A stretch of 33,722 bases of DNA from the NCBI GenBank assembly GCA_021646405.1, contig SOER01000038.1, positions 1 to 33,722 on the forward strand, given 5' to 3'. The stretch's first letter is position 1. The number at the start of each line of letters is the position of its first letter. The notes beneath the pieces are model-generated. The model did no database searches and was not told where the DNA came from. It saw only the letters and a program-made list of their open reading frames with translations. Both the position numbers and the translations under genes were made by a program. This DNA is from Candidatus Loosdrechtia aerotolerans (GTDB taxonomy: Bacteria > Planctomycetota > Brocadiia > Brocadiales > Brocadiaceae). This document shows, piece after piece, positions 1 to 33,722 of this stretch.

Positions 1-105
1 GGCCATAGTGGGAGGGAAACACCCGTTCCCATTCCGAACACGGCAGTTAAGACTCCCTATGCCAATGGTACTGGCCAAAAGCCGGGAGAGTAGGTCACCG
101 CCGGA
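1..105 (+). rRNA. rrf: 5S ribosomal RNA, 5' end cut by the window
   Basis: The first 105 bases carry the conserved 5S rRNA sequence, including the loop segment CCCATTCCGAACACGG, the following AGTTAAG, and a 3' strand ending CACCGCCGGA. The 3' strand would pair with a 5' strand that is only partly present: the window opens at GGCC, so about five or six bases are missing upstream. A terminator follows within 15 bases, so this is the end of an rRNA operon whose 16S and 23S genes would lie to the left. Confidence 0.95.
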
Positions 106-118
106 TTCTTTATCCACA

Positions 119-157
119 AAAAAGCCCTGGTTGCTTATCATGCTGCCAGGGCTTTTT
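119..157 (+). terminator. Intrinsic terminator of the rRNA operon
   Basis: A perfect 12-bp inverted repeat (119-130 with 146-157, core AGCCCTGG/CCAGGGCT) with a 15-base loop ends in a run of five T. It lies 14 bases after the 5S rRNA and is well placed to end rRNA transcription. The symmetric A-run on the left means it could also act on the minus strand. Confidence 0.85.
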
Positions 158-278
158 GTCTTTATTCAGAGGATACTCCTTATTATTTGAAAATATTTAA
201 GAATAGTTTTATTGCATAACTAACAAAAATTTAGCATACTTATTCATAAGGATTTTTTAAATATTAAGGAGATAATAT

Positions 279-755
279 ATGTTACGATTCGCAAAAATTT
301 TTCAAAAACCACACCTTTTAACCCGATTCACTGGATTAACCCCCGAGGAATTTACCAGCCTTGCAACAAGGTTAAAGCCCATCTGGGAACAGTCTGAAAA
401 AGAACGCTTGTCACAAAGAGAACGAAAACATGCCCTCGGACAGGGCAGAAAATATAAATTGACTGCCCTCGAGGATAAACTCTTACTTGTTCTTATCTCT
501 CATCGTTTTCAGCTTACCGATGAACTCATGGGCTATATTTTCGGTCTCCATGCAAGTAATGTTTGCCGTATGAGAATCAAGCTGGAGCCCATCATGGAAA
601 AAGTTATGGACTCTTCCTTGCAGCAGGCAATAAAGAGCGGAATCTCACTGAATAAGAAGAAAATATCCAAATGGGAAGATTTGCATGCAATTTGCCCGGA
701 CTTTGCAGAAATTATAGCTGATGGCCAGAAACAAAAACTTATGGAGAGTATATAG
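279..755 (+). pseudogene. Truncated IS5-type transposase (N-terminal helix-turn-helix part only)
   Basis: The 158-residue product matches the N-terminal half of DDE_Tnp_4-type transposases. It has the usual opening (FTGLTPEEF near residue 18), a basic segment with GQGRKYKL near 55-62, and a helix-turn-helix region around residues 63-110 (EDKLLLVLISHRF, then GLHASNVCR). In intact relatives the catalytic domain begins just after a conserved 'P-x-hydrophobic-x-D-x-T-E-Q' stretch. Here the matching stretch is CPDFAEIIADGQKQK, and the frame stops nine or so residues later. The whole DDE domain is missing, and the following 95 bases do not restore it. The product should not be an active transposase. 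No clear terminal inverted repeats were seen. Assignment to the broad IS5 group is from pattern recognition. Confidence 0.7.
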
Positions 756-849
756 GGGACCAGGGCAGTATGTGTATCTTCAAAGGTGGTCAAACCGGGT
801 GGGAGCTTATCTGAAAATGTCCTGGTAAGGATATATAAGGGCAAGGGGC

Positions 850-1533
850 GTGAAAAGTTTAGAAGGGAAAAGTATCTTAATAACCTCAGGACCAATGAGA
901 GGTTATATAGATGCTGTAAGGTATATTAGTAATAAATCTACCGGCAAGCTTGGTGCTGCTATTGCAGTTGAAGCCCTGGAGAGAGGCGCCTCTGTTACGT
1001 TTATTTACGGAACTGGAAGCGTTACTCCTCATGTTGTTCCGGCAGATGCAGAATGCCTCAGCCGGCTTACCCTTATTGAGATAGAGACGTTAGATGATCT
1101 GTTAACAACACTTCGTGAAAGACGAAAGGCCACATCTTTTGATGCTATTGTGCATGCTATGGCAGTATTGGATTATATCCCCGAAAGCCTTGGCATCGGT
1201 AAGATATCTTCCCGTAAAGATGGGCTGACAGTACCTTTTGTAAGGGCGCCTAAGATTATAAAAGTAATACGGACATTGTGGCCGCATGCCCTTCTCATAG
1301 GTTTTAAATTGGAAGTAGGTTTATCAAAGGATGAGCTTGTTAACAGGGCATATGCATCTTTAATAGATAACAGTGCAGATTTTGTCGTAGCCAATGATCA
1401 GGACCAAATTGCAGCAGATACACACCGGGCTTACCTGGTTAACACAGATAAGAAGATTGAATTTGAATGCGGTACAAAGCAAGGAATATCAAAAAATTTA
1501 GTAGATGTAATAGTATCAAGACTGGTGATATAA
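850..1533 (+). CDS. coaB: Stand-alone phosphopantothenate-cysteine ligase (CoaB-type domain)
   Basis: CoaB condenses 4'-phosphopantothenate with cysteine in coenzyme A synthesis. In most bacteria it is the C-terminal half of a Coa(BC) fusion of about 400 residues; this 227-residue protein contains only the ligase half. Visible family features are the nucleotide-binding opening LITSGPMRGYIDAVRYISNK with STGKLG (residues 10-35), the AMAVLDYIPES segment corresponding to the family's AAAVADY, LIGFKLEVG near residue 150, and ADFVVAND near 180. The start is GTG at 850, because the conserved N-terminal motif leaves no room for a later start; AAGGG at 837-841 is a plausible ribosome site. The first motif is divergent (PMRGYIDAV where family members have a GTREPIDPV-like sequence), so a related flavoprotein-like role cannot be excluded. 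No coaC-type decarboxylase gene is in the window. The 3' end overlaps the convergent neighbour by 18 bp. Confidence 0.75.
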   Translation: MKSLEGKSILITSGPMRGYIDAVRYISNKSTGKLGAAIAVEALERGASVTFIYGTGSVTPHVVPADAECLSRLTLIEIETLDDLLTTLRERRKATSFDAIVHAMAVLDYIPESLGIGKISSRKDGLTVPFVRAPKIIKVIRTLWPHALLIGFKLEVGLSKDELVNRAYASLIDNSADFVVANDQDQIAADTHRAYLVNTDKKIEFECGTKQGISKNLVDVIVSRLVI

Positions 1534-3018
1534 CGAGGTCTTAAAAATATAAAGTTCACAAATCCTCCGGAAATGGTAACCGTAAATTGCAAGCCTGATG
1601 GCAAGTGAGAACAGTTTAGGTTGGTGAAAAGAGGTCCATAATAAGAGTTTCCAATAATGAACCCGTTCTTTACCGATAATTCCCAGGTAGTAGATAGAAC
1701 GAAATAGTGCAAGAATGTGTTCAAGGTTTTGTGGGGTTTCTGCCTTGAAAGGTTTATATTCCCGGAGAAAGGTTTTAACCCGCTGATAGTACTGCTTCGG
1801 GGAATAAATTTGGCGCAGGATATTTTTGTATCCCTCGGTTAATGCGGTAATGTTCATTCGGGGGACGATATTTGTTACGCCATCGATACTGTTCCATGAT
1901 ATTTGACCCAAAATGCGGTCTTCCCGTTTCAGGCGCTCATGAAGTTTCGTACCTGGCGGGGCCTGAAGGAGGCCAATTGCAGCCATTACTATTCCGCTTT
2001 CTTGAATAAAATCAATCTGCCGCTGAAATATGGAATGTGTATCGTTATCAAATCCAACAATAAAACCACCCTCTACCTGGAGTCCTGCCCCATGTATCCG
2101 TTTTACATCTTCAATCAGGTTGCGGTTTTTATTATGCTTTTTGCTGCATTCTGTTAAACTCTGTTCATCTGGTGTTTCAATCCCAATAAAAACCGTATCG
2201 AATCCTGCCTCGGCCATCATGTGCATCAATTGTTTATCGTCTGCAAGATGGATAGACACTTGACAGTTAAATGTTGTTTGCCCTTTACCACGTTGCCATT
2301 CAATAAGTGCCGGCAGGAGTTCTGACTTAAAATGCTTTTTGTTTGCAATGAGATTATCATCAACAATAAACGCTGGTCCCCGCCAGCCCAGGGTGTACAG
2401 TGTATCCAGTTCTGCAATAATTTGTTCCGTTGTTTTTGTGCGCGGGTTATGACCATACAATGCCGTTACATTACAAAAATCACAATTATAAGGGCAGCCC
2501 CGGCAGAATTGGATATTTATGGAGGCATACTGGCTAAAATCTGCTAATTCCCACAAAGGAATTGGGGTCTTTCCAATATCGGCAAAATCGGTTGTCCGAT
2601 AAATACGCTTAGGACGCCCCGCTTCCAGGTCTGAGAGAAATACCGGTAAGGTTATCTCAGCCTCATTCAGTAAGAGATGATCAACATCCTCAAACTGTTC
2701 ATATTCTGTTGTAAAAAGCGGTCCTCCGGCAACGACTTTGACACCTGCTTTCTTGCAGATGGCAATAACACGGCGAACCGAATCTTTTTGTATTACCATG
2801 CTGCTGATAAATACATAATCAGCCCATACCAGTTCTTTTTCTGTAACTGTTGTTATATTAAGGTCAACAAACCGCTTTGGCCACTCGGCAGGTAGCATTG
2901 CAGCCACTGTCAGGAGACCGAGCGGTGGTGAGACGGCTTTTTTATTGATAAATTTAAGTGCATGCTTAAAACTCATAAAGGTGTCGGGAAATTCAGGATA
3001 GATCAGTAGGATATTCAT
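1516..3018 (-). CDS. B12-binding radical SAM protein, HpnP-like (DUF4070 family)
   Basis: The 500-residue protein has a cobalamin-binding N-terminal domain (about 1-150, with SPPLGLLTVAAMLP and the VVAGGPLFT segment), a radical SAM core with the cluster motif CRGCPYNCDFC near residues 173-183, and a C-terminal DUF4070-type region. The string of motifs (PPLGLLTVAA, WADYVFISSM, CNVTALYGHNPRTKT, FIVDDNLIANKK, FIGIETPD) closely follows HpnP, the hopanoid C-2 methylase. Anammox bacteria make hopanoids, so a lipid-methylation role is attractive. However, this family is large and includes members of unknown substrate, so HpnP itself is not claimed. A strong GGAGG site precedes the ATG by about four bases. 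It converges on coaB with an 18-bp tail overlap. Confidence 0.8.
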   Translation of the reverse strand: MNILLIYPEFPDTFMSFKHALKFINKKAVSPPLGLLTVAAMLPAEWPKRFVDLNITTVTEKELVWADYVFISSMVIQKDSVRRVIAICKKAGVKVVAGGPLFTTEYEQFEDVDHLLLNEAEITLPVFLSDLEAGRPKRIYRTTDFADIGKTPIPLWELADFSQYASINIQFCRGCPYNCDFCNVTALYGHNPRTKTTEQIIAELDTLYTLGWRGPAFIVDDNLIANKKHFKSELLPALIEWQRGKGQTTFNCQVSIHLADDKQLMHMMAEAGFDTVFIGIETPDEQSLTECSKKHNKNRNLIEDVKRIHGAGLQVEGGFIVGFDNDTHSIFQRQIDFIQESGIVMAAIGLLQAPPGTKLHERLKREDRILGQISWNSIDGVTNIVPRMNITALTEGYKNILRQIYSPKQYYQRVKTFLREYKPFKAETPQNLEHILALFRSIYYLGIIGKERVHYWKLLLWTSFHQPKLFSLAIRLAIYGYHFRRICELYIFKTSLYHQS

Positions 3019-3074
3019 CGTACCTCCGTTTCTCTATAATACAATAAATACGTTAAATAACATATTCTGTATCA

Positions 3075-3358
3075 GTAATTATTCAGGTTCCCGGTTCAGG
3101 GTTCAGGGTTGGCTTGTTCCCAAACCATGTGCTGAGTCTGCCGAAGCATCTGTTTGGGAACACCTTTAGCGAAACTCTGTTTCGTGTTTCGTCATCGAAA
3201 CAGAGTTTCGAGGCCCATTGTGTTCCCAAACAGAGTTTGAGAACAAGATGAAGAGGCAGGCTCAGCACATGGTTTGGGAACAAACCTGTGGCAGGCCAGC
3301 AGGCTATTAAGGCTCAGCTTGATGCATATACCCTGACCCCTGACCCCTGGGTAGTTAC
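3075..3358. mobile_element. MITE-like element, copy 1, with 8-bp target duplication
   Basis: A 284-bp non-coding element begins GTAATTATTCAGG and ends with the inverted counterpart ...GGGTAGTTAC. Tandem GGTTCAG/AGGGTTC-type heptamers lie inside the left end and CCCTGAC-type heptamers inside the right end. The interior is a series of palindromes built from TTCCCAAAC...GTTTGGGAA and CGAAACTCTGTTTCG. The sequence CTGTATCA occurs directly before the element (3067-3074) and directly after it (3359-3366), a perfect 8-bp target-site duplication. The same element, about 95% identical over some 165 bases of interior by eye, lies in the opposite orientation at 30885-31149. The 66-codon open frame on its minus strand (3083-3283) is repeat-derived and is not called as a gene. 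Confidence 0.8.
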
Positions 3359-3538
3359 CTGTATCACTTACTGCAGAATATAGCTAATACTGTAGTATTG
3401 AAGTCCATGTTATTTCTGTACTTCCGATAATAGCTTAAATATATCTGTTTTGCAATACTCTGAATTTTTTGGACCGGGATGGGTTCAGCGGAGTAAACCC
3501 ACAATACTATGAGTTATGGAGTAGTGGTATGTCAAGAT

Positions 3539-4231
3539 TCATCCGTCATGCAGATAACGATGGTGTGATTTTGGAAAAACCTTTATGAGGATAATACCTA
3601 AAACAAAACCTCCAACGTGTGCCCACCAGGCTACTCCTCCACCGCCTTCAATCGAGGTAATAGCTGTTGCACCGCTAAAAAACTGAATAAGGAACCAAAA
3701 GCCCAACACGATGATAGCCGGCAATTCGATTATTTGCCAGATAATAAATAAAGGTATAATAACTAATACCCTTGCCTTCGGAAAGGTAACCATATAAGCC
3801 CCTAAGATACCTGCAACGGCACCACTCGCCCCTACACAGGGAACTCCCGACTGGCTATTGAAATAAAAATGGACAACACCGGATCCTATTCCGCAGACAA
3901 GATAAAAGATAATAAACTTGAAACGCCCAAGCATATCCTCGATATTATCTCCGAAAATCCAGAAATACCACATATTCCCGATTAAATGAAGAAAACCTCC
4001 ATGGAGAAACATGTAACTCAGGAAGGGAAAGTAGGCACCGATAACAGTAGAGTCGGGTATTTCAGAATAATAGGTTATTTTGGCAGGGACAACACCAAAT
4101 TGAAAGAGGAAAGACTCTAGCTGATGGCCCAGTGAGAGTTCATAAAGAAAAATAATAACATTGAGACAGATAATACCAACAGTAATATAGGGAAAAACGC
4201 CCGAAGGATTTCTGTCGCGAATAGGTATCAT
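3539..4231 (-). CDS. Rhomboid family intramembrane serine protease
   Basis: Rhomboids cut transmembrane segments of client proteins inside the lipid bilayer. The 230-residue protein has about six or seven hydrophobic segments and the family's active-site signatures: the HLIGN motif (His82 to Asn86, with MWYFWIFGDNIED following), the nucleophile motif GASGA with Ser136, and the catalytic His205 in AWWAHVGGF. The start MIPIRDRNPS is the usual opening of this bacterial subgroup. An unusual run of four glycines (196-199) precedes the last membrane helix. It stands alone: the next gene upstream ends 66 bases away. No substrate can be inferred from context. The upstream sequence has no clear Shine-Dalgarno match. 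Confidence 0.92.
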   Translation of the reverse strand: MIPIRDRNPSGVFPYITVGIICLNVIIFLYELSLGHQLESFLFQFGVVPAKITYYSEIPDSTVIGAYFPFLSYMFLHGGFLHLIGNMWYFWIFGDNIEDMLGRFKFIIFYLVCGIGSGVVHFYFNSQSGVPCVGASGAVAGILGAYMVTFPKARVLVIIPLFIIWQIIELPAIIVLGFWFLIQFFSGATAITSIEGGGGVAWWAHVGGFVLGIILIKVFPKSHHRYLHDG

Positions 4232-4297
4232 TCGTTATTCGTTAAATAAAAAGATATAAATCAAACTTGAATACACATACACTATTCCTCTGTAACA

Positions 4298-4894
4298 TTA
4301 CCATCGAACACCTCGTGCCAATACCTTATAATAAGGGAAGTTTTTTCCGGGACATTCTGTATCTCTAAAATATTTATGCGTAATAATGTTTGCCGAAGAA
4401 ATATTGCATCGTTCCTGGAGATATTCTATTAATACAGAAAGGGAGTTCATTTGTGCAGGAGTTGGATGAGATTCATTGAAATTTCCAACCAGACAAACTC
4501 CAATTCCATAGTGATTATACTCCTTGACACCAGCATGCGCCCCATCTATCTGATTTACCCACCGGTTGCCGATTTCTATCTGCCCATCTGCAGAACCATT
4601 TCCGTTACCTATGACGAAATGGTATCCTAAGCCATTCTCCCAACCCTTATTCCGGTGAGATTTATCAAAACTGGCAGCACTCCCCGATGATGTGGCACTA
4701 TGGTGAATAACAATATATTTCCAATCTCGCACATAATAACGATCTAACTGGCTGCAAATATGAGGTTTTGCTTTTTTTAAAGGGGTTTGCTGCGGAGGTG
4801 TTACCGGTTTAAAAGTGGGAGAGGTAGAACAACCATACACATAAAACATTATAAAAAACAATAACCAAACAGAGCGTTTCCTCTGAAAGTACAT
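4298..4894 (-). CDS. PGRP/amidase_2-type N-acetylmuramoyl-L-alanine amidase, lipoprotein
   Basis: The predicted enzyme cleaves the amide bond between N-acetylmuramic acid and the stem peptide of peptidoglycan. The 198-residue protein opens with a basic and hydrophobic signal sequence ending in a lipobox-like VYGC, so Cys22 is a likely lipidation site. A proline-rich linker (26-42) leads to the catalytic domain (about 55-198). Zinc-ligand candidates are His64 or His65 in VIHHSAT, His173 in THKYFRDTECPG, and Cys181 in the same motif, the layout of T7-lysozyme-like PGRP amidases. GLGYHFVIGNG and the NHYGIGVCLVGNF segment are also typical. It is relevant that anammox planctomycetes do have peptidoglycan. 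A role in cell-wall turnover or peptide recycling is likely, but the specific one is unknown. Confidence 0.88.
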   Translation of the reverse strand: MYFQRKRSVWLLFFIMFYVYGCSTSPTFKPVTPPQQTPLKKAKPHICSQLDRYYVRDWKYIVIHHSATSSGSAASFDKSHRNKGWENGLGYHFVIGNGNGSADGQIEIGNRWVNQIDGAHAGVKEYNHYGIGVCLVGNFNESHPTPAQMNSLSVLIEYLQERCNISSANIITHKYFRDTECPGKNFPYYKVLARGVRW

Positions 4895-5011
4895 AGATCA
4901 TCTCCCGGGAAATTCTATCAAAAACTGCATGTACACAATGTATCATAAATACTTTGAGGAGTATACCATAAGTGTATTTTTTGTCAAATAACAAATTTAT
5001 TTTATTTATCA

Positions 5012-5180
5012 GTATTCATATGTTTCTCCGATCTGAAAGGGTTTTACAACGGTATCAGAGAATATGGATCCTGAGGATATCATTAGTTTACTCAATAGTT
5101 ATTTTACGGAAATGACAGAACTGATTTTTTACTATGGGGGAACGCTGGATAAGTTTATGGGAGATGGTATCCTTTTATGT
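5012..5180 (+). pseudogene. Remnant of a class III adenylate/guanylate cyclase catalytic domain
   Basis: Translating by eye gives VFICFSDLKGF from 5012, then, after a shift caused by one extra T in the T-run near 5041-5044, TTVSENMDPEDIISLLNSYF and TEMTELIFYYGGTLDKFMGDG up to about 5175. These are consecutive conserved parts of a class III cyclase domain: the first metal-binding Asp in the FSD-x-x-GF motif, and the second in DKFMGDG. The fragment is about 55 codons of a domain of about 180. It is frameshifted, has no N-terminal region, and is cut off where the tail of the convergent gene begins. It is a decayed fragment with no expected activity. Confidence 0.7.
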
Positions 5181-6308
5181 ATCATTGGTATTTTTTGGTA
5201 TACCTTCTAACTCCTCTAATCTTCCATCAACAATTTCTTCTTCCAACTTGACTACTTCCCGGAATGAAATACCTTCCCTCCAGAGAAAAAGAAGGCCCAT
5301 AACGGTAGAAGGTAAAATACTTATAAGCCATAAGACAATGGCATAGCTCTGAGCTGCTGCTGATTGTATTCCAAAAATGTTCAGTGATTTCAATATAGCA
5401 ATATGAAAAACCCCGATGTATCCGGGTGCCTGAGGTAAGGCAACCGCTAATGCCAGACAGGTGGCAATAAGGCAAGCTGCTACAAAGGGGAGATGTATGT
5501 TAAATGAGAAACTGAGGATGTATATTTCTCCTGCACTAATAATCCAGATAATAAGCGAAAGCGTAAATATCCACAGCGTTTGTACTTTCTTTTCCAGGAT
5601 CTTTAGACCGTAAACGAAGGAATCATAAAATCCCAGGATACTATCTTTGTATTTTTCCGGAAGAAAAAGGCATAACCGTGATAGTACCTTCTTAAAGGAA
5701 TCGGGGTTGATTATGACGAAAAATAGGGAAGCTATTGTTAGAACCCCTGCGAAAGCAAATACTACTATCCATTTTTTTAAAGAATGGACTATTGGTTCAC
5801 CGGTGGTATTTACTGTACTTGTTGAAATTTGAAAAGAGGTATCGAAGCTATTCGGAGAAGGATGTGGTAGCAGGGCAATAACAACGACTGTAAAGATAAT
5901 AAGTGCCAGCAGGTCAAAGATTCGTTCCACAATTACCGTGGCGACAGAAGTTGAAAATCTTATATTTTCTTTTTTATAGAGTAAAAAGGGCCTTAAAACT
6001 TCCCCTACACGGGCAGGAAGGATATTGTTCGCCATGAATCCAATACACGTAATAGACAGCAAGCTTACGGTTGGTATTGTTTTGATATGTGATATCAAAC
6101 CCTGCCATCGGATTGCCCTTGCAACAAAAAACAGAATATTTAATATGATTGTTGGTATGATAGGCCAGTAGTTTGCATCTTTTAAGGCGTTTTTCAACAG
6201 TGACCATTCAATACCCCGAATGAATAGCCATAGACAGACAATGCTGATAATAACGCCCAGAAAAAAAACGATTTTTTTCCTATTGAGTTTTATGTGGTTT
6301 GAATACAT
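5175..6308 (-). CDS. UPF0104 / lysylphosphatidylglycerol synthase-type flippase-like membrane protein
   Basis: This 377-residue protein has about eight hydrophobic segments and belongs to the LPG_synthase_TM family (also YbhN, AglD-like), membrane proteins linked to flipping or modification of lipids and glycolipids. The family signature is clear: FMANNILPARVGEVLRPFLL (near residues 90-109), the VERIFDLLALI segment (about 127-137) and PQAPGYIGVFHIA near 300. There is no cytoplasmic aminoacyl-transferase (MprF-type) domain, so lysyl-PG synthesis is not expected. It starts 12 bases after the stop of uvrA on the same strand, so the two are very probably co-transcribed. Its final codons overlap the cyclase remnant on the other strand, which suggests that the rearrangement that truncated the cyclase reached up to this gene's 3' end. 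Confidence 0.85.
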   Translation of the reverse strand: MYSNHIKLNRKKIVFFLGVIISIVCLWLFIRGIEWSLLKNALKDANYWPIIPTIILNILFFVARAIRWQGLISHIKTIPTVSLLSITCIGFMANNILPARVGEVLRPFLLYKKENIRFSTSVATVIVERIFDLLALIIFTVVVIALLPHPSPNSFDTSFQISTSTVNTTGEPIVHSLKKWIVVFAFAGVLTIASLFFVIINPDSFKKVLSRLCLFLPEKYKDSILGFYDSFVYGLKILEKKVQTLWIFTLSLIIWIISAGEIYILSFSFNIHLPFVAACLIATCLALAVALPQAPGYIGVFHIAILKSLNIFGIQSAAAQSYAIVLWLISILPSTVMGLLFLWREGISFREVVKLEEEIVDGRLEELEGIPKNTNDT

Positions 6309-6320
6309 GTTTCCGGATGA

Positions 6321-9146
6321 TCATTGGGTAAGGTAAGATTTCAGATATTTCCCTGTATAACTTGCTTCTGTTTGTATAATATGCTCCGGTGTACCGCATC
6401 CGACAATATATCCACCTGCATCGCCGCCCTCAGGGCCAAGATCGATAATATAATCGGCAGATTTAATAACATCGAGATTATGTTCCACAACGATAAGGGA
6501 GTGTCCTGCCTCAATTAATTTTTGAAAACAGTTCAGGAGTTTTTGTATATCATCAATATGTAATCCAATAGTAGGTTCATCGAAGATAAAGAGTATCGGG
6601 TCAGTATCTTCATGTGCTATATAAGTTGAAATCTTAAGCCTCTGTGCCTCACCGCCAGACAGGGTTGTAGCTGGCTGGCCGAGCCTCAGGTAACCTAATC
6701 CGGTATCCTCAAGAGATTTTAGTCCTTTTGTAATCCGTGGTGAATCATGAAAGAAGACAATAGCCTCATCTACTGTCATTTCTAATACATCATGGATATT
6801 TTTATTTTTGTATTTTACATCAAGCACCTTCTTATTGAATCGTTTTCCGTTACATTTATCACAGGTAATATCAATATCTGCAAGAAATTGCATATCAATT
6901 GTGGTATAGCCAGCACCCTCGCAGTGTTCGCATCTTCCGCCAACCACATTGAACGAAAAGGAACTGATATCGAGTTTTCGTATCCTGGCATCCCGGGTTA
7001 ATGCAAAGATCCTTCGGATCTCATCAAATACTTTTATATAGGTGATAGGATTAGACCGGGGAGTGCGCCCTATAGGAGACTGATCTACGAGGGTTACATC
7101 AGTAATAAACTGTGTACCTTCAATGTTCTTATGGTTCCCGACAGGTCCGGTATACCCCTGCATCTTTTTCTTCTTGATTGCCCCGTAAAGCGTATCCTGT
7201 ACAAGGGTGCTCTTGCCTGATCCGGATACTCCTGTTACACATATGAGCATGTTCAGAGGAAAAGCAACATCTATTCCTTTCAAATTATTTTGTGAAGCAC
7301 CGTGAAGCATGAGGAGCTTTTTCGTGCGTTTTCTTCGATTCCTGGGTACTTTTATCTCTTTATTACCTTTTAAATATTGTCCGGTAAGTGAAGAGTTATT
7401 GGCTGGCAGACTATGAAATGGGCCGTGGTAGATAACGGTGCCTCCGTTTTCGCCTGCACCGGGTCCGATATCAATAATTTCATCGGCTGCGTTAATAACC
7501 TCTCTTTCATGTTCCACAACAACAACCGTATTTCCAATATTTTTTAGCTGTTTTAAGATCTGTACTAACCTGTCGGTATCCCTTGGGTGAAGTCCGATAC
7601 TCGGTTCATCCAGAATATAGAGGGTATTTACCAGCGAGGAACCTAATGACGTGGTAAGATTAACCCGTTGTGCTTCTCCTCCGGAGAGTGTGCGTGTCAT
7701 ACGGTCTAGGGTAAGATATTCTAATCCTACTTCAATCATGTAAGCGAGCCGCTTTTTAATCTCCTGCAGAAGTAAATGGGCAACAGTTTTTTCATAATCG
7801 GAAAGCCGGAGCTCTTCAAAGAATTGATAAGCCCTCTCGATTGTCATATTGCAAATATCCGATATGTTTTTGTTGTTTAGCATAACACTTAATGCCTGAC
7901 TCTTCAGACGGGTCCCTTTGCAAGTCTGGCACAAAGTGTATCCCCGATACTTACTGAGAAAGACACGGATATGCATCTTGTATTTTTGTTGTTCCAGCTT
8001 TTGAAAAAACTCATAAATACCACAGAAATCCCTGGTTCCTTCTAAAATGAGTTTTACTTGCTCCTTTGTGAGCTTACGGAAAGGGACATGCAGAGGTATG
8101 TGATATTTGGGAGCAGCCTTCTTCATCGATTCAAATAGTGTGCTGTATGCAGGCGAATTCCATGGAACAATAGCCCCCTGATCCAGTGTTTTATTTTGAT
8201 CGGGTATTATAGCATCGAGATTAATATCGATGGTATGTCCAAAACCCTGGCATTTAGGACAGGCACCAACAGGGTTATTAAATGAAAACAGGGGCGGGAC
8301 AGGTTCAGGATATTCAATGTTGCAATAGCTGCAAAAGAACTGTTTACTATATTTTAATTCAATCCATTGAGATTCCTGAATGTCGATACGGTTGCCTTTT
8401 AAAGTTGAATGAAGAGGCAGGTTCTGGGTGTTGTAGAGAATGCTTAAATGTCCGGAGCCCAGGCGATATGCAGTCTCCAGGGCATCCACGAGGCGTTCCT
8501 TAATGACGTCTTTTACAACTAACCGGTCAATAATTCCGTAAACGAACCTTGCAGAACGGATATCCCAATCCTGAGTCTCTGCTGTAATATCAACAATGGT
8601 ATTATCTGCCAGTATCCTTACCAATCCACGCTCTTTCAACAGGTTGATCTGTGTTTGGCTTGCAACTTTCTGGCTTACTGTAATGGGAAATGTGACGAGA
8701 AATTTTGTTCCTTCCGGCAGCGACAGGATGGTATCAACAATATGGGGAACAGAATCTATTTGTACGTGGCGTTTACAATTGCTGCAGTATGTTTTACCGA
8801 TTCGTGCAAATAATAATCGCAGGTAATCATTAATTTCTGTAGCAGTCCCAACGGTTGAACGCCGGTTTTTTACCGGGTTTTTTTGTTGGATAGCTATTGC
8901 GGGGGGAATTCCCTCAATATGGTCTACATCGGGTTTATCCATCTTTTCCAAAAACTGGCGCGCATATGCTGAAAAAGATTCTATGTACCGCCTTTGTCCC
9001 TCTGCAAAAAGGGTATCGAATGCGAGACTGGACTTGCCCGAGCCACTTACCCCTGTAATTACCACAAGTTTTTTATGGGGGATTTCAATCGTAATGTTCT
9101 TTAAATTATGTACCCGTATACCCCGGGCAACAATAGATTTTTTCAT
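6321..9146 (-). CDS. uvrA: Excinuclease ABC subunit A
   Basis: UvrA is the damage-recognition ATPase of nucleotide excision repair and loads UvrB at lesions. At 941 residues it has the standard length. The first ATP-binding half opens with GVSGSGKSS (32-40) and has the RRYIESFSAYARQFL and GIPPAIAIQQKNP motifs. Zinc-finger cysteines appear in CSYCNIEYPEP with CPKCQGFGH, and again in CEHCEGAGYTTIDMQ with CDKCNGKRF. Two LSGGEAQR signature motifs and two Walker B segments (ILDEPSIGLHP and IFDEPTIGLH) are present. No key residue looks lost. A UPF0104 membrane protein gene follows 12 bases downstream. No recognisable SOS operator was seen in front of it, though the LexA box used by this lineage is not known to me. 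Confidence 0.98.
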   Translation of the reverse strand: MKKSIVARGIRVHNLKNITIEIPHKKLVVITGVSGSGKSSLAFDTLFAEGQRRYIESFSAYARQFLEKMDKPDVDHIEGIPPAIAIQQKNPVKNRRSTVGTATEINDYLRLLFARIGKTYCSNCKRHVQIDSVPHIVDTILSLPEGTKFLVTFPITVSQKVASQTQINLLKERGLVRILADNTIVDITAETQDWDIRSARFVYGIIDRLVVKDVIKERLVDALETAYRLGSGHLSILYNTQNLPLHSTLKGNRIDIQESQWIELKYSKQFFCSYCNIEYPEPVPPLFSFNNPVGACPKCQGFGHTIDINLDAIIPDQNKTLDQGAIVPWNSPAYSTLFESMKKAAPKYHIPLHVPFRKLTKEQVKLILEGTRDFCGIYEFFQKLEQQKYKMHIRVFLSKYRGYTLCQTCKGTRLKSQALSVMLNNKNISDICNMTIERAYQFFEELRLSDYEKTVAHLLLQEIKKRLAYMIEVGLEYLTLDRMTRTLSGGEAQRVNLTTSLGSSLVNTLYILDEPSIGLHPRDTDRLVQILKQLKNIGNTVVVVEHEREVINAADEIIDIGPGAGENGGTVIYHGPFHSLPANNSSLTGQYLKGNKEIKVPRNRRKRTKKLLMLHGASQNNLKGIDVAFPLNMLICVTGVSGSGKSTLVQDTLYGAIKKKKMQGYTGPVGNHKNIEGTQFITDVTLVDQSPIGRTPRSNPITYIKVFDEIRRIFALTRDARIRKLDISSFSFNVVGGRCEHCEGAGYTTIDMQFLADIDITCDKCNGKRFNKKVLDVKYKNKNIHDVLEMTVDEAIVFFHDSPRITKGLKSLEDTGLGYLRLGQPATTLSGGEAQRLKISTYIAHEDTDPILFIFDEPTIGLHIDDIQKLLNCFQKLIEAGHSLIVVEHNLDVIKSADYIIDLGPEGGDAGGYIVGCGTPEHIIQTEASYTGKYLKSYLTQ

Positions 9147-9531
9147 AATTTTATAATCACTCTCATTTGGTTATAAAGAATCTTTATTTGGATACAGATA
9201 GACGCGGTTAAACAAGGATGAGTTTCCAAAAGGGGGACTGAGAAGGATTGTTTTACCCTGGCCATATAGGAAACTTCCTTACCAATCTATTATAATACAG
9301 TGGTTTGCAGCGATTTTCCATGTAAAAATAGAGGTCCGTTCAGGAGTTACCCAATACCAGGTTAGATTGTATTTGACTGTGTATTTTATCCCGTGTTTTA
9401 TAGCGATGTGGTTTTTCTAAAGAAAATTATCTGATGTATTCATTGTATTATCAGCGGGACGGAGCATTTATCCGTTGTATGGGGATGTATTGTATGTCAA
9501 ACTCCAGCCAATGCTTCTTCCCTTTTTTATG
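9147..9531. other. Non-coding spacer upstream of uvrA
   Basis: This 385-bp stretch has no convincing open frame. It should contain the uvrA promoter (minus strand), but no clear -35/-10 pair or operator could be picked out. It ends at the left edge of the second MITE-like element. Confidence 0.5.
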
Positions 9532-9773
9532 GTAACTACTCAGGTTCAAGGTTCAGGGTTCAGGGTTAACCCAACTTTCGCAATTCGCCTCCAAGAATTG
9601 TTGTTTTTGGGTATGTATCCCCTTATCGTTCTTGATGTTAAGGGGATTGGTTCACTGAAACGGCTTGTAGTGTAGACTTTTCAGTAACCCCTTGAATTTA
9701 CTGGCTTAGTGGCTTATCTACCCTCGAATTGCGAAAGTTGGGTTAACCCTGAACCGGGAACCTGAATAATTAC
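9532..9773. mobile_element. MITE-like element, copy 2, with different interior
   Basis: The element begins GTAACTACTCAGGTTC and ends with the inverse of GTAATTATTCAGGTTC, so both ends match the other two copies. Its terminal inverted repeats are long, about 50 bases, and run through the heptamer block and into AACCCAACTTTCGCAATTCG; the left arm has one extra AGGGTTC heptamer. The interior (about 9590-9720) is unrelated to copies 1 and 3 and contains a CCCCTTA...TAAGGGG hairpin and a GGTTCACTGAAA...TTTCAGTAACC pairing. No direct duplication is visible at its borders (TTTTTATG against CATTGTTT). Shared ends with unshared cargo suggest a family moved in trans. Confidence 0.7.
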
Positions 9774-10494
9774 CATTGTTTCACATTCCGATATTCGTAT
9801 TTCGAATTTGGTTGCGGCCAAAGGCCGCGCCAGGTGCATTGTATAGGGATTTTCATTTTATGTAAGCGGGTTTACGGGGAGGTGTTGTTATCAGGTTAAT
9901 GATGTTACTATGATGCAACAGTGATTCTTTATGTTGAATTGTTTTTAATCCCGAAGGGATGTCATGATTATAGCAAAAGGCCTCAGAAGAATTGTAAACC
10001 CCGAAGGGGTGACATACTTATAAATAAAAAATGAAAATAACAGCTAAGGTTGTCTGGCGTCAACTATTTTTCCCGTTATCCATTAATCTCAATACCGGTA
10101 TTTCGTGGTATTTATTTCGTACAGAGAGTACCCTTTCTGCAAAAAATTTTTTAGGGTCTTCTTGTTCTTTTTGTTCATAAGGAGGATAGGGCAATGCTGA
10201 GAAGCAACCTGAACACATTTGTCAGTGGTGGATTGTACTTGTGTTACTGACCCTCTTTTGTACATTTGTTAGCCCTCAATGCGATAAATCTTCCCTGTGT
10301 ATATCTCATCCCTCACAATTTCCTGTTTTTCAGAAAAGCCTTATCTTCGTGCTCAGGAGAAAGAATTTTACTGATAATTTACCCGCACAAAACTGAGAAG
10401 ACCCTATTTCCTTTTTCCTCAAGAAATGATCCGTCTAAAAGGCTATTTACAACCAGAGCAACTCTTCGTGGCAGTTTTTTCATGTCAAATGAAT
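9774..10494. other. Gene-free spacer with small hairpins
   Basis: No supported gene lies here. It holds a GCGGCC-AAA-GGCCGC hairpin near 9815, the CCCGAAGGG repeat pair (listed separately), and an AAGGAGG site near 10180 followed by an ATG that opens only an 18-codon frame before TGA (starting MLRSNLNTF). That short frame may be a truncated gene start or chance. The plus-strand open frame at 10266-10619 is antisense to the IS21 remnant and is not a gene. Confidence 0.5.
9947..10022 (+). repeat. Pair of CCCGAAGGG short interspersed repeats
   Basis: Two copies of a 26-base unit start 50 bases apart: AATCCCGAAGGGATGTCATG... (9947-9972) and AACCCCGAAGGGGTGACATA... (9997-10022). Each contains a small CCC-GAA-GGG hairpin with compensating changes in the stem (T-A against C-G), followed by a similar ACAT/TCAT-xx-TTATA tail. 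The paired stem changes show that the hairpin itself is kept. Units like this are common REP-like repeats in many bacterial genomes. Confidence 0.65.
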
Positions 10495-10832
10495 CTAAAG
10501 AAACCGTAACGCCTTATCGACTCCCGTTTGACTTTCCTTCGATGCCAGGTACCGTATCTCCAGATACTCCTTATCTGCCCTCGATGGATTCTTCCTTAAA
10601 TAATCATCTGCCATTCTGAACGATAACCTCTGATTTCACTCCATACTTCTTCAAACGGGTCTTTGCGTGTCCTCCATGTATGGTCTTCCTTGTGTTGACT
10701 GGGCAGCTCTTTGCTGCGTAGATATTTCCGGGCGGTCTTCTCATCCATACCGGCTTTCCTTGCTGCTAAATACTGTGTCCTTTCTGTTTTTATGAGTTTC
10801 ATGAGCATTCCCACTTGCTTGTCTGTGATCAT
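10495..10832 (-). pseudogene. Internally deleted IS21-family transposase (istA) remnant
   Basis: The minus-strand frame from 10832 begins MITDKQVGMLMKLIKTER and continues AARKAGMDEKTARKYLRSK and HTWRTRKDPFEEVWSEI, the typical DNA-binding N-terminus of IstA. After 78 codons it stops. A second, shifted frame (10614-10495) reads NPSRADKEYLEIRYLASKES and VDKALRFL, which matches a segment normally near the C-terminus of IstA. The integrase catalytic core of about 300 residues that should lie between them is absent, and no istB is present. It is a dead internal-deletion relic. The two similar repeats at 10898-10943 fit one IS21 end. Confidence 0.75.
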
Positions 10833-10897
10833 CCAGGTACCCTCCTGTTTCTCGAATTTTCGTTTTCTTGGATAGTCTATTGGTTTTCTTATAAAAC

Positions 10898-10943
10898 GGA
10901 AATTTTAATTGTCGTTGATCGGGAAATTTAATTGTCGCTCATC
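10898..10943. repeat. Tandem repeats resembling an IS21-type element end
   Basis: GGAAATTTTAATTGTCGTTG (10898 on) and GGAAATTTAATTGTCGCTC (10922 on) are near-identical units 24 bases apart, upstream of the istA remnant's start. IS21 elements carry multiple short repeats at each end, so this is probably the upstream end of the decayed element. No matching opposite end was found. Confidence 0.5.
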
Positions 10944-11088
10944 CGTAACCCTTCGTCTTTCGATTCACTTCACCGCTATTCACGGTTATAGTATCTACCA
11001 TACTCCGGAAATTTCTCCCTGCAAGATGAGGGTTTCTCCAGTTGCTCAGTATGTCGTATCACCATGCTGTTGCTACCATCCCGCCAGA

Positions 11089-11116
11089 GTAGAGACGCAA
11101 CATCTTGCGTCTCTAC
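11089..11116. repeat. GTAGAGACGCAA hairpin repeat, copy 1
   Basis: A perfect 12-bp inverted repeat GTAGAGACGCAA / TTGCGTCTCTAC has a four-base CATC loop. The same hairpin with loop AATC occurs at 30942-30969 inside the third MITE-like element. Similar GTAGAGACG palindromes are widespread in unrelated bacterial genomes. Confidence 0.75.
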
Positions 11117-11914
11117 AAGGTCTCACTCCCATATTCATCAGGTCATGCATTACAACTATAGAGAAAACAAACCCTGCCGGAAGTACTTCTAGTCTCAATC
11201 CCTTCTACATCAGGTCAGTCATTGTAACTCCTCCATTATAACCCATTACATGATAATAGTTTAGAAGGCCATTTCCAAACACCCCTTTTTTTTCACCCCT
11301 TTTTATCTGACTTTTCATGGTAAATTTTACGTAAGTATTTGTAAATAAAGGACTAAACACCTGTTTTGTCAAAAATCATTTATAAGGCCAATAACAATAA
11401 GGACTTATAGCGAATTTTTTCACCTTTTTATAAATTCCGTAATCGGTGTTTCCCCGGTCTCGTTATCCCATGTTGAGATAACTGCAATTAATACAATTGC
11501 TTACAAGAATTTTTTCTCATATTCAGGGTTTCAGGGCGATTGCTGAAAACCCCTGTCGTTTCTGCCATTCACGGCAAGTCAGTCTTGCAGGGCAGGAGTT
11601 ATAAGGGTTTTCCGTCTTACCATCCATTTTAGACCGGTAAATACACAGGAGAATTGAAAAGTCATTATAATGGGAGCAGGGAAAATGTCAATACGGAAGT
11701 TACGGTTTATCAGGAAGGGGCAGTGTAAAACTAACAGTTCTGCTTCAGACCGAAGTTATTCAGGCTGTTCATTCTCGTTAAATCGTCTATAAATTCTCTT
11801 TGTTAACCAATCTTTTACATCTTGATGATGTTTGAAAGCCTGTCTTTTTCGTCTTTTGGCCTGCTTATTCCTGTTTGATAGGTCACATAACCCTTCAAAT
11901 GAAAGTTAACAGAG
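11117..11914. other. Gene-free spacer; possible short coding remnant on the minus strand
   Basis: No intact gene is supported. On the minus strand a frame with no start codon (about 11903 down to the stop at 11756) reads a basic C-terminal-like sequence containing NKQAKRRKRQAFKHHQDVK and WLTKRIYRRFNENEQPE; its family is not recognised and it may be a decayed gene end. The plus-strand frame at 10909-11241 overlaps the IS21-end repeats and the hairpin and is judged non-coding. Confidence 0.4.
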
Positions 11915-12005
11915 TAAGCGTAGTGCGGGAAATCTGCATGCTGCGTTTGACAAGGCGGGGACTGGAAACGGGCTTTTGAGCACCGCGCCAGTCCTCGACC
12001 CTACC
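11915..12005 (+). ncRNA. Possible group II intron 3' end (domain V and VI-like hairpins)
   Basis: Bases 11915-11948 match a group II intron domain V in size and layout. The lower helix pairs AAGCGTAG with CTGCGTTT (8 bp, with G-U pairs) and includes an AGC triad. A two-base TG bulge follows on the 3' side, then a short upper helix closed by a GAAA-containing loop. Next comes a second hairpin (10-bp stem with one G-U pair, core GGACTGG/CCAGTCC, 11956-11997) that could be domain VI, then CCCTACC. No intron-encoded reverse transcriptase lies upstream on this strand, so at most this is the 3' relic of an intron. The exact 3' splice site is not determinable here. The fold was done by hand. Confidence 0.45.
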
Positions 12006-12092
12006 GGTGGGTGGGGAGGCGAAAGCCTTCCCTACCCCAATCACTCATATCACGCATATGATCCGGCAGTATTTAAGTGTTTATGTATTGAT

Positions 12093-13544
12093 TCACCTGA
12101 CAAGCTCACCTAACTGTATATGTTTACGAACCACGTCATCAATGTCCTCAAGATATTTCCCTTCCGGAGGATAACACTTGATACCATGAATATAAACATC
12201 CAGGCCGTCGAGTTCTTCTGTTCTGGATACCCTTATGCCAATGGTGTGTTTCAATCCGAAGAATATAGCAAAGCCAAGTCCTCCTGCCCATGCAATAACG
12301 GTTAGAAAGGCAATAAACTGGGCAAGGAATTGCTGTCCTGAGCCTGTAATCAATCCATTTACACCCCCATACGAACCATCGGCAAATATGCCTACGGCAA
12401 GGAGTCCCCACAGCCCGTTAGCCGCATGTACGGATACAGCCCCAAGCGGGTCATCTACTTTAAATTTGTGTTCAACCAGCCAGGTAGACCCACACATCAA
12501 TAGGCCGCCAATAAGTCCGATAATGACGGAAGCCCAGGGCGCTACGTATGCACATGGCCCTGAAATCGCCACAAAACCTGCTAAGGCACCATTACAGGCC
12601 TCGGCTACATTGGCTTTTTTTGTCTTTATGTATGAATATAGGATGACAATAACAGCACCGGCAACACCGGAAAGAAAGGTATTGGATGCGATGATTGAAG
12701 ATCTTAGATCTGATATGGCAAGCGTGCTTCCGGCATCATAAGCGAGCCATCCAAAGGCAAGGATAATCGTACCAAGGATTACATATGCTATGTTATGCCC
12801 TGGCAATACATTTACGGAACCGTCCACATTATATTTACCAATCCTTGGACCCAGTGCCCACGCGCCCATAAACGCACATATTCCACCTGCTGCATGCACC
12901 ACGCCAGAACCTGCAAAATCCTTGACTCCGACCCCTAATGGCAACTTTGCCAGCCAACCCTCACCCCATATCCAATGACCGTAGAATGAGTAAACAAAGA
13001 TATACACCAGAAAACACGCCAGTAAGTAGGCAGAAAATTTAATCCTTTCTGCCACGGCACCGGCTATAATGCTGCCAATAAAGGTTGCAACAACCGCCAT
13101 AAAGATGAAGAGGAGAATCGTTTTTACATCGTAAGTCTCTCCGAGAAGCATAAAACCACTGTAACCAATAAAGGGATTGCCTTTATCAAGCCCGGGCCCA
13201 AGTTCAGAACCTCCGAACATAAGCGCAAAACCAAAAAGCCAGAAAATAAATGCACCTGCCGTTGTCGCCATGAAGCAATGCGTCATATAGCTGAGCATAT
13301 TTTTGGAACTTACAAGGCCACCTAACAATACAAATCCTGCCTGCATAAACAGGATAAGGAAAGCCGCCATGAGTATCCAGGCAAAATTTCCTGAGATATT
13401 CAATCCTTCGAGGCTGTGAGAAAACGTCAATGTACCGTTGGGATCACCTGCATGCGAACAACGTACGCAGAACAAAACCAGGGGGATACTGTATAAGATT
13501 AGCCATCCGAGAGATTTTAATTTCGCGCCTGATATGTTGAGCAT
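12093..13544 (-). CDS. amt: Ammonium transporter (Amt/MEP/Rh family)
   Basis: Amt proteins are trimeric inner-membrane channels for ammonium uptake. The product is 483 residues with an N-terminal hydrophobic signal-like segment and about eleven further membrane segments. The two conserved pore histidines are present, at about residue 217 in DFAGSGVVHAAGG and about 373 in DDPLGAVSVHAANG. GAVAERIKFSAY and the FYGHWIWGEGW segment are also typical. The C-terminal cytoplasmic tail is short and includes the ELDGLDVYIHG element that contacts PII in other systems. The start was set at the third codon of the longest frame because GGAG (13551-13554) abuts the earlier ATG but sits six bases from this one. 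It is the last gene of a PII-like/PII/Amt operon, 12 bases after glnK, consistent with PII control of transport. Confidence 0.95.
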   Translation of the reverse strand: MLNISGAKLKSLGWLILYSIPLVLFCVRCSHAGDPNGTLTFSHSLEGLNISGNFAWILMAAFLILFMQAGFVLLGGLVSSKNMLSYMTHCFMATTAGAFIFWLFGFALMFGGSELGPGLDKGNPFIGYSGFMLLGETYDVKTILLFIFMAVVATFIGSIIAGAVAERIKFSAYLLACFLVYIFVYSFYGHWIWGEGWLAKLPLGVGVKDFAGSGVVHAAGGICAFMGAWALGPRIGKYNVDGSVNVLPGHNIAYVILGTIILAFGWLAYDAGSTLAISDLRSSIIASNTFLSGVAGAVIVILYSYIKTKKANVAEACNGALAGFVAISGPCAYVAPWASVIIGLIGGLLMCGSTWLVEHKFKVDDPLGAVSVHAANGLWGLLAVGIFADGSYGGVNGLITGSGQQFLAQFIAFLTVIAWAGGLGFAIFFGLKHTIGIRVSRTEELDGLDVYIHGIKCYPPEGKYLEDIDDVVRKHIQLGELVR

Positions 13545-13556
13545 GAGCATCTCCTT

Positions 13557-14045
13557 TTAAGGTTGAATATAGTTATTAACATCATGTTTGTCTTTTTGTA
13601 ATTCTGAATAAATCAGGTTTTTACTTTCAACATCCTTCTTAAGAACCTCAACGACCTCGCTGTTTTCTATCTCCGCCTTGGGAGATAATTTCACAACCCT
13701 TCCATTCGCAATGGCACGGTCTCCTACCTCGCCGGTACTTATGCGAATAGCCGATTCTATATGTGATATGAATATCTTACCATCTCCGTTTGCGCCTGTT
13801 TGTGCCCCGTCAATAATCATGTTAACAACCTGATCTACTTCCGCATCCTGAACCACTATTTCAAGTTTTAACTTTTGATGTAAATCTACCTTGTATTGCC
13901 TGCCGCGCCATACCTGCACTGCGCCTAATTCATTTCCGTGTCCTCTAACCTCACTTACCGTCATTCCATCTTTTCCTATCTCCTGTAACGCCGCACTTAT
14001 TGCTGGAAAACGCTCAGGACGAATAACTGCCTCTATTTTCTTCAT
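13557..14045 (-). CDS. glnK: PII family nitrogen regulator with C-terminal extension
   Basis: PII proteins sense ATP/ADP and 2-oxoglutarate and, in the GlnK type, block Amt channels with their T-loop. The protein is 162 residues from the chosen start, about 50 longer than the usual 112. The T-loop region is intact with WRGRQYKVDL (the tyrosine at the usual uridylylation position), and the nucleotide-binding B-loop and C-terminal signature are present as TGANGDGKIF and SAIRISTGEVGDRAI. The final 50 or so residues are a charged extension. The longest frame starts at 14060, but GGAGG lies at 14054-14058 overlapping that ATG and eight bases before the ATG at 14045, which also yields the canonical opening MKKIEAVIRP. 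Its place directly before amt supports a GlnK role. Confidence 0.92.
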   Translation of the reverse strand: MKKIEAVIRPERFPAISAALQEIGKDGMTVSEVRGHGNELGAVQVWRGRQYKVDLHQKLKLEIVVQDAEVDQVVNMIIDGAQTGANGDGKIFISHIESAIRISTGEVGDRAIANGRVVKLSPKAEIENSEVVEVLKKDVESKNLIYSELQKDKHDVNNYIQP

Positions 14046-14053
14046 ATTCGTTT

Positions 14054-14058
14054 CCTCC
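14054..14058 (-). promoter_or_regulatory. Shine-Dalgarno GGAGG that sets the glnK start
   Basis: GGAGG on the minus strand overlaps the first ATG of the long frame (14058-14060) and is spaced eight bases from the ATG at 14045. This favours the shorter protein. Confidence 0.7.
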
Positions 14059-14078
14059 ATAAATTTCTATAATAAAGG

Positions 14079-14501
14079 TTACGCGTAAACATCGGTAACT
14101 TCTAACGGTTTTTTTTCAGGTATTTCATCTATGTTTAGTTCTTCTTTCGGCTGCATCCTTACCCATCTGCCTTTTTCTGTTGTAACGCCCTCTTGAATTA
14201 CTTCAGACTTTAATCTCAACGCATACTCATACTCCCCGTTGTTTCCATCTTTTTCATACAAAAGATTGTCGATGTTACTAACCACTTCATCAACGTCTTC
14301 GTCAATCAAAATAACCTCAATCTTTGCATGTGATATCAAGTCTACAACATATTCCTCACCCCGCCAGAAAACAGTCCGGGCTGCGCTTTGCTGACCATCT
14401 CTTATGTATGCTATTTTCAATACAGGATATCCCATTAATTTAAAATAGTTTTTTGCAGCATATACCGTCCTGGGTTTCACCAATGCTGTTACTCTTTTCA
14501 T
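14079..14501 (-). CDS. Divergent PII-like protein lacking the nucleotide-binding B-loop
   Basis: The first 75 residues of this 140-residue protein follow the PII fold: MKRVTALVKPRTVYAAKNYF, then VFWRGEEYVVDLISHAKIEV, with the tyrosine of the T-loop kept. Past there it departs from the family. Where PII has T-G-x-x-G-D-G-K-I-F, this protein has YEKDGNNGEYEYALRLKSEV, and the C-terminal RTGE signature is replaced by VTTEKGRWVRMQPKEE and an acidic tail. ATP/2-oxoglutarate binding of the normal kind is therefore doubtful. It lies 18 bases upstream of glnK in the same operon and is the first gene after the sigma-54 promoter. AAAGG about eight bases before the ATG fits translation. It could act as a PII partner or a constitutive T-loop donor; this is inference. 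Confidence 0.8.
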   Translation of the reverse strand: MKRVTALVKPRTVYAAKNYFKLMGYPVLKIAYIRDGQQSAARTVFWRGEEYVVDLISHAKIEVILIDEDVDEVVSNIDNLLYEKDGNNGEYEYALRLKSEVIQEGVTTEKGRWVRMQPKEELNIDEIPEKKPLEVTDVYA

Positions 14502-14567
14502 TGCTTGTACCTTTCATTAAAAAATTTTGTAATCTTAGACGCATACGTCTTCCTCGGTGCTCTAGAA

Positions 14568-14582
14568 GCAACCAAAGTACCA
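14568..14582 (-). promoter_or_regulatory. Sigma-54 promoter of the PII-like/glnK/amt operon
   Basis: On the minus strand the sequence reads TGGTACTTTGGTTGCT, against the sigma-54 consensus TGGCACG-N4-TTGCW. The GG and GC dinucleotides are exactly ten bases apart as required. Transcription would start about a dozen bases further on, leaving roughly 50 bases of leader before the ATG at 14501. The gene upstream on the same strand encodes a sigma-54 activator with GAFTGA, the expected partner. Confidence 0.8.
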
Positions 14583-14601
14583 CGTAAATATAGAAAATAA
14601 A

Positions 14602-14632
14602 AAAGCCACTTAAGAGATTCCTAAGTGGCTTT
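14602..14632 (-). terminator. Intrinsic terminator behind the sigma-54 activator gene
   Basis: An 11-bp stem (14602-14612 with 14622-14632, core GCCACTTA/TAAGTGGC) is followed on the minus strand by a run of six T. It lies about 190 bases past the activator's stop codon and 20 bases before the sigma-54 promoter, so it separates the two transcription units. Confidence 0.85.
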
Positions 14633-14821
14633 AAAATATATATTTATAATTTACTAATTATATCTTAAGAACTTGGATTAAAAATTTACACAAAGGGCAT
14701 AAATGCCCTGAAAATGGTGTTATTTGATATTAATGAGATATAAGTTTATGAGATGAAATGTATTATAAATATTCGGGCATGAGAGGGATTTTCGGGAATT
14801 TTTGCACTAAATAAAAGATGC

Positions 14822-16216
14822 TTAATCTTTAAAAATATCTTTATTAATATTGTACTTTTTCATTTTCCTGTAAAGGGTTTTCACATCGATTCCGGAAATC
14901 TTTGCAGATGAATCAATCCGTCCTTTACATCGTTTTAATAACCTGGTTATGTAAATGGTTTCACAGTATGCAAGAAAATCCTCCAGACTGCTGTTTACAA
15001 TGTGATCATTGTCTACATCTCCAAATTTTTCTTTTACTTGTTTTTGGTTGGGTATTGGCAAATTTACCTCATTAATAACATGATCTTTTGCCATTATTAT
15101 CATGCGTTCCACCAGGTTCTCAAGTTCCCTTACATTACCGGGCCAACTGTAAGACATGAAGATATTAAGGACGTTTTGTGAGATAGACGTAATCTCCTTT
15201 TTAAACACCTTGTTATATTTTTCAATAAAGTGTGTTACAAGTAATGGGATATCCTCACGTCTTTCTTTTAACGGCGGCAGTTGTATCGGGATAACATTTA
15301 AGCGGTAATATAAATCTTTCCTAAAACATCCTTCTTCCGATAGTTTATTTAGGTCTTTATTGGTAGCAGCGAGAACCCTAACATCAACCTTTATTGTCTG
15401 ATTCCCGCCAATTCTTTCAAAAGATTTTTCCTGTAATAATCTTAAAAGCTTTGTTTGCATGGAGAGCGGCAGATTACCCATCTCGTCAAAAAAGACCGTT
15501 CCCGTATCTGCATATTCAAATTTACCGATTCTTTGTTTGGTTGCCCCGGTAAAGGCCCCTTCCTCGTGTCCGAAGAGTTCACTTTCCAGCAAGGATTCAG
15601 GCAAGGCACTGCAGTTGATAATTACAAAAGGACAATTTTTTCTCTTGCTGTGATGATGAATAGCGTGTGCTACAAGTTCCTTCCCGGTACCTGTTTCACC
15701 AGTAATCAAGACAGTTGCATCGGTATTTGCCACCTGAAGGATAGAGTCGTAAACGCGCTGCATTGTATGTGATTTCCCTATGATGTTATCAAGACTAAAC
15801 CTCTCTTCAAGCTCCTTTCGCAAGGTCCTGATTTCGGTGATCAGGTTTTGTCTTTCAAAGGCACGTTGAATAACCAACCGTATCTCTTCAGCAGAAACCG
15901 GTTTGGTAACATAATCGTAAGCTCCCATTTTTATTGCGTCAACGGCAGTTCTAATACTCCCGTATGCCGTCATCATGATTAATGATACATCCGGAAATTC
16001 GAGTTTTAATTGCTTCAATAATTCAATTCCATCCATTTGAGGCATTTTAAGGTCCGCAATAACCAAGTCATACGATTCTTTTCGATATGAATCCAGCGCT
16101 TCCAATCCATCCAAAGCCGTATTGACCTCATACCCCTCTTTATTCAGAAGAATCCTGATACTACCGAGGACATATTCATCATCTTCCACCACTAATATCT
16201 TCTTTTTTCTAACCAT
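14822..16216 (-). CDS. NtrC-class sigma-54-dependent response regulator
   Basis: The 464-residue protein has the full three-domain layout: a receiver domain (about 5-118) with phospho-acceptor Asp55 in VIADLKMP and Thr84/Lys106 switch residues, an AAA+ sigma-54 activator domain (about 145-375) with Walker A GETGTGKE (174-181), the sigma-54 contact loop GAFTGA (221-226) and Walker B TVFFDEMG (241-248), and a Fis-type helix-turn-helix at the C-terminus (SSAKISGIDVKTLYRKMKKY). GGAG about nine bases upstream fits the ATG. It lies between the sensor kinase genes and the PII/Amt operon, all on the same strand. The natural inference is that it is phosphorylated by the neighbouring kinase and activates the sigma-54 promoter at 14568-14582. 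Confidence 0.95.
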   Translation of the reverse strand: MVRKKKILVVEDDEYVLGSIRILLNKEGYEVNTALDGLEALDSYRKESYDLVIADLKMPQMDGIELLKQLKLEFPDVSLIMMTAYGSIRTAVDAIKMGAYDYVTKPVSAEEIRLVIQRAFERQNLITEIRTLRKELEERFSLDNIIGKSHTMQRVYDSILQVANTDATVLITGETGTGKELVAHAIHHHSKRKNCPFVIINCSALPESLLESELFGHEEGAFTGATKQRIGKFEYADTGTVFFDEMGNLPLSMQTKLLRLLQEKSFERIGGNQTIKVDVRVLAATNKDLNKLSEEGCFRKDLYYRLNVIPIQLPPLKERREDIPLLVTHFIEKYNKVFKKEITSISQNVLNIFMSYSWPGNVRELENLVERMIIMAKDHVINEVNLPIPNQKQVKEKFGDVDNDHIVNSSLEDFLAYCETIYITRLLKRCKGRIDSSAKISGIDVKTLYRKMKKYNINKDIFKD

Positions 16217-16340
16217 TGGCTAGCTACTCCGTTTAAAATGGAACAAAAAGATTGATTTCAGCCATTTTTTGAAATTATAATATGTTATAACTAAACTAAT
16301 AACTTGCTATTTTATAACCAGTTATAGAAAAACAGTTGAT

Positions 16341-16355
16341 TGGAATAATTATTGC
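16341..16355 (+). promoter_or_regulatory. Possible sigma-54 promoter of the orphan plus-strand gene
   Basis: TGGAATAATTATTGC has the required ten-base spacing between GG and GC and a perfect TTGC -12 element. The -24 half is imperfect (TGGAAT for TGGCAC). It is 73 bases before the ATG at 16429. In A+T-rich DNA this could be chance. Confidence 0.35.
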
Positions 16356-16428
16356 GATACTTGTTTTTTAAAAGATTATACTGGGCTAAATCATTTTTTG
16401 ATTGGATTAATGTCCAAAGGAGTATCTT

Positions 16429-16797
16429 ATGCAAAAGATAAAGATTGTAGACCACGAACAACTGCTTTATTCGGAACCCGATGTCGTAATAGATAAAATT
16501 GTCGATAATAAGAGATACCAATACTGCAGGTTCTCTGCGCAGGATAATCTCTATAAGGAAATAAGCAGTATTGCCAGGCGCTGGAGAGACGGGGAAATAT
16601 CTCAAAAAACTGCTTATGAACTTTTAGAGATTGCATCGCTCCCTTATGAGCGATGGATTTTTGACATTATTGTTGATCTGGCTAAAGACACTATGCATCT
16701 TGAATACATTGCCTATGATGACGAACGTAAGAAGGTAAAGGCAATTGCATTTTTACAACACGGCAGTGAAAGATCATATAACATCCAATATAAATAA
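16429..16797 (+). CDS. Hypothetical protein, 122 residues, inside the ammonium-sensing cluster
   Basis: No family is recognised. The product is charged and soluble, with no membrane segment, signal peptide or cysteine pattern. It looks like two parts: an N-terminal half ending with a helical stretch (KEISSIARRWRDGEISQKTA, then YELLEIASLPYERW) and a C-terminal beta-rich part (IFDIIVDLAKDTMHLEYIAY, later KKVKAIAFLQHG). AAAGGAG (16415-16421) is seven bases before the ATG, an ideal ribosome site, so translation is likely. It is transcribed divergently from the sigma-54 activator (213 bases between starts) and ends eight bases from the convergent kinase gene. Its position suggests a part in nitrogen signalling, possibly under sigma-54 control, but nothing in the sequence shows a mechanism. 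Confidence 0.75.
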   Translation: MQKIKIVDHEQLLYSEPDVVIDKIVDNKRYQYCRFSAQDNLYKEISSIARRWRDGEISQKTAYELLEIASLPYERWIFDIIVDLAKDTMHLEYIAYDDERKKVKAIAFLQHGSERSYNIQYK

Positions 16798-16805
16798 AAA
16801 TCCGG

Positions 16806-19800
16806 TTAAAGAGGCAACGTAATTTGAATAGTTGTTCCCATATTAAATTTACTTTTGATATCGATCCTTCCCGAGTGTTCGGTAATAATATTATAGCATA
16901 TCCATAAACCCAACCCTGAGCCGGTTCCTTTTTTCGTACTAAAAAATGGCTCGAAAATTTTTGGCAGGTCCTTATCCGGTATCCCACAGCCATTATCGGT
17001 AAACTTGATTAACAGATGTTCACTTTCTATCTGTGTAACGATATTGATGATCCCGCCGTACGGCATGGCATCAATGGAATTAAGTATAAGATTGGTAAAT
17101 ACCTGTTCTAATTGATTGGGATGGCATCTTACCTGGGGAAGATTATTGCTCAAAAATTGATTTACCATTATATTATTTTGGGCGAGCTTTCTTTGTAATA
17201 AGCTTACAACATTTTGAACATGATGGTTAATATCGTGGTCTCCTTTTTCTTCCAGGATGTTCAGATTAGATTCCAATAAACGCCTTACGATTCCCGCTAT
17301 TCTATAAATGCCTTCCATCACAAGTTCCACGTATTTCCTTTTTTCATCGTCTTCGGATATATTTTCCAGGAGTAACTGTAAGTAATTCGTGATACCCTCC
17401 AGTGGGTTATTGATTTCGTGGGCAACACTTGCAACAACTCTTCCCAATGAGGCTAACTTCTCCGCTTCTACAAGTTGTGTCTCCAGCTTTCTTTTGGCAG
17501 TTATATCCCTGTAGACAGACCTGATGGCAATAATTCTACCGCTATTATCGCAGATATGGTTATCATTCAAGCTCACATCTATAATACTTCCGTCTTTTTT
17601 TACAAGCTGCAGTTCTAATCCTTTGGCAAGCTGTCCTCTGAAACGTTTTGGTAACAGCTCTTCCATGATCTTTCGCGCCTTTTCTGTCTGAAACTCAAAG
17701 ATGTGTCTTCCAATAAGTTCTTCTTTTTTATACCCAAGGATCTCTGCACCTGTTTGATTGCAGTTAATAATACTACCATTTTCATCATTTGTTATATAGA
17801 TGTCCGGAGCATTATCATAAAGGTCTCTATATCGCTCCTCCGATTCTTTTGTTTTTGCAAATAATCGCGTATTTTCTATAGCGATAGCTAGCTGCATAGC
17901 GATCTGTTCTAAGATAATAAAATGTTTCTCTGAGAAGTTATTTACTACTTTGCTTCCGAAATTAATTGTTCCAATGATAGCGCCTTTATACTCAAGGGGA
18001 AACCCCAGTCTGGATTTTATCCCCTCTTTGATCAGCATCCGATCTGACCAAAAGGCGCTTTTTGAGGTATTTCTCACGATGAACGGCTTACCGGTAAACG
18101 TTACCCGTTCCAGTAAGCTGCCTTCTTTTGGGTACCAATCACCCTCGTTGATTGCAGTATGATCGTACGGCTGATCTACTGCCAAAACCTCAAATCTTTG
18201 TGTTTTCTCATTTAACAGGACAATACTGATCCTGTCAAAGTCAATAATACGCTTAAGCTCGTTACTTATAGCTTTAAACATTTCAGGCATAAGACCTGAT
18301 GTGATGATTTTATTTATATTGTAGATAATCTCCTTCTGATGCTCCATTTGCCACATCTTGGTAATATCCTGTATCAATTCGAGTACCTGCACTATATTTC
18401 CCTGACTGTCCTTTATCGGCGAACCGATAAAATGGTAATATCTCTTTTCATTATCTTTGCCAATTACTAACCTTTTTATTTCTTGTATTTTACCGGTTTT
18501 GAATACGCGGTTTGCCGTACAGTCCTCAGGGGGTACTTCTCCGCAGCCGAAGATGCTATGGCAATTAGGTACTAAAAAACTGTTTATCTTGCCAAACCGG
18601 TCTTCGAAGGGTTTATTAGCCCATGCTATCCTCATATTGCTATCTATAAGGCAGAGATAAGCACCGATCTCAGTCACTATCAATTCCAGTTTCTTTTCCT
18701 CCCTCTCCAGTTCTAAACGCGTTTTTTCAAGATCGCTCAGCATATACAAAGTGGCCTCTCTGAAGTCTGACAGTTCACCGATAAGTTTTTTTATCTGCCT
18801 CATATCCCTGGCAACACCGACAATTTCTGTTACCTCTCCTTCGTTATTCCGAATAATACGTCCACAAAAATGCATGGGGATGTCTTCGTTATTACGATTA
18901 CGATAGGTAATATCGTAATCTTTTAACACATCATCATTTAAAATAGTACTCCACTTCCTGTTCGCAATAGGATTACCTTTATCATGCAAGATGATACTTA
19001 CATCGTTGCCAATCAAATCTTTTTCTTCATAGCCTAAGAGATTTAACGTTGATTTATTAACTGTTTTTATCTTGTTATTTTTGTCAACTACAATTAAAGT
19101 GTCAGTCATACTCTCGATTATATTATCTACGTAGGCCTTCGATACGGTAGTCTTTTGTAAGTCCTCGGTCATTTTATTTATGGAAGTAACAAGCATCTCG
19201 ATCTCATCCCTTGAATTCACGGATATCCTTTTATCGAGATCACCACTAGCAATGTCACTCATGGTGCGGGATATTCCTGATATTGGATTTGTGATCAATC
19301 TTCTGATCAGTATATACGTAATGGAAATTATGATTCCGATAGAACACGATGCGATACCAATAAGTATTATAATATTTGTCTTTAAGTTAGCATAAAGAGG
19401 TTCCAAAGGAGCGGTAACGCTTATAGCACCCCTTAAGTCACCTATTTTGTATCCCTCTTTTTTATATCCTGAAACATCTAGTTCTCCTGAGGGTTCGCCA
19501 TGACACTGGAGACATTCTTCATCTATATAAAGAGGAACGATATAACGAAATATCTTCTTGTTGTTCTCGTCTAATGATTCACCGGAAAACGCATCCTGCG
19601 GCTTTTGTTTTTCCATATTTTTTAAAACTGCCGTTTCAAAATCATCGGGTACATTATGAGCGTTTCTGTATTTCAGACTTATTTGTCGGATGGTATAAGG
19701 CGTGCTTTCGCTGATGCGGCGGGAAATCCCACTACCAACACTCGCCGGGTTAAGACCCTTAAAAGCCCTATTGCCACTCACGGGGTCGGTATTGATAATA

Positions 19801-19982
19801 TCCTGAACGCCTGCCAGATAACTGCGGGTAATCTCTACCTCCTTTACCAGGATCTCTGCCTGTTTTTTTATCTCTTCCTTTAATAAATAACGCTGCCTTT
19901 GGATAATCCACGTAAAGCAGATCCCCAGTATAAGTGCCAGGGTAAGACTAATGAATAAGATACATTTAGCACCCAGTTTCAT
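16806..19982 (-). CDS. Membrane sensor histidine kinase with periplasmic c-type heme domain
   Basis: The 1058-residue kinase starts with a membrane segment (about 8-27), then a periplasmic Tll0287-like (DUF3365) domain of about 170 residues holding a c-type heme motif CLQCH (157-161), a second membrane segment (about 202-226) and a HAMP domain (227-280). In the cytoplasm follow PAS 1 (about 285-395), a coiled coil, PAS 2 (about 430-545, with Cys474, Cys480 and Cys488 in NCHSIFGCGEVPPEDC), a GAF domain (about 560-710), PAS 3 (about 715-830), HisKA with phospho-acceptor His855 in VAHEINNP, and HATPase with Asn968, DNGCGIP and GTGSGLGL. No receiver domain is attached. The ATG overlaps the end of the upstream Amt gene by 17 bp and lacks a clear ribosome site, pointing to translational coupling. 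The heme could sense redox state, NO or another ligand; the true signal is unknown. Confidence 0.93.
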   Translation of the reverse strand: MKLGAKCILFISLTLALILGICFTWIIQRQRYLLKEEIKKQAEILVKEVEITRSYLAGVQDIINTDPVSGNRAFKGLNPASVGSGISRRISESTPYTIRQISLKYRNAHNVPDDFETAVLKNMEKQKPQDAFSGESLDENNKKIFRYIVPLYIDEECLQCHGEPSGELDVSGYKKEGYKIGDLRGAISVTAPLEPLYANLKTNIIILIGIASCSIGIIISITYILIRRLITNPISGISRTMSDIASGDLDKRISVNSRDEIEMLVTSINKMTEDLQKTTVSKAYVDNIIESMTDTLIVVDKNNKIKTVNKSTLNLLGYEEKDLIGNDVSIILHDKGNPIANRKWSTILNDDVLKDYDITYRNRNNEDIPMHFCGRIIRNNEGEVTEIVGVARDMRQIKKLIGELSDFREATLYMLSDLEKTRLELEREEKKLELIVTEIGAYLCLIDSNMRIAWANKPFEDRFGKINSFLVPNCHSIFGCGEVPPEDCTANRVFKTGKIQEIKRLVIGKDNEKRYYHFIGSPIKDSQGNIVQVLELIQDITKMWQMEHQKEIIYNINKIITSGLMPEMFKAISNELKRIIDFDRISIVLLNEKTQRFEVLAVDQPYDHTAINEGDWYPKEGSLLERVTFTGKPFIVRNTSKSAFWSDRMLIKEGIKSRLGFPLEYKGAIIGTINFGSKVVNNFSEKHFIILEQIAMQLAIAIENTRLFAKTKESEERYRDLYDNAPDIYITNDENGSIINCNQTGAEILGYKKEELIGRHIFEFQTEKARKIMEELLPKRFRGQLAKGLELQLVKKDGSIIDVSLNDNHICDNSGRIIAIRSVYRDITAKRKLETQLVEAEKLASLGRVVASVAHEINNPLEGITNYLQLLLENISEDDEKRKYVELVMEGIYRIAGIVRRLLESNLNILEEKGDHDINHHVQNVVSLLQRKLAQNNIMVNQFLSNNLPQVRCHPNQLEQVFTNLILNSIDAMPYGGIINIVTQIESEHLLIKFTDNGCGIPDKDLPKIFEPFFSTKKGTGSGLGLWICYNIITEHSGRIDIKSKFNMGTTIQITLPL

Positions 19983-21585
19983 GTTGTTTTAAGGCTCTTA
20001 ATTCTTCTTCCATCTTTTTCATCTTGAGTTCTCTACCGACAGCAACTTTAGCAAAATTCTCCAATTGCTCTACTTTTTTCTTCAACTCGTCCCGCGATGC
20101 CTCTAATTCTGACGTTCGTTTCTTTACGTCTTCTTCGAGATGTTCCTTTATATGTTCAAGTTCTCTTGTCCTTTCTTTTATTTTATCCTGTAATGCAACA
20201 TTCAGGTCCTGTACTCTTGAGATTTTTACAAAATCAAGCCATGAAGTAACATCTGCATATTCACTAATATTCAAACCTTTTACCTCTTCTTCACTGCTGA
20301 TCCGGATACCAATAAATCTCTTTAAGCACCAGAAAAACAAAAGACCTGTTGGAAAGGCCCATGCAAATGCTGCAATAATTCCCAAACATTGAACTCCCAC
20401 CTGGAGAAGCCGGTTAGCATGCGTTATAGAAAATGCAGATGCGGGAGTAAACAGACTTACGGCCAACGTACCCCATGCACCACAAAAACCATGAACGGAA
20501 ACAGCGCCTACAGGATCATCCACCTTTAACACCTTTTCAACAAAATCCTTTGCTAATATTGCAATAATCCCGGCACAGAATCCTACAACACACGCATAAA
20601 GAGAACTCACCCTGCTCGATCCGGCAGCAATGGCGACCAATCCACCCATAATTCCCAAAAGGATTTCTGCAGCATCCAATCTCTTGTTTTTCAGTCTCCC
20701 AAAGGCAACGGCACAGACACCTGCAACTGCACCGGCAAGGGTCGTGTTGATAATTACTAAGCCTATACTTGTATCCACCTGTAAGATAGCACCACCATTA
20801 AATCCAAACCAACCAAACCAGAGAAAGAAAGTACCTATTGTGGCCAGAGGCAGGTTATGGCCGTACATCCTGTTTGCAGTACCATCCGGGTTGAATTTTC
20901 CCATCCTGGGCCCCAGCATAATGGCTCCCGATAATGCGACCCATCCGCTTATAGAGTGGACTACCGTGGAGCCTGCAAAGTCAATAAACCCTAGCTTTCC
21001 GAGCCAGCCAAATTGGTTATGGTGAAATAAATGTCCCCATGCCCAGTGACCAAAGACAGGATAAATAAGACTTACGACAAAAATAGTAGTACAGATATGC
21101 GTTGAGAGTTTTGCCCTCTCTGCGAAGGCACCGGATGTAATGATAGCTGCGGTGCTTGCAAATACCAGTTGGAAGAATACAAAGGCATAGCCCAGAGAAG
21201 TTAAGTGAGTGTCTATACCGAAAAACAAAAAATTACTTGTGCCAAAATAACCTCCATAGCTTATGCCAAACATTATTCCAAAGCCGAGAAGAAAGTAGGT
21301 TATTGAGCTTACAAGAAAATCTAATATGTTCTTTATCGCAACGCTTATCGCATTTTTTGCCTGTACAGAACCTGCCTCAAAGGCGGTAAATCCTACTTGC
21401 ATGAAAAAGACCATGCTTGCTGAAACGATAAGCCAGATAAAATTCAGCTTTTTCTGAAATAATTGCAAAGGTGTTTCTGCATATACGGCACAGGAGGGAT
21501 AAAAGATTATTATGAGAGTAATGAGGCTTACAATGGTAAGTAAAATGAGCCTGTTATTCCTGATGCAACTCCGCCTGCCGGCCAT
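19966..21585 (-). CDS. Sensor-type Amt protein with C-terminal cytoplasmic coiled coil
   Basis: The first 440 residues are an ammonium transporter domain with a signal-like first segment, both pore histidines (His210 in DFAGSTVVHSISG and His365 in DDPVGAVSVHGFCG), and GAFAERAKLSTH. After the last membrane segment comes an extra region of about 85 residues predicted as a long coiled coil (about 455-535), including KERTRELEHIKEHLEEDVKK and FAKVAVGRELKMKKMEEEL. The latter pattern is the kind of linker that normally joins sensor domains to PAS or kinase domains. Here it ends in a stop, and the next gene, overlapping by 17 bp, is a histidine kinase. Amt-kinase fusions acting as ammonium sensors are known, including one from the anammox bacterium Kuenenia. 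This looks like a two-protein version. Whether it transports ammonium, senses it, or both is not decided by the sequence. Confidence 0.9.
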   Translation of the reverse strand: MAGRRSCIRNNRLILLTIVSLITLIIIFYPSCAVYAETPLQLFQKKLNFIWLIVSASMVFFMQVGFTAFEAGSVQAKNAISVAIKNILDFLVSSITYFLLGFGIMFGISYGGYFGTSNFLFFGIDTHLTSLGYAFVFFQLVFASTAAIITSGAFAERAKLSTHICTTIFVVSLIYPVFGHWAWGHLFHHNQFGWLGKLGFIDFAGSTVVHSISGWVALSGAIMLGPRMGKFNPDGTANRMYGHNLPLATIGTFFLWFGWFGFNGGAILQVDTSIGLVIINTTLAGAVAGVCAVAFGRLKNKRLDAAEILLGIMGGLVAIAAGSSRVSSLYACVVGFCAGIIAILAKDFVEKVLKVDDPVGAVSVHGFCGAWGTLAVSLFTPASAFSITHANRLLQVGVQCLGIIAAFAWAFPTGLLFFWCLKRFIGIRISSEEEVKGLNISEYADVTSWLDFVKISRVQDLNVALQDKIKERTRELEHIKEHLEEDVKKRTSELEASRDELKKKVEQLENFAKVAVGRELKMKKMEEELRALKQHETGC

Positions 21586-22198
21586 TTTTCACTCCTTGTA
21601 AACAAACGGTGATTGTTACAGAATGTGTATGGAATAGGTCACCAATTGAAAACATCTGTGTCAAAATCTTTGTTTGTAATTTTTATTAATTCAAGTTAAT
21701 GGGCTTATTTTGCGATAGAGTATTCGTTTGACAGAACCCTTAAGGAGATTATCTTCAAAATATATTTTATGCGTCCTCAATCCTTGAAAAACAAGGAATG
21801 TACGCATTGTTATTGGGCAATTAAATACTGTATTTGCCGTACAAAATCAAGAAAAAAGTTTTATTGAACCCCGTTTTGATTTGTCAAATCAAAACGGGGT
21901 CGTAAAAGAATCAATTCGCTATAAAGTAAAGAAATCAATAGAAGCAAATGGAGAACAACGTGAATTGGCTCACAGGCAACAAGATTATATAGAATTTTGT
22001 AAGTCAGGTTGAGAAACGAAACCTAAGAGATCCGTAAATGCTATAAAAGTATGCATAATGAAACTGCTTGATTTTATATCTGAAAAAGAATTGAAAGATG
22101 CTGTTCTCATTGTCTAAATTCAGACTAAGGAACAGCGCTATACTTTATTTTGGTGTTTTATCGTGGACGTGCATAGGCTGAAGACCTGTCAAAGGCAG
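21586..22198. other. Spacer upstream of the Amt sensor gene with a possible gene remnant
   Basis: No intact gene is supported in these 613 bases. A start-less open frame on the plus strand runs from about 21795 to a TGA near 22012 (parts read IGQLNTVFAVQNQEKSFIEP and YKVKKSIEANGEQRELAHR). It looks protein-like but has no ATG or GTG and no recognised family. A 19-codon frame (MKLLDFISEKELKDAVLIV) follows near 22059. Both may be pieces of one decayed gene. No sigma-54 motif was found upstream of the Amt sensor gene. Confidence 0.4.
21868..21900. repeat. Perfect 33-base palindrome
   Basis: A perfect 15-bp inverted repeat (21868-21882 with 21886-21900, starting ACCCCGTTTTGATTT) surrounds a three-base GTC loop. 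It is not followed by a T-run on either strand, so it is not a standard terminator. It sits within the start-less open frame described for this spacer. Confidence 0.75.
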
Positions 22199-22410
22199 GA
22201 CGCAGAGCGTCTGAGAGCACATTCCAACGCAGAGCGTTGGAACGAGACACGAGACAAAACCCCCTCCCCGTCACCACATATGCATCAGGGATGAGACACT
22301 TCGCTCCACTCAGGGCGACAGAATAGGGGTTGCCATCCTGAAACCCTTCATTCCACTCCGGATGAGGTTTCAGCAGGAAATTTGTCGTTCTGAGCGAAGC
22401 GAAGAATCTC
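22199..22410. repeat. Composite block of REP-like palindromes
   Basis: The block holds GACGC-AGA-GCGTC (22199-22211), TTCCAACGC-AGA-GCGTTGGAA (22222-22242), and the widespread unit TGTCGTTCTGAGCGAAGCGA (22383 on) ending AAGAATCTC, with a partial inverted relative near 22290-22322 (CTTCGCTCCACTCAGGGCGAC). Open frames over it (22158-22436 minus, 22362-22607 plus) are repeat-derived and not called as genes. Confidence 0.7.
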
Positions 22411-22542
22411 GGCAACGAAGAATCTCGTCTTTTCATGTCCCTTGCTTATATCATATAAGTTGTTTGGCAGTGCTTTCTTTTTGCTTCCTGGTTATATGTG
22501 CAGCATTATACTACGTACAAATAAAAAGGCAACAAACGCCGT

Positions 22543-24435
22543 TCACGAATAAATGGTATCGAACTGTAACTGATAAAAGTGTTTGTATTCTCCTTCTCCT
22601 GATATAAGGGATTTATGGTTACCTTCTTCTACAATGTGTCCGTTTTTCATTACGATAATTCTATCGCAGTGTTGTATTGTGGAAAGACGGTGGGCGACAA
22701 TAATTGTTGTTTTTCCGGTGATTAAATTATTGAGTGCATTCTGTATGAGTTTTTCAGATTCAGAATCCAGAGACGAAGTCGCTTCATCTAAGAGTAAAAC
22801 GGGTGCATTCTTTAATATTGCACGGGCAATGGCGATACGCTGACGCTGCCCGCCTGATAGTTTTATTCCCATTTCACCCACCACGGTATCATACCCTTTC
22901 GGGAGGCTCAGAATGAAATCATGTATATGGGCGGCTTTTGCTGCATTCTGAATATCGGACATGGAAGCGCTCCGCCGTCCATAGAGAATATTTTCATAAA
23001 TACTGCGATTGAAGAGAAAGGTTTGCTGGGTAACCATTGCTACATGTGAAAGGAGCGATTCCCGTTTGATATGCCGTATATCTATTCCATCCATTTCTAT
23101 ACTGCCGCTGGTAGGATCATAGAAGCGTGGTATTAAGCTTATCAGGGTTGTCTTACCTGCTCCGCTTTCACCTACAATAGCAACAACTTCTCCTTTTTTA
23201 ATTGTGAGGCATATATTCCTCAATTTAAGCTCTTTGCTGCCGTCGTATGAGAAGTCTACATTTTTGAAGGAAATTCCATGTTCTATTTTCTCTAATGTTA
23301 CTGCTTCGGGATGGTCTTTTATGCTGGGCTCTATGGCAAGTAATTCAAAGACCCTGCTTACGCCGGAGAGCGATTCCTGTAAATTTGCATAACTCTTGGC
23401 TAATTTCTTAACGGCGGAAATTACCATGAACCCTGTTGCCGTGATAAAGCCGGCGAGTTCGCCGGGGGTAATCTTCTTCGATACCACCACATAACCTCCA
23501 AATGCAATCAGGGCAGCCAGCCCCAGGGTATAAACGAATTCGCTTGTACTTGTGTTGAATGCCTTGGTTTTCACTACCTTTAACCTTTTTTTGAAAAACT
23601 TCTCACTCATGGCATGTATTTCCCGGCTTTCCTCATCCTCCATTCTGAATGCCTTTACAATTCGAATACCGGAAAACATATCGCGCAGGGCATCGGTAAG
23701 ATCAGAAAGCCGCCGCAAACTTCCCTTGCCATGCTTTTTAATTTTTTTCCCCATGATGAGTACAGGAAAGAATATAATCGGAAAGACAATGAGGGTTAAG
23801 AGAGATAACTTCCAGCTGAAATAAAATGCCAGGCTTAATCCGCAAATAAATCTCATGGGCTGAAGCAGTACATCATCAAACAGGATGGTAAGCCCGGATT
23901 GGATAACAGCAATATCGTTCGTTAGCCGGGAAAGTAAATCCCCGCTTTTTTTATTCTCAAAGAAATGTAAAGGCTGGGGGAGAAGATGATCACAGACCTT
24001 ATTTCGAATATCTACAATTACTGCCAACATAACGCGATTTCTCAGGTACTGTTGAAAATAATTGGAAAGAAAGATAACAGGCGCAAGGATTGCCATGACA
24101 ATACCTATATTTATGAACGAGCTCGTAACATGCCTTTGTATTTTTCCTATGAATGAAAATTTGTGAGAGATGTATTTTTTTAACTGGTCGGCAGATGAAT
24201 GATTGTCCTGTTTCTGCACGGACTGATCATCGATATCTATTTTTGGCAGTTCTGTTATCTTTGCCGTATCTCCCAACATCAGATTATCAAGGATGGGCTT
24301 AATTAATGAAATCTGGATACCATTCGTCGATGTATAAATGATCATGCTAAAGATAGCCAGTGCCATAAGCCTCCAATAGGGTTTCGCAAAGGACAACAGC
24401 TTGCCACATTCATGAAAGAGGGAACTTTTTATCAT
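22543..24435 (-). CDS. MsbA-like ABC exporter (fused permease and ATPase)
   Basis: The 630-residue protein is a half-transporter of the lipid/multidrug exporter type. Six membrane helices occupy about residues 15-340, followed by an ATPase domain with Walker A GESGAGKTT, the signature LSGGQRQRIAIARAIL, Walker B LLLDEATSSLDSESE and the switch histidine in IIVAHRLSTIQ. The first extracytoplasmic loop is unusually long (about residues 50-110) and polar, with DTAKITELPKIDIDDQSVQK, longer than in E. coli MsbA. Best guess is lipid or lipopolysaccharide export, but substrates cannot be told from sequence in this family. It stands alone on the minus strand. Repeat-rich DNA follows its 3' end. Confidence 0.88.
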   Translation of the reverse strand: MIKSSLFHECGKLLSFAKPYWRLMALAIFSMIIYTSTNGIQISLIKPILDNLMLGDTAKITELPKIDIDDQSVQKQDNHSSADQLKKYISHKFSFIGKIQRHVTSSFINIGIVMAILAPVIFLSNYFQQYLRNRVMLAVIVDIRNKVCDHLLPQPLHFFENKKSGDLLSRLTNDIAVIQSGLTILFDDVLLQPMRFICGLSLAFYFSWKLSLLTLIVFPIIFFPVLIMGKKIKKHGKGSLRRLSDLTDALRDMFSGIRIVKAFRMEDEESREIHAMSEKFFKKRLKVVKTKAFNTSTSEFVYTLGLAALIAFGGYVVVSKKITPGELAGFITATGFMVISAVKKLAKSYANLQESLSGVSRVFELLAIEPSIKDHPEAVTLEKIEHGISFKNVDFSYDGSKELKLRNICLTIKKGEVVAIVGESGAGKTTLISLIPRFYDPTSGSIEMDGIDIRHIKRESLLSHVAMVTQQTFLFNRSIYENILYGRRSASMSDIQNAAKAAHIHDFILSLPKGYDTVVGEMGIKLSGGQRQRIAIARAILKNAPVLLLDEATSSLDSESEKLIQNALNNLITGKTTIIVAHRLSTIQHCDRIIVMKNGHIVEEGNHKSLISGEGEYKHFYQLQFDTIYS

Positions 24436-24870
24436 GTATTTCTCGTCTGGCCTATGAATAAGAAAAGTAAAGGGATATTTATATCACGATGAAGGAGTAG
24501 TGGGGTGCTAAACACGTATTAAAATTCTGTTATAATTCTGAATGTTTATTCATATACTCTATAGGGAGATCCACACAGCCCAATTTAAAAATGCTACCAC
24601 ATCATGGGAGGTTTTTCAATAAAAAGATTTTACATTCCCGAATGCCGGGAAAAAACGGGGGGCAGAATTTTCATGAAAAGAAAAAATAATTAAATTCTCT
24701 TGAAAGACTTCAGAATCTCAGTAAAATGGTAGTCACTACACATTAAAAGAGAGGTAAGTCTTAAGTTCTTGGTATAAATAACCTTGTATTTGATATTATC
24801 TGGTTGAAAGGTTCTGGCTACGGTATTTTCTGGAAAGATTATAAATTTCATTCTTATGTAGAGCAAATTA
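24436..24870. other. Divergent promoter region between the ABC exporter and recJ
   Basis: No gene is supported here. The spacer must hold the promoters of the two divergent units. One plus-strand candidate is TTGAAA (24700-24705), 16 bases, TAAAAT (24722-24727), but it lies about 145 bases before recJ and is only a consensus match. A small CCCG-AATG-CCGGG hairpin lies near 24636. Confidence 0.4.
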
Positions 24871-26604
24871 ATGAGTAAACGATGGGTATTTTTCCCTTTG
24901 AACAGGGTATTGCAAACAGAGCTTGTACAAAAACTTAAGATATCTCAATTGCTGGCGCAAATTCTTATTAATCGCGGAATTACAGACGTATCCTCGGCAA
25001 AGAATTTTCTTCAGCCGCAAATCTCAACGTTAAGTGATCCTTCACTCCTCCATGGTATGGAAAAGGCATCTATACGAATTTCTGGGGCAGTACGAAAAGG
25101 GGAGAAAATTGTTATTTATGGTGATTATGACGTTGATGGACTAACGGCTACTGCAGTTATGTACCGGTGCTTAAAATTGCTTGGAGCACAGGTAAGTTAC
25201 TATATTCCAGAGAGGCTGGAGGAAGGATATGGTCTCAATGCAGATGCCATCAAAAGATTAAAGGAAGGCGGGGCAGATGTTATCCTGACCGTAGACTGTG
25301 GAATTAATTCCTGTTACGAGGCTGATATTGCCCGTACGTATGGTATTGATCTGATTATAACAGACCATCATCATCCCGGACAGAGGATACCGGATGCCTT
25401 TGCAGTAATCAATCCAAAATTAGAGACATCTCCATCCGTTTACAGGAATCTTTCCGGTGTTGGTATTGCTTTCAAGCTGGCATGGGCAGTCGGCCAGCAT
25501 TTTTCACCTCATAAAAAGGTATCAACAGAATTTAAGGATTTTTTACTGGGTGCAATAGGACTCGTATCCCTTGGTACGATTGCCGATGTCGTACCGCTCT
25601 TAGATGAGAACCGCATCCTTACCAAATATGGACTTAATGCACTGCAGCATACCGAAATTCCGGGCTTGCAAGCGCTTCTCGATATAGCCGATCTTTCCCA
25701 TACCAATTTAGACGTTTTCCATGTAGGATACCGTCTGGGACCCCGGCTTAATGCACCGGGGCGTATCGGTCATGCAGGTATCGTGGTTGAAATGTTAACC
25801 ACGACGTGTAAAGAGAGGGCGGTAGAAATTGCAAATTTTCTTGAACAGGAGAATAAAAGGAGGCAGGGTATCCAGGTTGATATTATGGCATCTGCCAGAA
25901 AAAAGGTCATAAATGATATCGATCTGGATGAGACTACTGCTATTGTATTAGCGGATGATGCCTGGCATCCCGGGGTTGTCGGGATTATTGCGTCAAAAAT
26001 TGTGGAAGAATTTAACCGCCCTGCGGTAATGATCGCAATAGCTGATGACATAGGGCATGGTTCCGCACGGTCCATTCCTTCATTCCACATACTTAAGGCC
26101 CTGGAATTTTGTAAAAGCAAGTTACTTTCTGTCGGGGGGCATGCACAGGCTGCCGGATTAAAGATACATCCCGATAATATTAATGAGTTTCGTGAAATGC
26201 TGAACGGTGAAATATCTCAGCAACTTCAGAAGGTGGACCTTATACCTGTCCTGCATATTGACGCAGAAGTAACACTCTCAATGCTATCCAAGGCGCTTGT
26301 TACAGAGCTTGCGCGTCTCTCGCCCCATGGAGAGGGCAATCCTGTTCCCGTATTTGCAGCTACAAATGTAAAAATCGTTGGACAGCCGCGGCGTATTGGT
26401 TCAAAAGGTCAGCACCTGAGCTTTTTTATTAAACAGGACGATGTTGCTGTGAGGGCTATAGCTTTTGGAATGGGAATGCAGATGGATAAGATCAGACAGA
26501 ACGGAAGAACATGTTCGATGGCCTTTACCCTGAAATTAAACAACTGGATGGACTATGACACTCTTGAGCTGGAGGTTAAGGATATAAAATTTGATAATGA
26601 ATAA
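24871..26604 (+). CDS. recJ: Single-stranded-DNA-specific exonuclease RecJ
   Basis: RecJ degrades single-stranded DNA 5' to 3' in recombination and mismatch repair. The 577-residue protein has the normal length and opening (KRWVFFPLNR, then SQLLAQILINRGI). The DHH phosphoesterase motifs are present: VIYGDYDVDGLTATAVMYR (motif I), ILTVDCGINS (II), IITDHHHPG (III), and the DHHA1 motif SVGGHAQAAGLKIH. A C-terminal OB-fold region (about 460-577) completes it. No strong Shine-Dalgarno sequence precedes the ATG. The stop codon overlaps the start of the next gene in TAATG, so the two are translationally coupled. Confidence 0.96.
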   Translation: MSKRWVFFPLNRVLQTELVQKLKISQLLAQILINRGITDVSSAKNFLQPQISTLSDPSLLHGMEKASIRISGAVRKGEKIVIYGDYDVDGLTATAVMYRCLKLLGAQVSYYIPERLEEGYGLNADAIKRLKEGGADVILTVDCGINSCYEADIARTYGIDLIITDHHHPGQRIPDAFAVINPKLETSPSVYRNLSGVGIAFKLAWAVGQHFSPHKKVSTEFKDFLLGAIGLVSLGTIADVVPLLDENRILTKYGLNALQHTEIPGLQALLDIADLSHTNLDVFHVGYRLGPRLNAPGRIGHAGIVVEMLTTTCKERAVEIANFLEQENKRRQGIQVDIMASARKKVINDIDLDETTAIVLADDAWHPGVVGIIASKIVEEFNRPAVMIAIADDIGHGSARSIPSFHILKALEFCKSKLLSVGGHAQAAGLKIHPDNINEFREMLNGEISQQLQKVDLIPVLHIDAEVTLSMLSKALVTELARLSPHGEGNPVPVFAATNVKIVGQPRRIGSKGQHLSFFIKQDDVAVRAIAFGMGMQMDKIRQNGRTCSMAFTLKLNNWMDYDTLELEVKDIKFDNE

Positions 26605-27674
26605 TGGATAAAATCTACATTCCAGGAGAATGGAAGTCCGTTGCAGATCAAATAAAGTCCGACACAAAAATCTGTATAATTATTGGTAAGAATGATAGTG
26701 GTAAGAGTACTTTCTGTAAGTTTTTAGTTCATTACTGGACGTCGTCCAGGATCCGTGTTGGATACGTTGATAGTGATTTAGGCCAGTCCACTATAGGTCT
26801 GCCAACTACCGTATCTGTAAAGGTTTTTAATGCCCCTCCCCGGTCGGTTAATCACTTTGATTTTACCGCTCTTCATTTTGTAGGAAATACCTCACCTGTG
26901 GGTTTTCTGTTGCAAACCCTTAATGCCACAAGGCTTATGGTAGATAAATCCTATCAGCACAATGCCGGAATTACCCTGGTGGATACAACAGGTTTTATTG
27001 AAGGTCCGGTTGCCCGTACGCTGAAATTCCATAAGATAGAAATGCTCAGACCACAGCGGATTATTGCATTGCAAGCAGATAACGAAGCAGAACACCTCTT
27101 AAAGGGCTACGAAAAAATGGGTTGGAGGGTAACAAGGCTTATACGCTCAAAATATGTAGTAGCCAAATCATACTCAGAACGGCAGGATTACCGGGCACAA
27201 AAATACAAGGCTTATTTTAAAGCGGCAAGGGTAAAACAGTGTCCTCTTGACAATGTTGTATTTCCCGCCTGTATTCTGGGTACCGGCAAGAGGGTTTATT
27301 CTGATGAATTACCGGAAGAATTTTATACAAAAACGATAAGCTATATGGAAAAATGCGGGTCTGAACTCCTGGTAGTAGCAGATCGTTTTGACACGTCGGT
27401 GCCTTTTTGTAAATTGAAGAAAATGTTTGGTGTTACTTCAATTGTCTGGATCAGCAGATCCGACTTAAGGAATCTCCTTGTTGGTTTAAACGATAAGGAT
27501 AATAGTACGTTGGGCCTTGGTATAATTACTGATTTAGACCCTATAAGTAAGAAGCTGGCCCTCTTTACGCCGGTACAGGATATTCATGAAATAGCGACGG
27601 TACACCTGGGGGGTTTGAAGATTGAGAAAGGTGAAAGAGAGAATGGCAAGATAAGGGTCATCCAGTATGTGTGA
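26604..27674 (+). CDS. Clp1/Nol9/Grc3-type polynucleotide kinase homologue
   Basis: Clp1, Grc3 and Nol9 proteins phosphorylate 5'-hydroxyl ends of RNA or DNA. The 356-residue product has the expected core in its first 165 residues: Walker A GKNDSGKST (28-36), the family's second P-loop-like motif VDSDLGQSTIGLP (near 55-67), and LVDTTGFIEGPVARTLKFHK near 124-143, with PQRIIALQ following. The C-terminal half (about 170-356) is less conserved and may be a substrate-recognition domain. The ATG shares its first base with the last base of recJ's stop codon. Coupling to a 5'-to-3' exonuclease is suggestive of nucleic acid end processing, but this is inference; bacterial members are little characterised. 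GTP-binding regulators of other kinds are less likely given the D-x-D-x-G-Q motif. Confidence 0.82.
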   Translation: MDKIYIPGEWKSVADQIKSDTKICIIIGKNDSGKSTFCKFLVHYWTSSRIRVGYVDSDLGQSTIGLPTTVSVKVFNAPPRSVNHFDFTALHFVGNTSPVGFLLQTLNATRLMVDKSYQHNAGITLVDTTGFIEGPVARTLKFHKIEMLRPQRIIALQADNEAEHLLKGYEKMGWRVTRLIRSKYVVAKSYSERQDYRAQKYKAYFKAARVKQCPLDNVVFPACILGTGKRVYSDELPEEFYTKTISYMEKCGSELLVVADRFDTSVPFCKLKKMFGVTSIVWISRSDLRNLLVGLNDKDNSTLGLGIITDLDPISKKLALFTPVQDIHEIATVHLGGLKIEKGERENGKIRVIQYV

Positions 27675-27788
27675 TCAAAATGGGTCTCTGCCCGGCTGTG
27701 TACAATCTCAAAATAAGGATTAGAACGAATTAAACGGCTGAGAAGGATCAAACGGGTAATAACGGGGATATTTTCTCACTGCCAAAAA

Positions 27789-28679
27789 TTAAACATATAC
27801 ATAGCCTTCTAACAGATATGTGCTGTTGTCAGGAGAAGGAACAAGCGTATGATTACGGAGGGTACGGTGCGTGGCAGAAGCAGCAATCAGGCTGTCAAGG
27901 GCATCGCCATAAGGGTCTTCCAGAACGGTTGATCGTATTGTTTTGGGAAGTGATACCTTATATACCTCTTCAACCCATTTGAGAATGGATATTCGTGCCC
28001 TGAAATGTGATTTTGTGTGACCTTTATAACAGAGATACATATCCCCCTGCTTTAGAGTAGAAGCAGGGCAGACTTCCAAAAGCCATGTCTTTTGTGGCCA
28101 TGCTTTTTGCATGGGAAGCACACATACCGTTCGGTTTTTAACAAGAGGGGCAAGTATCTCAAGAATACCGAAATACGTTTGACGGTACAGTCTAAGGTTA
28201 TATGGTGAAAATGGTGTTTTTCGTTCTTTATCGGTAATGCGTTTACGTTCTGTTTTACCCGCAACTGTGTATAAAGATTTCCTAAATTCTTCGGCACTGG
28301 AATAACGACGGGGAAAAGATAGAACAAAACTCTTCCAGCTGTTATATTCTTTTATAAGATTTCGTGGTAAACCAAAAGGGAAATCAAACCCAAAGACACA
28401 TGCCGGTTCTTGCTGTATAAAGTCTCGCAGTGCTGCCATACACTTATTCCGTTTATTTCCTGAATCTAAAAGTGTTTCAGCTTGTTGACAATTTTTTATA
28501 TATAAGATACCATGGCAACTTACACCACTCGATATCCATATCCTTTTACCAGCATTTGCTGCACCACTAAAATCAACACCATAAATAGGGCGCTGGTAAT
28601 GATGCATAGACTGCAGGAACTTTTTCCTTTTGACAATCTTATTCCCCATTATTTGAATTTCTGGAGGTATGAAATGCAC
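27789..28679 (-). CDS. DUF429-like protein (RNase H-like fold suspected)
   Basis: The 296-residue protein has motifs seen in DUF429-type families: IYGVDFSGAANAGKRIWIS near residue 32, CVFGFDFPFGLPR near 95-107, WLLEVCPASTLK near 203-214 and DALDSLIAAS near 260. Conserved acids in these motifs (VDFSGA, DFPFG, EVCPAS, DALDSLIAA) are compatible with a metal-dependent nuclease-like fold. No biological role is established. The frame begins with GTG at 28679; an ATG ten codons later (28649) is an equally good start, and neither has a clear ribosome site. It lies 16 bases after a small membrane coiled-coil gene on the same strand, so the two are probably co-transcribed. Confidence 0.72.
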   Translation of the reverse strand: MHFIPPEIQIMGNKIVKRKKFLQSMHHYQRPIYGVDFSGAANAGKRIWISSGVSCHGILYIKNCQQAETLLDSGNKRNKCMAALRDFIQQEPACVFGFDFPFGLPRNLIKEYNSWKSFVLSFPRRYSSAEEFRKSLYTVAGKTERKRITDKERKTPFSPYNLRLYRQTYFGILEILAPLVKNRTVCVLPMQKAWPQKTWLLEVCPASTLKQGDMYLCYKGHTKSHFRARISILKWVEEVYKVSLPKTIRSTVLEDPYGDALDSLIAASATHRTLRNHTLVPSPDNSTYLLEGYVYV

Positions 28680-28695
28680 ATATGATTGATGTAAA

Positions 28696-29046
28696 CTATT
28701 TTGATAATGTGTTGGGTGTGCTGTCTATGCCCTGGGGTATTGTAAGTTTCCAATCTCCCGGTACAGGATTTTTCTCTTGTAACGGATCGATTTCTTTCGA
28801 TCCTTGTTCTTTTTTCCCCTGTGCGGGTATATGGTGTATTTGTGCAAGTTCCTGGTTTAAAGCAGATACCTCTTGTATCTTTTCTTCAAGTTCCTTAACT
28901 CTCTTTTTGTAAATTTCGGTCTGCGTCTTTTGATGCTCAAATTTGGAGGCCATATTAACGGCATAAAAAAGGCACATAAAGCAAAAGAGAACAGCCCCGA
29001 TTTTAAGGGATTTTGACATATGAGGAATATGTTTTGTAATGTCCAT
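28696..29046 (-). CDS. Small membrane-anchored coiled-coil protein
   Basis: The 116-residue product has one membrane segment (about 14-31), then a coiled coil (about 36-68, with YKKRVKELEEKIQEV and SALNQELAQIHH), then a polar, proline-containing tail. The layout resembles small bitopic septum or scaffold proteins such as FtsL/FtsB, but the cell-division context is missing and no family is recognised. Codon 10 (MSKSLKIG) is an alternative start; neither ATG has a convincing ribosome site. Confidence 0.6.
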   Translation of the reverse strand: MDITKHIPHMSKSLKIGAVLFCFMCLFYAVNMASKFEHQKTQTEIYKKRVKELEEKIQEVSALNQELAQIHHIPAQGKKEQGSKEIDPLQEKNPVPGDWKLTIPQGIDSTPNTLSK

Positions 29047-29241
29047 ACCATAAAATTATTCCATAGAGTGTTTATGAAGTCAATGGTAAAGTTTTCGGTT
29101 CTTTTGAGCAGGAGAAGTGATAAGTAGTTTATAATACATGCTGGTTTTTATATCATTTATCTTGACTGTATTATGCAAATTTGATATGAGATAGTAATCT
29201 GATTTTGAAAATTTCCAAATTTAAAAGAGGGTAAGGGCTCT

Positions 29242-29610
29242 ATGACACAGTCGATGAGTAAAAGTGAAGTAAAAAAGATTGATCAATTCCTGCAAAAGAT
29301 CAGGCAAACAGTAACCAGGGTGGACGTATTTTGTTCTGCACTCTTACTTCAGGTATGGAGAAGAGTTTATTATGTTTTTAACAAGCGGGAAGTCTATGCT
29401 TCTTTAGAGCAAAGAAAAGGAAATTGCCTGCGGTGTGGACGCTGCTGTCATGCGTCCTTTAAATGCCAGCACCTGGCATATGATGAGAATGGACTTTCTC
29501 TCTGTGAGGTACATGACCAAAAACCTCTTATGTGTTCCCTCTATCCTTATAATGAAGACGATTTTTTTTATCATATTAGATCAACGTGTGGTTATACGTA
29601 TCATTCATGA
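29242..29610 (+). CDS. YkgJ-family cysteine-cluster protein
   Basis: The 122-residue protein carries the family's cysteine pattern in its C-terminal half: CLRCGRCCHASFKC, then LCEVHDQKP, then CSLYPY and a final STCGY. Members are thought to bind zinc or an iron-sulfur cluster; the function is unknown. The N-terminal 60 residues are helical and basic. It lies 14 bases upstream of gcvT on the same strand and is probably in the same operon. ATG codons at 29242 and 29254 are both possible starts; GAGGG upstream favours the first. Confidence 0.8.
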   Translation: MTQSMSKSEVKKIDQFLQKIRQTVTRVDVFCSALLLQVWRRVYYVFNKREVYASLEQRKGNCLRCGRCCHASFKCQHLAYDENGLSLCEVHDQKPLMCSLYPYNEDDFFYHIRSTCGYTYHS

Positions 29611-29624
29611 ATAGATTATAGTAT

Positions 29625-30716
29625 ATGAAAAAGACGCCACTCCAAGATATCCACTCTAAACTCCATGCAACGATGATCCCATTTCATGATTACTCAATGC
29701 CCCTTCAGTATGACAGTATTATGAACGAACACCGCTTTGTTAGAAAAAATGCAGGTCTTTTTGATATATCCCATATGGGAAGGTTTGAAATTTCCGGAGA
29801 CAAGGCACTGCCGTTTATTCAATATGTCATTACAAACGATGCAGACCGGCTTGCAGATAAACAAGTTCTCTATACCCCTCTGTGTAACAAACAGGGCGGG
29901 ATTATCGATGACGTTCTTGTGTACAGGCGGGATGAGAAAAATTTTTCAATGATAGTCAATTGCGGCAATACAGGGAAAGACCTCTCCTGGCTGCAAAAGC
30001 ACTCTGTGCAGTATCAACCGCTGGAAATAAAAGACGTAACAGATGCTGTGTCCCTCCTCGCATTACAAGGCCCTTCCTCAAATCATATACTGGAAACTAC
30101 GTTACAATGCAGGCTTGATTCCCTAAAGAGATTTTACTTTACCGATTTTGTATGGGACAACACACGAATAACGGTTTCCAGGACCGGATATACCGGTGAG
30201 GATGGTTTCGAAATATTTGTTGATGCAGGAAAGGTTGCGACGTTATGGAACCTTCTCTTGGAGAAGTACGGAAGAGATAGTCTAATACCCGTAGGTCTTG
30301 GTGCCAGAGACACATTACGATTAGAAGCCTGTCTTTTATTGTACGGAAACGATATGGATGAAACAGTAACTCCCCTTGAAACAATTATTGACTGGACGGT
30401 AAAGTTTGATAAAGATGATTTTATTGGTAAGGAATCTTTGTTGAAACAAAGAGAAAAAGGAATCGGGAGAAAAATGGCCGGTTTCGAAATGATAGACAGG
30501 GGCATTCCACGCCATAGTTACTCTATTGTGAAAGAGAATGATAGTATCGGCAGGGTTACCAGCGGGTCCTTTAGCCCTTCTACGAATAAAAACATCGGTC
30601 TGTGCCTGGTAAAAACCCAATATGCCGGGATAGGAGAGGAGTTTCAGATCCAGATCAGGAATAATACTTATAACGCGCATGTTGTAAAAATCCCGTTTTA
30701 CCGTAAGGGGAAATAG
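29625..30716 (+). CDS. gcvT: Glycine cleavage system T protein (aminomethyltransferase)
   Basis: GcvT transfers the methylene carbon from the aminomethyl group on lipoylated GcvH to tetrahydrofolate and releases ammonia. The 363-residue protein matches the family throughout: LFDISHMGRFEISG near 45-58, the folate-site motif GGIIDDVLVYR, LLALQGPSS, SRTGYTGEDGFEIF, and RLEACLLLYGNDMDETVTPLE-type sequence near 238-258, with the usual C-terminal barrel. gcvH lies about 550 bases downstream beyond a MITE-like element, while the decarboxylase subunits (gcvPA/PB) are not in the window. In an autotrophic anammox organism the system may run in C1 metabolism in either direction; that is inference. Confidence 0.95.
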   Translation: MKKTPLQDIHSKLHATMIPFHDYSMPLQYDSIMNEHRFVRKNAGLFDISHMGRFEISGDKALPFIQYVITNDADRLADKQVLYTPLCNKQGGIIDDVLVYRRDEKNFSMIVNCGNTGKDLSWLQKHSVQYQPLEIKDVTDAVSLLALQGPSSNHILETTLQCRLDSLKRFYFTDFVWDNTRITVSRTGYTGEDGFEIFVDAGKVATLWNLLLEKYGRDSLIPVGLGARDTLRLEACLLLYGNDMDETVTPLETIIDWTVKFDKDDFIGKESLLKQREKGIGRKMAGFEMIDRGIPRHSYSIVKENDSIGRVTSGSFSPSTNKNIGLCLVKTQYAGIGEEFQIQIRNNTYNAHVVKIPFYRKGK

Positions 30717-30884
30717 ATATTAGTAATGCTACCGGTTAAAGTCAAAGCTGGTTCAACCGTGGATGATTGAACTTAAACGTTTGGCATTACTCTTGCGCTT
30801 AAATTTCATATGAGTACATCTGCAAAACCTGGCATCATTACGTTAAGGATATCTCTTCTCCCGGGAAAACGTATCATTATTTCC

Positions 30885-31149
30885 GTAATTATTCAGGTTC
30901 GTGGTTCAGGGTTAGGGGCATATGAATCAAGCTAAGTCTTAGTAGAGACGCAAAATCTTGCGTCTCTACTTGGCCTGCCACAGGCTTGTTCCCAAACTCT
31001 GTTTGGGAACACCATGGGCATCGAAACTCTGTTTCGATGACGAAACACGAAATAGAGTTTCGCTAAAGGTGTTTCCAAACAGATGCTTCGGCACACTCAG
31101 CACATGGTTTGGGAACAAGCCAACCCTGAACCCTGAACCTGAGTAGTTA
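30885..31149. mobile_element. MITE-like element, copy 3, with near-perfect target duplication
   Basis: The 266-bp element begins GTAATTATTCAGGTTC and ends ...CAGGTTC-type heptamers and GAGTAGTTAC. Its interior is copy 1 in reverse orientation, about 95% identical over roughly 165 bases by eye, with the same TTCCCAAAC and CGAAACTCTG palindromes. It has gained the GTAGAGACGCAA hairpin (30942-30969) that copy 1 lacks. The flanks read TTATTTCC (30877-30884) and TTATTCCC (31151-31158), 7 of 8 matching, compatible with an aged 8-bp duplication. It splits gcvT from gcvH. The 62-codon frame inside it (30958-31146) matches the frame in copy 1 because it is repeat sequence; it is not called. Confidence 0.78.
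30942..30969. repeat. GTAGAGACGCAA hairpin repeat, copy 2
   Basis: The same 12-bp inverted repeat as at 11089-11116, with loop AATC instead of CATC. It sits inside MITE-like copy 3 where copy 1 has no counterpart, so it was inserted or lost independently. Confidence 0.7.
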
Positions 31150-31261
31150 CTTATTCCCTACATATTAAGTGAAAAGTAGCATTAGGGTTAAAAGAGATCA
31201 TAATGTTACTTGTGTATTCTGTTAATCCTGTCCATCCCTATATTTCTGAACGGAGGTTACT

Positions 31262-31651
31262 ATGAACATACCAAATGAATTACTCTACAGAAGGACCCAT
31301 GAATGGGCGAAGAAGATAGATTCCAAAGAGATAATGGTAGGAATTACTGACCATGCACAAAAACAGTTGAAGGATATCGTTTTCGTTGAATTACCATCAG
31401 TAGGGAAAGAAGTGAAGGCGGGTGCACCATGCGCGGTTGTAGAATCAGTGAAGGCTGCTTACGATATTTATGCCCCGTTGTCAGGTAAGGTTACCAGGGT
31501 CAATCAAAGCATCCAGGAGAAACCAGAACTTGTAAACAAAGATCCCTACGGTGATGGTTGGTTATTCCAGATTGAGATATCGGATCCCGGCGAGCTTGAT
31601 AATCTATTAAAACCAGACCAATATAAAGGTGTTATCGAGGCCGAGCAGTAA
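31262..31651 (+). CDS. gcvH: Glycine cleavage system H protein (lipoyl carrier)
   Basis: GcvH carries the aminomethyl intermediate on a lipoyl-lysine between the P, T and L proteins. The 129-residue protein has standard length, with the opening YRRTHEWAKK, the DIVFVELPSVG segment, and the lipoylation site Lys64 in VVESVKAAYDIYAPLSG. GDGWLFQIEISDP near the C-terminus is also typical. A GGAGG site is six bases before the ATG. It follows gcvT, although a mobile element now lies in between. It could also serve as a lipoyl carrier in lipoate assembly, as some GcvH proteins do. Confidence 0.96.
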   Translation: MNIPNELLYRRTHEWAKKIDSKEIMVGITDHAQKQLKDIVFVELPSVGKEVKAGAPCAVVESVKAAYDIYAPLSGKVTRVNQSIQEKPELVNKDPYGDGWLFQIEISDPGELDNLLKPDQYKGVIEAEQ

Positions 31652-31765
31652 ACCAAACAGAGATAAAAAAATACGTGGAGGGCATGAAGGTTACAAAGAT
31701 GTGAATGATTTCGTGTTAAACAGTAATTCCCATTCAATCTTAACCCTTATTGTAATGAAAACCAT

Positions 31766-33355
31766 ATGAAAAGATCTTATTTTGGTGTAGAACAAATTTT
31801 CTCTCTTTTAGCATTTCTCTGCGTATGCTTTATTCTTCAGAATTCAATCTATTCTTCTCAACCTCAACCTGAAAATATAAATCCTCAATTCCCCGAAATA
31901 TCACATCTCAGGACGTCTGCATCGTCACGAAAAATACCCGGCAATATGGCATTCCGTCATGAGATGGCAGGACTCCTGGGGGAGAAGGTAGGACCGGATG
32001 ACTCTGGTGATGTCTATCATGCAGGTGGACTTGCAAGCTACTATACAGGACCGAAAGAGCTCTTTCCCGGGAAAGGGAAACTTGGAAAATTTTACGCGTT
32101 TTTACCTGTCATACGATGGTACGATCCGGCATATTATTTTAACCCTGAACAGTTTCACCCTGGTAGTACCGTCTCTGGTGAGTATTCAAATGAGCAGTGT
32201 ATTACATGCCACACTATGGAAAACCCTGGTATTGTAGTGCAGTGGAAGCAGAGTAAACACGGTACACCTCCGGAAGGGAAAGAGGTGGTTGGTTGTGACC
32301 GCTGTCACGGGAAGAACCACGAAAGGCTTGCCATGCCCTCATATACGCTCTGCGGTGAATGTCATGAGAAACAGTTAAAAGGGCACCGGGATGGCGGGCA
32401 AGGTTCACATGCACATGCCTATCATCTGGAACTTGTGGATCAGGGATGCCAGATGGAGAAACCTGCTGAAGAGACAACCTCCTGTCTTGCCTGTCATGCC
32501 ATTGCCGAAAACCGGTGCGATGGTTGTCATACCCGGCATCGATTCTCTGCTGCCGAGGCCAGAAGACCTACCAGTTGCGGAGTATGTCATTCGGGTCCCG
32601 AACAGTATGAGTATGAGATGTATATGCAGTCGTATCACGGCATGATTTATCAGGGTGAAGGGCAGAACTGGGACTGGACAAGGCCGTTGAAAGCTGAAAA
32701 CTATGTGGTTCCCACCTGTGCATATTGCCATATGCCGGAAGGGGATCATAATGTGACCAGGATGTCAACTGTTTATACCTATATGGGTACTTCCCTTGTA
32801 GACAGAGGTGCCTATCGGTACAAGGCAGAGCGGGACGCGTGGATTACAATCTGTAAAGGTTGTCATTCACCACGATTTGCCAGAGATCATCTGGAGGCTA
32901 TGGATGAGGCAGTGAAGCTGAGCTTTACAAAATATCGGGAAGCGATGGGTATTGTAATGGCATTGTATAAAGACAATCTCCTCGATCCTATGCCGAACGA
33001 CCTTGCCCCCGATTCCCGGGGCCATAACGTCTTCAGTTTACTACCGGGAAAAGGAGAGATGCGAAAGTATAACGTCTCTAATATAGAACGGTTAACCTAC
33101 GAGATGCTCGTTGATATCATCGGTGCCATCTATAAGGCCAAAGCCCACAATGCCTATTACAGCCCGGTCTACGGATACTGGGAATGGGCACAAGACCGCT
33201 GGCTTATCCAGATCAAGGATGAGGTCGGCAAACTGAAACGGTTTGCGGCGATTGAAGAGAAATTAGACATCAAACACACGGCATATCCCTTCTGGAGACA
33301 TGGAGAGTATACCGAGATGTTGCTGGGATGGAAGAGGAAGGAATGGAGGGAATAA
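31766..33355 (+). CDS. Hydroxylamine oxidoreductase-like octaheme cytochrome c
   Basis: HAO-family proteins are periplasmic (anammoxosomal in anammox bacteria) octaheme enzymes of hydroxylamine, hydrazine or nitrite chemistry. The 529-residue protein has an N-terminal hydrophobic signal segment (about 10-29) and eight CXXCH motifs, at Cys145, 177, 196, 240, 251, 271, 318 and 363. The last 160 residues are heme-free and helical, as in HAO. The stretch AHNAYYSPVYGYWEW (460-474) is rich in tyrosines and is where I would look for the tyrosine that cross-links to the P460 heme in oxidising HAOs. Whether it is present, and so whether the enzyme oxidises or reduces its substrate, needs an alignment. 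Anammox genomes hold many HAO paralogues and I cannot say which this is. No strong Shine-Dalgarno precedes the ATG. gcvH lies 114 bases upstream. Confidence 0.93.
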   Translation: MKRSYFGVEQIFSLLAFLCVCFILQNSIYSSQPQPENINPQFPEISHLRTSASSRKIPGNMAFRHEMAGLLGEKVGPDDSGDVYHAGGLASYYTGPKELFPGKGKLGKFYAFLPVIRWYDPAYYFNPEQFHPGSTVSGEYSNEQCITCHTMENPGIVVQWKQSKHGTPPEGKEVVGCDRCHGKNHERLAMPSYTLCGECHEKQLKGHRDGGQGSHAHAYHLELVDQGCQMEKPAEETTSCLACHAIAENRCDGCHTRHRFSAAEARRPTSCGVCHSGPEQYEYEMYMQSYHGMIYQGEGQNWDWTRPLKAENYVVPTCAYCHMPEGDHNVTRMSTVYTYMGTSLVDRGAYRYKAERDAWITICKGCHSPRFARDHLEAMDEAVKLSFTKYREAMGIVMALYKDNLLDPMPNDLAPDSRGHNVFSLLPGKGEMRKYNVSNIERLTYEMLVDIIGAIYKAKAHNAYYSPVYGYWEWAQDRWLIQIKDEVGKLKRFAAIEEKLDIKHTAYPFWRHGEYTEMLLGWKRKEWRE

Positions 33356-33610
33356 TAAAAAGGATCTGTTCTCAGACGATAAATCTCCTGACCTCTCTAT
33401 TACTGTTTGTCTGCCGGTGGTCGGATTTACAGTTTTAGACGTAGTTATCCAATCCGTCCTTTTCACCCTCCTGTCATACTGCATATGACAGCCAAAACAC
33501 TGCGGAATCGCAACCTTTTCCCTCGTGGAGTACCCACATACTTGACGGGTTTGAAAAGTGATAAGTCCTATCAAGAATAAATCCCTTTTCCTCATGTATC
33601 TGACATTCAA
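33263..33610 (-). other. Doubtful 115-codon frame with a single CXXCH motif
   Basis: The minus-strand frame opens MNVRYMRKRDLFLIGLITF and contains PQCFGCHMQYDRR, a formal c-heme attachment motif. The last 30 or so codons run antisense through the 3' end of the HAO-like gene, and there is no clear ribosome site. It may be a decayed cytochrome piece or chance, so it is listed as doubtful. Confidence 0.2.
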
Positions 33611-33623
33611 GAGGTTTTTTTTC

Positions 33624-33722
33624 TTAAGCAGAAGAAATAGTTTTTAATGGTTGATAGATTGTGGCATCAAAGGTGAAATAATTCAGAATATCCTCATGCA
33701 GTTGCGTAAAATTGGTGACCTG
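33624..33722 (-). CDS. 3' end of a gene entering from the right edge
   Basis: The minus-strand frame is open from the window edge to a TAA at 33624-33626. The 32 residues visible read QVTNFTQLHEDILNYFTFDA then TIYQPLKTISSA. The composition looks coding (aromatic and helix-forming residues, no low complexity). No family is recognised from so short a piece; a transposase C-terminus is one possibility but is not supported. Confidence 0.4.
   Translation of the reverse strand, partial: QVTNFTQLHEDILNYFTFDATIYQPLKTISSA

Follow-up and report, generated by a model that had tools for sequence, protein, structure and literature searches.

In the E. coli complex, R47 of GlnK plugs AmtB. In methanogens, NifI1 and NifI2 form a tandem PII pair whose products act together, and both are thought to join in sensing ATP and 2-oxoglutarate; as at the locus described here, two PII genes lie side by side, although the NifI target is nitrogenase and not Amt. 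In the wider PII-like superfamily (PstA, SbtB, CutA), the PII fold is likewise combined with altered ligand use. Each PII ligand site combines the B- and T-loops of one subunit with the C-loop of an adjacent one, as seen in GlnK structures (PMC8395244), and Q39 of GlnK3 either binds Mg together with 2-oxoglutarate or, in the ADP state, hydrogen-bonds K58 (PMC3198391). GlnK2 of Archaeoglobus fulgidus is a natural PII decoupled from 2-oxoglutarate, but it still binds ATP and ADP (PMC3198391). E. coli has two PII paralogues per cell, GlnB and GlnK, both with complete ligand sites, and their mixed trimers have been documented (van Heeswijk 2000, as cited in PMC5448240). The closest described genes are those of the anammox bacterium Kuenenia stuttgartiensis: according to PMC7438415, amt_4 (KSMBR1_3716), nrp_3 (KSMBR1_3717) and nrp_4 (KSMBR1_3718) form one operon, as judged by overlapping reads, and are upregulated under nitrite limitation, nrp_1 and nrp_2 are upregulated under ammonium limitation, and all four nrp products are treated as GlnK PII regulators.

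We analysed a stretch of 33,722 nucleotides from Candidatus Loosdrechtia aerotolerans (the window), in which a divergent PII paralogue precedes a second PII gene and an ammonium transporter gene (Table 1).

Table 1. Features of the PII paralogue and its surroundings in the window
Feature	Position	Strand	Basis
Ammonium transporter (Amt) of the operon	12093..13550	-	Pfam
Partner PII with Q39E and a C-terminal extension; B-loop intact, core probably starting with MKKIEA at 14045	13557..14060	-	
PII paralogue lacking the B-loop, 140 aa, ATG start	14079..14501	-	ORF call, Pfam, phmmer, family profile
Conserved G-R-W-V-R-M of the paralogue, residues 111-116; counterpart G-R-V-V-K-L in the partner's C-terminal extension	14154..14171	-	alignments
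Conserved A-L-R-L-K-S of the paralogue, residues 94-99, against PII A-I-R-I-R-T; last PII-fold strand in the model	14205..14222	-	alignments, model
Short variable loop of the paralogue, residues 83-93, where PII has the B-loop and following strand	14223..14255	-	alignment, model
T-loop of the paralogue, residues 35-52; W46-R47-G48 and Y51 kept	14346..14399	-	family alignment
Sigma-54-type promoter, TGGTACTTTGGTTGCT, 81 bases upstream of the paralogue start	14567..14582	-	pattern scan
Terminator-like hairpin between the response-regulator gene and the paralogue	14602..14632	-	
NtrC-type response regulator: receiver, AAA+ with GAFTGA, Fis HTH	14822..16216	-	
Orphan gene of 122 aa, conserved in all copies of the module	16429..16797	+	
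Histidine kinase: Tll0287-like, HAMP, PAS and GAF domains	16806..19982	-	domain search
Amt-like protein with C-terminal extension, putative ammonium sensor; 3' end overlaps the start of the kinase gene	19966..21585	-	

A PII paralogue that lacks the B-loop

Residues 1-87 of the paralogue match the Pfam P-II family (PF00543) at 22.3 bits as a single sequence, below the curated cut-off of 25, whereas the partner PII, with which it shares 28% identity, scores 92 bits. GlnK/PII chains were matched at 1e-8 by PHMMER, and a profile of the paralogue family matched PII/GlnK chains in the PDB at values reaching 4e-18; these profile matches stop at residues 80-87, just before the B-loop. AlphaFold2, given a 12-sequence alignment, returned a PII-like fold at moderate confidence (pLDDT 64, pTM 0.56), with strands at residues 2-8, 27-34 and 49-65 and helices at 10-22 and 67-84; the second helix leads into a loop modelled with low confidence, and one strand, at 94-99, comes after it. 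A control model of the partner PII at the same alignment depth (pLDDT 62) has two short strands after the B-loop (91-95 and 99-101). In a fold search with the paralogue the best matches were again GlnK/PII chains, mostly over about 80 residues, and PstA appeared only at rank 34; so by sequence and by fold search the paralogue is closest to GlnK, in contrast to PstA, SbtB and CutA. With GlnK/GlnB-type PII proteins it shares the core beta1-alpha1-beta2-T-loop-beta3-alpha2, W46 and Y51 of the T-loop, E62, and a gene position beside amt. The similarity and the predicted core fold thus place it in the known PII family, as a subfamily in which a conserved B-loop deletion is predicted to have removed the ligand site. 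As a separate observation, a SulP-family (sulfate permease) transporter (L003, G000:C11:145729-145980) carries a C-terminal degenerate PII-like domain that scores 22.8 bits, below the cut-off.

Comparison of 13 paralogues, their 13 partners and 20 other Brocadiales PIIs (E. coli numbering; contact list from PMC8395244) revealed where the paralogue departs from GlnK/GlnB-type proteins. On its own side of the site, residues 37, 39, 41, 84, 87 and 92 are lost in all 13 paralogues and K90 in 12. The ATP/ADP-binding B-loop T-G-x-x-G-D-G-K is absent throughout, and the strand that follows it is deleted as well: G87 is a gap in every copy, G84 is K, E or T, K90 is N or S in the 12 copies, and F92 is a gap or L. 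G37 is replaced in all 13. Among the Mg/2-oxoglutarate ligands, Q39 has become V, G, P, S or I in every paralogue and K58 is H or N in 10 of the 13. In the T-loop, by comparison, Tyr51 is kept in all 13 and R47 in 10; the family f2 has Gln in place of R47 and a T-loop shortened by three residues.

Residues donated to the neighbouring subunit have mostly been retained by alignment: R101 in 12/13, lysine at 103 in 13/13, and Ile or Val at 64 (V64) in 13/13; T29 is K or R in all 13. The C-terminal R-I-R-T-G-E of PII is represented by R-L-K-S, and the register between A-L-R-L-K-S and A-I-R-I-R-T is the same in BLASTP, MAFFT and hhalign, although the position of R-L-K-S in space is not certain because the preceding segment is deleted. 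In the alignment the loss of the pocket is therefore one-sided: own-side residues are gone, and the basic residues lent to a neighbour's site (R101 and K103) remain. Beyond this point the family has a C-terminal signature of its own, E..AL.LK...GRW, which ordinary PIIs lack; E92, A94, L95, L97, K98, G111, R112 and W113 (paralogue numbering) are among the invariant residues.

These results bear out the observation, and part of the interpretation, of an earlier note on this DNA, made from its letters and open reading frames, which had pointed to the N-terminal PII likeness and the retained T-loop tyrosine, and had proposed that the protein is uncoupled from ATP and 2-oxoglutarate and could form mixed trimers with its PII neighbour. 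Such trimers are plausible; loss of the site is strongly supported by the sequences of 13 genomes and by purifying selection (below). Two of its motif statements need adjusting. The T-G-x-x-G-D-G-K-I-F motif is indeed absent from the paralogue and its 12 relatives, although by deletion of the B-loop and not by replacement; the RTGE motif is changed, as it said, but not simply gone, given the aligned R101 and basic residue 103.

Distribution, selection and history

Orthologues were found in 13 of 62 Brocadiales genomes, in three families (Brocadiaceae 6/33, f4 4/17 and f2 3/9). All 13 reach 169 bits or more along almost their entire length. Ordinary PIIs stop at 72 bits, in most cases for residues 1-80 alone, which makes the boundary of the family sharp. 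At E<=1e-18, about 356 Planctomycetota genomes from outside the order yielded none, and neither did a search of plasmids; a strict pattern scan, the one search that extended to other phyla, matched a single locus, that of Jettenia ecosi (Brocadiaceae). Pairwise Nei-Gojobori estimates of dN/dS for the divergent segment (residues 81-115) lie between 0.07 and 0.37, mostly under 0.25 and similar to the N-terminal core; the ratios are rough, since several dS values are near saturation. Together with the invariant new motifs, they indicate that the segment is under purifying selection and that the paralogue is a maintained protein.

The paralogues form one group in the tree (100/99). The Kuenenia-type copy (G010, Brocadiaceae; locus L040) groups with the f4 copies in the tree, for paralogue and partner alike, and this suggests a passage of the entire module from one family to another. 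The trees, which have long branches, neither show nor reject a sister relationship of paralogue and partner (AU p 0.24 for one clade); a tandem duplication is read from their adjacency and from a C-terminal GR(V/W)V extension common to both and absent from the other Brocadiales PIIs examined.

Seven genes of L040 match KSMBR1_3716-3722 in order and number, and by gene order nrp_4 (KSMBR1_3718) is very probably the Kuenenia orthologue of the paralogue. The portions of PMC7438415 drawn on here present nrp_4 as an ordinary GlnK PII regulator, with no mention of B-loop loss; the family described here is without a B-loop.

Gene neighbourhood and promoter

In all 13 genomes the paralogue lies directly upstream of a second PII gene and an Amt gene. 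Twelve of the 13 contigs are long enough to give the full order: Amt-like sensor, histidine kinase, divergently oriented orphan gene (about 122 codons), NtrC-type regulator, paralogue, PII and Amt. The order is partial in L045, and in L039 (12306-16901, genome G031), where paralogue, PII and Amt are intact, the reading frames of sensor and kinase appear to be interrupted or truncated. The sensor and kinase, which are separate overlapping genes in the window (16806-21585), are fused in f2 into one protein of about 1250 aa (L044:12105-15896), in which the Tll0287-like domain of the window's kinase was not found. The orphan gene (16429-16797 in the window) matched no Pfam or PHROG family. It marks the module, being present in all 13 paralogue genomes and three more: G025 (at a contig edge), G037 and G049. 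The last two have related orphan-Amt-PII sets without the paralogue (L073, G037:C27; L072, G049:C35); in both, an integrase-like gene adjoins the PII gene, and the PII of G049 has Ile at the expected K90 position.

A sigma-54-like GG-N10-GC element is located at -70 to -84 from the paralogue start codon in all 13 loci, matching at least 9 of 12 positions in 12 of them and 7 in the G031 copy; among shuffled upstream regions, no more than 0.25% gave a match of at least 9/12 at that position. This element and a terminator-like hairpin separate the paralogue from the upstream regulator gene, which fits the earlier note's description of the paralogue as the first gene of its operon. A circuit in which the Amt sensor and kinase act, by a putative phosphorelay, through the regulator on the sigma-54-type promoter, and so on paralogue, PII and Amt, is plausible. 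Conceivably the paralogue might also act on the separate Amt sensor, as had been proposed.

The adjoining PII had been taken for a normal one. It does adjoin the paralogue, but is not quite normal: residue 39 is Glu in 13/13 partners, compared with Gln in 20/20 other Brocadiales PIIs examined, and the protein has the C-terminal extension. A literature search found no published Q39E PII mutant. In the window copy only, R103 of the partner is Ser.

GlnD uridylyltransferase (PF08335) was searched for in six genomes; none was found in five (G000, G010, G012, G031 and G041), one was found in G033, and control genomes gave matches. Uridylylation of Tyr51 was rejected on these grounds.

Possible modes of action

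The fold family, the conserved B-loop deletion, the constraint on the new segment, the fixed neighbourhood and the sigma-54-type promoter are all seen in the data. To account for them we tentatively favour, at somewhat less than even odds, a PII-fold subunit that has no ATP/ADP/2-oxoglutarate site of its own, keeps its T-loop, and regulates its operon's Amt jointly with the PII encoded next to it, most likely as mixed trimers. Since a PII site is assembled from two subunits, one-sided pocket loss is what mixed trimers would predict. The paralogue would lend R101 and K103 to its partner's nucleotide site and form none itself; a mixed trimer would then have fewer than three sites answering to ATP/ADP, some of its T-loops would no longer be released by 2-oxoglutarate, and with the partner's Q39E the complex could be biased to holding Amt when ammonium is plentiful.

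Mixed trimers acting on Amt are supported by the invariable paralogue-PII-Amt adjacency and shared C-terminal extension, by the retention of R47 and Tyr51, by purifying selection on the divergent segment, by the Kuenenia nrp_4-nrp_3-amt_4 operon and its response to nitrite limitation (PMC7438415), and by the precedent of E. coli GlnB/GlnK (cited in PMC5448240). The substitution of T29 and the altered f2 T-loop weaken this explanation. The moderate AlphaFold model, which leaves the placement of R96 and K98 (paralogue numbering) in space uncertain, also counts against it, as do the PII-Amt pairs of G037 and G049, which indicate that such a pair can exist without the paralogue.

A homotrimer of the paralogue could instead be a ligand-blind Amt plug, made under the Amt sensor/NtrC circuit and shutting Amt by its amount and not by ligand state. 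R47 and Y51 are kept in the Brocadiaceae and f4 copies, and transcriptional control at the sigma-54 promoter could stand in for ligand control. We nevertheless regard this as unlikely: f2 has Gln for R47 and a shortened T-loop, the adjacent partner could already do the same job, and in GlnK it is ADP, with the contact between Q39 and K58, that sets the Amt-binding state of the T-loop (PMC3198391), and this contact is missing in the paralogue. It is similarly improbable that the paralogue plugs no Amt and has a different target (for example, the kinase, the response regulator or a new ligand), linking the Amt sensor to transcription. The strongly conserved C-terminal signature would suit such a role, as would the genes for sensor, kinase and regulator that lie upstream in the 12 loci with contigs of sufficient length; however, the gene adjoins PII and Amt, outside the kinase operon, and has its own promoter behind the hairpin.

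A working GlnK with its nucleotide pocket rebuilt from the divergent residues is very unlikely. The short loop of the Brocadiaceae copies does contain a Gly-rich DGNNGE, but the loop is not conserved between families (TPTSLPLGEEA in f2), most copies have nothing that corresponds to G87 and F92, and the losses extend to Q39, G37 and K90. A decaying duplicate of the partner, suggested by the apparent tandem arrangement and degraded motifs, is scarcely credible, and conservation and dN/dS rule out a pseudogene: the gene is intact in 13 genomes of three families with invariant new motifs and low dN/dS, and its apparent Kuenenia orthologue is expressed and regulated in the data cited from PMC7438415.

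Significance

PII proteins are defined by their sensing of ATP/ADP and 2-oxoglutarate. A subfamily that selection has kept without this site, in a constant place next to a PII and an Amt, provides a natural test case for the roles of T-loop and trimer when no ligand is bound. For Amt-based ammonium sensing, the module also offers a candidate response regulator and, in the sigma-54-type promoter at 14567-14582, a candidate target and output; PMC12918730 describes the regulator of the related sensor Ks-Amt5 as still awaiting identification. The findings bear on the control of ammonium uptake where ammonium is fuel, as in anammox, compared with bacteria that only assimilate it, a difference named as an open question in PMC7438415. 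As a doubtful but specific idea, PII trimers in anammox bacteria might be obligately mixed, with one type of subunit contributing only half of a composite nucleotide site; the Amt gate would then have fewer ligand sites, be blind to 2-oxoglutarate, and answer instead, through sigma-54, to an Amt-based ammonium sensor.
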